Shown here: piece after piece, positions 1-43,621 of the stretch
Layout: the number at the start of each line of letters is the position of its first letter
Position numbering within the stretch: position 1 is the first letter of the stretch
Assembly: GCF_947488135.1 (NCBI RefSeq)
Contig: NZ_CANKYW010000013.1
Span: 1 to 43,621 of the forward strand
Direction of reading: 5' to 3'
Source of the DNA: an uncultured Marivita sp.
Lineage (GTDB): Bacteria; Pseudomonadota; Alphaproteobacteria; Rhodobacterales; Rhodobacteraceae
Length of the DNA: 43,621 bases
Position numbers and translations under genes: made by a program
Notes under the pieces: generated by a model
What the model was told of the DNA's origin: nothing
What the model saw: the letters and a program-made list of their open reading frames with translations, nothing else
The model's database searches: none

Positions 1-530
1 GAAAACCTGTGCGAGCTCATCGAAATGGACCGTCAACACGCACGTTGACCTCGCTGTGGCCTACGCCGGATGCTTACCTACGACATTCGGGCTGCCGCCT
101 AAAACGGCGCAGTCAGGATACCGGCAGGACTGAGAGGACGAAGGACAAATTAAGGAACACGACGATCATGAGATCGGCAGCGGACAAACCAGTGGGACCC
201 GCGCCTCGCATCTCCATAAGGGCCCGCCGCGCGTGTTGCGGCACTTCAGAGGCCGGACACATGACTGCACCCGATCAAGCGTTCCAAAGCTTAGAAATCA
301 CTAACAGTAAACGGGGCATCCACACACGTTTTATGTTGAGTGAGCGAATTTTTGACCGTCACATTAGCGCGATGCAGTGTCATCTCAAGTGAGCGTGCCA
401 CGGAAGTTGATCTGTTATAAAATCGAAGAGCCCAACACCAAGTCAGACTCCCCGAGGTTGCGAGTTTAGGAGCAAGATCGGACCCAAAGCAGCCTTATAA
501 GGCAACCTGGTTAGGCTACAGATCCGCACG
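1..530. other. 530-base stretch without a recognisable gene
   Basis: No reading frame here resembles a known protein. A 127-codon open frame from position 9 has biased, Arg/Thr-rich composition and no family resemblance, so I do not call it. The only structure I noticed is a perfect 12-base palindrome (GCCTTATAAGGC) at 492-503, just past the stop of the neighbouring PRC-barrel gene. It is too short and lacks the T-run of a normal terminator. Confidence 0.5.
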
Positions 531-827
531 TTAGTGGTTATGCATCGGAAGGTCTTGTAGTTGGTCCTTCGTCATAGACGTGGTTGCGTGAACTTTGCCA
601 CTCTCGTCCCGCATGAAGTTCAAGCTCGAAACCGGCAGTGAAACCGGTTTGGCGCCGATACCGAGGAACCCACCGACATCAACAACGGCTTGGGCATTCT
701 GGCCTGCACCGTGGAAATGCGACACGTCCCCGATATGATTGTCGTCAGGGCCGTAGACGTTTGCACCATCGACGGTCTCGGAGGTCAGTTCGTCCGGGCG
801 AAGGGGTGTATGTTTGGAATGGTCCAT
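531..827 (-). CDS. PRC-barrel domain protein
   Basis: A 98-residue soluble protein. Residues about 15-75 (TVDGANVYGPDDNHIGDVSHF, then a hydrophobic VVDVGGFLGIGAKPVSLPVSSL) match the PRC-barrel pattern, a small beta-barrel found in RimM, photosynthetic reaction-centre H subunits and many stand-alone alphaproteobacterial stress proteins. The stand-alone form has no settled biochemical role. It begins with a His-containing MDHSKHTPL leader and ends PMHNH. It is transcribed apart from the YihY gene upstream, from which it is separated by 169 bases holding a GGAAC-N17-GGTT promoter. That promoter and the stress-protein neighbourhood suggest membership of the general stress regulon (inference). Confidence 0.85.
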   Translation of the reverse strand: MDHSKHTPLRPDELTSETVDGANVYGPDDNHIGDVSHFHGAGQNAQAVVDVGGFLGIGAKPVSLPVSSLNFMRDESGKVHATTSMTKDQLQDLPMHNH

Positions 828-866
828 GATAGCATCATCTCTGCTGAAGTTTTCTACTGTTAGACT

Positions 867-892
867 AACCTATTCGACGGCATCACAGTTCC
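867..892 (-). promoter_or_regulatory. Putative sigma-EcfG-type promoter of the PRC-barrel gene
   Basis: On the minus strand the sequence reads GGAAC, 17 bases, then GGTT, with the -10 element 40 bases from the PRC-barrel start codon. Alphaproteobacterial EcfG promoters are GGAAC-N16/17-CGTT, so one -10 base differs. The same GGAAC-N16-GGTT arrangement precedes the next stress operon, which makes chance less likely. Confidence 0.5.
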
Positions 893-996
893 GGTCACGA
901 GGTCCGGCAAGCGGTGATCCGCGCATTGATTGGTAGTCACGTCGTCGATTGCGAAAATGCGCTATATATATTCACAATATTCTAGTTCTTTGCCGA

Positions 997-1947
997 TCAT
1001 AACACGTCCTTCGCATCACCCAGATTGTCCGCTTTCTCAGCTCCCCGTGTTCCCATCGGTTCGTCAGGTCCCACGGTCGTGTCGGCGGACGTTTGTGCTT
1101 CCATCTCGGCGTTGAGCTCCGCCCCAAGTAGAACGATGAAAGCGGAAATCCACAGCCACATGAGCAGGATGATTACCCCGGCCATGCTGCCGAACGACTC
1201 GTTGTAGCTGCCGAAATTGCTGACGTAGATCGAGAAGCCGACGGATGCGACAATCCAAATGACGCAGGCCGCGATCGCACCCGATGACAACCACTGCCAC
1301 TCGGCGTTATCCCGTGCTGGTCCATACCGATAGAGCACGGCCAGACCGAACACGGTCATTAGTGCCAATATCACCCATCGCGACAGGGATAGGACTGTTT
1401 CCAGCCAACCCGGAAGCGCCATCAGGTTGATCGCGGTTGGAACCGCAAGTGCAGCGAGAAGACCCAAGACCAGCCCAACGATTAGGAATACGGTAAGTCC
1501 GAGCGTCCAAAGGGTTTTCTTGATAATACCGCGTGTCTCTTCTTCGTCATACGCAACATTCAGGCCCTCCATCAGACTGCTCATGCCCTTTGACGCGGAA
1601 TAGATGGCCAGCAGCAGACCGATGACAAATGCGATGCCGAGGCCCACCTGTTCCGAACCTGCGACAGCGACTGCCTGATCAAGAATGATTTGCGCTGCCT
1701 CTTCCGGGATCATCTCGGTCAATGCCTCAAGCTGTGCCGTCACCTCCGCGGGTTCCAGAACCAGCCCGCCAAGCGCCATTAGCGCCGTGATGGCTGGGAA
1801 GATTGCCAGAAGTGCATAGAATGCCACCCCCGCGGCGATCAGCCCGACGTGATCGGAGGCCAACTCATCCTTCACACGCAGGATGATGTCTTTCCACCCT
1901 TTTGCCGGAATTTCCTTGGGTGTTTCGGCGTTCCTGCCACGGTTCAT
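997..1947 (-). CDS. YihY/virulence factor BrkB family membrane protein
   Basis: This 316-residue integral membrane protein has the YihY/BrkB signature region (residues about 20-280): HVGLIAAGVAFYALLAIFPAI near the N-terminus and several later helices, with about six membrane segments in all. The family was once called ribonuclease BN in error; its function is unproven, with transport or envelope roles proposed. The C-terminal 35 residues are charged and probably cytoplasmic. An AAGGAG-like ribosome site lies just before the ATG. It follows the DUF3618 gene after a 69-base gap that contains a hairpin, so it may be partly uncoupled from the upstream operon. Confidence 0.9.
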   Translation of the reverse strand: MNRGRNAETPKEIPAKGWKDIILRVKDELASDHVGLIAAGVAFYALLAIFPAITALMALGGLVLEPAEVTAQLEALTEMIPEEAAQIILDQAVAVAGSEQVGLGIAFVIGLLLAIYSASKGMSSLMEGLNVAYDEEETRGIIKKTLWTLGLTVFLIVGLVLGLLAALAVPTAINLMALPGWLETVLSLSRWVILALMTVFGLAVLYRYGPARDNAEWQWLSSGAIAACVIWIVASVGFSIYVSNFGSYNESFGSMAGVIILLMWLWISAFIVLLGAELNAEMEAQTSADTTVGPDEPMGTRGAEKADNLGDAKDVL

Positions 1948-1969
1948 CTGTTCGCTCCTTGAGATGAAG

Positions 1970-1994
1970 CAGCCCGCACGATTAGCGCGGGCTG
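1970..1994 (-). terminator. Hairpin between the DUF3618 and YihY genes
   Basis: CAGCCCGC and GCGGGCTG form a perfect 8-bp stem with a 9-base loop between the stop of the DUF3618 gene and the start of the YihY gene. There is no strong U-run after it, so it may be an attenuator or an mRNA-stabilising stem and not a full terminator. Confidence 0.45.
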
Positions 1995-2016
1995 TTAGAT
2001 TCAGTTCACATCACGC

Positions 2017-3234
2017 TTACGATTTCTTCACATCGCCCACGTTCTGTTTCTTGTCTTCGGATTCCGCAGCGTCGACAGTCCGTTTTCCTGAAAATTTGGC
2101 TTTATCAGCGACCGCTTGAGCCGCCGTTTCTGCCGGTGCCGCATCATCAGCATCCTTTTTGGCTTCGCTGACGATGCTCTTCGCTTCGTCCGTGGCGGCT
2201 TTCGCGACCTTCCCAAGCTTTTGCTTCTCTTCCTGGAAAATTCGTTCCGCCTCGTCCATGAGTTGGTCGCTTGTTTCGCCGAGATACTGATCTTCGACCC
2301 GGCTGCGCGGCAGCGCCGCTCCTAATGCAGCACCAAGGGCCACTGCGAGCGCACCGGCGATCAGGGGCTGCTCCTCGAATATGTCAACAGTATGCTCACG
2401 GCCTTGGCGGGCATAGGACGCCGCAGCATCGCGCGCCTCCAAGGCTCTCTCCCGCGCGGCAATTACGCGGTTGCGTGCCTCCTCGGTGAAGTTTTCGGTA
2501 CCTTCTGCCAAGCGTTCGCGCAACGCCGTCGCCCGCTCGGAGGCAGACGTTGCGAGGTCCTCAGCGCTGCCAGCGACGCTCTCGCCCGCGCCGATCACCG
2601 CATCTGCGGCAACTTTGGCGGTATCGGCTATCTTCGAACCTGCTTTGCGTGCCGTATGTCCGGCCGTTGATGCTGCCTGTTTCACGCCACCGCCCGCACT
2701 GGACGCAGCACTGCTCTCCTCTGACCCGACAGCGCCTTCGCCATCGTCGCCGTCTGACCGCGCCCAGCTTGGCACGTCACGGCGATAGCGATAGCCGCCG
2801 ATAGGCTCATTCCGAGCGAGACCCGGTTGTGGGCCAAGCTTGCGTTGGTGGGAGGTGCGAGAAGCGGTGTCGTCCGGCAAGCCTGTTCGGCTGTCGCGTC
2901 CATCATTCAAACGCCTGTCTCGCGCATACCTGTCATAGTCACGATTATCAATGGCGTCACGACGATAGCGGTCACGGTCACCGGGTCTGTCGCCCATCAT
3001 CAACCATGCAAGTCCGACGCCGGTCAGGGCCAGCGCGACCGGATTGCGCTTGACAGCCTCGGACACGGATCGTCCGATATCGCCACCATGTTCACGAAAC
3101 TGGTCTGAAACTTGCCTTGCGACATGCTCGACCGAAAACCTGTCCTGAAGATCGTCCAGGGTGTCCGTCAAACCGGCCCGTTCACGTTCAATCTCGCGTT
3201 CGATCTCTTCAGGGCTGCGTGTATCATTTGTCAT
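2017..3234 (-). CDS. DUF3618 domain-containing stress protein
   Basis: A 405-residue protein. Residues 1-50 (RSPEEIEREIERERAGLTDT...) are the DUF3618 domain, an amphipathic N-terminal segment common in alphaproteobacterial envelope-stress proteins. A hydrophobic stretch follows at about 65-82 (NPVALALTGVGLAWLMM). The middle is an Arg/Asp-rich linker and then a long Ala/Lys/Glu-rich region (about 180-280) that looks helical and LEA-like. A second Gly/Ala-rich hydrophobic segment lies near 283-302 (QPLIAGALAVALGAALGAAL). No enzymatic motif is visible. Its start codon overlaps the end of the holin-like gene by 11 bases, so the two are probably translationally coupled. The name describes the domain only. 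Confidence 0.85.
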   Translation of the reverse strand: MTNDTRSPEEIEREIERERAGLTDTLDDLQDRFSVEHVARQVSDQFREHGGDIGRSVSEAVKRNPVALALTGVGLAWLMMGDRPGDRDRYRRDAIDNRDYDRYARDRRLNDGRDSRTGLPDDTASRTSHQRKLGPQPGLARNEPIGGYRYRRDVPSWARSDGDDGEGAVGSEESSAASSAGGGVKQAASTAGHTARKAGSKIADTAKVAADAVIGAGESVAGSAEDLATSASERATALRERLAEGTENFTEEARNRVIAARERALEARDAAASYARQGREHTVDIFEEQPLIAGALAVALGAALGAALPRSRVEDQYLGETSDQLMDEAERIFQEEKQKLGKVAKAATDEAKSIVSEAKKDADDAAPAETAAQAVADKAKFSGKRTVDAAESEDKKQNVGDVKKS

Positions 3235-3622
3235 CGTAAACCTCCTTCACGGCCTGCGCATCGCGCTTTACGTTTTTCGCGGTCCGCGACGGTGCAAGAC
3301 TGCTGAGTTTCAGATCGTTCGTGCCTTTGTTGAGCATCACGTAAGCGATGATTGCAAAGATCACGCCTACGATCAGCGCCGACCAGCCGGCAGGGATCCC
3401 TGCCTCTGTCAGCGCAGCGACAAGCGCCGCTGACAGGACATTGAGAGCGGTCAGAGCAACCACGATCGCTCCGACAATCATGCCGATGGCGACACCGGCA
3501 CTCTTGAGATTCTCGTTCACTTCGGCCCGAGCCAGATCAACTTCGCTACGCACAAGGGAGCTGACGTGCGTCAGTGCATCGCTGAGTAGTCCCCCGGTGG
3601 TTTTATTTGGATCGGTGGTCAT
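3224..3622 (-). CDS. Phage holin family (holin-X / DUF1469-like) membrane protein
   Basis: A 132-residue protein with an N-terminal amphipathic region (LLSDALTHVSSLVRSEVDLARAEV) followed by two membrane helices (about residues 42-68 and 78-98, the second being WSALIVGVIFAIIAYVMLN). This is the arrangement of the 'putative actinobacterial holin-X' family. In alphaproteobacteria it is nearly always paired with DUF3618 proteins, as here, and is probably not a lysis protein. It overlaps both neighbours: 4 bases with the upstream gene and 11 with the downstream one. Confidence 0.85.
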   Translation of the reverse strand: MTTDPNKTTGGLLSDALTHVSSLVRSEVDLARAEVNENLKSAGVAIGMIVGAIVVALTALNVLSAALVAALTEAGIPAGWSALIVGVIFAIIAYVMLNKGTNDLKLSSLAPSRTAKNVKRDAQAVKEVYDDK

Positions 3623-4182
3623 ATCTTGCTCCCTTCTTGAGAGGTTTTGATCGCAGAACTCGCTACGCCGCCTGCACCCGAGAAGTCGGAACGGTCAGCA
3701 GGAACTGGGCGTTCCATAGAACGATCAGGATCGCCGTAGGTCGGTTGGTGCGATGTCGAATGGCTGGATGCCTTTGCAAAACGGGTCGCTGCAAAGCCGA
3801 TCAGCGCGGCACTACCGAGAAAAACCATGGGATTGCGTCTCGCGAAATCACTCACCGCTCCCACCATCTCGCCCAGGTCCTTGTCGCGCACGGCATCTGA
3901 CGCATCCGCCAGACCCTCCGCAATCTGGCTGAACGTGCGCTCTTGCGGTGAACCGCTGCGCATCTCCTCCGCCGCGGTCCGCAAAGCTGACGCGACACTT
4001 TTTACCTCGTCTGCCGCAGCGTCTTTGGCTTGGCCCGCATAGTTGCCAGCTTCGGTCGTGACTGTGTCGGCAATACCTTGGGCCTGGTTTTTCGCCTGGT
4101 TCGATACGGAGGCGGCGGCCTCTTTTGCCTTTTCACCGAGAGGCTTGTTTTCGGTCGATTGGCCTTTGTCAGTATTCGTCAT
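3619..4182 (-). CDS. LEA-like / nutrient-deprivation-induced protein, hypothetical
   Basis: A 187-residue protein. The first 95 residues are rich in Ala, Lys, Gln, Asp and Glu with repeated 11-residue-like periods (KAKEAAASVSNQAKNQAQG, YAGQAKDAAADEVKS), typical of LEA-like helical stress proteins. A short hydrophobic stretch at about 114-132 (NPMVFLGSAALIGFAATRF) resembles the C-terminal anchor of YqjD/ElaB-type proteins. The tail is disordered and polar. An ATGA overlap joins it to the holin-like gene, and the 22-residue peptide gene ends 14 bases upstream. I infer a membrane-associated stress protein; the exact function is unknown. Confidence 0.75.
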   Translation of the reverse strand: MTNTDKGQSTENKPLGEKAKEAAASVSNQAKNQAQGIADTVTTEAGNYAGQAKDAAADEVKSVASALRTAAEEMRSGSPQERTFSQIAEGLADASDAVRDKDLGEMVGAVSDFARRNPMVFLGSAALIGFAATRFAKASSHSTSHQPTYGDPDRSMERPVPADRSDFSGAGGVASSAIKTSQEGSKI

Positions 4183-4196
4183 GTTATTCTCCCTGC

Positions 4197-4265
4197 TTAG
4201 AAGATGAGATTGAGAACGGCGAGAACGACCACGATCAGGCCGATGAGATAGAAGATGCCGTGCAT
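4197..4265 (-). CDS. 22-residue membrane peptide MHGIFYLIGLIVVVLAVLNL...
   Basis: A very short gene (22 codons plus TAA) with a clear AGGAG ribosome site 8 bases before its ATG. The peptide is one hydrophobic helix beginning MHGIFYLIGLIVVVLAVL and ending NLIF. Similar single-helix peptides starting MHGIFYLIG occur beside alphaproteobacterial stress genes and usually go unannotated (from memory of the family, not checked). It is the first gene of the LEA-like/holin/DUF3618 operon, 44 bases downstream of a GGAAC-N16-GGTT promoter. I infer an inner-membrane stress micropeptide. Confidence 0.7.
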   Translation of the reverse strand: MHGIFYLIGLIVVVLAVLNLIF

Positions 4266-4308
4266 TGGGGTTTCTCCTGTTTGTTCAACTTTCTGTTATT
4301 GTAAATTT

Positions 4309-4333
4309 AACCGTCTCATTGTTCGTAAGTTCC
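4309..4333 (-). promoter_or_regulatory. Putative sigma-EcfG-type promoter of the stress operon
   Basis: The minus strand reads GGAAC, 16 bases, then GGTT. The -10 element is 44 bases before the micropeptide ATG and the -35 lies inside the last codons of the DUF2383-like gene. Spacing matches the alphaproteobacterial general-stress consensus; the -10 has GGTT in place of CGTT, as in the promoter at 867-892. Confidence 0.5.
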
Positions 4334-4723
4334 CGGGAGTTCGACGATGGTCGCTTCCAACCTATCCACGACCTCTTTCAACCAATCGTATTGATCGACA
4401 AGAAACCCGAACTTCTCATGTTCACCTGAAATCGGACGGATCGCTCTATCGTAGGCGTCGAGGATTTTGTTTTCATTCGCGACGACCTCCCCTGGGGTCG
4501 AAACATCCGTGGGTTGAGGGGCTTCAGGCGAAGCGATCTCCTCTCCTTCGCTTGCAAGAAAGTTCTCAAGTTCCTGAATGTTCTCCTCACGACGGGAGAG
4601 GATTACGCTGATAGCGTCCCCCAGTTCCGTGTCTTGCACCCGTTGATATAGAGCATCGTAAGCTCCGTTTGTCTCAAGCAGGCAGCGGTGAAGATCCACT
4701 AGGTTCTGATTTGAACTCGACAT
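4316..4723 (-). CDS. DUF2383-like four-helix-bundle stress protein
   Basis: A 135-residue all-helical protein beginning MSSSNQNLVDLHRCLLETNGAYDAL. It contains two helix pairs: residues 8-60 and 83-128, the second including EHEKFGFLVDQYDWLKEVVDRL. This resembles the PA2169/DUF2383 ferritin-like group, but the metal ligands of ferritins are not obvious. It sits between YciE and the LEA-like operon, like many small ferritin-like stress proteins. Its own promoter was not identified; a strong hairpin separates it from the upstream yciE gene. Assignment to DUF2383 is by overall pattern only. Confidence 0.6.
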   Translation of the reverse strand: MSSSNQNLVDLHRCLLETNGAYDALYQRVQDTELGDAISVILSRREENIQELENFLASEGEEIASPEAPQPTDVSTPGEVVANENKILDAYDRAIRPISGEHEKFGFLVDQYDWLKEVVDRLEATIVELPGTYEQ

Positions 4724-4758
4724 TTGTTCGCGCTCCGTAGAATTCTTTTAGTGAATCA

Positions 4759-4782
4759 GTGGGGCGGTGGAATTCGCCCCAC
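4759..4782 (-). terminator. Strong GC hairpin downstream of yciE
   Basis: GTGGGGCG and CGCCCCAC form a perfect 8-bp stem with an 8-base loop. It lies 14 bases past the yciE-like stop codon and before the DUF2383-like gene. No U-tract follows, so the efficiency of termination is uncertain. Confidence 0.55.
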
Positions 4783-4795
4783 CAAACTCCGGCAA

Positions 4796-5284
4796 TCAAG
4801 CGTTGGCGTCGACGTTTCGGGAACGTTCAGCCAATTGGGTCATGAAATCGTCGGACCCGTAGATGTTGTCCAACGCTTCGTCGAGCTTGCGCGCCGCCTC
4901 ATCATTGCCGAGTGCCTCGGCGAATGCCTTGGCCGTGCCGAACCCGGCGATGCCGTAATGGCACATGCGCTGGTATTGCGCGATGATCGCCACGTCGAGC
5001 GCGGCATCGCTCATGTCACTGTCGAGCGCGTGCTTCCTGGCCTCCTTCACGAGCCCTTCCATACCCTTGCAATGCTCTTTCTTCACATCGGCACCGGTGT
5101 CCTCGAGCACGGATTTCAGAAGGCGGGTATGCTGGTCGATCCCATCCTTGGCCGAACTCAACCGGTCGGCCAGCTTGCTGTCGGACGCCTTGTCGGCCAT
5201 CGCCGACACCACCTTCGACATCTGGTCGTTTGCGGACCAGAGATCCTGTAGTTCATCGATATAAAGGTCTTTCAACGTTGTCAT
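4796..5284 (-). CDS. YciE/DUF892 ferritin-like protein
   Basis: A 162-residue protein whose start (TLKDLYIDELQDLWSANDQM) is the classic DUF892/YciE opening. It continues as a helical bundle with the family's conserved Glu/His positions (IDELQDL, DQHTRLLKSVLE, IIAQYQRMCHYGI). YciE proteins are ferritin-like, and their metal-binding role is inferred from structure. Length is normal. AAAGGAG precedes the ATG, and the stop codon of the upstream glycosyltransferase gene is only one base away. It could therefore be the last gene of the glycan operon as well as a stress gene. Confidence 0.9.
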   Translation of the reverse strand: MTTLKDLYIDELQDLWSANDQMSKVVSAMADKASDSKLADRLSSAKDGIDQHTRLLKSVLEDTGADVKKEHCKGMEGLVKEARKHALDSDMSDAALDVAIIAQYQRMCHYGIAGFGTAKAFAEALGNDEAARKLDEALDNIYGSDDFMTQLAERSRNVDANA

Positions 5285-5285
5285 C

Positions 5286-6392
5286 TTATGCTCCTTTCAC
5301 GGTCGGCAGTGCCGACGCATTGGTTTGAGTGGGTGAGGGCAGACGATCCACAGGGACCGGACAGGCCCGCATGCCGGGGCCAGCGGGGACATTTGCTGAC
5401 CCCTTGCCCGGCAGCAGCGTGTCAAGGTGGGAACATGGCATCGTTGCTGCCGAAGCTATCGAGGCGGATATCAGCCGCTCCGAATTCCTGAACTTCTCCA
5501 GTATTTCAATATGCTGCGGGAGATCCCGCACATGCAGGCGGAAGCGGGCGGGCACCTGCGGCGGCCAGGGGCCCAGCGTCTTGCCGCTGGCCTGCCTGAC
5601 CAGCCAGTCCGCCGGCGGCAGGCAATCGTCGATCAGGTAATCCAGGTCCCCGATCCGCGCCTTGAGCGCGTCGGACATGCCCCCCGCCGCGCGTCCGATC
5701 AGGCGGCACGAGGCCTGCACCGTCACATCGTCGGCGTGACGGACCCGGCAACCCGCCGCGCGGAGCGCGCGAACGATCCGGCGGTCTTCGCCGCAACGAA
5801 CGGGCGCGAACCCGCCTCCTGCCAGATAGGCCGCGCGTGTGAACCCGAGGCTCGCCCCCGCCGCTTCGCCGTGGGTGTAGCCGATATCCGCACTTCCGGG
5901 CGCCTGGCGGGCGTAGATGTCCTGCACCAGGGCCCTATAGATGCCTTCCAGTTCGGCGAGGTGGGGGTCCATGCCATCGAGGATATCTGCCTCGCCCGCG
6001 ATCAGATCGACCTTGCCGCAGACAGCGTCCGCCGTCTTCAGGTGGGCAAGGTTCTGCGCGATCCAATCCGGGGCGACGATGCAATCGGCGTCGGTGGTCA
6101 AAAGGTAGCGAAGCGCGGGCATGGTCTGCAGGGCGTGATCGCATCCGATCCGCCGGGCGGTGCCGACACCCTCCCGTGAAGGCAGTGTCCGTTCCAGCAC
6201 CGTCAGGTCAAGGTCATGCCGCGCGGCGATGTCGTGGGCCACGCTGCCGGTGCGGTCGGTGGTGTTGTTGAGCACCAGGATCACCACCGCGTTGCCTTGC
6301 CCAGCCAAGGCAGTGAGACAGGCACCGATCCGGGCTTCCTCGTTGCGGGCCGGGATGACGATGGCGGTGTCTTTTGCGGCGGGGCGGGTCAT
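5286..6392 (-). CDS. Family 2 glycosyltransferase (soluble, GT-A fold)
   Basis: A 368-residue protein starting at the ATG that overlaps the previous stop (ATGA). The longer frame upstream is rejected because it would overlap the methyltransferase gene by about 60 bases. Residues about 8-30 (TAIVIPARNEEARIGACLTAL) are the nucleotide-binding strand-helix of GT2 enzymes, and LLTTDADCIVAPDWI supplies the DxD-type metal site. There are no clear membrane helices, so it should be cytoplasmic. The C-terminal 100 residues are less conserved. It is the last gene of a seven-gene overlapping unit; donor and acceptor are unknown. Confidence 0.85.
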   Translation of the reverse strand: MTRPAAKDTAIVIPARNEEARIGACLTALAGQGNAVVILVLNNTTDRTGSVAHDIAARHDLDLTVLERTLPSREGVGTARRIGCDHALQTMPALRYLLTTDADCIVAPDWIAQNLAHLKTADAVCGKVDLIAGEADILDGMDPHLAELEGIYRALVQDIYARQAPGSADIGYTHGEAAGASLGFTRAAYLAGGGFAPVRCGEDRRIVRALRAAGCRVRHADDVTVQASCRLIGRAAGGMSDALKARIGDLDYLIDDCLPPADWLVRQASGKTLGPWPPQVPARFRLHVRDLPQHIEILEKFRNSERLISASIASAATMPCSHLDTLLPGKGSANVPAGPGMRACPVPVDRLPSPTQTNASALPTVKGA

Positions 6393-6955
6393 GTCGTGCC
6401 CTTCAACAGTCCGCGGTCGATGCGATACCCGTCGGTCTGCGCCACGCAATCGAACTCATGGGTGTCCAGCGCCGCCGTGAAGATCGCCAGCGCTTCTTCG
6501 CCCTGCAAATCATGGTCGGTTTCGCCAAGCCAACTCACGCAGAGCACCTCCGCCTTCGGCCAGGCGCTAGCGATATCCAATGCCAGTTTGCGCAAGCTGC
6601 CCTCATCGAGGAAATAGAGGATCTCGGACAGGATCAGCAGGTCGAAATCGCCCCTTGGCAGCGGACAGGGGTAAAAGTCGTGGATGAAGGTGGCATCCGG
6701 CACGGCACGGCGCGCTGCCTCGATCGCAATGGCCACCGCATCCATGCCGGTATAGCGGTCACAGATGTCCACCAGATGCTGTGCAAGCTGCCCGTTGCCG
6801 CAGCCCAGCTCGAAGGCCGAGGCGTAGCGGGGCCGCGTCAGCGCCGCCCGCGTCGCGGCGAACTTGGCCTGTTCGTAACCACTGTGCTCGAAATCCCAAG
6901 GGTCCGAGGTGTCGGCATAAAGCGCGTGCAGGTGATCGCGGCCCACACCCATCAC
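6389..6955 (-). CDS. NodS-like SAM-dependent methyltransferase
   Basis: A 188-residue class I methyltransferase. Motif I is FELGCGNGQLAQHL (about residues 47-60), followed by an acidic residue in YTGMDAVAIAIE and motif IV-like FDLLILSEILYFLDEG. The N-terminus (LHALYADTSDPWDFEHSGYEQAKF) matches the NodS group, whose founding member N-methylates deacetylated chitooligosaccharide in Nod-factor synthesis. In many alphaproteobacteria this domain is fused to a PIG-L deacetylase; here the two are separate but overlapping genes (ATGA), which supports consecutive steps. Actual substrate unknown. A start at the second Met is equally possible. Confidence 0.85.
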   Translation of the reverse strand: MMGVGRDHLHALYADTSDPWDFEHSGYEQAKFAATRAALTRPRYASAFELGCGNGQLAQHLVDICDRYTGMDAVAIAIEAARRAVPDATFIHDFYPCPLPRGDFDLLILSEILYFLDEGSLRKLALDIASAWPKAEVLCVSWLGETDHDLQGEEALAIFTAALDTHEFDCVAQTDGYRIDRGLLKGTT

Positions 6956-7656
6956 GGCATCCTCCAGAAGATCTCGTCTTCGGTCACGAATTTCTCGATG
7001 AACCCTGCCGGAAGAATGAAGCCCGATGGATCATCGGTGACGACCCTGCCCAGTTGGCTTCGATGCGCATGGATTGCCGCGCGTTTCCTGTCGCGCAGGT
7101 CCTCCGGGGGCACGCACACCGGGGCGTGACGGGTGGCGGTCTGGCGGAAATCGGGATCGTCCCAGCGGCACCAGACGGGATAGCTGTAGAACGCCCACTC
7201 CGGGCGGCGGCGGCGCAACGCGCCGGCGAACCGCGCCGTCGCCTGGTGGTCTTCGTGGTGATCCTCGGCAGCAGGCACGAAGACATGGCGCGCGCCATGA
7301 CCTTCGATGATCTGTTCCAGCCTGGCGGCAACCTCTGTCGCATCGGCCTGATAGAGACGGCTGTCGGCCATGCCCAGCCAGGTCAGATCGCGCGCGGAAC
7401 CGCCGAGACATTCGATGGCCGCTACCATCTCCGCACGTCGCTGGCGGGCCAGCCGCCGGGGCGTCCATTGGCGAGATCCGGGGTGGCTCGCACTGCCATC
7501 CGTCAGGCAAATGACATGCGCGCCGGCGCCTGCGAAACCTCGCACCAGAAGTGCGCCGCAGCCGAGGGATTCATCGTCGGGATGCGGGGCCAAGACGACG
7601 AGGCTTTCGCGACCCTCGAACACGTCCGGCAATAAAGGGAGGTGCGCGACATTCAT
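6952..7656 (-). CDS. PIG-L / LmbE family N-deacetylase
   Basis: A 234-residue Zn-dependent deacetylase of the LmbE fold. VVLAPHPDDESLGCGALL (about residues 19-36) carries the metal-binding HPDDE, and the later EDHHEDHQAT segment carries the third ligand histidine. Family members remove N-acetyl groups from sugars (GlcNAc-PI, mycothiol precursor, teicoplanin pseudoaglycone). I chose the ATG at 7656 because it forms an ATGA overlap with the upstream stop and starts just before the conserved domain; a much longer upstream frame is antisense noise. Next to a NodS-like methyltransferase it suggests deacetylation followed by N-methylation of an amino sugar (inference). Confidence 0.88.
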   Translation of the reverse strand: MNVAHLPLLPDVFEGRESLVVLAPHPDDESLGCGALLVRGFAGAGAHVICLTDGSASHPGSRQWTPRRLARQRRAEMVAAIECLGGSARDLTWLGMADSRLYQADATEVAARLEQIIEGHGARHVFVPAAEDHHEDHQATARFAGALRRRRPEWAFYSYPVWCRWDDPDFRQTATRHAPVCVPPEDLRDRKRAAIHAHRSQLGRVVTDDPSGFILPAGFIEKFVTEDEIFWRMP

Positions 7657-8750
7657 CCGAACACTCCCCAGATGCGCCCGTCTTCCCCGAGAGCCGTCTG
7701 CGCCGCGCGTTGCAAGAACGCATCCCGCGCGGCCTGCCGCAGATAGACCGCCAGATCGCGGGCCATGCGTCCGGTCTCGGAACCGGCCTCGAAATGCCGC
7801 AGGCCGATGCTCTGCTCGACGGCCCGGATGGCATCGAGCCCGACCTCCTCGGTAAAGAGCCGGGCCGCGATGGAGGTGGTAACGATGTGGTCCGGCGCGA
7901 TGTGGCGATCGGCAGCGGCTCCGGCGGCGCGCTCGGTCAGGGCCATGCCGGCCCAGACGCGCATCAGCGCATCCATCAGACGGCTCTTCTGGGCTTCCGC
8001 CGCCATGCGGCCTGCGGCGCGAAGCTCTGTCGCGGCCACGTCCAGCAGGCCGACGGTGGCGCCGGCCTGCAAGGCCGCGATCCGCCAAACACCGCCGACG
8101 AAATGCGGCTCCTTCAGGTAATCGCCGGGGTCGCCGATCCATTCGATCCTGTCGACCGGCAGGTCGGTGAAATCAAAGCTGCCCGAGGCAGTCGCCCGCA
8201 TCCCCTGCATGTCCCATGCGGACGGGTCCGCGGGGGCGCCGTCCGTCACATCGACCAGCGCCAGCCGCACCTCGGGACCGGAATTCACAGTGACCAGCGC
8301 ATGGGTCACGGTGCCCAGCCCCGAGGCATAGCACTTGCCGCCCTGCAAATGCTGCCCCGTGGCATCCAGCGTCACCGGCGCCGCGCCATCGGCCCCCCAG
8401 ACGCCCAGCAGGGCACCCTCGGCGATCTGGCGATCGACCTGCGCCTCTTGCACCTTCGTTCCATAAAGGCGGACCAGGTGCAGCGCGTTGACATGCCCTT
8501 CGAACAGCCTCCCGACGCCGAGGTTCGCAGCGCCCACCTGCATCAGCACCCGGGCGGTGCGGGCGGGATCGGTCGCGCCGTCATCGGTCAGAAGGTCCGC
8601 CTGTCGCAGCAGATCGATGGAGCGGCCGATCGGGCGCGCGCCACGCTCCTCTTCTGCGGCGGCAGCCCGCAGGGCCTCCGCGACATCGGACGGCACCGGC
8701 CCGGCGGTGGTCGAAGGCGGCAACTCGGCAAGGGGTCTGGAAGCTGTCAT
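7653..8750 (-). CDS. Acyl-CoA dehydrogenase-like flavoprotein in glycan operon
   Basis: A 365-residue protein with acyl-CoA dehydrogenase organisation: an all-alpha N-terminal half (DLLRQADLLTDDGATDPARTARVLMQVGAANLGVGRLFEGHVNAL), a beta middle domain (about residues 115-200) and a C-terminal helical domain (GLLDVAATELRAAGRM ... SIGLRHFEAGSETGRMARDL). It is slightly shorter than catabolic ACADs (about 380). I could not place the catalytic base with confidence. It is embedded between a glycosyltransferase and a deacetylase by 4-base overlaps, so a role in modifying an acyl or other group on a glycan precursor is more likely than beta-oxidation (inference). Confidence 0.8.
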   Translation of the reverse strand: MTASRPLAELPPSTTAGPVPSDVAEALRAAAAEEERGARPIGRSIDLLRQADLLTDDGATDPARTARVLMQVGAANLGVGRLFEGHVNALHLVRLYGTKVQEAQVDRQIAEGALLGVWGADGAAPVTLDATGQHLQGGKCYASGLGTVTHALVTVNSGPEVRLALVDVTDGAPADPSAWDMQGMRATASGSFDFTDLPVDRIEWIGDPGDYLKEPHFVGGVWRIAALQAGATVGLLDVAATELRAAGRMAAEAQKSRLMDALMRVWAGMALTERAAGAAADRHIAPDHIVTTSIAARLFTEEVGLDAIRAVEQSIGLRHFEAGSETGRMARDLAVYLRQAARDAFLQRAAQTALGEDGRIWGVFG

Positions 8751-9802
8751 GTGCTCTTTACCATCTCCATCTCAGGATGCCTTGCAGCGGCGTGTTCCAG
8801 CAGCTGCACCCAGTCCCCGGTGACCCGGCCCAGCCGGAAGGCGGGATTGGCGGTGACCTGAGGCGGCGCACGCCGCCACGCCTGAATGCGCCCAAGGATC
8901 TGCGCCGGGTCATGACCATCCACGCGCTGCGTGGCATCCGCCACGATTTCCGCATTGGCACCCAGCCCATCATGCACCAGCACCGGCGTGCCGACCGCAT
9001 TGGCCTCGGCCAGCACCAGGCCGAAGGTCTCGGCAAATGTCGTCTGGGGATAGAACAGGCAGAGCGCACAGCGCATCTGCCGGATGAGCGCCCCATGGGA
9101 CAGGGATCCCAGAAAAACCACGCCCTCGGGCACCGGCCCGGTATCCCAGCGCAGATAGCCCGGATCGGCCACGGCAAGGGTCAGCTTCGGAAGGTCACGG
9201 CGCAGGGCGGCGAATTGTTCGAACACCTCGGCCAACCCCTTGTGGGGCGAACTGGCAAAGAGCAGCCGGTCGGGATCGCGGGGCGTGGCGTCGGGGTGCA
9301 GATCGTCATCGAGCGGATTGTAGATCACCCGGATGGGCGGCACATCCTCCGCCCCGAGGAACCCGGCAAGCGCACGCGCGTGCGTGTTCGATACACAGAT
9401 GACGGTGATGTCGGCAGCCTTCAGCGCCACGCCCATTCTGCGGTTGTGACGGCCGGGATAAACGTGCAGCCAGAGGAAGATCGGCATGTCGGGGTGCTGC
9501 TTGCGCAGCTTGATCGCCACCTTCCAGCGGTTGATGACGATCAGGGCGGCGGGGTTTTGCGCGTCATCGAGGTCTTGCAGGGGCCGCAACTTCCCCGCGT
9601 CGGACAGCTGCCGGTGGCCGCGACCCTGCTGATACTGCGTGATCTCGAAACGGGAGCCGAGTGCTGCGGCCACCCGCAGCACCGTCGCTTCGGTGCCGCC
9701 AAGACCGCCGGTCCTGAGGTCGGGCAGGTCGTAACCCGCGGCAGAGCACGGATCGACGATCGCCACGGGTGCGCGCGCTGCCTCTTGGCGAAACGCCTTC
9801 AT
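8747..9802 (-). CDS. Glycosyltransferase family 4 (GT-B fold)
   Basis: A 351-residue protein. The N-terminal Gly-rich loop (LRTGGLGGTEATVLRVAAAL, about residues 29-48) and the C-terminal E-x7-E region (AETFGLVLAEANAVGTPVLVH) are the acceptor and donor-nucleotide signatures of retaining GT4 enzymes. The recurring phrase VIYNPLDDDLHPDATPRDPDRLLFASSPHKGL is also typical. There is no signal peptide or membrane helix, so it is a cytosolic enzyme. I chose the ATG that overlaps the upstream stop (ATGA); the open frame continues upstream without homology. Sugar specificity cannot be read from sequence. Confidence 0.88.
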   Translation of the reverse strand: MKAFRQEAARAPVAIVDPCSAAGYDLPDLRTGGLGGTEATVLRVAAALGSRFEITQYQQGRGHRQLSDAGKLRPLQDLDDAQNPAALIVINRWKVAIKLRKQHPDMPIFLWLHVYPGRHNRRMGVALKAADITVICVSNTHARALAGFLGAEDVPPIRVIYNPLDDDLHPDATPRDPDRLLFASSPHKGLAEVFEQFAALRRDLPKLTLAVADPGYLRWDTGPVPEGVVFLGSLSHGALIRQMRCALCLFYPQTTFAETFGLVLAEANAVGTPVLVHDGLGANAEIVADATQRVDGHDPAQILGRIQAWRRAPPQVTANPAFRLGRVTGDWVQLLEHAAARHPEMEMVKST

Positions 9803-10767
9803 TGCGCGGCCATCCCTGTTTCCGGGGCAGAGGCGAAGATGTGCCCGACCCGGGCCGACGTGGCGGACGTGGCGGGCATGTCGCGCCGTGCCAGAAAGTC
9901 GGGCCGGCTGACATGGCTGACGCCGAGGGTCGGGATATCCACCGGCACGGAGGCGACCCTGCCGTTCTGCCGCCACTCCTCGACCTTGGCCCAAACCAGC
10001 TGCCGGTCCGCCTTGCGCCGGGTGCTGTCGTAATCCGAGACTGCGGATTGCGTCAGGCTGTCGGGGGTCTCGATCTTGGTCAGCAGCAGTTCCGGCACGA
10101 TCCAGATGATCTCGCCGTTCAGGATCAGCCGGTTGCGGAATTCGCGGTCCTCCTCGATGCAATCCTCGAACCCGCCGAGACGGCGGAACACATCCGCGCG
10201 GAACAGGCCGGAGTTGATGTGCGTCCATTCTCCCGGCACCTGCGCGCCCATCTGAAGGTTCGGAAAGACGTCATCGAGCAGGGACAGGTCGCGCCTGATC
10301 TCGACGCGCCGCCCGTCCGGCAGGATCAACTCATGGTGGGTCAACGCCGCGCTGACCTCCAGCCGCTGACCCGCCTTCTTATTCGCTAATTTCCAGTTCA
10401 GACATTCATCGGCACCGATGTTCTGCGCGGTCAGCACGCGGACCTGGTGCAGGACCTTATCGCGATGCGGGATGTCGTCGGAATCGTGAAAGGTGACGGC
10501 GTCGCCCCCGGTCAGCAAAAGGCCTGCATTCTTGGCATTGGCGGTGCCGAGGTTCTGCGACAGCCGGATATAGTTGAAACGCGGATCGGCCAGGAAGCAC
10601 CGCACCGCGTCTTCGGTCGCGTCGGTGCTGGCGTCGTCGATCACCGTGACGCGGATGTTCCACCAGCTTTGTTCGAGTGCCGCGCGGATGGCCCCGACGA
10701 TCAAATGAGCGCGGTTCCAGGTCGGGATGACGATATCGACCAGGGGGGCCAGCGGATCGGATGTCAT
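9799..10767 (-). CDS. Family 2 glycosyltransferase
   Basis: A 322-residue GT-A enzyme. PLVDIVIPTWNRAHLIVGAI opens the domain, VTVIDDASTDATEDAV follows, and the metal-binding motif is TFHDSDD. EDREFRNRL is a plausible catalytic-base region further on. It has no membrane helix. The start at 10767 gives the ATGA overlap with the upstream membrane glycosyltransferase; the open frame extending upstream is antisense or other-frame noise from high GC. It is the second gene in the glycan unit. Confidence 0.88.
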   Translation of the reverse strand: MTSDPLAPLVDIVIPTWNRAHLIVGAIRAALEQSWWNIRVTVIDDASTDATEDAVRCFLADPRFNYIRLSQNLGTANAKNAGLLLTGGDAVTFHDSDDIPHRDKVLHQVRVLTAQNIGADECLNWKLANKKAGQRLEVSAALTHHELILPDGRRVEIRRDLSLLDDVFPNLQMGAQVPGEWTHINSGLFRADVFRRLGGFEDCIEEDREFRNRLILNGEIIWIVPELLLTKIETPDSLTQSAVSDYDSTRRKADRQLVWAKVEEWRQNGRVASVPVDIPTLGVSHVSRPDFLARRDMPATSATSARVGHIFASAPETGMAAQ

Positions 10768-12251
10768 GCGGAAACCTCCTTCACAGGTGAGGCGATGGTG
10801 GCACGATAGGCGCGCAGGCTCCTGTCGGTCAGCAGCGCGGCGGGCAACGGCAGCAGGAGCGCCAGCAGCGCGGCGCGGATCAGCGGCTCCGCAGGGTGCC
10901 CGCCGAGCAGCAGCAGGAGCGCGGTGAGGAAAACCATGAGGTGACAGATGGACAGGGAACCGGCGCCCTTGCCGCCCGATTTGTCGGTGACCACGAATTT
11001 CAGGCGGCAGCCCGTGAGCGCATCGAAGGTCGCCTTGGCCGATTGCGGCGCTAGCGCGATGCGACAGGCCAGCGCGTGCAGGATGACCGGAAGGGCCTGC
11101 CCGTCGCGCAACCCGCGCGCGACGACGCGTGAAACGATGTCGCAAAGCGCGAGCAGGATGGCCACCGCAGCCAGCGCGGCGGCGACCGTATGCCCCTGCC
11201 CGGTCAGCAGCCAGACCGTCAGCAGCGCGAAAGGCACGAGGGCGAGGCTGAACCATGCGGTCAGTTGCGTGAGGATCACCAGCCGCTTGTGCAGGTCGAA
11301 ATCGCCCGCGGGGGTGAGGATCGTCCGCCCATGCCGCAGCAGGGTCTGGACGTTGCCGCTGCACCAGCGATACCGCTGCCTTTCGAGATCGCGCAGGGAC
11401 AGCGGCAGCAGGCCCTTGCCCACGACCCGGTTGATGAACCGGCCCGCGAAGCCCGCGTGGCAAAGCCGCACGCCCAGGTCCGCATCCTCGGTCGTGGTGG
11501 CGCCCGACCACCCGCCAACGGAAACCAGCGCAGTCTTCGAAATCACGCAGAGCGTGCCGGTCAACAGCACCGCCTCGGCCTCATCGGCGGCGGCGGCATT
11601 GGTGCGGAAATATTCCTCAAGCTCGGCATCCACGCCCGGTGCGGTGGTCGTCGTGGCGACATAGGATTGCGGAAACTGCACGTAATCCGCCCCGGTCCGG
11701 TGCAGCGCCTCCGCCGCGCGGCGCAGGAAATCGCGGCCGACCACGTAATCCGCATCGACGGTGACCACATGGGTCGCATCGTCGCGCGTATGCGCCAGCG
11801 CGATGTTGAGCGCGCCGGCCTTGGCACCCTTGACACCCGTCCGGTGCAGGAAGGCGATCCGGCCCGGATGCGCGGCGCAAAACCTCTCCACCGGCTTCCA
11901 CAGCGCGGGATCGGCGGTGTTGTTGTCCATCACGACGATCTCGTAGTCATCCGACGGCCAATCCTGATCCAGCAGGGCCCGCAGGGTGCGGATCACCAGC
12001 CGGGGCGGTTCCGCATGGGTCGCGACATGGATTGAAAAACGCGGGCTGGCGAAGTCCTGCCGACCCGTCGCCAGCCGGGCGGGCAGACAGGCAACAAATG
12101 GCCGAAGGCCCATCAAACCGATCTGAACCACGATGATGACCGCACAAAGGAACAGACCGACCGCCGGGAGGACGGCAGACAGAATCAGTATTCCCCAGAT
12201 GATGACAGCCCGCAGTTCCACATTCGCCCCCGAGCGATAGTTAAGTAGCAA
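10764..12251 (-). CDS. Membrane processive-type GT2 (BcsA/NodC-like)
   Basis: A 495-residue protein with two N-terminal membrane helices (about 12-50), a GT2 catalytic domain and at least four C-terminal helices (about 330-480). It has the full D, D, D, QxxRW set: IVVMDNNTADP, VVTVDADYVVG, TTTEDADLGVRLCHAG and QRYRW. This is the layout of cellulose, chitin (NodC) and hyaluronan synthases, which build and often extrude a beta-linked polymer from UDP-sugars. It is somewhat short for a BcsA, and no PilZ domain is seen. It is the first gene of the unit; the ATG at 12251 lies about 50 bases after a possible EcfG-type promoter. Product unknown. Confidence 0.88.
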   Translation of the reverse strand: MLLNYRSGANVELRAVIIWGILILSAVLPAVGLFLCAVIIVVQIGLMGLRPFVACLPARLATGRQDFASPRFSIHVATHAEPPRLVIRTLRALLDQDWPSDDYEIVVMDNNTADPALWKPVERFCAAHPGRIAFLHRTGVKGAKAGALNIALAHTRDDATHVVTVDADYVVGRDFLRRAAEALHRTGADYVQFPQSYVATTTTAPGVDAELEEYFRTNAAAADEAEAVLLTGTLCVISKTALVSVGGWSGATTTEDADLGVRLCHAGFAGRFINRVVGKGLLPLSLRDLERQRYRWCSGNVQTLLRHGRTILTPAGDFDLHKRLVILTQLTAWFSLALVPFALLTVWLLTGQGHTVAAALAAVAILLALCDIVSRVVARGLRDGQALPVILHALACRIALAPQSAKATFDALTGCRLKFVVTDKSGGKGAGSLSICHLMVFLTALLLLLGGHPAEPLIRAALLALLLPLPAALLTDRSLRAYRATIASPVKEVSA

Positions 12252-12301
12252 TAAAATTTATCGATCAGTAGCTTGTCAGATTTCGACGCTACCGACGGTC
12301 C

Positions 12302-12327
12302 AACAAATTTCGTTGCTCGTTGGTTCC
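12302..12327 (-). promoter_or_regulatory. Possible EcfG-type promoter of the glycan operon
   Basis: The minus strand reads GGAAC, 17 bases, then TGTT, with the -10 about 50 bases before the first gene of the glycan unit. The -35 is perfect; the -10 has TGTT where CGTT is usual. It lies in the only non-coding gap (12252-12420) upstream of the operon. Low to moderate support. Confidence 0.35.
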
Positions 12328-12420
12328 CACTTCGGATGATTCATCGCCGACGCGGGTGTGCCAAAGATGCGCGACACCGCCAAACCATGCTTTCAACTGG
12401 ATTGAATTCCGCCGCGGCGG

Positions 12421-13158
12421 TCAGTCTTGCGGAAACCAAGAGGTATCCATGTCGGCATAGCGATCATGGAAATCCGTAAGTTCGATCATCGCATCTTCCC
12501 GAAGGATCTGGAGCCGATTCTGATCGCGGTGAATATAGCCATCCTCTTCCATCCGGATGAAGGTCTTGCTGATGTAGACATTGGTCAGGCCGAGGTAATC
12601 AGCGATCTGGCTCTGCGTCATCGGCAGGCGGATCGTGTCGGTTATGCCCGGATTGGTGATCCGGAGACGGGATATGAGATCCAGCAACATGTAGCTGACC
12701 CGTTCCTGCGCACTCATCCGGCCCATTGCGCGGAGAACATCGATCAAAACAACCTGGTCGCGAAGTGCTATCGATAGCAAAAGTGCTGAAAGCTTCGGAG
12801 ACTCGCGCAGGATCTCGTCCAGCGACGATTTCGGAAACGGGCAGAGGCATACGTCCTCGACCGTGCGCAAGGTCGTCGTCGCATGTTTCAGGGCGACATC
12901 CGGAAAGCCGATGATGTCGCCCGGGTGATGGATCTTGACGATCTGGCGGCGGCCATCGGGCAGATCGGTATAGCTGAAGGCCCAGCCGTGTTTCACGACA
13001 TAGAGGTCCTTGTTCTCGTCACCGCCCTGATACACCTCGTGTCCGGCATCGAATGTGCGCTCTGCCTTTTCAAGGGTAGCCAGCCTTACGCAATCCGCCT
13101 CGGACAGAGAGACGTAATGAGACAGCTTGGTGACGAGGCAACTGGATGTACTGGACAT
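12421..13158 (-). CDS. Crp/Fnr family transcriptional regulator
   Basis: A 245-residue regulator: cyclic-nucleotide-binding-like beta-roll (residues about 20-140, including YQGGDENKDLYVVKHGWAF and HHPGDIIGFPDVAL), a dimerisation helix, and a C-terminal winged helix-turn-helix with recognition region MTQSQIADYLGLTNVYISKTF. The N-terminal Cys spacing of oxygen-sensing Fnr proteins is absent, so it is not an iron-sulfur Fnr; the effector is unknown. It lies 10 bases downstream of the mgtC-like gene on the same strand and upstream of the glycan operon, so it could regulate either (inference). Confidence 0.88.
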   Translation of the reverse strand: MSSTSSCLVTKLSHYVSLSEADCVRLATLEKAERTFDAGHEVYQGGDENKDLYVVKHGWAFSYTDLPDGRRQIVKIHHPGDIIGFPDVALKHATTTLRTVEDVCLCPFPKSSLDEILRESPKLSALLLSIALRDQVVLIDVLRAMGRMSAQERVSYMLLDLISRLRITNPGITDTIRLPMTQSQIADYLGLTNVYISKTFIRMEEDGYIHRDQNRLQILREDAMIELTDFHDRYADMDTSWFPQD

Positions 13159-13168
13159 GACGGCCCCC

Positions 13169-13633
13169 TTATTTGTTTCCCCGGATATGAAGCCAGTCGA
13201 AGATGTTGAGGACGATAAAGATCAGCACCGAGATGAACGCCGCCTCCTTCAGGTAACCTAGCCCGCAGGCGATGCCAATCGACCCCACCGCCCAGATGGC
13301 GGCGCCGCTGCGCACCCCTTTCAACCGCCCGTTGTCGCGCGGCGACATGATCGCCCCAGCGCCGAGAAAGCCGATGCCGCCGACGATGCCTTGAATCAGA
13401 CGGGTCGGGTCGATCGTTATGGCCTCGTCTTCGGCAACGCCGCTCAGGGCAAAATTAAGGGTGACTGCCATCAAGGCGGCAGAGCCAATGGCGACCAGGA
13501 CGTAAACTCCGGCACCCAGCGGCTTGCCCTTGATCTCGCGGTCGAGCCCGACGACAAGACCACACCCTCCAGAAAAAAGGACGCGCAGGATGAATTCGCT
13601 GAACTCGACCATTGGCGACAGATCTCCTTTCAC
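13169..13633 (-). CDS. MgtC/SapB family membrane protein
   Basis: A 154-residue protein with about five membrane helices and the MgtC-family signatures: GLVVGLDREIKGKPLGAGVYVLVAIGSAAL near the N-terminus and the GIVGGIGFLGAGAIM segment. Salmonella MgtC inhibits the F-type ATPase and helps growth in low magnesium; this short form lacks the C-terminal ACT-like domain. It shares an operon with the Crp/Fnr gene 10 bases downstream and is divergent from the DUF421 gene. No magnesium riboswitch was recognised upstream. Confidence 0.88.
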   Translation of the reverse strand: MKGDLSPMVEFSEFILRVLFSGGCGLVVGLDREIKGKPLGAGVYVLVAIGSAALMAVTLNFALSGVAEDEAITIDPTRLIQGIVGGIGFLGAGAIMSPRDNGRLKGVRSGAAIWAVGSIGIACGLGYLKEAAFISVLIFIVLNIFDWLHIRGNK

Positions 13634-13782
13634 AGTTTTCTAAACCGGAGGGGTTTCTTTAGCGTTACCGGGATGATTTCAGTTTAATCTGCATTGAATT
13701 GGGCCGGCGGTCGCAGGGTTACAACTCCGTGACAGCGCAGAACGATCCCGGCACACCGACCTTGCACAACAGGAGAAGCCTG

Positions 13783-14298
13783 ATGTTCTTCGACGAACCC
13801 TTCATCGATGCCCTCGCCAAAGGTGCCCTGCTGAGCGGGATCGGCATTGCCTGGATTATATTGCTGGTCCGTATCGTCGGCCTGCGATCGTTCTCAAAGA
13901 TGACGAATTTCGATTTCGTGATGACCGTCGCCATGGGCTCGCTTCTGGCGGGGGCGTCGCAATCGCAGCAATGGACCGGGTTCGTGCAGACAGCGACGGC
14001 GATGGCCAGCCTCTTTGCCGTCCAGTATGGCGTCTCGCGGCTGCGGCGCTGGTCACCGCGGCTCGACGCGCTGGTTCAGAATACGCCGGTCCTGCTGATG
14101 AAGGACGGCGTCATCCTGCACGATGCCTTGCGCGCGACGCGTGTTGCCGAGGAAGACTTGATCGCAAAGTTGCGGGAGGCCAATGCGCTTGATTTCTCAT
14201 CCGTTCGTGCCGTGGTGCTGGAGACAACCGGCGATATCTCGGTGCTGCACGGCGATCATGTGGGCGAGGCCCTGTTCAAGGGGGTCGCCGACGCCTAG
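13783..14298 (+). CDS. DUF421 (YetF-like) membrane protein
   Basis: A 171-residue protein with three N-terminal membrane helices (residues about 12-90) and a soluble C-terminal domain (about 95-170) containing PVLLMKDGVILHDALRATRVAEEDLIAKLRE, the DUF421/YetF pattern. Bacillus YetF-family proteins have been linked to spore germination and membrane stability, but the biochemical role is unknown. I chose the ATG at 13783 because AGGAG lies 7 bases before it; 28 more in-frame codons upstream lack a ribosome site and any similarity. It is divergent from the mgtC-like gene. Confidence 0.88.
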   Translation: MFFDEPFIDALAKGALLSGIGIAWIILLVRIVGLRSFSKMTNFDFVMTVAMGSLLAGASQSQQWTGFVQTATAMASLFAVQYGVSRLRRWSPRLDALVQNTPVLLMKDGVILHDALRATRVAEEDLIAKLREANALDFSSVRAVVLETTGDISVLHGDHVGEALFKGVADA

Positions 14299-14314
14299 GA
14301 TGGAAGCCAATGAG

Positions 14315-14517
14315 CGAGCGACACTTGAAGAGCGACGCCTACTTGCGTTGAGGGTAGGGGCGCTGGCCGATCTCTTCCATCATCTTTTCGCGAAAGACCT
14401 CGGATGGCGTCTTCCATCCGAGGCATTGTCTGGGTGTTGCGTTGAGGCGGTCACAGATCATTTTCGATCCATAATCTGTCACTGCCGTGATGTCGCGCTT
14501 CCTTGGAAGCCATCTTC
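14315..14517 (-). mobile_element. IS30-family transposase 3'-end relic
   Basis: The minus-strand frame ending at 14339 encodes RRWLPRKRDITAVTDYG followed by a segment containing LNATPRQCLGWKTPSEVF and ending EEIGQRPYPQRK. The LNxTPRxCLGWKTPxEVF block is the conserved C-terminus of IS30-family DDE transposases. Only about 60 residues remain; the rest of the transposase and the other end are missing. The relic has replaced the 3' part of the C45-type hydrolase gene. The outer end (toward 14315) is estimated from where coding similarity and the neighbouring gene stop, and no inverted repeat was confirmed. Confidence 0.75.
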
Positions 14518-14768
14518 GGGCACCAGGTGGAGAGGAACCGCGCCGCCCTTTCAGAGCCGCCGGTGATCGCCACCAATCGGTCATAGGTGACCAGCAATTC
14601 CGGCATGTGGCGGCCGAGTGCGGCGCGGCAGGTCGCCGCATCGGGACCGGCATCGCCGCCGCGGGCGATGAACCAAGCCTCGTAGGACGGCCAGGAGCGG
14701 TACCACCTGGCGAGCCATTTCGCGCCAGGCAGATCCTCGCTCACCGCATCGAATGCCATCGTCGTCAT
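14518..14768 (-). pseudogene. Truncated C45-type linear amide C-N hydrolase gene
   Basis: About 83 codons remain from the start (MTTMAFDAVSEDLPGAKWLA) through LLVTYDRLVAITGGSERAARFLSTWCP. This resembles the N-terminus of C45-family autoproteolytic acyltransferases/linear amide hydrolases (PxYxxWF..., MPELxxTYxRLV, ARFLS), normally about 350-400 residues. The reading continues into the IS30 relic, so the catalytic region is gone. The ATG overlaps the stop of the esterase gene (ATGA), so the two once formed an operon. Family assignment rests on pattern memory and should be checked. Confidence 0.6.
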
Positions 14769-15874
14769 GTCATTGTTCCTTCTGCCGTCTGGAAGAAGAA
14801 CCGGATCATCTCGGCGCTGGCATCGGGGCCTGCGGGATCGGCGTAGTTGCCTTCACTGCGTCCGCCAGACCAGGCGTGGCCCAGCCCCTCGATGCGCCAA
14901 TGCTCGGTCTGCGGCGCATCATCGCGATCAGTCGTCAGGGTCCGGCTGAAGCGGCGCCCGTTCGCCCGCCCGGTCTGGGTGGTCGAGACCGCCCCGGTCG
15001 CGCCGTGGCGTTCGGCCTGTCGAGCGATCGCATCGCTGTTCACTGGGCTGACCGTGCGGTCGGCATCGCCGTGAAAGACGATCGTGCGCAACCCGGTCTC
15101 CGCCTGGTCGACACGTTCGGACGACGGTGTTCCGGCCATGGCGGCGAAGGCGGACGGAACGTCGCTGGCCGCGCCGAAAGGCAAGCCGGAATGGGCGCCG
15201 ACCGCGGCGAAGACATCCGGGTAGGTTTCCCCGAGGATCACGGCCATGGCCGCACCCGCCGAGAGCCCCGCGACAAAGCAGCGTTCGGACGGCACGCCAT
15301 GCTCGGCCATTGCCGCGCGGGCGATCCCGGCCAGGATTTCGGGCTCTCCCCGACCGCGGCGCTGGTCGCCCTTGCTGAACCAGTTCCAGCAGGATTGGGC
15401 GTTGTCGCCCCGTGACTGCGCCGGATAAATCACGATGAAGCGGTGGGTTTCGGCCAGCGCGTTCATGCCGGTGCCGAGCGCGAAATCCTCGGGCGTCTGC
15501 GTGCAGCCGTGCAGCATCACGACGATCCCGGTGACACCCTCGCTGGCGGAAGCGGGAATGTAGGTTCGATAGTCCCGCCTGCCGGTCCGCCCCGTGAAGC
15601 TGCCTTGGCGGAACTCGGCCCCGTCCGGCACGGGAATGGCCGTTCCCGGCTTGCGGAACTGCAAGGGCGTGCTTGTCGCAATCCCGGCCTGGGCGAGCGC
15701 GTTCGATATCGTTTGTTGCAGATCGCCATGCGGCGGCGTTTTTCCCTCCCCGCCCGTCGAGATGAGCCCATGCCGGGCAAGGGTCTGCCGTACAAGATCG
15801 TTCGCGGCTCTGAGGTGATCGGCGCGCGCGCCATCATTCGCCGGGCGGGAGGCGCCCGCGTTGAGAAAGTCCAT
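14765..15874 (-). CDS. PHB depolymerase-family (LpqC-like) esterase
   Basis: A 369-residue alpha/beta hydrolase. The oxyanion-hole segment is VVMLHGCTQTPEDFALGTGMN, the nucleophile elbow is FVAGLSAGAAMAVIL (GxSxG) and WRIEGLGHAWSGG carries the catalytic His. This matches the esterase PHB depolymerase family (about 300-380 residues). I see no clear signal peptide, so it is probably cytoplasmic. Substrates could be polyhydroxyalkanoate oligomers or other short-chain esters. Upstream lies a ribbon-helix-helix regulator 19 bases away, a frequent pairing; downstream the coupled hydrolase gene is broken. Confidence 0.85.
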   Translation of the reverse strand: MDFLNAGASRPANDGARADHLRAANDLVRQTLARHGLISTGGEGKTPPHGDLQQTISNALAQAGIATSTPLQFRKPGTAIPVPDGAEFRQGSFTGRTGRRDYRTYIPASASEGVTGIVVMLHGCTQTPEDFALGTGMNALAETHRFIVIYPAQSRGDNAQSCWNWFSKGDQRRGRGEPEILAGIARAAMAEHGVPSERCFVAGLSAGAAMAVILGETYPDVFAAVGAHSGLPFGAASDVPSAFAAMAGTPSSERVDQAETGLRTIVFHGDADRTVSPVNSDAIARQAERHGATGAVSTTQTGRANGRRFSRTLTTDRDDAPQTEHWRIEGLGHAWSGGRSEGNYADPAGPDASAEMIRFFFQTAEGTMT

Positions 15875-15893
15875 GATTTTTCCTTTGGTTTTG

Positions 15894-16310
15894 TCAGCTG
15901 ATCCTGTCAGCCAGTGCCTTCTTCAGTTCCGGGCTGGCCTGAATGGCCCCCAGAACGGTGATCGTTCCTATCGTCTGTCTTGCCAGTTCGGGCGTGATGT
16001 CGGGGGCGAAGCGGGCCAGGCCGACGACCTTGACATGCAGCATCTCGCCGGCGTCGCGCAGCGCCTCGAGGTCTTCCTTGGTATAGTCGCGCAGCCCAAG
16101 TTCCATCGTGTGCCGCTCGACCGATTTGCGTACAACATCGCCCTGCGCCTCGATCTGATTGCGGATCGCGGTGCGGATGAAATCGCTCCGGTTCGAATAA
16201 AAGCCTTCCTGAACCAACAGGTCGATACGTCCTAGATCCACGAAGCCGAGGTTGATCGTGATCTTTTCGTTTTCAGGCAGCTTGTCCCGGATGGGTGTGA
16301 CATTGCTCAT
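15894..16310 (-). CDS. Ribbon-helix-helix (CopG-like) transcriptional regulator
   Basis: A 138-residue protein. Residues about 17-52 (EKITINLGFVDLGRIDLLVQEG, then FYSNRSDFIRTAIRNQI) form a CopG/MetJ-type beta-helix-helix DNA-binding unit. The C-terminal 85 residues (LRDYTKEDLEALRDAGEML...) have no recognised ligand domain. It is the first gene of the esterase operon. Three 5-base repeats spaced 11 bp apart and an 8-bp inverted repeat lie 20-60 bases upstream of its start, so it probably represses its own operon (inference). It may respond to polyhydroxybutyrate or its products, but nothing in the sequence shows this. Confidence 0.85.
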   Translation of the reverse strand: MSNVTPIRDKLPENEKITINLGFVDLGRIDLLVQEGFYSNRSDFIRTAIRNQIEAQGDVVRKSVERHTMELGLRDYTKEDLEALRDAGEMLHVKVVGLARFAPDITPELARQTIGTITVLGAIQASPELKKALADRIS

Positions 16311-16329
16311 TGCAGCCTCCGACGGTGTA

Positions 16330-16369
16330 TTAACATCTGCATGGATGGTATATGGATGTTAAAAGGATG
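16330..16369. promoter_or_regulatory. Repeat operator upstream of the ribbon-helix-helix gene
   Basis: GGATG occurs at 16343, 16354 and 16365, spaced exactly 11 bp, as direct repeats on one helix face. TTAACATC (16330-16337) and GATGTTAA (16355-16362) make a perfect 8-bp inverted repeat overlapping them. Ribbon-helix-helix repressors typically bind short tandem half-sites with 10-12 bp spacing, so this is a good candidate operator for the adjacent regulator. Confidence 0.6.
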
Positions 16370-16532
16370 TTTGCAAGGGCAACTATGGACTCTCTCGGAC
16401 TTTCTTGGTTCAGGCGGACGCCTCGTCGGATGCGAGCGCATTATTCCGCTGCTCCTGAAAGCGCCAGATTTGATCTCGTCAGGTATTTTCGGTGATGAGG
16501 AGGGCGTCCCTAACGAAGTCGCGGCTGTCTGC

Positions 16533-16757
16533 TCAACCGCCGAGCGAGCCAGCGAGTACGCCCATCGCCGCCAGAAAGAGACTGAGCTTTAGGTGGTCAA
16601 GCCCGGTCGTCGCCTCTCCCGCACCCGGCCAGCTTTCCATCAGGCTTTCGGAAAATACGGATATGATCACCAGATACAACAGGTCGCCGAAGAAGCTGAA
16701 CATGACGAGCAGCGTCAGCAACAGGCTTGACCACCAAATTCTGACAAATCTCAACAA
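16533..16757 (-). CDS. Small membrane protein, hypothetical
   Basis: A 74-residue open frame with two likely membrane helices: WWSSLLLTLLVMFSFFGDLLYLVII near the N-terminus and LKLSLFLAAMGVLAGSLGG at the end, joined by an acidic loop. Composition is protein-like and the hydrophobic pattern is not explained by a gene on the other strand. I recognise no family, and the ribosome site is weak. It lies alone between the regulator (both on the minus strand, diverging from the ABC operon). Could be a chance frame. Confidence 0.4.
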   Translation of the reverse strand: MLRFVRIWWSSLLLTLLVMFSFFGDLLYLVIISVFSESLMESWPGAGEATTGLDHLKLSLFLAAMGVLAGSLGG

Positions 16758-16865
16758 CTTTTAAGTCTTCGGGGACTCTTCCAGTCGCATCGGCGTTGGC
16801 CCCGAGTTGTAGTTATCGAACTGTCCCAATGACCATCGCGGCGACACGTTTGACACGTTGGGGAT

Positions 16866-18083
16866 ATGACACCGATGCAAACAGCATCTGCCTGCGATTC
16901 CGCCTCAGGGCAAAAAACACAGTCGGTCGGTCTGGAACTGCTCGATGTCACCTGCCGTTTCGGCGACGTCGCCGCGTTGAAAGACGTGTCCTTCACGGCA
17001 AAGCCCGCCGAATTCATGTCGATTATCGGCCCCTCGGGATGCGGAAAATCGACCTTGCTGCGCAGCATCGCCGGGCTTGAACGTATTGACGACGGGGGAA
17101 TTCACGTCGGCGGCAAGGATGTGCACGCCCTGCGCCCAAGCGAACGCGAGGTCGCCTTCGTTTTCCAGTCCTACGCGCTCTATCCACATATGACATGTCG
17201 GCAGAACATAGCTGCGCCGTTGGTAATGACAGAACTGTCCGCGCTAGGGCGCACTCCGCTGCTGCACCGTTTGTCGCCCAAGGCTCGTCACACGCGGGCA
17301 CGGATCGCATCGCGCGTTGACAAGATCGCGGATCAATTGCAGATCGGCCCCATGCTGGACCGCCGCCCCGGACAATTGTCCGGCGGGCAGCGCCAGCGCG
17401 TGGCACTTGGTCGGGCACTGATCCGCGAACCCAAGCTGTTCTTGCTGGACGAACCGCTGGCAAACCTTGATGCGGCCTTGCGAAACACCACGCGTGCCGA
17501 ACTGCACGCGCTGCAACGGCGGGTCGGAGCGACGACTTTGTTTGTCACCCACGATCAGGCCGAAGCGATGGCCATCTCGGACCGCATTGTCGTGATGTTC
17601 GACGGTCAGGTCCGGCAGATCGGCACTCCCGACGACCTGTATCGCAACCCCGCCGATATAGATGTCGCGCGTTTTTTGTCGCAACCGTGGCTGAACTGTA
17701 TCCACATGGATACCGCCGCGCATCACCTCGAAGCCGGGCCGGGACGACCGACCGCCCGTGTGCGCGGCTTGCCCTTGCGCGAACAGACAGGTGTCGTGGC
17801 CTTTCGCGCCGAACATGCCAGCGTGCATCCCGAAAGCGACCGCGCCGAACCTGCGCTTCGGGTGACAGTGGACCGGGCAGAGCACGCCGGATCAGACGCC
17901 AACCTGTTCGTCACCCTGCAAGGCAGCGACACACAGCTGGTGGTCCGTATCCCGTCATCGGACATCCCTCGCTGGCCCGGCGGTACGCCTGCCAACCTGC
18001 GAATTGATACAGAGGCCGCGTGGATTTTTCCGGTTCCCGAACAGACGGCCGATACCGACCGAGACGCGATGAAGGTGGCATAA
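16866..18083 (+). CDS. ABC importer ATPase (UgpC/MalK-like)
   Basis: A 405-residue ATPase. Walker A is GPSGCGKST, the Q-loop FVFQSYALYPHMT, the signature LSGGQRQRVALGRAL, Walker B LFLLDEPLANLDA and the H-loop THDQAEAM. A C-terminal OB/TOBE-type regulatory domain follows (about 270-395), as in MalK/UgpC. Between Q-loop and signature there is a longer segment than in MalK (about 15 extra residues, including LSALGRTPLLHRLSPKA), which I believe marks a known subfamily. It energises the two permeases directly downstream. The start is uncertain within the first 20 residues. Confidence 0.93.
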   Translation: MTPMQTASACDSASGQKTQSVGLELLDVTCRFGDVAALKDVSFTAKPAEFMSIIGPSGCGKSTLLRSIAGLERIDDGGIHVGGKDVHALRPSEREVAFVFQSYALYPHMTCRQNIAAPLVMTELSALGRTPLLHRLSPKARHTRARIASRVDKIADQLQIGPMLDRRPGQLSGGQRQRVALGRALIREPKLFLLDEPLANLDAALRNTTRAELHALQRRVGATTLFVTHDQAEAMAISDRIVVMFDGQVRQIGTPDDLYRNPADIDVARFLSQPWLNCIHMDTAAHHLEAGPGRPTARVRGLPLREQTGVVAFRAEHASVHPESDRAEPALRVTVDRAEHAGSDANLFVTLQGSDTQLVVRIPSSDIPRWPGGTPANLRIDTEAAWIFPVPEQTADTDRDAMKVA

Positions 18084-19007
18084 GTGAGCGCACCGCCCGA
18101 CGCCCCGACCGTCCTCGCGGACAGCCGCGATGTCCAACCCGAGCAACGCAGCACCGGGGGCGTGCTCGCCTTTCCCGCGATTTTTCTGTTGGTCACGCTG
18201 CTTTTCGTACCATCGAGCGGTGTTCTGATCATGTCGTTGACCGATTACCAGTTCGGCATGTCCGGGTTCGCGTATGTCGGGCTCGACAATTACCGCGCTA
18301 TGCTGAGCGATGCGCGGTTCCTTAATTCGCTGACCAACACGTTGCGTTACGTGGGCACCGTCGCGCCGATCTCGATCCTGCTTGGACTGGGCCTTGCAAT
18401 CTTGATCGAAGCGCAAGGCGCGCTGCGCGGGCTGTACCGGGCGGTGTTCTTTCTGCCTGTCACGGCAACGCTGGTTGCAATGGCGACCGCATGGGAAGTG
18501 CTGCTGCATCCCAGTTTCGGACTGGTGAACACCGCGCTGGCAGGGCTGGGTTTCGACAAGCAGCGTTTCCTGACCGATCCCGATATCGCGCTGTGGTCGC
18601 TTGCGGCAATCGGTGTCTGGAAGATGGTCGGCTACAACACCCTGCTGTTCATCGCCGGTATGAGCCAAATCCCCCATGATCTCTACGAGGCCGCTTCCAT
18701 CGACGGGGCCGAACGCGGTTGGCGACGCTTTACACTGGTCACATGGCCCCTGCTTGGCCCAGTGACGTTGTTCGTTATCACAATCACCCTGATCCGCGCG
18801 TTTTCGGAATTCGAAACGGTGGCGGTGCTGACCAATGGCGGGCCGAACGGGGCCACCGACATGATGCTGTACACCCTGTACGAAGAAGCCTTCCGCTTTT
18901 TCAACATCGGGCTGGCGGCGGCGATTTCGGTGGCGTTCCTGGGGTTCGTAGCGGCGCTGTCCATCCTCAAGGTGCGGCTGTTCGACCGCACGGCGCGCTA
19001 TGTCTAG
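18084..19007 (+). CDS. Sugar ABC transporter permease (UgpA/MalF-like)
   Basis: A 307-residue inner-membrane protein with six predicted helices and the EAA coupling loop DLYEAASIDGAERGWRRFTLVTWPLL (about residues 200-225), which contacts the ATPase. The start is GTG directly after the ATPase stop codon, with no gap. Length and helix count fit the UgpA group. It pairs with the next permease to form the channel. Substrate cannot be assigned from sequence; ugp-like systems take glycerol-3-phosphate, and close relatives take di- or oligosaccharides. Confidence 0.92.
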   Translation: MSAPPDAPTVLADSRDVQPEQRSTGGVLAFPAIFLLVTLLFVPSSGVLIMSLTDYQFGMSGFAYVGLDNYRAMLSDARFLNSLTNTLRYVGTVAPISILLGLGLAILIEAQGALRGLYRAVFFLPVTATLVAMATAWEVLLHPSFGLVNTALAGLGFDKQRFLTDPDIALWSLAAIGVWKMVGYNTLLFIAGMSQIPHDLYEAASIDGAERGWRRFTLVTWPLLGPVTLFVITITLIRAFSEFETVAVLTNGGPNGATDMMLYTLYEEAFRFFNIGLAAAISVAFLGFVAALSILKVRLFDRTARYV

Positions 19008-19812
19008 GGCGGGCGGAACCTTGATCCTGACACTGGCGGCGGCAGTGACGCTACTGCCGTTCATCTACATGATCGCGGTCAGCCTTGCGCCGACCGGCGC
19101 GCTTTGGTCCGGGTCACTGCTGCCGGCCCCATCGCTCGACGCCGCGCGCGCCAATTATGCCTACGCCCTGACCGAAGTCCCGCTGCTGCGCTACATGGCC
19201 AATGGCGCGTTCGTCTGCGCGATGATCCTTGTGCTGCAAGTGCTGGTCGCCGCCCCTGCGGGCTATGCGCTGGCCAAGCTGCCGTTTCGCGGACGCGGGT
19301 TGTTGTTCGGGGCGGTGATCCTGGCGCTGATGATCCCCATCCAGGTGCCCGCGATCCCGCTTTACGTTGCACTGGCCTACGCCGGGCTGCTGAACACCTA
19401 TACCGCGCTGATCCTGCCCGTCATCATCTCGGCCTTTGCGATCTTCCTGTTCCGTCAGTTCTTCACCTCTTACCCGGACGAGGTGCTGGATGCCGCCCGG
19501 CTTGACGGCTTTTCCGAATTGGCGATTGTCTGGCGGCTGATGCTGCCCGCCGCATGGCCCGCGGTGGCCGCTTTTGCCACGATCAGCGTCATCGCCCATT
19601 GGAACGACCTCTACTGGCCTCTGGTCGTCATCACCGACACCGACATGATGACCCCGCCCCTGGGGCTGGCGGCATTCCGATCCAACGGCGAAAGCACCGG
19701 CAACCCCGGAGCGCTGATGGCGGGCGGCGTGATGGTGACCGCCCCGCTGGTGATCGCCTTTGTCTTCTTCCAACGACACCTCATTCGCGGCCTTGGGATC
19801 GGGGCCAGCTGA
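19000..19812 (+). CDS. Sugar ABC transporter permease (UgpE/MalG-like)
   Basis: A 270-residue permease with six helices and the second EAA loop (DEVLDAARLDGFSELAIVWRLMLPAAW, about residues 157-183). The ATG at 19000 overlaps the previous gene by 8 bases, so the two are translationally coupled. The family's ending (PLVIAFVFFQRHLIRGLGIGAS, similar to the usual QKYFVRGLT-AGAVKG) is complete. It completes the membrane channel. Confidence 0.92.
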   Translation: MSRAGGTLILTLAAAVTLLPFIYMIAVSLAPTGALWSGSLLPAPSLDAARANYAYALTEVPLLRYMANGAFVCAMILVLQVLVAAPAGYALAKLPFRGRGLLFGAVILALMIPIQVPAIPLYVALAYAGLLNTYTALILPVIISAFAIFLFRQFFTSYPDEVLDAARLDGFSELAIVWRLMLPAAWPAVAAFATISVIAHWNDLYWPLVVITDTDMMTPPLGLAAFRSNGESTGNPGALMAGGVMVTAPLVIAFVFFQRHLIRGLGIGAS

Positions 19813-19862
19813 CCGCGCTCATCCTCAACCTCACAATCAAGTCCACAACAAGGAGCCGACTG

Positions 19863-21095
19863 ATGAAACACATTCCAACGCTGACGGGTATCGCGCTGCT
19901 GGCCGCCGGGCCCGCGCTGGCCGAGACGACCCTGACCGTCTATCACGCATGGCCCCATCACGCCGAATGGCAAACGCAGATCGCCGAAGAATTCATGGTT
20001 CAGAACCCCGATGTCCAGATCGAATTCCAAGCACCCTCGCCCGACTATGACGAAGGGCTTGTGTCGGTGATCCGTCAGAACATGGCGGGTGATCCTCCCG
20101 ATATCTTCATGGTAGGAAGTCACCTCCTGGGCGATCTGGTCGCGCGCGAGATGGTAGAGCCGCTTGACGATCTGATCGGCGATACCGACATGAACGCGCA
20201 AGGCTATACGGACGAAGTGCTGGCCTTCACTCAGATCGACGGCGTGCAATATGGCCTGCCCTGGACGTCCTCGACCCCGGTGATGTTTTACAATGCCGAA
20301 CTGGTGGAACAGGCAGGCGGTGATCCCGACAACATGCCGACAACGTGGGACGACACCATCGCCCTCGCCGCCGACATCGACGCGTTGGGTGAGGACATCA
20401 TGGGCATGTACTATACCCCAGGTGACGACGACTGGATGACACAGAACCTGCTCGCGTCCGCCGGGTTGGCCCCGATCTCCGAGGACGGTTCCATCGCCTT
20501 CAACACCGAAACAGGCGAACAGGCGATTGCCTTGTTCGAACGGTTCCATGACGAAGGCGGCCAGACCGCGATTTCCAACAACGATGGGCGGCAGCAGATG
20601 TATGCGGGAAAGCTGGGGCTTTACTACAACTCGACCGCGGCGGTGCGCAGTTTCGACCGTGAAATCGGTGACCGCTTTGAATGGGGCACTGCGCAAATGC
20701 CGCGTATGGTCGATGAAGGGGGCGTGGCCGCCGGTGGCATGGCTGCCGTGATTCTGACCGATGATCCCGAAAAGCGGCAGGCCGCGTGGGACTACCTGCT
20801 GTATGGCACCGGTGCCGAAGCACAGGCCTTCGTTGTTCAAAACACCGGATACATGCCCGTGAACAGCGGCGCGATTGACGAACTCAGCGCGTTTTACGAA
20901 GACCATCCGCAATTCAAGACAAGCGCAGAGCAAACGGACCGAGCTTACCCTTGGTTCGGATGGCCCGGGCAGAACGGCGCACGGATCAGCCAGATCGTGC
21001 TTGATGAAATGGCCTCGATCGCCAATGATCAGCAAAGCGCCAAAGACGCGGCGGCGGCGCTGTCTGAAAAGATCAGCGCACAGCTGCCCGACTAA
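19863..21095 (+). CDS. Extracellular solute-binding protein, family 1
   Basis: A 410-residue periplasmic protein. The N-terminus (MKHIPTLTGIALLAAGPALA) is a signal peptide with cleavage after ALA, followed by TTLTVYHAWPHHAEWQTQI, the first strand of family 1 sugar-binding proteins. Conserved blocks are YGLPWTSSTPVMFYN and GYMPVNSGAIDELS. AAGGAG lies 7 bases before the ATG; a longer upstream frame overlaps the permease gene and is rejected. It delivers substrate to the importer encoded just upstream. No catabolic enzyme follows; a strong terminator ends the operon. Confidence 0.92.
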   Translation: MKHIPTLTGIALLAAGPALAETTLTVYHAWPHHAEWQTQIAEEFMVQNPDVQIEFQAPSPDYDEGLVSVIRQNMAGDPPDIFMVGSHLLGDLVAREMVEPLDDLIGDTDMNAQGYTDEVLAFTQIDGVQYGLPWTSSTPVMFYNAELVEQAGGDPDNMPTTWDDTIALAADIDALGEDIMGMYYTPGDDDWMTQNLLASAGLAPISEDGSIAFNTETGEQAIALFERFHDEGGQTAISNNDGRQQMYAGKLGLYYNSTAAVRSFDREIGDRFEWGTAQMPRMVDEGGVAAGGMAAVILTDDPEKRQAAWDYLLYGTGAEAQAFVVQNTGYMPVNSGAIDELSAFYEDHPQFKTSAEQTDRAYPWFGWPGQNGARISQIVLDEMASIANDQQSAKDAAAALSEKISAQLPD

Positions 21096-21103
21096 AGACC
21101 ATG

Positions 21104-21132
21104 CCCCCATGCGCCCCGGCGGATGGGGTTTT
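21104..21132 (+). terminator. Rho-independent terminator of the ABC operon
   Basis: CCCCAT ... ATGGGG with an inner CGC/GCG stem forms a GC-rich hairpin followed directly by TTTT, 9 bases after the binding-protein stop codon. It has the full shape of an intrinsic terminator. Confidence 0.75.
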
Positions 21133-21343
21133 CGACGGATGACGGCGCACGCGAAGAGATGACTGGTTTCCGCCGGAGCGGCTCAGCGCCTCGGCTGGGC
21201 CGCCGGCAACTCGTCCTATCTCGCGGCGGCACGGAAACCGGATGGCAGCTCCGCGCTCTACGGTTTCGACGAAACAGATTGGCAGCTTTTGAGAGAGTCA
21301 TTTTGACGGCCTCTTCTCAGGTTGTCGCGTTGCCCTTTAATCG
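21133..21343 (+). other. Gap with possible gene-end fragment left of the ISL3 element
   Basis: Between the ABC terminator and the IS there is a plus-strand stretch ending at a TGA near 21306. It reads RLGWAAGNSSYLAAARKPD and then SALYGFDETDWQLLRESF, which looks protein-like. It has no start of its own and I cannot name the family. It may be the tail of a gene removed when the element or a neighbour moved in. Confidence 0.3.
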
Positions 21344-22742
21344 GCTCATCGTCAATTTGTGTGGCGGAACTATCCTGAAGCAGGAAACTTCGGGAGGGAT
21401 AGCCATGACTTCGAAGCACTATTGGTCGCCTGGGGGCGAAGTTTCGATTCAAAGCGTAGAGCGAAATGATTCCGGCGGGTGGATTGTATTGGGCAGTCTG
21501 ACACCAAACGGCATCTGCCCAGACTGTGGATTGCACTCACGCCGACGTCACGGCTGGCGGCGTCGGCGGCTGCAGGATTATCCCGCGCATGGAGACGAGG
21601 TAACGATTGATCTCGGGGTTTGCAGTTGGCGATGTTTGGCGCTCGCTTGCCCGCGCCGGACTTTCTCGGACCAGATCGCCTCGATTGCGCGTCCTTTTGC
21701 GCGGCGCACCTCGCGTGTCGGGGAGATTGTCAGCCATCTTGGGCATGCGGCCGGCGGGCGGCCTGCCGAGCGGCTCTTGCACCGTTTGGGCCTTGGGGTC
21801 AGCGACGACACGGTGCTCAGGCAGCTGAAGAAGTGTGTTCAAGGCACCGCCGAGCTGCCGACGGTCATCGGGATCGACGACTGGAGCTGGCGTAAGTCGC
21901 AAACCTACTGCACGATCATTGTCGATCTGGAGCGTCGCGTGGTCATCGACATTCTCGAGGATCGAGATGTCGTCACCTGCACCGATTGGCTTAAGCGACA
22001 TCCTGAGGTGGAAGTGATCAGCAGAGATCGCTGCGGTCTCTACGCCCAAGCTGCCCGGCAAGGGGCACCGCAGGCGAAGCAGGTCGCTGACCGGTTCCAT
22101 ATCGTGCAAAACCTGCGGCAGGCCATCGAGGAGCAAATGAACCTCCACGGCCGTGCGACCGGCAGGGCGCTGCTGTCCGATGCCGATAATATCACCGCCG
22201 CCGGCAGACTTCTAAAGTCCCGCCTTGCGCACAGGACGTCTCGGGAAGAGATTTTCACCACCATCCATGCGCTCCGGAATCAGGGGCTTTCCTGCAGCGA
22301 GTTCGGGCGGCACACAGGGTACCCGCGTCGCAGCATCGCGAAATGGCTGCAGTTCGAGACACCACCGGACCGCAGGCGGGCCCCTTTGAAGCCGACGTCG
22401 CCGTGGTACTTTGAAGAGTTCCTGAGTCAAAGCAGCAAGGAAGGCATTCGAAATGCAAGCACCCTGTTCCAACTGATCCAAGAGCGTGGCTACGAGGCGA
22501 GCCAGTCGCATTTGCAGCGCCTGTTGGCGGGTTGTCGCAGAGCCGAACAGCTAGCGAACGACTCCAAGGTCGAGCAAGAAAGCCTTAAGCCAGTCCGGGA
22601 CCCGGAAACTGGGCACGCGATCTCACCGGTCATCGCGGCCGCGCTGTGCATCAAGCCCCGCGGAAAGATCACCCCGCCGCGCCGGTCCAGAGTTGTTGCG
22701 GGCGAGAATGCTACCGTTCCGCCACACAAATTGAGGATGACC
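21344..22742 (+). mobile_element. ISL3-family insertion sequence
   Basis: About 1.4 kb. Left end GCTCATCGTCAATTTG followed by TGTGGCGGAAC; right end, read inward, GGTCATCCTCAATTTG followed by TGTGGCGGAAC. The two ends match at about 25 of 27 positions as inverted repeats. The flanks are TTTAATCG on the left and TTAAATCG at 22745-22752 on the right, a possible 8-base target duplication with one difference. The exact outermost bases are uncertain by a few positions. The element carries one transposase gene. Confidence 0.8.
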
Positions 22743-22748
22743 CCTTAA
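21405..22748 (+). CDS. ISL3-family transposase
   Basis: A 447-residue transposase. It begins with a Cys-containing zinc-binding region (CPDCGLHSRRRHGWRRRRLQ), then VIGIDDWSWRKSQTYCTIIVDLERR (first catalytic Asp region of the DDE domain) and VISRDRCGLYAQAARQGAP (second Asp), with a C-terminal helix-turn-helix-like stretch. A GGAGGG ribosome site precedes the ATG. It appears full length, although its last codons and TAA run through and just beyond the right inverted repeat. A longer upstream frame from 21123 is not real. Confidence 0.9.
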   Translation: MTSKHYWSPGGEVSIQSVERNDSGGWIVLGSLTPNGICPDCGLHSRRRHGWRRRRLQDYPAHGDEVTIDLGVCSWRCLALACPRRTFSDQIASIARPFARRTSRVGEIVSHLGHAAGGRPAERLLHRLGLGVSDDTVLRQLKKCVQGTAELPTVIGIDDWSWRKSQTYCTIIVDLERRVVIDILEDRDVVTCTDWLKRHPEVEVISRDRCGLYAQAARQGAPQAKQVADRFHIVQNLRQAIEEQMNLHGRATGRALLSDADNITAAGRLLKSRLAHRTSREEIFTTIHALRNQGLSCSEFGRHTGYPRRSIAKWLQFETPPDRRRAPLKPTSPWYFEEFLSQSSKEGIRNASTLFQLIQERGYEASQSHLQRLLAGCRRAEQLANDSKVEQESLKPVRDPETGHAISPVIAAALCIKPRGKITPPRRSRVVAGENATVPPHKLRMTP

Positions 22749-22768
22749 ATCGGATCATCCTCAATTTG
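22727..22768. repeat. Back-to-back ISL3 end sequences (14-bp inverted repeat)
   Basis: CAAATTGAGGATGA (22727-22740, inside the right end of the element) and TCATCCTCAATTTG (22755-22768) are perfect reverse complements, 14 bases apart. The second copy resembles an ISL3 terminal repeat but is followed by unrelated sequence, so it is a leftover end from another copy or from a deletion. Confidence 0.7.
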
Positions 22769-22925
22769 GGGAGTAAGCAAAACCTGGGGGTTATGCCCAC
22801 TCCCGATTGCCGTTTCGCTCTGAAACGATCGTATGTCTCACGTCGGACGAACTTGATGTAAACGAAGTGGTCTACATGGGTCTTCAGTCTGGCGAGCTTC
22901 TTGTCTGCGCCCGCGACATGGTGGA

Positions 22926-23960
22926 TCAGATACTTTCGCCCAAGCGTATTTCAAACCCCAGATCGATCACGTTACGCGTGGATGGATCGCTTGCGGCCAG
23001 AAGCATGAGTTTTGCCGTCTCTACTCCCATTTGGAACCTGGGTGTGACCACACTTGCGAGGATTGTGGGCGTTGTGCTACCGATCTCGATACCGTTGAAC
23101 CCGATGATTCCGATGTCGTCAGGCACCTTCCGTCCAGTCCGCTGACAATAGAACAAAGCGCCAAGCGCCTGATCGTCGTTGGCAAAAAAGATTGCATCAA
23201 TGTCCGGTGAGCGTTTGAGAAGCGTCTCAGTGGTCTTTGCACCTACTTCGGCCGAAGCTCTCACCGATGCGATTTCCCTGTCGACGAGGGGTATTCCAAG
23301 TTCCACCAACCGCGCTTCAAAGGCCAGCCGTCGCGCTTTGGATCGATCCGGGCGCTCTGACCAAGCGCCGATGTAGCCTGGACGTTTGTAATTCCGCTTG
23401 GCGAGGAGGTCAGCCACCGCAACGGCTGCCTTGACATTGGAAATGCCGACTGCCGACTGCATCGGGGACCGGTCGATATCCATGAACTCGACCACCGGAA
23501 TTCCCTGCTGATCGATCATGCGAGTTACGGCGGGTTCATGATCCGTGCCCGCCAAGATTACACCCATCGGTGACCAAGCGAGCATGTCGCGCAAAACCTG
23601 CACCTCTTGCGCGCGATCGTACTGAGTGATGCCAAGAACAGGCCTTAAACCAGCGTCCGCCAGTACAGATTCGATTCCGTCAAGCACCTCGGGAAAAACT
23701 CCATTCCCGATGGACGGCACTATGACAGCGACAAGATTGGTGGAGCTGGTCTTTAGTGCGCCAGCCAAGCGATTTGGCGTGTATCCAAGCTCACCGGCAG
23801 CGGCAAGGACACGGGACCGCAAGCGATCAGATACTGAAGGCGCATTTCGCATGACGCGAGAGACTGAAATTTCACTGACCCCCGATAGCTGCGCCACGTC
23901 TCGTAAAGTGGCGCGACGTGTACGTTCGGACTGGGTGACGTGATTACGGGTTTTGGTCAT
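22926..23960 (-). CDS. LacI family transcriptional regulator
   Basis: A 344-residue repressor. Helix-turn-helix and hinge at residues about 16-70 (RATLRDVAQLSGVSEISVSRVM ... ELGYTPNRLAGALK), then a periplasmic-binding-protein-like effector domain (about 72-344). It is divergent from the TctCBA importer, and paired CAACGTT-centred sites lie between them, so it most likely represses the transporter and responds to its substrate, a carboxylate or related acid (inference). Related GntR/LacI-type regulators of gluconate and sugar acids share the N-terminal pattern. Confidence 0.93.
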   Translation of the reverse strand: MTKTRNHVTQSERTRRATLRDVAQLSGVSEISVSRVMRNAPSVSDRLRSRVLAAAGELGYTPNRLAGALKTSSTNLVAVIVPSIGNGVFPEVLDGIESVLADAGLRPVLGITQYDRAQEVQVLRDMLAWSPMGVILAGTDHEPAVTRMIDQQGIPVVEFMDIDRSPMQSAVGISNVKAAVAVADLLAKRNYKRPGYIGAWSERPDRSKARRLAFEARLVELGIPLVDREIASVRASAEVGAKTTETLLKRSPDIDAIFFANDDQALGALFYCQRTGRKVPDDIGIIGFNGIEIGSTTPTILASVVTPRFQMGVETAKLMLLAASDPSTRNVIDLGFEIRLGESI

Positions 23961-23973
23961 ATCGTTTCTCGAA

Positions 23974-23989
23974 TTCGTTCCTGAACGAA
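23974..23989. promoter_or_regulatory. Perfect palindrome next to the LacI gene start
   Basis: TTCGTTC-CT-GAACGAA is a perfect 7-bp inverted repeat with a 2-base centre, 14 bases upstream of the LacI-type start codon. Its position suits an autoregulatory operator. It differs in sequence from the two sites nearer the transporter genes. Confidence 0.45.
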
Positions 23990-24000
23990 ATAATTGAAAA

Positions 24001-24035
24001 TGACAACGTTGACATATGAAATGACAACGTTACCA
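24001..24035. promoter_or_regulatory. Paired LacI-type operators upstream of tctC
   Basis: TGACAACGTTGACA (24001-24014) and TGACAACGTTACCA (24022-24035) share TGACAACGTT and are offset by exactly 21 bp, two helical turns. LacI-family operators have a central CG in an even palindrome, as here (CAACGTTG). A TTGACA that could be a -35 element sits inside the first site, so binding would block transcription of tctC. Confidence 0.65.
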
Positions 24036-24089
24036 ATTTACGGGAGAAAAAACTTAGAGCCCCACGACACGGGGCTTAGGGAGGAAAAA

Positions 24090-25043
24090 ATGAACTACGT
24101 TTCCGTTACGACCGGGGTCATTTCGCTTATTTTGTCTGCGGGTGCAGCCGTTGCCGAGTTTCCCGAACGCCCCATTAATCTGATCGCGCCGTTCAACGCG
24201 GGTGGCGGGACTGACTTGCTTTTGCGCGGGCTGGCACCTCATTTCGCCGAGGCAATTGGCGGTGATGTGTTCGTCTCGAACATGGCTGGCGGATCCGGGA
24301 CCGTTGCAGCATCCGCTCTTCAGGGCCAACGCGCCGATGGCTATCAGCTCGGCTATTTTTCGATCACCGTTTCAACGATCCAGCCGCAGATCCGGGATGT
24401 CCCCTACGGTGTGGACAGTTGGACACCGATTTGTTCGGTTGCTGCCTCACCCACGCTGCTCTTCACATCCGCCGATTTGCCGTACATGAGCGCCGAAGAC
24501 GTCGTGGCGGCCGTTAAAGCGAATCCTGGCGCGCTGGTCTACGGCTCTTCCGGCGCAGGCGCCATGACGCATCTAACAACCGTTGCGGCATTTGCGGGCC
24601 TCGATATCATCGACGACATGGTGCATCTGCCGTTTCAAGGCTCCGGCCCTGCAGTTCAGGCTTTGACGGCGGGAACCATCCAGTTCTTCGGCGACACGGA
24701 GATTCTGATGCAGCGCGGCGATTTCCGTCCCCTGATGGTTTTCAATAACGAACGCCTCGAGACGTATCCCGACGTGCCGACAGCCGCCGAAGCTGGTATC
24801 GAAGCGCCGCTGAACGAACTGTATCTTTGGGGCGGATTGTTCGCGCCGGCCGGTGTGGAACCCGAAGTTGTCGCCAAGTTGGAGAGCGCTTGCGAGGAAG
24901 CGGTTTCGTCCGATGGCTTCAATGAGTTCGCCGCGAATTCCGGCACCGTCATCAACTACCGCGGAGCGTCAGAGTTTGACGCCTTTTTCCGCGCGCAATA
25001 TGAGGCCAACTCGGTCTTGATCGAAGCCGCCGGCCTGAATTGA
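24090..25043 (+). CDS. tctC: Tripartite tricarboxylate transporter binding protein (TctC/Bug)
   Basis: A 317-residue periplasmic protein: signal peptide of about 24 residues (ending AAVA), then EFPERPINLIAPFNAGGGTDLLLRGLAPHF, the diagnostic Bug-family opening (RPI..I.P..AGGGTD). Conserved GSGTVAASALQG and later QALTAGTIQFF are also typical. GGGAGGA lies 5 bases before the ATG. It captures a carboxylate in the periplasm and hands it to TctAB. The gene symbol is by family; the actual ligand need not be citrate. Confidence 0.92.
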   Translation: MNYVSVTTGVISLILSAGAAVAEFPERPINLIAPFNAGGGTDLLLRGLAPHFAEAIGGDVFVSNMAGGSGTVAASALQGQRADGYQLGYFSITVSTIQPQIRDVPYGVDSWTPICSVAASPTLLFTSADLPYMSAEDVVAAVKANPGALVYGSSGAGAMTHLTTVAAFAGLDIIDDMVHLPFQGSGPAVQALTAGTIQFFGDTEILMQRGDFRPLMVFNNERLETYPDVPTAAEAGIEAPLNELYLWGGLFAPAGVEPEVVAKLESACEEAVSSDGFNEFAANSGTVINYRGASEFDAFFRAQYEANSVLIEAAGLN

Positions 25044-25108
25044 AACTCAATGCCATTGGGCCGATCCCTTGTGTAGGATCGGTTCCAACCACCGTCTTCG
25101 GATATCTC

Positions 25109-25567
25109 ATGCAAATAATCTACTCGGAACGTATTCTCGTTCTTTTGGCCGTTCTGATTGCGGCGGGAGGGCTTTTTGCTTCTACGCTGGGTGCGGAGTA
25201 TCGGCTATTGGGCACGGTCCAATCGCCGGTCTTCTTCCCACGGATCATCTTGGGCCTGATCATGGGGCTCTCAGTCATCGTCATGGTGCAGGACCTCATG
25301 GCGCAGGACATTCCACCCGCCGTAGAGAAATGGGGGACGCTGGTCGTTTTCGTGATCGCTTCGCTTGTGTTTGCAAATGCGATCACGCGACTGGGCTTTA
25401 TGGTGTCCGCCGTGCCGTTTTCGGCACTGGCGCTATGGATATTCAATATTCGAAGCCCGTTGATCATTGCGGCCTATGCGGTAGCCGTGCCGGGCAGTAT
25501 TGTGGTCCTCTTCAATCATATACTTAAACTCCCGCTGCCGACGTCGCCTTTCACCTACTTCTTTTAA
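25109..25567 (+). CDS. tctB: Tripartite tricarboxylate transporter small subunit TctB
   Basis: A 152-residue membrane protein with four predicted helices (RILVLLAVLIAAGGLFASTLG first, SLVFANAITRLGFMVSAVPF later), matching TctB size and pattern. An ATG at 25109 precedes the first helix; a TTG at 25040 would add 23 residues without similarity and lies inside the end of tctC. It is the poorly conserved small membrane component of the TTT complex. Confidence 0.88.
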   Translation: MQIIYSERILVLLAVLIAAGGLFASTLGAEYRLLGTVQSPVFFPRIILGLIMGLSVIVMVQDLMAQDIPPAVEKWGTLVVFVIASLVFANAITRLGFMVSAVPFSALALWIFNIRSPLIIAAYAVAVPGSIVVLFNHILKLPLPTSPFTYFF

Positions 25568-25579
25568 AGAGGCATTGTT

Positions 25580-27079
25580 ATGATTTCGGCCATCCCCGAC
25601 GCGTTGGCGCTGTTGCTGACCACCGAAGCGCTCTTGACGCTGGTACTGGGCACTGTGTTGGGGATCATACTAGGCGCTATGCCCGGCATCGGGTCGACTG
25701 TTGCTGTCGCGATGGTGCTGCCCTTTACTCTGTCGATGGGGCAAGCTCCTGCAATTCTCCTTCTTCTCGCGGTTTATGCGGGGTCTGTCTATGGCGGTTC
25801 CATCTCGGCTATTCTCATCAACACACCCGGCACGCCGCAATCGGCGGCCACCTGTTTTGACGGCTATCCCATGGCCCAAAGAGGCGAGGCAGGTCAGGCG
25901 ATGGGTTGGGCCACGGTTGCATCCGTTGTGGGCGGCCTCGTCTCCGCTGTGGTCCTGCTGATTGCCGCACCTCAACTCGCGGCGCTTGCGCTCAACTTTG
26001 GCCCGATCGAAACCTTCGCATTGGTTTTACTGGGACTGACCTGCATCGTCTCGGTGTCTACGGGGTCGCTCGTGAAGGGCCTTCTTGCGGGTGCCATCGG
26101 TATTTTCCTTGCTTCCGTTGGCGGCGATCCGGTCACAGGTCAACCGCGCTTTACATTCGGCAATTGGCAACTGATCTCAGGCTTTAACCTCCTAGCCGTA
26201 GTCATCGGCATCTTCGCACTGTCCGAAGTTTTCGTTCGGGCAAGCAAAAAGGCCGATGAGATCAGCGAGTTGGCCCAGTTCCGTGGTATTGTCATTCCCC
26301 GTTGGCGCGATTGGACCGGCCGAAAGAAGAATCTCGCAAAATCGGTTCTCATCGGCAACGTTATCGGTGTGCTTCCGGGCACCGGCGCTGCCACGGCGGC
26401 CTTCATTTCCTATGCCGAAGGCAAGCGGTCTTCACCCAATAGAGATGCCTTTGGCACCGGAGAGCCCGACGGCATCGTGTCCTCCGAAGCGGCAAATAAC
26501 GCAGTTACCGGGGGGGCGCTTGTGCCCACCATGGCTTTGGGTATTCCAGGCGACGCGATCACCGCTGTGATGCTCGCCACGTTGACACTTCACGGGATCA
26601 CGCCTGGCTTTCGTCTGATGGAAGACAACCCGACACTCATCGCCGCCATTTTCGCGGGGTTTTTCATCATCAACCTATTGCTCTTGCCCCTGGGGATGGG
26701 GCTTGCCCGGGTTGCGGCCCCAATTTTGCGGATGCGCGAAGGCTTCATGATGACCGGCGTTGTACTCCTGTGCGGGGTTGGCATCTATTTCGTGCGCGGT
26801 AATCCGTTCGACTTGTTGGTGATGGGGTTTGCAGGGGTTTTCGGCTTCATTCTGCGGCGGCAGGGCGTCCCAATGGCGCCGCTTGTCATTGGCATGGTGC
26901 TCGGTCCGACGCTGGAATTGACCTTGCGGCAAGGCTTGATCCTAACACGTGGAGACATGACGTCATTCGCGACGGATCACCCGATCGCAGGTGTGCTGTT
27001 CGTCATTACGGCCCTTGCGCTTGCGTTTCCGATTGTCCGGGGCACCCTCGCGCGCCGACGTCTTTCCAAAACAACGTGA
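25580..27079 (+). CDS. tctA: Tripartite tricarboxylate transporter large permease TctA
   Basis: A 499-residue permease with about 11-12 helices. Family blocks are GIILGAMPGIGSTVAVAM, GSVYGGSISAILINTPGTP and VIGVLPGTGAATAAFISYA, the two P-G-x-G loops of TctA. Twelve bases separate it from tctB. It forms the sodium- or proton-driven channel of the importer. No further operon gene follows; the next 430 bases are non-coding. Confidence 0.93.
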   Translation: MISAIPDALALLLTTEALLTLVLGTVLGIILGAMPGIGSTVAVAMVLPFTLSMGQAPAILLLLAVYAGSVYGGSISAILINTPGTPQSAATCFDGYPMAQRGEAGQAMGWATVASVVGGLVSAVVLLIAAPQLAALALNFGPIETFALVLLGLTCIVSVSTGSLVKGLLAGAIGIFLASVGGDPVTGQPRFTFGNWQLISGFNLLAVVIGIFALSEVFVRASKKADEISELAQFRGIVIPRWRDWTGRKKNLAKSVLIGNVIGVLPGTGAATAAFISYAEGKRSSPNRDAFGTGEPDGIVSSEAANNAVTGGALVPTMALGIPGDAITAVMLATLTLHGITPGFRLMEDNPTLIAAIFAGFFIINLLLLPLGMGLARVAAPILRMREGFMMTGVVLLCGVGIYFVRGNPFDLLVMGFAGVFGFILRRQGVPMAPLVIGMVLGPTLELTLRQGLILTRGDMTSFATDHPIAGVLFVITALALAFPIVRGTLARRRLSKTT

Positions 27080-27437
27080 AGGCGACACACACAGCGGTTG
27101 AAAAGCTGGTTAAGAGGCATCGGCTGTCATGCCTTGGTGCTGGCCTTCGATCATGCAGCGCCTTTCTTGCTGGTCCAGAGCTTGAGCTTTCTGAATTCAA
27201 ACCATTGGCAACGGTCAGCTCCCCGGTCTTCGCATGCAACGACCGCACGGTCTCTTTGTCGACCTCAACCTTCCATTTTCCCCCGCGTTCGAGCATATCC
27301 GATGCCACCGGGACATTTTGCCAAATGAACCAAGCGCGCACCTCAGAGGCTCGATCCAACGAAACCTCGTGGTGCCTTATTGGCGAGCACCACGGCCACC
27401 ACGCCTTATTCCATTTAGATCCAGACCGAGCAAATCA
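27080..27437. other. Gap of about 360 bases after tctA
   Basis: No gene is called here. A minus-strand stretch (about 27410 down to 27210) reads WCSPIRHHEVSLDRASEVR and continues ERGGKWKVEVDKETVRSLHA, which is protein-like but has no clear start, no family and an end inside tctA sequence. It could be a decayed gene. Confidence 0.35.
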
Positions 27438-27487
27438 GTATTTGCAATACCGAATTAACTTGGGTACTTAATACATATTGAGGATAC
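27438..27487. promoter_or_regulatory. Two GTATT-N3-AATAC-type sites (putative NsrR operator)
   Basis: GTATTTGCAATAC (27438-27450) is a perfect GTATT-N3-AATAC dyad. A weaker site, ATATTGAGGATAC (27475-27487), sits just before the AAGGA ribosome site of the 51-residue gene. The same dyad recurs before nsrR and before norE. I infer NsrR binding. Confidence 0.55.
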
Positions 27488-27506
27488 CAATTAAGGAATC
27501 GACACG

Positions 27507-27662
27507 ATGACCTTATCAGAAGCATTTCTCTGGCCGGGAACCAAAGTCTGCGAACGTCTCGGAGTCGATCCCGAGGGCGAAGCAGGGCTCATCCGTTGGA
27601 TGGTCAACACGCTTGTCTACCTGATCGTTAGCCTGATCGTCGTCTGGATCGTAGTTGTTTAG
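27507..27662 (+). CDS. 51-residue membrane-anchored protein, hypothetical
   Basis: MTLSEAFLWPGTKVCERLGV is followed by an acidic stretch (DPEGEAGLIRW) and one C-terminal membrane helix (NTLVYLIVSLIVVWIVVV). AAGGA precedes the ATG by about 10 bases and two NsrR-like dyads lie upstream, so it is probably expressed under NO stress. A single Cys (residue 15) could bind a cofactor. I do not recognise a named family. It is convergent with the DUF2478 gene; 160 empty bases lie between them. Confidence 0.65.
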   Translation: MTLSEAFLWPGTKVCERLGVDPEGEAGLIRWMVNTLVYLIVSLIVVWIVVV

Positions 27663-27823
27663 AAACCGTCTCGGCGGTCTAAGGTCGAATTCAAAAGAAC
27701 GCTGCGGGCGCTGGACCTGGTGTGGAGGGAGCCACGCCGGCCCCACTGAAGGGCTCTACCAACCGGCTTTCAGACCAGCCCACCGGGATCACGTCAATGG
27801 AAACGCGCACCCATTGACAGGAT

Positions 27824-28357
27824 CTAAACGCTCTCGCCTCCCGCCCGAGTGGAATCAAGAACGCCATCGCACCAATGTGCAATTGCAGCTTCGTCCGGTG
27901 GCAAGCTGATCGCCGATCGATCCGCGAAGGCTTCGAAGGCAGCACGATGTGTCTTGGACAGGCCTAGTAAAACTGGAATATCCCGCGCGAGCGCCTCTCC
28001 GATAAAGGCACGGAAGCCGCGTCCTTCGGCTTCGCTCAGACCAAATTTGTTTAAGATGACCAGATCGGCTCCGTCCGAAACCAAACGCGCGGTGGCAATG
28101 CCAACAGCGTCTTCTAGTGCTCCCGCATCCATCCGGCAGGCGGATGACCCCGCGCCCAAGTCCTGTGTGATCCGAACGACAGGACCGTCCGGCAGGAGCG
28201 AAAGCGAGGTTTCACAATAGTCGGCGGGACGCGATGCGTCGCTTGTGCGTATCGCCCCGAGCAGTCTGAAGCCTTCTCCTCTCAAGCGGGCGACGACCGA
28301 TACCAAGAGCCTGTCTGTTTCACCGGGTTGTTTTCCCGTGAGGGATGCAAGTCTCAT
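27824..28357 (-). CDS. DUF2478 protein (NTPase-like), first copy
   Basis: A 177-residue protein beginning MRLASLTGKQPGETDRLLVS. The core DLVILNKFGLSEAEGRGFRAF matches the NADLVIxNRFGxxEAxGxGFR pattern of DUF2478 proteins, which often sit next to molybdenum-cofactor or Mo-transport genes and are thought to be nucleotide-binding. RLDAGALED-like and GAGSSACRMDAGALE segments are also shared with the second copy at 32534-33061. The ATG at 28357 starts 8 bases after the hemoglobin gene stop. The much longer upstream frame overlaps the hemoglobin gene and is rejected. Function unknown. Confidence 0.75.
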   Translation of the reverse strand: MRLASLTGKQPGETDRLLVSVVARLRGEGFRLLGAIRTSDASRPADYCETSLSLLPDGPVVRITQDLGAGSSACRMDAGALEDAVGIATARLVSDGADLVILNKFGLSEAEGRGFRAFIGEALARDIPVLLGLSKTHRAAFEAFADRSAISLPPDEAAIAHWCDGVLDSTRAGGESV

Positions 28358-28365
28358 ATTCAAAC

Positions 28366-28797
28366 TCAATCGTGCCTCACATTGTTCTGACGCAAAACAG
28401 GGACGGCGTGCGGACACAGACGCTGTGCATCCTCGACCGCCATGTTGAGCGATCTCGCGATGCGTTCCGCGCGAGAATTGACATGGACGGCCCCCTCGGG
28501 CGTGCAGACCTCGTGTGCGGTCTCGCGGAACAGATCCAACCAGCGATCGAAATGCGCCGATTTGACGGGGAGGCTGGTGTGCGCTGGCACTGGAGCGCCG
28601 TGATACCGGCCGGTCATCAACGCGACCGACGACCAGAAATCTACCATGCGCTCCAAATGTGGACTCCAATCCGTGATCCGGTCTGCAAAGATGGGTCCGA
28701 GGACCGCATCGCGACGAACCTTTGCATAAAAACCGTGCACGAGGATCTTCAACGTATCCTCATCCAGCCCGGTTTGCTCCATGATCTCGCGCGTCAT
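28366..28797 (-). CDS. Group 3 truncated hemoglobin
   Basis: About 143 residues from the ATG at 28797. The sequence ILVHGFYAKVRRDAVLGPIFADRI, WSPHLERMVDFWSSVALMTGRYHG and HFDRWLDLFRETA is the standard group 3 (P-type) truncated hemoglobin pattern; the His in SAHFDRWL or in MTGRYHG region would be the proximal/distal heme contacts. Group 3 hemoglobins are implicated in NO or oxygen handling. An in-frame ATG at 28899 would add 34 residues unlike the family and would sit inside the NsrR-like dyad, so I prefer the shorter form. Divergent from nsrR. Confidence 0.88.
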   Translation of the reverse strand: MTREIMEQTGLDEDTLKILVHGFYAKVRRDAVLGPIFADRITDWSPHLERMVDFWSSVALMTGRYHGAPVPAHTSLPVKSAHFDRWLDLFRETAHEVCTPEGAVHVNSRAERIARSLNMAVEDAQRLCPHAVPVLRQNNVRHD

Positions 28798-28895
28798 GGC
28801 CGGGCGTGCTGAAGAAACCTTTGGGCTGATCGTATCAACGTCGGTCAAGAGAGAAGGCCCTTTTTCGTTGCTTTTGACCGTAAGCTTAGCAATAA

Positions 28896-28908
28896 GCATT
28901 GTAAATAC
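28896..28908. promoter_or_regulatory. NsrR-like dyad between hemoglobin and nsrR
   Basis: GCATTGTAAATAC on the plus strand is GTATTTACAATGC on the minus strand, matching GTATT-N3-AATAC except at one position. It lies 23 bases before the nsrR-like ATG and about 100 bases before the hemoglobin start, so one site could control both directions. Confidence 0.55.
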
Positions 28909-28930
28909 CAGTTAAGGAGCGAGATGCCGC

Positions 28931-29350
28931 ATGCGCCTGACATCTTTCACCGATTACGGACTGCGCATGTTGATGCGCATGGCCAGCGCGCCGGACCGCG
29001 CGTTCTCAACGGCAGAGCTTGCTGATGAGTTCGAGCTTTCGCGAAATCACCTGAGCAAGATCGTGCAGCAACTTGCCCGCGCCGGCATTGTCGAGACACG
29101 CCGTGGCGGTGGAGGCGGCGCGCGGCTTGCGCGCCCGGCATCAGAGCTGTTGTTGGGTCAAGTCATTGCCGTGTTGGAAGCCGATCAGGCGCTCGTGGAA
29201 TGCTTCGGCCCGGGTCCCAATCGCTGCACGATCGATGCGCAGTGTCGGCTTAAGGCGCGGCTGCGCTCTGCCGAACGCGCATTTATCGACGATCTGAACC
29301 GGTCGACCCTTGCCGACATCGCGCTGCCCGAACTCCAGAATGTCGGCTGA
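28931..29350 (+). CDS. nsrR: NsrR-type Rrf2 transcriptional regulator
   Basis: A 139-residue Rrf2-family regulator beginning MRLTSFTDYGLRMLMRMA, the standard NsrR start, with winged helix at residues 25-70 (STAELADEFELSRNHLSKIVQQLA, then the Gly-rich wing RRGGGGGARLARP). Cys91, Cys99 and Cys105 (ECFGPGPNRC, DAQC) are placed as in iron-sulfur-binding NsrR, which senses nitric oxide. AAGGAG precedes the ATG. It shares an operon with the HTHP gene (32-base gap) and is divergent from the hemoglobin. It probably represses the dyad-bearing genes here until NO damages the cluster. Confidence 0.88.
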   Translation: MRLTSFTDYGLRMLMRMASAPDRAFSTAELADEFELSRNHLSKIVQQLARAGIVETRRGGGGGARLARPASELLLGQVIAVLEADQALVECFGPGPNRCTIDAQCRLKARLRSAERAFIDDLNRSTLADIALPELQNVG

Positions 29351-29382
29351 ACTGCCTCCACCACAAACCGAAAGGACATCCC

Positions 29383-29616
29383 ATGACTTCTTGGCTTCCC
29401 AGCCTGATCACTGCCACGCCCGAAGAGGGCTACGACCTTGCCGTAAAGCTGTCTCGCGTTGCGATAAAGATGACGCAACCCGATGCAGCCGTCCGCGACC
29501 GTTTGCGCCCGGAATACGCCGAGGATGCGAAATCCCTCATCGCGGTGAGCCAAGTTATCGCCACGCATTTCGCTACGATTTCGGCAGCCAACCACTATTG
29601 GCGCGACCCCTCCTGA
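29383..29616 (+). CDS. Hexameric tyrosine-coordinated heme protein (HTHP)
   Basis: A 77-residue protein beginning MTSWLPSLITATPEEGYDLA. It closely resembles the HTHP first described from Silicibacter (Ruegeria) pomeroyi, in which Tyr45 binds heme; here residue 45 is Tyr (RPEYAEDAK). Arg25 and a His at residue 62 (ATHF) are likely other heme-pocket contacts. That protein forms a hexamer with weak peroxidase/catalase activity. Co-transcription with nsrR is visible from the context; a role in peroxide or NO stress is inference. Full length for the family. Confidence 0.88.
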   Translation: MTSWLPSLITATPEEGYDLAVKLSRVAIKMTQPDAAVRDRLRPEYAEDAKSLIAVSQVIATHFATISAANHYWRDPS

Positions 29617-29641
29617 TCCGAGCTACCGTTTTGCGCGCGGC

Positions 29642-29910
29642 TCAAAGGAAGAGTGGAACGAGGTAGAGGCCAAGCATCAGCAGGCACAGGCCCGTCAGGG
29701 CAAGATCGAACCCCCTCCTCCATGTCGGCGCATCAGCGAGCCCCAAGTATTGCGCTTGAATATCCGAGCCTTTTGCCAAGCTAGCGCCATAACGGCCACG
29801 CCCGCCGCGATCGACCAATGCGCCCAGATACCCGAACGCGCCAACAGCGTCGATCCGAGGCTCAGGGCGATCAAGGCAGCCCAGGCGAAAAAGAGAGACC
29901 GCGGCGTCAT
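29642..29910 (-). pseudogene. norF: norF-like gene with a frameshift
   Basis: Reading starts at MTPRSLFFAWAALIALSLGS, continues as a membrane helix to AWQKARIF, then leaves frame near 29755-29760. The next frame continues exactly as expected: AQYLGLADAPTWRRGFDLAL and a second helix ending LVPLFL, with TGA at 29642. NorF is a small two- or three-helix protein beside norE that aids NO reductase activity. A single-base deletion (or a sequencing error) explains the break. The ATG overlaps the norE stop (ATGA). Confidence 0.8.
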
Positions 29911-30455
29911 TGCAGCAGGTAGATCACTGGGAAGAGCAAAACCCAGATCAGATCGACCATGTGCCAAAACGCTGTCGCGTCCTCAATATTGTCGACGTGA
30001 TCCCGCCAGGCCACAAGCAGTAACAGGACCACCCCAGCGGCGACATGCGCGGCGTGAAAACCGGTCAGCATGAAGTAGAAGTTGAAGAAAGTGTGCGTGT
30101 CCCAAACAATGCCGCTCGCCGCCTTCGATGCATATTCCACGGTCTTGATCCACAAAAACACCATCCCAAGCAGCGCTGCCCCGACCAGTGCCAGCCGGGC
30201 ACGCCCGCGCCTACCGCCCTGTCGAAACTTGCAGGCCAGAGCAGCAAGAAAACCGCTGGTGATCAGGACGATCGTGTTGATCCCCGCCGCGCTTCGGTCG
30301 AGGCCGCTTTGCGCCTCGGCGAAGCCCACAGGGTCGGTGATGCGGACCGACAGGAAGGCAATCAGTCCCGCACCGAAGACACGGAGTTCGCTGACGATGA
30401 GGATCCACATCAACAGCTCTCCGGGTAGTTCGTCCAGCGCAGAGTGTTCGGTCAT
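29907..30455 (-). CDS. norE: NorE, cytochrome c oxidase subunit III-like
   Basis: A 182-residue membrane protein with five helices, of the COX3 family. Signatures are PGELLMWILIVSELRVFGAGL, FNFYFMLTGFHAAHVAAG and AFWHMVDLIWVLLFPVIYLL. In denitrifiers norE lies with norCBQD and helps NO reductase activity. No norC or norB is visible here, so this is an orphan norEF pair. An NsrR-like dyad lies about 190 bases upstream. Confidence 0.9.
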   Translation of the reverse strand: MTEHSALDELPGELLMWILIVSELRVFGAGLIAFLSVRITDPVGFAEAQSGLDRSAAGINTIVLITSGFLAALACKFRQGGRRGRARLALVGAALLGMVFLWIKTVEYASKAASGIVWDTHTFFNFYFMLTGFHAAHVAAGVVLLLLVAWRDHVDNIEDATAFWHMVDLIWVLLFPVIYLLQ

Positions 30456-30467
30456 ATTGTGCGTGCC

Positions 30468-30623
30468 TTACTTTGAATTTTTGGCTTTCAAGGAATTCTC
30501 GACGCCGGGCACAGGCAGCGTGTCCCGAGACAACTCAGCGCACGCGACCGTTCCGTCGGGAAAGGGAAAACGGGCCTTGCCGAATGTCGCGCCGACATGA
30601 TCGTGTATTGCCTCTCGGCGAAT
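30468..30623 (-). other. Short orphan reading frame upstream of norE
   Basis: The minus strand reads REAIHDHVGATFGKARFPFP and continues DGTVACAELSRDTLPVPGVE to a TAA at 30468. This looks like real protein sequence but has no ATG, GTG or TTG start; the frame opens at 30635 after a TAA. It could be a decayed small gene. I recognise no family. Confidence 0.25.
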
Positions 30624-30643
30624 AAATGTCGAGAGTTATACTA

Positions 30644-30656
30644 GTATTTAATATAC
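30644..30656. promoter_or_regulatory. NsrR-like dyad upstream of norE
   Basis: GTATTTAATATAC matches GTATT-N3-AATAC at nine of ten conserved positions. It overlaps a perfect 10-bp palindrome, ATACTAGTAT (30638-30647). It lies 189 bases before the norE start, with only the short orphan frame between, so it is a candidate operator for norEF. Confidence 0.5.
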
Positions 30657-30701
30657 CTATTCGCAAGGTCTCTCCATGTACCACTTTAAGCCCAGGAGTT
30701 T

Positions 30702-30729
30702 CGACACAGCGGCTTGCGTCGCTGTGTCG
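30702..30729 (-). terminator. Hairpin ending the Mo-cofactor/pseudoazurin operon
   Basis: CGACACAGCG and CGCTGTGTCG form a perfect 10-bp stem with an 8-base loop, 13 bases past the stop of the last gene of the operon. No U-run follows on the minus strand, but position and stem strength fit transcript termination. Confidence 0.6.
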
Positions 30730-30741
30730 GGGAGTGGTGCC

Positions 30742-31056
30742 CTATTTGTCCGTCACGTCCGCAATCCAAGTGCCGGCGGCAACCGCACGGGGCAGGCCCA
30801 GCGTGCCGATTGCCAGCAAGGCAACCTGATGGAGATCAGAAGCGGCGATCCCTTCGTCAAGGCCGCGGCGCGTGTGCGAATGCACTGCTCCTTCGGATGC
30901 GGCACCGACAGCAAGCGCCAGCTTGACCAGGCGCCGCTCACGTTCAGTCAAGTCACCGGCACCGGCTGTTGCAGCACCAAGGGCGGCATATGCCTCCCAA
31001 ACCTGTGGGTGTTTCTTTGCCAGCGCACCGGCGGCCCCGGGTAAATCGTTGGACAT
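30742..31056 (-). CDS. Carboxymuconolactone decarboxylase-family protein
   Basis: A 104-residue AhpD-like helical protein (LTERERRLVKLALAVGAASEGAVHSHTRRGLDEGIA). Family enzymes with peroxidase activity have a CxxC before the His; here the corresponding segment is EGAVHSH, with no cysteines, so alkylhydroperoxide reductase activity is unlikely. It may keep the decarboxylase-like or another fold function. It lies 14 bases after the pseudoazurin gene in the same operon, a pairing I do not recall as standard. Confidence 0.85.
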   Translation of the reverse strand: MSNDLPGAAGALAKKHPQVWEAYAALGAATAGAGDLTERERRLVKLALAVGAASEGAVHSHTRRGLDEGIAASDLHQVALLAIGTLGLPRAVAAGTWIADVTDK

Positions 31057-31070
31057 GGTGTTCCTTCCAG

Positions 31071-31508
31071 TTAGCTTTGCGGGCGTTCTGCGATGGCTTC
31101 CTCGAACTTGGCCTCGGCCCGCTTCGGCATCTTCACATCGAGGAAATCTTCGGCAATCTCAGCATCGCCCACCTGAATGACCATGACCATACCCATACCA
31201 AGGTGCGGTTTGCAGATCACACCGATTGTGCCTTCCGCAGTCATTTCGACGGCGATCTCTTCGTTGATCTTGCCCTTGAAGGGTTCTTGGCCCTCTGGCA
31301 CCATACCGTTCATGGTCTCGGCGTTGTGTCCCTTGTCCACCGCGATGAACTTCACAGTATCACCCACATTGGCCGAGACAAAACGCGGCTCGAATACCAT
31401 GGCGCCTGCTTCACCGCGATTGAGCATCTTAACTTCGATAATGTCGGCCAAGGCGGCAAACGGCGCGAGGGACAATGCGGCGGCCATGGCAAATGATTTG
31501 AGTTTCAT
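31071..31508 (-). CDS. Pseudoazurin (blue copper electron carrier)
   Basis: A 145-residue precursor. A 21-residue signal peptide (MKLKSFAMAAALSLAPFAAL...A) precedes mature DIIEVKMLNRGEAGAM. The copper ligands fall exactly at pseudoazurin positions: mature His40 (KGHNAE), Cys78, His81 (ICKPHLG) and Met86. Pseudoazurins are periplasmic carriers that give electrons to nitrite, nitrous oxide and other reductases. I chose the ATG at 31508 because the signal peptide starts there; a longer frame overlaps moaA. It is 28 bases after the moaA stop, so it is expressed with the Mo-cofactor genes, and may feed the TorA-cytochrome fusion (inference). Confidence 0.92.
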   Translation of the reverse strand: MKLKSFAMAAALSLAPFAALADIIEVKMLNRGEAGAMVFEPRFVSANVGDTVKFIAVDKGHNAETMNGMVPEGQEPFKGKINEEIAVEMTAEGTIGVICKPHLGMGMVMVIQVGDAEIAEDFLDVKMPKRAEAKFEEAIAERPQS

Positions 31509-31536
31509 GTCAGTCTTCCTTCTTTCTTCAGGAGAG

Positions 31537-32544
31537 TTATCCGCCCAGGACCGACATGTGCCGGTCAAGATTGGGTGATGAAATCGTTGCCTGATCGAAA
31601 CTGTGTCGTTCAGGTTTCTGCCAAAGCGCGTCGCGGATTGCGGCAATCACGTCGGCGTCCGACCGTTGCGCGGGCGTGCGCAAATCAACGGATCCCTCAT
31701 CGCCTAGGCACGTAAACAAGCGCCCTGTGCAACTCAGCCGGACTCGGTTGCAGGCAGCACAGAAATTGCAGGAGATGGGCGATATGAACCCCAGTTTGCC
31801 CCCCGTTTCAGCGACTTGGAAAACTTGCGCCGGCCCTCCGCTGTCGTTGCGAGCAGGCGTCAATGTCCACCGCTGGCTCAGACTTTTGCGTAAGGTGGCG
31901 TTGGACAAGCAGCTTTGACCTCGGTCACAACCTGTCTGACCGAGCGGCATTTCCTCGATTATGGCAAGGTCCATGCCGCGCAGATGAGCGAAAGAGATCA
32001 GGTCATCGACTTCCTCTTCGAAGGCACCCCGGCTGGCCACCGCATTCAACCGGATGCGCAGACCGGCTTCGCGCGCGGCGTCAATGCCGTCGAGCACACG
32101 TTGGATATTGCCCAGCCGCGTCAGCGCGCGGTAGCGATCCGCATCAAGCGTATCGAGCGAAACATTGACCCGGCGAACACCGAAGCGGGTCAGATCCTCG
32201 GCATAGCGGGCCAGAAGTGTGCCATTGGTGGTCAGCGTAATCTCATCGAGATCGCCGCATGCGCGCCAGGGCGCCAGACCTTCGAACAGGTCCATCATAT
32301 CCGAACGTACCAGCGGCTCTCCACCGGTGACGCGGATCTTGCGGGTGCCGCGGGTCACGAAGATCCGCGCCAGCTTCAGCATTTCCTCCACGCTCAGAAC
32401 ATCTTTGCGCGGCAGAAATTTCATTTTCTCGGCCATGCAATAGGTGCAGCGCAGATCGCACCGATCAGTCACCGATAGCCGCAGATAACGTACCGCACGA
32501 CCAAAGCTGTCCACGAAGGCCGCAGAAGAGGTATCAAACGACAT
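31537..32544 (-). CDS. moaA: GTP 3',8-cyclase MoaA
   Basis: A 335-residue radical-SAM enzyme. The first cluster motif is DRCDLRCTYCM, the second cluster lies in NFCAACNRVRLSCTGRLFTC, and the C-terminus ends in the Gly-Gly (SVLGG) needed for activity. With MoaC it converts GTP to cyclic pyranopterin monophosphate, the first step of molybdopterin synthesis; no moaC is present here. The ATG at 32544 overlaps the end of the DUF2478 gene by 11 bases. A longer frame upstream is rejected. This may be a second copy devoted to TorA maturation. Confidence 0.93.
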   Translation of the reverse strand: MSFDTSSAAFVDSFGRAVRYLRLSVTDRCDLRCTYCMAEKMKFLPRKDVLSVEEMLKLARIFVTRGTRKIRVTGGEPLVRSDMMDLFEGLAPWRACGDLDEITLTTNGTLLARYAEDLTRFGVRRVNVSLDTLDADRYRALTRLGNIQRVLDGIDAAREAGLRIRLNAVASRGAFEEEVDDLISFAHLRGMDLAIIEEMPLGQTGCDRGQSCLSNATLRKSLSQRWTLTPARNDSGGPAQVFQVAETGGKLGFISPISCNFCAACNRVRLSCTGRLFTCLGDEGSVDLRTPAQRSDADVIAAIRDALWQKPERHSFDQATISSPNLDRHMSVLGG

Positions 32545-33061
32545 GGCGCAGCTCCCGTCTCGGGCGGATCCAATCCAACACGGCTGCCCGTGCCATTGGC
32601 AAATCGCATGCAAGACCGGCACCAAAGGCCGCCCAGGCGTCGGCATAGATCGGGCGTACCGCCGTCAGGACCGGCACCTCCAACGCCATGGCCTTGCCGA
32701 TCAAATCCCGAAACCCACGCCCCTCACTTTCGCCGCGGCCAAAGCGGTTGAGGATCAGCAGATCAGCGCCCTCATCAAGCTCGCGCTCGATGAAAGAGGA
32801 ACATTCAGCCAGCGCTCCGGGGTGCAGGCGGCAGCCGCTCGAGCCATTGCCCAAAGGTTGCGAGATGCGAAAGGTCCGCCCGGAGCCAAGCGTCGTCAGG
32901 TCCATGTCGGCGCAGTGGCATTCCCCCCTCTCCGCGCCGCGCGTCTGAAGCGCGCCACGGACGCGCATGCCCTGCCCGGCCAATGTCTGCGCGATATCGC
33001 TGAAAAATGCGTCTATGTCGCCGTTGTCAAAGCGGATTGCCGCGAGAGAAAAGTTGGTCAT
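32534..33061 (-). CDS. DUF2478 protein, second copy
   Basis: A 175-residue protein of the same family as the gene at 27824-28357: MTNFSLAAIRFDNGDIDAFF at the start, GNGSSGCRLHPGALAECSSF (compare GAGSSACRMDAGALED) and EGADLLILNRFGRGESEGRGF. It lies between moeA (ATGA overlap) and moaA (11-base overlap), so it is tightly bound to molybdopterin synthesis. A nucleotide-binding or metal-handling role is inferred from the family. The Cys pair GECHCADMD could bind a metal. Confidence 0.8.
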   Translation of the reverse strand: MTNFSLAAIRFDNGDIDAFFSDIAQTLAGQGMRVRGALQTRGAERGECHCADMDLTTLGSGRTFRISQPLGNGSSGCRLHPGALAECSSFIERELDEGADLLILNRFGRGESEGRGFRDLIGKAMALEVPVLTAVRPIYADAWAAFGAGLACDLPMARAAVLDWIRPRRELRHVV

Positions 33062-34329
33062 GCCTGACCTCCTTCGGTGCCAAAGGGGCGCCAGAAAAGC
33101 GGTGCGCCGGATTGGATCCCGGATGTTTCAGCGGACACAATGGCCAAACCATCGGCACCGCTCAACGGGAATAGCGTTGCGGATACGCTGCGGCCAAGAC
33201 GCTGCAAGACGGGCGTGCCATGGGCGTCAAAACCGACCCTGCGGACCGGGAAAACCTCGGATCGGCCTGCTTTGCGGGTCCAGTTGAATCCCGCAATGGC
33301 AGGCATGGGCGCAAAGGGCTCGTTCATTTGTCCCGACAACCGTTGAAGCTGCGGCAGAACAAACAGCTGAAAGCCTACATGAACGGCAAAGGAATTGCCG
33401 GGAAGTCCGGTGAATGCCGTGTCGCCGATCTTGCCGAACATCACGGGCTTGCCGGGCTTGAGCGCCACGCGCCAGCCCTTGATCCCACCGCCCGCCGCCT
33501 CGACGGCTGTGCGGATATGGTCCTTGCCACCCATCGACACGGCACCAGAGGATACAATCAGGTCGTACTTTCCGGCGGCCCGTGACAGTGCCTTGGCGGT
33601 CGCTTCTTTGTCGTCCGGTATAATGCCAAGGTCGTGAACCTCCGCCCCGGCCTGCGCCGCAAGCGCCAAAAGCATCGGCCGATTGGCATCGGATATCTGG
33701 CCGGGCGCAAGCGGGCCACTGCACAGCTCATCCCCGGTTGAAAACACGGCAACGCGCGGACGTCTGGTGACGGTTACGTGCGTGATGCCGTTGGCAGCCA
33801 GAAGGCCAATATGGTGCGGCATGATGCGGGCGCCAGAGTGCAGCACACAAGCGCCTTTGTCCTGATCACTGCCTGCAAGGCGAATGTTCATCCCGGGCGC
33901 AGGTTTGCGCGCGATATGCACTTTGTGATCTTTGTCGATACAGGCTTCGATCATCACGACGGTATCCGCCCCCTTGGGAAGCGGGGCTCCAGTGAATATG
34001 CGTAGCGCAGTGCCATGAGGCAGATCGCGCGGGGGGTCACCGGCCGCAACTGTGCCTGCAACCGGCAGACAGCAGCGCCCCTCAAGATCGGAAGCGCGCA
34101 GCGCAAACCCATCCATCGCCGCGTTGTCAAAAAGCGGCATGGCGCGGGGTGCCGTCACAGGCCCGTCGCTGACCCATCCGAGTGCATCTCCAAGCGCGAC
34201 TACCTGCCCTTTTACGATGGGTGTAACAAGGTCCAACGCCCGATTCACCGCATCATCAACAGACATCAAAGCGTCAGCGACCATCGGACCGTCACATCCG
34301 CAGCCTGAAGCGATACGCGTCATCTGCAT
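33058..34329 (-). CDS. moeA: Molybdopterin molybdotransferase MoeA
   Basis: A 423-residue enzyme that inserts molybdate into adenylated molybdopterin. Family blocks are LFDNAAMDGFALR near the N-terminus, the substrate-binding SSGAVSMGGKDHIRTAVEA, and GLPGNSFAVHVGFQL. The N-terminal MQMTRIASGCGCDG segment with a CGC motif is a common alphaproteobacterial form. It is the first gene of the moeA-DUF2478-moaA-pseudoazurin operon, 86 bases after the torA-like gene and past a terminator hairpin. Confidence 0.93.
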   Translation of the reverse strand: MQMTRIASGCGCDGPMVADALMSVDDAVNRALDLVTPIVKGQVVALGDALGWVSDGPVTAPRAMPLFDNAAMDGFALRASDLEGRCCLPVAGTVAAGDPPRDLPHGTALRIFTGAPLPKGADTVVMIEACIDKDHKVHIARKPAPGMNIRLAGSDQDKGACVLHSGARIMPHHIGLLAANGITHVTVTRRPRVAVFSTGDELCSGPLAPGQISDANRPMLLALAAQAGAEVHDLGIIPDDKEATAKALSRAAGKYDLIVSSGAVSMGGKDHIRTAVEAAGGGIKGWRVALKPGKPVMFGKIGDTAFTGLPGNSFAVHVGFQLFVLPQLQRLSGQMNEPFAPMPAIAGFNWTRKAGRSEVFPVRRVGFDAHGTPVLQRLGRSVSATLFPLSGADGLAIVSAETSGIQSGAPLFWRPFGTEGGQA

Positions 34330-34369
34330 TGGTCGTCTCCCAAAAGAGTTTGCGGGGGTTTCTTAAAGT

Positions 34370-34394
34370 GGCAGGCCGGGCGTCCCGGCCTGCC
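34370..34394 (-). terminator. Intrinsic-type terminator after the torA-like gene
   Basis: GGCAGGCCGGG and CCCGGCCTGCC form a perfect 11-bp stem with a 3-base loop, 21 bases past the torA stop codon. The following RNA is ACUUUAAG, a weak U-run. It separates torA from moeA. Confidence 0.7.
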
Positions 34395-34415
34395 TTCTGG
34401 TCGCCGCCCCGGCGC

Positions 34416-37085
34416 TTACATCGCGTCGGACGCGTTCTCCATCAGGTATTCCATAACCAGCGCCGCTTCGCTTTCATCAAGACCGGCGCGGGGGAACATC
34501 GATGGGGTGATACCCTTCCACTGCTGCTGGCTGAAGTGCGAGGGTTCGCGCGGGCCGTGACATACGGTGCAGCGCTCGTAGAAGATCTTTTCGCCCGGAC
34601 CCATATCGGCGAACAGCTTATCGGTGATGTCGTAGATCCGGTCGAGACCGAGCTTGTCCTCATCAATCGCCGCGATCTCCATATCTTCGATGATCGGAGG
34701 CTTTTCATAGGCCATGTTGGGCCCTTCGGGATCCTCGCATTTGCGCATGTAGCACAGCACGGTGTTGGCCGTTGTCGCCTGAGACAAACCCGAAGACCGC
34801 TGGGTCGAGGTCAGGAAGTTGACCAGACCCGAGTTGCACCGGCCCTTGCTGTCGAGTTGCGGCCATGCGCCTTCGTAGATCGAGACCACGCCCTGCATGA
34901 TGTCATCGCTGACAACCGCGCCCGCGATCACAGTGCCTCGGTCGTTGAAAAGCTCGACCAGATCGCCATTTTCGATCCCGCGATCCGCGGCGTCCTGGGA
35001 GTTGATGCGCACCGGCTCGCGGCCCTGAACCTTGTAAAGGTCGCGCAGGCTTTCCGACTGGTCCATCTGGCTGTGCAGGCGGAACCAGGGGTGCGGGCTG
35101 ACCACGTGCAACTGACCCTCTTTGGCGTTGCCGAGATACTCGTGCTTTTCAAGCCAGATCGGCATGGCGGGCATGTCGTCGATCTCGTATTTCTTGAAAT
35201 CTTCACAATACATCTCGATCTTGCCCGAAGTGGTGTGCAGCGGATTGCCTTCGGGGTCTTCATAGAACGCGCCGTGGCGGGTCCACTTGCGGGCCTCTTC
35301 CGGTACCTCCATGAAGGCATAGCCCTTTTCCCAGAACTCCTCGAATGGGGTGTGCTCCGCCGCGCTGGATTTCTCATAGGCCTGACGGATGTGGTACATC
35401 TTGTCTTCACCGTCAGTGAACTGCGCCCAGAGACCCAGCTTGTCGGCCAGACCTTCGAAGATCTCGTAGTCCGGCAGGCTCTCACCGATGGGCTCGATCA
35501 CCTTCTTCATCGCGTAGACCTTGTCGTTCGAGTAGGTCCCGCCCGAGGTGATGTCGTCTTGTTCCAGAGTCGAGGCGGCGGGCAGCACGATATCGGCCCA
35601 GCGGACCGCCGCCGTCCACCACACATCGACCGAGATGATGGTCTCAACCTTCTCAAGCGCGCGGATCAGCCGGTTGGTGTCCTGCTGGTGCGACATGAAG
35701 TTATTGCCGGCGTTAAAGACGACCTTGATGTCAGGATAGGTGTGGGTGTTGCCGTTGTAGAACACCTCTTTGCCGGGGTTTTCCAAAGCGTCGGTAATCC
35801 GGCTCGCAGGCACAACGCCCTTGACCCAGTTGCGGCCCTGGCTCATGCCGGACGGTGTGGATTTGCCGGAGGCGGGCATGCCGCCGTTTCCGTAGTGCCA
35901 GCTGAAGCCAACCCCGCAACCCGGTTTTCCGATCTTGCCGGTCAGCGCCGCGAAGTTGACAATCGCCCAGTGGGTCAATTCACCATGCTGCGCTCGTTGA
36001 AGCGCCCATGCGCCGGCGATGTTGGTGTTGGAGGTGGCGAACAACTCGGCCAGCTCGCGGATCTTGTCAGCGTCGATGCCGGTGATGCCGGCCGCCCATT
36101 CGGGCGTCTTGGCTTCACCATCGGTTTCGCCGTTCACATAGGCGATCCACTTGTCGGCGCCCACGGTGTAGCGATCCATGTAGGCACGGTCTTCAAGGCC
36201 GTTTTCCAGCACGTGATGCGCCATGCCAAGGAACAGAGCGACATCGGTATTGGGGACGATCCGCACCCAGTCGGCATCAAGGTATTCGTCAGATGCGGTG
36301 CGTTGCGGGTTGATCGAGATGAATTTCACACCGGCATCGCGAATGCTCTTCCAGTGGGCATACATGCCATGGTCGGCGACGCGGTATTCGATGCGGTTGT
36401 TCTTGATCGGGTCACAGCCCACAAGCACAAAGACCTCGCCTTCGTCGCGGATGGTCTCCCATGCGGATTGCGCGGAATAGACCTCCATATCGCCGATGAT
36501 ATGCGGCAATGAGATTTGTGAAGCACCGGCGGACCAGTCGCCCTGGGTGTTCGTGCAGCCGCCCATGAGGTTCAGCAAGCGGCCCTGAAGCACGTTCGGG
36601 CGGAAGCTGCCAGCGTTGGACCAGCCGCCATAGGACGAGCTGAAGATCGCCTCGTTGCCGTGGTTGGTGGCCGTATCGAGCAGCGCCTTGGCCGCCAAAC
36701 CCCAGGCGGTGTCCCAATCGACGCGCACGTATTCTTCCTTGCCGCGCAGCTCGGGCTTGATGTCGCCGCTCTCCCAGCCTGCAAGATAGGACTTGCGCAC
36801 CATGGGATAGTTGATGCGGCTCTTGTCGTATGTGCGGTCCTTGATGCCATAGGACAACATCTCTGTCGGCTGCGCGTCGATCTCGGTCATGGACGATATG
36901 TTCACGAGCTTGCCATCGCGCACCACGGCTTCGAACGGGCCAAAGTGTGTGGCGTGGAAAACACGGTTCGCGTGTGAGTTGGGATCAATCGACGCAAGAG
37001 CGGTCGATCCCATAAGGTTGGCAACGCCGAACGCGGCCGCGCCGCCCTGAAGAAACGCGCGACGCGTTGGTTGAGAAAAGGACAT
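34416..37085 (-). CDS. torA: TMAO/DMSO reductase TorA-like with fused cytochrome c domain
   Basis: An 889-residue periplasmic molybdoenzyme. A Tat signal (TRRAFLQGG, residues 7-15) exports the folded, cofactor-loaded protein. The reductase domain (about 40-800) has Ser156 in SYGGWSNAGS as the expected Mo ligand and the usual molybdopterin-binding blocks to LEQDDITSGGTYSNDK. After about residue 810 a mono-heme cytochrome c domain follows: CTVCH (839-843) and MFPRAGLDESEAALV, resembling the last heme domain of TorC. Ordinary TorA ends near 830 and takes electrons from TorC; no torC, torD or torE is in this window. The ATG at 37085 opens the Tat signal; the longer frame is rejected. Divergent from torR. 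Confidence 0.93.
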   Translation of the reverse strand: MSFSQPTRRAFLQGGAAAFGVANLMGSTALASIDPNSHANRVFHATHFGPFEAVVRDGKLVNISSMTEIDAQPTEMLSYGIKDRTYDKSRINYPMVRKSYLAGWESGDIKPELRGKEEYVRVDWDTAWGLAAKALLDTATNHGNEAIFSSSYGGWSNAGSFRPNVLQGRLLNLMGGCTNTQGDWSAGASQISLPHIIGDMEVYSAQSAWETIRDEGEVFVLVGCDPIKNNRIEYRVADHGMYAHWKSIRDAGVKFISINPQRTASDEYLDADWVRIVPNTDVALFLGMAHHVLENGLEDRAYMDRYTVGADKWIAYVNGETDGEAKTPEWAAGITGIDADKIRELAELFATSNTNIAGAWALQRAQHGELTHWAIVNFAALTGKIGKPGCGVGFSWHYGNGGMPASGKSTPSGMSQGRNWVKGVVPASRITDALENPGKEVFYNGNTHTYPDIKVVFNAGNNFMSHQQDTNRLIRALEKVETIISVDVWWTAAVRWADIVLPAASTLEQDDITSGGTYSNDKVYAMKKVIEPIGESLPDYEIFEGLADKLGLWAQFTDGEDKMYHIRQAYEKSSAAEHTPFEEFWEKGYAFMEVPEEARKWTRHGAFYEDPEGNPLHTTSGKIEMYCEDFKKYEIDDMPAMPIWLEKHEYLGNAKEGQLHVVSPHPWFRLHSQMDQSESLRDLYKVQGREPVRINSQDAADRGIENGDLVELFNDRGTVIAGAVVSDDIMQGVVSIYEGAWPQLDSKGRCNSGLVNFLTSTQRSSGLSQATTANTVLCYMRKCEDPEGPNMAYEKPPIIEDMEIAAIDEDKLGLDRIYDITDKLFADMGPGEKIFYERCTVCHGPREPSHFSQQQWKGITPSMFPRAGLDESEAALVMEYLMENASDAM

Positions 37086-37165
37086 GCTGGCCTCCTGTGA
37101 ATGACGATCTGGGGCCAGATTATCTTTCGGGACCGCCACTGGACTTTGACCGGAGTCAACAGCGC

Positions 37166-37195
37166 TTGTTCGAAAATGTAAATGATTGTAAAAAC
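37166..37195 (+). promoter_or_regulatory. Three tandem decamers resembling TorR boxes
   Basis: TTGTTCGAAA, ATGTAAATGA and TTGTAAAAAC lie end to end, each with TGT(T/A)(C/A)-like starts spaced exactly 10 bp. E. coli TorR binds CTGTTCATAT decamers in the same arrangement. They lie in the 114-base gap between torA and torR, so they can serve autoregulation and torA activation. Confidence 0.55.
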
Positions 37196-37199
37196 CCTT

Positions 37200-37904
37200 A
37201 TGGGCCAGCATATCCTGATCATCGAGGACGACCGCACGACGCGCATGCGACTTGCCGCCTATCTGCGCGAGCAGGGGTATCGCGTCTCAGAGGCCGAAGA
37301 TGCCGAGGAGATGGAGCGCACCCTGACCGAGGACCCTGCCGAGCTTTTGATGGTGGATATCAATCTTGAAGGCAAGGACGGGCTCACCATAACGCGTGAG
37401 CAGCGCGCGATTTCGCGTGTGGGTATCATCCTGCTGACAGCGCGCGACGATCAAGTCGACAAGATCGTGGGCCTTGAGATGGGCGCAGACGATTACATCA
37501 CAAAGCCATTTGACAAGCGCGAGCTTTCGGCACGCGTCAAAAATCTGTTGGCGCGGATTGCTGATATCGGACAAGCCCCGCAAGGAGCACCTCCCGTCGA
37601 GAAATTCGGCCCCTGGGCATTTGATCGCATCCGGCGCAGGCTGGTGTCGGTGGCCCGCACCGAGTCACTCACGAAACAGGAATTCGACGTCATGTCAGCC
37701 CTGGCCGGTCATCCGGGCCAGACGCTCAGCCGTGCGCGCCTGGCTGAATTGATGGGACGCCGCGCGATGCGGTCAAATGACCGGATGATTGATGTGATTG
37801 TCGGGCGCTTGCGCAAGAAGATTGAGAATGACCCAGCCCACCCCGATTGGATCCTGACCGAACACGGCAAAGGATATCACTTTGTCGATCCCACCTCGAT
37901 ATGA
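37200..37904 (+). CDS. torR: TorR-like response regulator
   Basis: A 234-residue OmpR/PhoB-type regulator. The receiver (residues 1-120) has the acidic pair at Glu9/Asp10/Asp11, phospho-Asp53 (LLMVDINLE) and IVGLEMGADDYITKPF, which matches TorR. The winged-helix output domain (about 135-234) ends GRLRKKIENDPAHPDWILTEHGKGY. The ATG at 37200 aligns with E. coli TorR; the ATG at 37182 lies inside the decamer boxes and is less likely. It is convergent with and overlaps torS by 28 bases. Confidence 0.92.
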   Translation: MGQHILIIEDDRTTRMRLAAYLREQGYRVSEAEDAEEMERTLTEDPAELLMVDINLEGKDGLTITREQRAISRVGIILLTARDDQVDKIVGLEMGADDYITKPFDKRELSARVKNLLARIADIGQAPQGAPPVEKFGPWAFDRIRRRLVSVARTESLTKQEFDVMSALAGHPGQTLSRARLAELMGRRAMRSNDRMIDVIVGRLRKKIENDPAHPDWILTEHGKGYHFVDPTSI

Positions 37905-40654
37905 AGTCCGGCAGCTTTGGCGGCGTCAACAAGCCGGTCTTTTGCCTCTTCTGCTGTCGCCGTCACATGATATTCCCATGCTGTGTCGCACGGCTCGCCA
38001 GCGTCCTCCGCTGATTTGAGCGCAGCGCAAAGATCATCCAGCCGGAAATTCGATGCCGCTCCCTTGAGCTTGTGGGCAAGTTTTCCACGATCTGGCGGGG
38101 CAGCATCGCGCAGGTCTCTCAAACTCTGGGGGAGATCTGCCAGAAATTCGGAAATAATCTGCCCCGTGATCTCCGACCCAAGATCAGCCACGTCCGCGCG
38201 CACCGTCTCTAGAACGGGGTCTGTTTCGATATGCGGGACGGCAGTATCATTTTGCGCGCCCAGAACCTCGGCAAGCGCACGGGGCGAAATCGGCTTGGTC
38301 AATACCCGCGCCACACCGAGGCGGGCCTGTTCCGCTGGCGTATCGTCGATCAAATGTGCAGTCAGGGCGATCACTTCGGGAGGATCGTCAAATACGGCGA
38401 TCTGTGCCGCAACCTCTTCGCCGCGCATATCGGGCAAATCGAGGTCCAGCAGCACAAGATCAAAAGCCGTGCTTCTGACCATATCAAGACCGGCGTGACC
38501 TGTACCCGCCTCCTCGACTGCACAGCCCAACCGCTCAAGATATCCTCGCGCGACCATGCGATTGACGGCGTGATCGTCAATAACAAGAACTGACTTTGCA
38601 GCGCCCGACATCGCATTTCGGCTTTCGTCCTGCGTGGCCAGATCTGCATCCCCCGGCAATAGCGGGACGGTCAGAATAAAACGACTGCCGATGCCCGGCT
38701 GGCTTTCCACGCTCAACGCACCGCGAATCGCTTCGGTCAAACTCCGCGATATCGCAAGCCCAAGCCCCAATCCCTCGATCCCGGCCCGTTTGGCAGCATC
38801 CGCGCGTGTGTAAGCATCAAAGGCATGCGTGATAGCCTCACGCGTCATACCGACGCCGGTATCGCTGACGGTAAAGCTCAGGACGGGCAGGCCTGACTGT
38901 GCGTCCTCAGCATGATCCACGACCAACGCCACCCTGCCCTGCTTGGTGTATTTCACCGCGTTGGAGACAAGATTGGTGACAATCTGGCGGATCTTCACGA
39001 CGTCCCCGAACAACGCCGGGGGCGCGCTTTGCGAAAGGTCGATATCCGCCTCCAGTCTTTTTTGCGCCGCCAGCGACTGTAAGTGGTGCCCCATCTGCCC
39101 CACGAGGTCGCGCAGCATGAAGTGAACCGGATTCATTCGATCCCCTGTGTCCACGGTGCTGGAAAATGTCAGAATGTCATTTGTAATCTCGCGCAGGTCT
39201 TGCGCCGATTGCAGTGCAGCGTGCAGACGCGCCTGGCCCTCCGCGTCCTTCGTGTCTGCTTGCAACAAGTCCAGCATCCCGATGACACCGTTCAAAGGCG
39301 TGCGGATTTCATGGCTCATCCGGGCCAGAAATTCAGTTTTGCTGCGGTTGGCCGCCTCGGCCTCGGCGCGTGCTGCGTCCGAGGCCTGCATCTCAGCCAC
39401 CACATCGCCGGTCCGGGCGATCACTGCGTCTTCAAGGCTATCGCGCAGTCGGTCTGCATCACGCGCCCGTCGGCGCAGGATATTGAGTGCTTTTTCCATC
39501 CGCCCGATTTCATCCTGACCACTTATGGCAACCGGAGCGCCATAGTCCCCGCCAGCGACGGACACGATCCTCTGAGAGATCGTGGCAAGCCGCGTGATCA
39601 ACTGCCGACGGGCATAGACCCAGAGAGCCGTGCCTGCGGCGACAGCGGCGACAACCATCCCAAGCAGGGTGATCAGAATGACCGAAGCACGCCGCTCGGC
39701 AACAGCGATCTGTTCCAACCCCCTCATCTGGACAACGTCGCGCGCGTCACGTGCACGGGCCGAGAGGTCAGCCAGTGTATCTTGTAAAAGCTGATCACTC
39801 CTTTCGAGGTTGTCTTCGAGCGCAAGGCGCTGACTTTGCTGGTTCAGCAATCCGCCGCCGCCAAGCGCCAAGACGTCAAGCCGGTCCATTAGCAAGCGCG
39901 CGTCAGCCATGCCGCTTTGCGACGGTAGATAGATCAGGCGGCGCGACATGACGTTAAGGCGCTTTGACATTTCTGCGCGCGCAGTTTCGACCGCCGCTTG
40001 GGTCTCAAGACCGCGCACCTGCTGCACCTGCCGTTCATTTGAACTCAGCATCCGGCTTAACTCTGTCAAACGCTCGAAGGCAAAGAACGACCTATCGGCA
40101 AGGATATCGAGCGCCGGGCGCGGGTCTTCGCCTGGCGGTCTGTAAAGGCCCGCGATGCCCGCAGTGATCCGAAGCCGCGCCAAATCGGTTTCCGCTTCCA
40201 AAACAGATGCAAGCCGGGCGCCTGCCTGATCAATCGCCACGAGGCTATCGGCAAACCGCGCGCGCAGTTCCAGCCGTTCGCGCGCGTACGCCGTGATCCC
40301 GTCGACAATGGAAACGGCGCTCGCCGAACCGTCATCATTGCCATCGGACCCAGTCGCACCCTCGATATCATAGGTCGCTCTCTCAATCGTAAGAACCACA
40401 TTTCTCAGTGAAGCAGAGGCTTCTTCCACGCTTTCAAGCGTCGTTGCCTGACCAAGTGTCCGTTGCAGCGATGACACGACGTTCAGCGATGAATCTATCT
40501 GGCTGGCCAGTTCAATTGCAGGGAGGTTCGTTCGCACAAGCGTATCATAGGTGCTCACCAAATAGCGATTGACGGCGACGGCCACGATCCCCACGATAAC
40601 TGCCAATGCCGCCATGGCGGTCAGAACCTGTTTCAGCCGTCTGTCGAAACTCAT
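37877..40654 (-). CDS. torS: TorS-like hybrid sensor histidine kinase
   Basis: A 925-residue unorthodox kinase. An N-terminal membrane helix (about 10-30) and a long helical periplasmic sensor (about 30-320) precede a second helix (VILITLLGMVVAAVAAGTAL), a HAMP domain, the HisKA domain with His448 (FLARMSHEIRTPLNG), the ATPase, a receiver with Asp737 (LVLLDLDLPDM) and a C-terminal HPt with His861 (KLAHKLKGAA). This is the TorS layout, giving a four-step relay to TorR. Start MSF at 40654 was chosen over ATGs at 40663 and 40708; all lie against or inside torT. Confidence 0.92.
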   Translation of the reverse strand: MSFDRRLKQVLTAMAALAVIVGIVAVAVNRYLVSTYDTLVRTNLPAIELASQIDSSLNVVSSLQRTLGQATTLESVEEASASLRNVVLTIERATYDIEGATGSDGNDDGSASAVSIVDGITAYARERLELRARFADSLVAIDQAGARLASVLEAETDLARLRITAGIAGLYRPPGEDPRPALDILADRSFFAFERLTELSRMLSSNERQVQQVRGLETQAAVETARAEMSKRLNVMSRRLIYLPSQSGMADARLLMDRLDVLALGGGGLLNQQSQRLALEDNLERSDQLLQDTLADLSARARDARDVVQMRGLEQIAVAERRASVILITLLGMVVAAVAAGTALWVYARRQLITRLATISQRIVSVAGGDYGAPVAISGQDEIGRMEKALNILRRRARDADRLRDSLEDAVIARTGDVVAEMQASDAARAEAEAANRSKTEFLARMSHEIRTPLNGVIGMLDLLQADTKDAEGQARLHAALQSAQDLREITNDILTFSSTVDTGDRMNPVHFMLRDLVGQMGHHLQSLAAQKRLEADIDLSQSAPPALFGDVVKIRQIVTNLVSNAVKYTKQGRVALVVDHAEDAQSGLPVLSFTVSDTGVGMTREAITHAFDAYTRADAAKRAGIEGLGLGLAISRSLTEAIRGALSVESQPGIGSRFILTVPLLPGDADLATQDESRNAMSGAAKSVLVIDDHAVNRMVARGYLERLGCAVEEAGTGHAGLDMVRSTAFDLVLLDLDLPDMRGEEVAAQIAVFDDPPEVIALTAHLIDDTPAEQARLGVARVLTKPISPRALAEVLGAQNDTAVPHIETDPVLETVRADVADLGSEITGQIISEFLADLPQSLRDLRDAAPPDRGKLAHKLKGAASNFRLDDLCAALKSAEDAGEPCDTAWEYHVTATAEEAKDRLVDAAKAAGLHIEVGSTK

Positions 40655-41645
40655 GCGTTGCATACCCCAACAGTACGGAGCCGAGTTCCGTTGCACAATC
40701 ATCGCCATCGTTCTCTGCGCGGTGGGTCTTTCCGGCGATGCGCAAGCGGAGGAGAACCGCCATTTCTGCGTGCTCGTTCCTCATTTCAAGGATGACTACT
40801 GGCTCAGTGTCGGGTTCGGAATCGAACATGAAGCCGCGCGCCAGAAGGTGCACCTGAGTTTCTACGAGGCGGGCGGATACCGGGCGTTGGCCGAGCAGGT
40901 CGGCCAGCTTGACGACTGCGCACGCGCCGGGGTCGATGGCATCCTGATCGGTACTGTCACCTCTGATCATCCGGATATGACCACCGCCATTTCCCGCGCC
41001 TCGAACGCAGTGCCGGTTTTTGCACTGGTCAATGAACTACACGCAGACGGGCTGGCGGGCCAAATAGGCGTGGATTGGCGCAATATGGGTTACGAGGTCG
41101 GCGCATTCTTGTCGCGGAGGCACCCCAAGGCCGCAGAAGCAAAAACAGCCGTATTGCTGAATGGACCGGCAGAAGCAGGATGGACAGCGCCGCTGGAGGA
41201 TGGGCTCAGGCAAGCTCTCGCGAAAAGCTCGGTCGAGATCGTCGATGTGTTGCGGGCGGACACGGGGGTACGCGCACAGCTGGACCTCGTCGAGACCGCG
41301 TTGACCCGGCGTGCAGGCGTTGACTACCTGATCGGCAGCGCACCTGCGATAGAGGCGGCGCTTGGCATGACTGCGGCAGGCAACGCAATGGAACAGCCGC
41401 TGCTCGTCTCAACCTACGTCACGCCTTCGATCCTGCGCGGATTGAAAAGCGGGCGTGTCATCGCAGCCCCTTTCGACGATCCGGTACAACAGGGTGCTAT
41501 GGCGATTGAACATGCTGTTGCCGCGATAGACGATGGCACGTCATTCGATTGGGTTGGGCCACCGATACGCCTTGTAGAGGCCGGAGACGAAGACTTGAAT
41601 AAGATCACCTTTTCACCGGCCAACTTCTTCCCTTTGATCCAGTAA
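40653..41645 (+). CDS. torT: TorT-like periplasmic TMAO-sensing protein
   Basis: A 330-residue periplasmic-binding-protein-like component. A signal peptide (TIIAIVLCAVGLSGDAQA) precedes the mature EENRHFCVLVPHFKDDYWLS, the standard TorT start. Later NEL-HADGLAGQIGVDWRNMGYEVGAFLS is also typical. TorT binds TMAO and the TorS sensor domain. No Met, Val or Leu start codon exists between 40653 and the signal peptide core, so this start is favoured; it overlaps the torS start codon on the other strand. A gene break (hemD) follows 34 bases later. Confidence 0.9.
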   Translation: MRCIPQQYGAEFRCTIIAIVLCAVGLSGDAQAEENRHFCVLVPHFKDDYWLSVGFGIEHEAARQKVHLSFYEAGGYRALAEQVGQLDDCARAGVDGILIGTVTSDHPDMTTAISRASNAVPVFALVNELHADGLAGQIGVDWRNMGYEVGAFLSRRHPKAAEAKTAVLLNGPAEAGWTAPLEDGLRQALAKSSVEIVDVLRADTGVRAQLDLVETALTRRAGVDYLIGSAPAIEAALGMTAAGNAMEQPLLVSTYVTPSILRGLKSGRVIAAPFDDPVQQGAMAIEHAVAAIDDGTSFDWVGPPIRLVEAGDEDLNKITFSPANFFPLIQ

Positions 41646-41679
41646 GACACCTACACGTGGCGATCTGATAAAGCCCAAC

Positions 41680-42419
41680 ATGCACGTTCTGCTCACCCCC
41701 CCCCCTCCCTCCAAGCCGACCTCATGCGCCCGTCGCTGGAAAAAAAGGGCTACAAGGTTTCTCTTGAACCCGTTTCGGACGTGTCTTCGACGGACCCGAA
41801 TCACGATGCGCTGCGGGAGACTGACATATTCGTGGTAACGTCCGTTTACGCATCCCTCCATCTCATCAACGCGGGCATGATGGCAAAAACCACGCCGATC
41901 TACGCTGTGGGCCCGGGAACGGCAGCACCGCTCCGTAAAGCGGGTTTCAGCAAGGTGTTTCAAGCCGAAGGAGATGCAAAGAGCCTTCTCAGCCTTATCC
42001 TGAAGAACGTGACGCCCACGGATGGGACGATTTTCTACATCAGCGGGCAGGACATCACGGCGGACATTGCGCAATTATTGGTGGATCGGGGATATGACGC
42101 AAAGCGTGTCGTTGTTTACGAAGCCCGACCTTCTCGCGCGCTGTCAGCTCACACACAGGACCTGCTGCGCGGGTAGAAAATCGACTGTGTGATTTTTATG
42201 TCGTACCGCACCGCCGCTTGCTTCACCGCTTTGTACCAATCCGCAGGACTGACGAGCTGTCTCTGCTCTGCGACTGCTGCAAAACTTTCGGAAAAGGTGG
42301 CAAGCGGTCTTCAATCCAGTCACTGGCGACAGATCCTCGTGGCAAAAACCCTGTCGAATGATGGCATCGTCGATGTGCTTTGTTCGATGAAGTCAGAGCT
42401 CTGTCGCGCTGTCCGTTAA
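41680..42419 (+). pseudogene. hemD: hemD-like (uroporphyrinogen-III synthase) gene, frameshift plus amber stop
   Basis: MHVLLT at 41680 runs into a run of ten C (41696-41705). One extra C restores the frame to SLQADLMRPSLEKKGYKVSL and EPVSDVSSTDPNHDAL, TSVYASLHLIN, and YEARPSRALSAHTQDLLRG, the HemD pattern. An in-frame TAG at 42174 then interrupts; the same frame goes on KIDCVIFMSYRTAACFTALY and AGLTSCLCSATAAKLSEKV to TAA at 42417. Full length would be about 246 residues, normal for HemD, which makes uroporphyrinogen III for heme, siroheme and heme d1. Two lesions argue for decay over sequencing error, though the C-run could be a switch. Confidence 0.8.
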
Positions 42420-42897
42420 TCTGAAACGCAATAGGTTTGGCGGCAGTCTCTCGCTTGGTTGCGAGATGCGGCTTTCACCGAGCCGCCCCTTTTCGCGCGA
42501 TAGTGCGCGATTTCATCTGAGCAAGCAGTCGAGGTTGCCTGAGAATGCGTCAAGCGGCCCTGTTGGTTCAACCAACTGAAGAGGGGCTGGTCGAGTTGAC
42601 AGCCGCATCCGGCAGGACTTAACGGAGCGCTGCGGCCTGATGGCGTCATGCCGCCCTCCCCGATTTCCTTCCTGGTCCCGAACGCCCGGACTTGCCATGC
42701 AGGACCACGTGCCCAACAAGCCGGACGTGGCCAGCAGCATGCTCCCGAGACCGCCATTGAAATACCCTCCACAGACCGGCACGGCGAGGCAGAGCAAGAG
42801 ACGGTCAGTCAGCATGGCGCAAGCTCCTTCGCTGGTATGCGGCGTCATTGCGGCTTTCCCCCAACGGTCTGCGAATTGGTCTGCAAAGGAGTTATCC
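42420..42897. other. 480-base gap without a confirmed gene
   Basis: Open frames on both strands look like noise. One minus-strand stretch (MLTDRLLLCLAVPVCGGYFN, then GGLGSMLLATSGLLGTW) weakly recalls Pmp3/YqaE membrane peptides but lacks the conserved ending, so I do not call it. Confidence 0.4.
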
Positions 42898-43420
42898 ATG
42901 CCAAGACGATCCGCGACGGATATCGAACCTGGACTGCGCCGGCTTCTTAATGACCTGGCACCGGAAGAGCGCCTCGGCTGCTCGCGGCAGACCCTCCGGA
43001 CCTGCCTTGCAACGCTGGAAGAGGACAGCGAATTCTGGCGCCATGTCGGTCAGGGCTCCTTCCGCGGATCGCGACCGCGCCACCTGCCTCTGCGCGATAC
43101 GCTCCTGATCGAGGGCCCGAGACCGGGCCGCCTGCAAACAGGCGGACGACCCGTTCCACCGCGCGCTGGCGCAGATCTCCGGTAACCCGATGCGGATCGG
43201 CTTTCTGAACTACCTCTCGAGTGTGCGCCTCCGAGTCGTCTGGCTGCGGGAATGGGAACGCACTTACCGACGCATCGAAACGCTGGCGTTTCAAACCCTG
43301 CACAGCGATCAGCATGAACGCATCGTCGACGTGATCGAACAACGTGATGCGGAAGGTGCGCCCGTGTTCATGACAGAACACCTTGAACCCATAAAGGCGA
43401 ACATGTCAGAGAACCTCTGA
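42898..43420 (+). pseudogene. GntR/FCD-family regulator, decayed
   Basis: AAAGGAG precedes the ATG at 42898. The frame MPRRSATDIEPGLRRLLNDL continues LAPEERLGCSRQTLRTCLAT and EEDSEFWRHVGQGSFRGSRP, the GntR winged-helix pattern with part of the domain missing. After about 43100 the coding frame shifts by +1: ARDRAACKQADDPFHRALAQ, then ISGNPMRIGFLNYLSSVRLRV and HERIVDVIEQRDAEGAPVFM, an FCD effector domain, to TGA at 43418. A frameshift and internal deletion make it non-functional. Typical intact members are 220-260 residues. Confidence 0.75.
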
Positions 43421-43545
43421 GGCGATGCCTCGACGGCGGAGTATCAGAAAGACCCCTGGACCGCTTCAGCGTATTCGAGCTGTTCAGAGCACGACTGTTT
43501 TCGCTCCGTTGACGAAAACCCTGCTGTCGCGTAGCCCATAAGTCG

Positions 43546-43621
43546 GCTCTGCCTCACTTTGTGTGGCGCAACTATCCTGAAACTGGAAAATTCAGGAGGG
43601 ATAGTTGTGAGTTCGAAGAAG
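43546..43621 (+). mobile_element. Left end of a second ISL3-family element (cut by the window edge)
   Basis: GCTCTGCCTCACTTTGTGTG and the next 50 bases match the left end of the element at 21344 at roughly three positions in four, including TGTGGCG(G/C)AACTATCCTGAA and AGGAGGGATAG. Transposase coding opens with GTG at 43607 (MSSKK, compare MTSKH in the other copy). Both copies are preceded by TCG and have the same orientation. Confidence 0.8.

Follow-up and report, generated by a model that had tools for sequence, protein, structure and literature searches.

The window analysed here is the whole 43,621-nucleotide stretch of contig NZ_CANKYW010000013.1 from an uncultured Marivita sp. On its minus strand, at 12251-5286, lies an operon of seven ORFs (Table 1), in the order that an earlier, sequence-only reading of this DNA had described. 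Gene calls combine ORFs with profile matches, and the TTG start given to GTa is a guess. A 4-bp overlap with the stop of the gene before is seen at the starts 10767, 9802, 8750, 7656 and 6392; for the methyltransferase the overlap is 4 bp from the GTG at 6955 or 1 bp from the ATG at 6952. The G+C content of positions 6001-12000 is 66-68%, against 55-60% in the three preceding 2-kb blocks and 57% in the following block. The stress-gene setting that had been noted from the sequence is indeed present: a DUF892 gene, probably co-transcribed with the operon, lies downstream, and MgtC and YetF genes accompany the Crp/Fnr gene upstream.

Table 1. Genes and promoter motif of the operon region (positions in the window)
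Feature	Position	Strand	Description
EcfG-type promoter motif GGAAC-N18-GTT	12302..12327	-	upstream of operon
Crp/Fnr regulator	12421..13158	-	upstream of operon
GTa (P0001)	10764..12251	-	membrane GT2 related to cellulose synthase/PgaC, QRYRW (QxxRW); accessory module
GTb (P0002)	9799..10767	-	GT2 (Pfam); accessory module
GT4 (P0003)	8747..9802	-	GT4-type glycosyltransferase (Pfam); accessory module
ACD (P0004)	7653..8750	-	ACAD-fold flavoprotein, class D monooxygenase-like, without catalytic Glu; core
PIG-L (P0005)	6952..7656	-	PIG-L/LmbE de-N-acetylase, metal-site motifs intact; core
MT (P0006)	6389..6955 (start 6955 GTG or 6952 ATG)	-	NodS-like SAM methyltransferase; core
GTg (P0007)	5286..6392	-	soluble GT2; core, placement differs among loci
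DUF892 protein	4796..5284	-	starts 1 bp after GTg stop; likewise on P. sediminicola p1

Comparison with related loci divides the operon into two modules, a core of ACD, PIG-L, MT and GTg and an accessory triad of GTa, GTb and GT4. Our main set holds the best 80 of 137 relatives; because it was chosen with two peptide patterns it leans to close relatives, and the locus sets are partly redundant (L006 and L044 seem nearly the same). Within these best 80 of 137, ACD and PIG-L occur in 80 loci each, MT in 78 and GTg in 77, against 22 for GT4 and 20 for GTb. GTa is found in only 20 of the 80 as well, so that a chain-making glycosyltransferase, which had been read as part of the basic pathway, is not part of the core. 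The conserved neighbourhood proposed as a check on that reading does exist, with the full seven-gene order in 14 of these 80 loci. The commonest arrangement is ACD-PIGL-MT with GTg on the opposite strand (35/80), followed after the seven-gene order by GTg-ACD-PIGL-MT (11), ACD-PIGL-MT-GTg (9) and GTa-GTb-GT4-GTg-ACD-PIGL-MT (4), with other orders in 7. Spacing is tight, at 17-90 bp from the ACD stop to the first aligned PIG-L residue (n=79) and 14-53 bp from PIG-L to MT (n=77).

The core tetrad was found in Alphaproteobacteria, as had been expected for parts of the block, and also in other Pseudomonadota, Deinococcus and Nostoc, while the leading triad is mainly found in Rhodobacterales. Carriers include the vinegar and cellulose producers Acetobacter, Gluconobacter and Komagataeibacter. 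In 15 loci from other classes of Pseudomonadota, ACD and MT are present in 15 each, PIG-L in 13 and a strong GTg match in 12. Counts from the phylum and class samples, for which at most 5 candidates were scored per genome, are lower bounds: at least 34 of 398 genomes in the phylum sample have the ACD family at E <= 1e-25, and at least 6 of 385 in the class sample have an ACD match of 284 bits or more, the next match being 89 bits. With P0004 as query, matches were found in 0/16 other genomes of the same genus, 0/20 others of the same family and 1/24 at class level. The same genome holds a second seven-gene copy (G000:C1), with an ACD 75% identical. Plasmid p1 of Paracoccus sediminicola is 95% identical across window positions 4812-14312 and keeps the seven-gene order, and ACD proteins 96-98% identical occur in Pelagivirga, Paracoccus and Tropicimonas. 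A plasmid collection yielded 51 records with an ACD relative, including Sulfitobacter, Deinococcus, Sphingomonas, Acinetobacter and Nostoc, and all 7 whose surroundings were inspected carry ACD-PIGL-MT with a neighbouring GT2. The second copy, the near-identical plasmid DNA and the patchy occurrence together mark the operon as an accessory unit that passes from lineage to lineage.

Some loci depart from this pattern. In four genomes (G319, G549, G711 and G538) ACD adjoins MT with PIG-L absent between them; three of the four encode a family PIG-L elsewhere, and in G538 it lies about 12 kb off on that contig. Two other-class loci have a second PIG-L gene after the core genes (L151:11833-12735 and L154:11308-12120), which might act on a second amine. 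Among the other-class loci L148-L162, several have a shorter GTg ORF (about 235 aa in L148 and L149, 368 aa in the window); none was found in L154 and L157, and L160 gave only 21 bits. The glycosyltransferase may therefore differ there. At L059:10681-11664 an in-frame stop interrupts PIG-L and no MT was found at the locus, and this copy looks decayed.

The promoter region points to the general stress response. For the EcfG/PhyR/NepR regulon of Sphingomonas melonis, the promoter motif GGAAC-N17-20-GTT is given in the portion of PMC6599016 used here, and a motif of the same type precedes the operon. The search covered the 450 bp ahead of the first aligned codon at 90 loci, 2 of which were dropped for want of upstream DNA. 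The motif is present in 29 of 38 Rhodobacterales loci (1.47 expected), or in 19 of 28 (1.06 expected) after dereplication by upstream-DNA similarity, and in 7 of 35 Acetobacteraceae loci, all Komagataeibacter (0.85 expected); it is absent from the 12 other alphaproteobacterial and the 3 non-alphaproteobacterial loci. An N16-19 spacer variant left the counts unchanged, and three scrambled control motifs hit 1, 0 and 0 of the 38 Rhodobacterales loci. In 15 of 17 copies with the seven-gene order, 121-128 bp separate the motif from the first aligned GTa codon downstream. The genome encodes PhyR, NepR and an adjacent ECF sigma factor, by its context EcfG, with a motif between phyR and nepR. With the motif upstream and EcfG, NepR and PhyR in the genome, the operon would belong to the EcfG regulon in Rhodobacterales. 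The main text of PMC6599016 uses none of the terms acyl-CoA dehydrogenase, LmbE, PIG-L or deacetylase.

Neighbouring genes are in line with such a setting. Over the 90 loci, with each cluster named from one Pfam-tested representative, KatE catalase occurs at 22 loci (16 genus labels), SDR at 22 (11), Crp/Fnr at 19 (14), DUF892 at 18 (11), YetF at 14 (11) and MgtC at 14 (8). The genome's single PF00199 catalase lies 3-4 kb from the second operon copy. Among the matches listed for 153 flanking ORFs of the 15 other-class loci, small numbers taken without a background, are GH13 (4), GH77 (3), YetF (2) and one each of GT20, DUF892 and Mn catalase. In L070 the operon itself contains a KatE-type catalase gene (L070:6727-8775), placed between GT4 and GTg.

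The deacetylase is of the PIG-L type, as the sequence-only reading held: P0005 matches PF02585 (E 4e-27) and no second Pfam family, NodB-type polysaccharide deacetylase included. Its profile finds the unnamed protein 3wl4 (1.7e-23), diacetylchitobiose deacetylase (3e-22), BshB (5e-13) and MshB (6e-11). The HPDD and HxxH metal-site motifs are kept over 47 rows, with H13, D15 and D16 nearly invariant and H122 and H125 invariant. These motifs are common to diacetylchitobiose deacetylase, BshB and MshB (PMC4101496, in the part of it drawn upon); unlike those enzymes, the PIG-L protein here is paired with a methyltransferase and a flavoprotein. P0006 matches NodS PF05401 (E 3e-12, 47.1 bits, cut-off 24) and reaches 48 bits against the NCBIfam NodS model (cut-off 300); by these models it is NodS-like, but not NodS. 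Its profile leads with the unnamed methyltransferase 4isc (5e-41), followed by NodS (1e-26) and a next match at 1e-15. In one genome (G774) PIG-L and MT are fused into a single 452-residue protein (P0008), the sole such fusion in 176 loci scanned. Together with the profile matches, this fusion supports deacetylation of an amino sugar followed by methylation of the same nitrogen, the sequence of steps that had been predicted.

The reading that we favour, to which we give a probability of roughly 0.4, is that the core tetrad builds and edits an amino-sugar glycoside, that the triad extends or places it, and that the whole is mobile and, in Rhodobacterales, under EcfG control. The main competitor, which we consider less probable although still worth weighing, is a small soluble stress metabolite following the logic of bacillithiol and mycothiol, in which GTg would make a pseudo-disaccharide tailored by PIG-L, MT and ACD into an intracellular redox or osmotic protectant, the triad being a co-travelling surface decoration. 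The four core proteins include no membrane glycosyltransferase or exporter (Pfam), PIG-L also matches BshB1 and MshB, and the catalase neighbours and the GH13, GH77 and GT20 families among the matches listed for the flanks would suit such a product. However, a thiol-adding ligase family is found in 0/7 operon proteins, and in the window the overlap of GTa-GTb-GT4 with the core genes suggests that all seven genes serve one product in this form.

For the amino-sugar glycoside that we favour, the nature of ACD is central. P0004 has no Pfam match and only weak SfnB and DszC matches in NCBIfam. Its profile search is led by TdsC (7e-15) and DszC (2e-13), and Foldseek places TdsC, DnmZ, MAB_4123 and DszC at ranks 1-8 and KijD3 at rank 13. 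The margin of monooxygenases over ACADs is small in both searches, fold Z scores tie, and fold alone does not decide between the two. A catalytic glutamate at either of the columns that we take to be the MCAD-type and isovaleryl-type positions occurs in 0/77 rows of the ACD family (74 distinct genes, 3 rows repeating a gene); among generic ACAD-type rows it stands at the first column in 21/25 and at the second in one more. Judged by this key residue, ACD does not count as a catalytic acyl-CoA dehydrogenase. The label "acyl-CoA-dehydrogenase-like" thus stands for the fold and fails for the catalytic residue, and the acyl chemistry once proposed for it finds no support, the best matches being flavin monooxygenases. 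The missing glutamate and the lead of the monooxygenases, small as it is, also make it rather unlikely that ACD is a dehydrogenase or oxidase turning an N-methylamine or a sugar carbon into an imine or ketone.

In a tree built with SfnB and ACADs, the 42 ACD family rows form one separate clade (support 100/100). KijD3, DnmZ and the Micromonospora nitrososynthase, which are amino-sugar N-oxygenases of the class D flavin monooxygenases, have the ACAD fold in common with ACD and place high in Foldseek; on the other side, identity is only about 20%, they rank under many ACADs in the profile search, and no antibiotic cluster was seen with ACD. Since the flavoprotein kind includes such enzymes, N-oxidation is suggested. 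The genome has two candidate flavin reductase genes (PF01613), both outside the operon. In the portions of the literature used here, group D monooxygenases have a domain in common with ACADs and include N-hydroxylases (PMC6165268), and N-hydroxylation has been proposed for AlnG, an ACAD by annotation (PMC7347517).

The resemblance to Nod factor synthesis is thus partial. The rhizobial NodB-NodS steps, de-N-acetylation of a GlcNAc-type residue and then N-methylation by the NodS clade, would be the same here, and a cellulose-synthase/NodC-type GT2 is common to the Nod pathway and the seven-gene form. Unlike the Nod pathway, the operon has PIG-L in place of NodB, an added flavoprotein, a stress context and a core without a polymerising glycosyltransferase. 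The best solved-structure match of P0001 is a cellulose synthase (E 6.5e-17), and it reaches only 30.6 bits against the NodC chitooligosaccharide synthase model TIGR04242 (cut-off 550). NodA N-acyltransferase is found in 0/7 operon proteins (Pfam), and a search for NodA gave no match in this genome or in any control genome, which leaves the earlier label of probable non-symbiont tentative. Of the Nod-factor reading, the unmasked and methylated amine stands, while the acyl step shows no sign and the polymerase is not core. A Nod-factor-type lipo-oligosaccharide pathway in which the ACAD modifies the acyl chain is therefore highly improbable, for although a cellulose-synthase-type glycosyltransferase, a deacetylase and a NodS-like methyltransferase co-occur, GTa is infrequent, any acyltransferase is absent from the seven proteins, ACD lacks the acyl-CoA base and the deacetylase is not NodB. 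The operon shares part of its logic with NodB/NodS without being a Nod pathway.

According to the glycoside reading, GTg would join an N-acetylhexosamine to an acceptor, PIG-L would take off the acetyl group and the NodS-like enzyme would methylate the freed amine. ACD, acting as a monooxygenase with reduced flavin from a reductase encoded elsewhere, would most likely hydroxylate that nitrogen, methylation and oxidation being placed in this order by assumption. In Rhodobacterales, where EcfG would turn the operon on, the membrane GT2, the second GT2 and the GT4 enzyme may extend the product or attach it to a larger glycan, probably one of the surface. The most likely product is then a stress-induced glycoside whose amino sugar is N-methylated and oxidised, probably by N-hydroxylation; our literature search found no description of the operon's product. 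With this in mind, one may speculate, as a long shot, that the mobile four-enzyme module, which occurs in Pseudomonadota, Deinococcus and Nostoc, makes a widespread stress metabolite: an N-methyl, N-hydroxy amino-sugar glycoside that as a hydroxylamine or nitrone would act as radical scavenger or redox buffer.

A conserved four-enzyme set is common to very different bacteria, and its annotation misleads: in the plasmid records inspected ACD is called an acyl-CoA dehydrogenase and MT, in most, a nodulation-linked methyltransferase. If the proposed chemistry is right, the stress response gains an amino-sugar product not known before, with a protective role open to testing by gene deletion.

Elsewhere in the window, the stretch downstream of the operon (997-4723) holds further minus-strand genes, BrkB-like, DUF3618 and holin-X-like, a weak DUF2383 match below the cut-off and another EcfG-like motif at 4309-4333. 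Insertion-sequence DNA occupies positions 21323-22736; it shares about 88-90% identity with plasmids from several Rhodobacterales and is annotated as an ISL3-family transposase in several of the matching plasmids.
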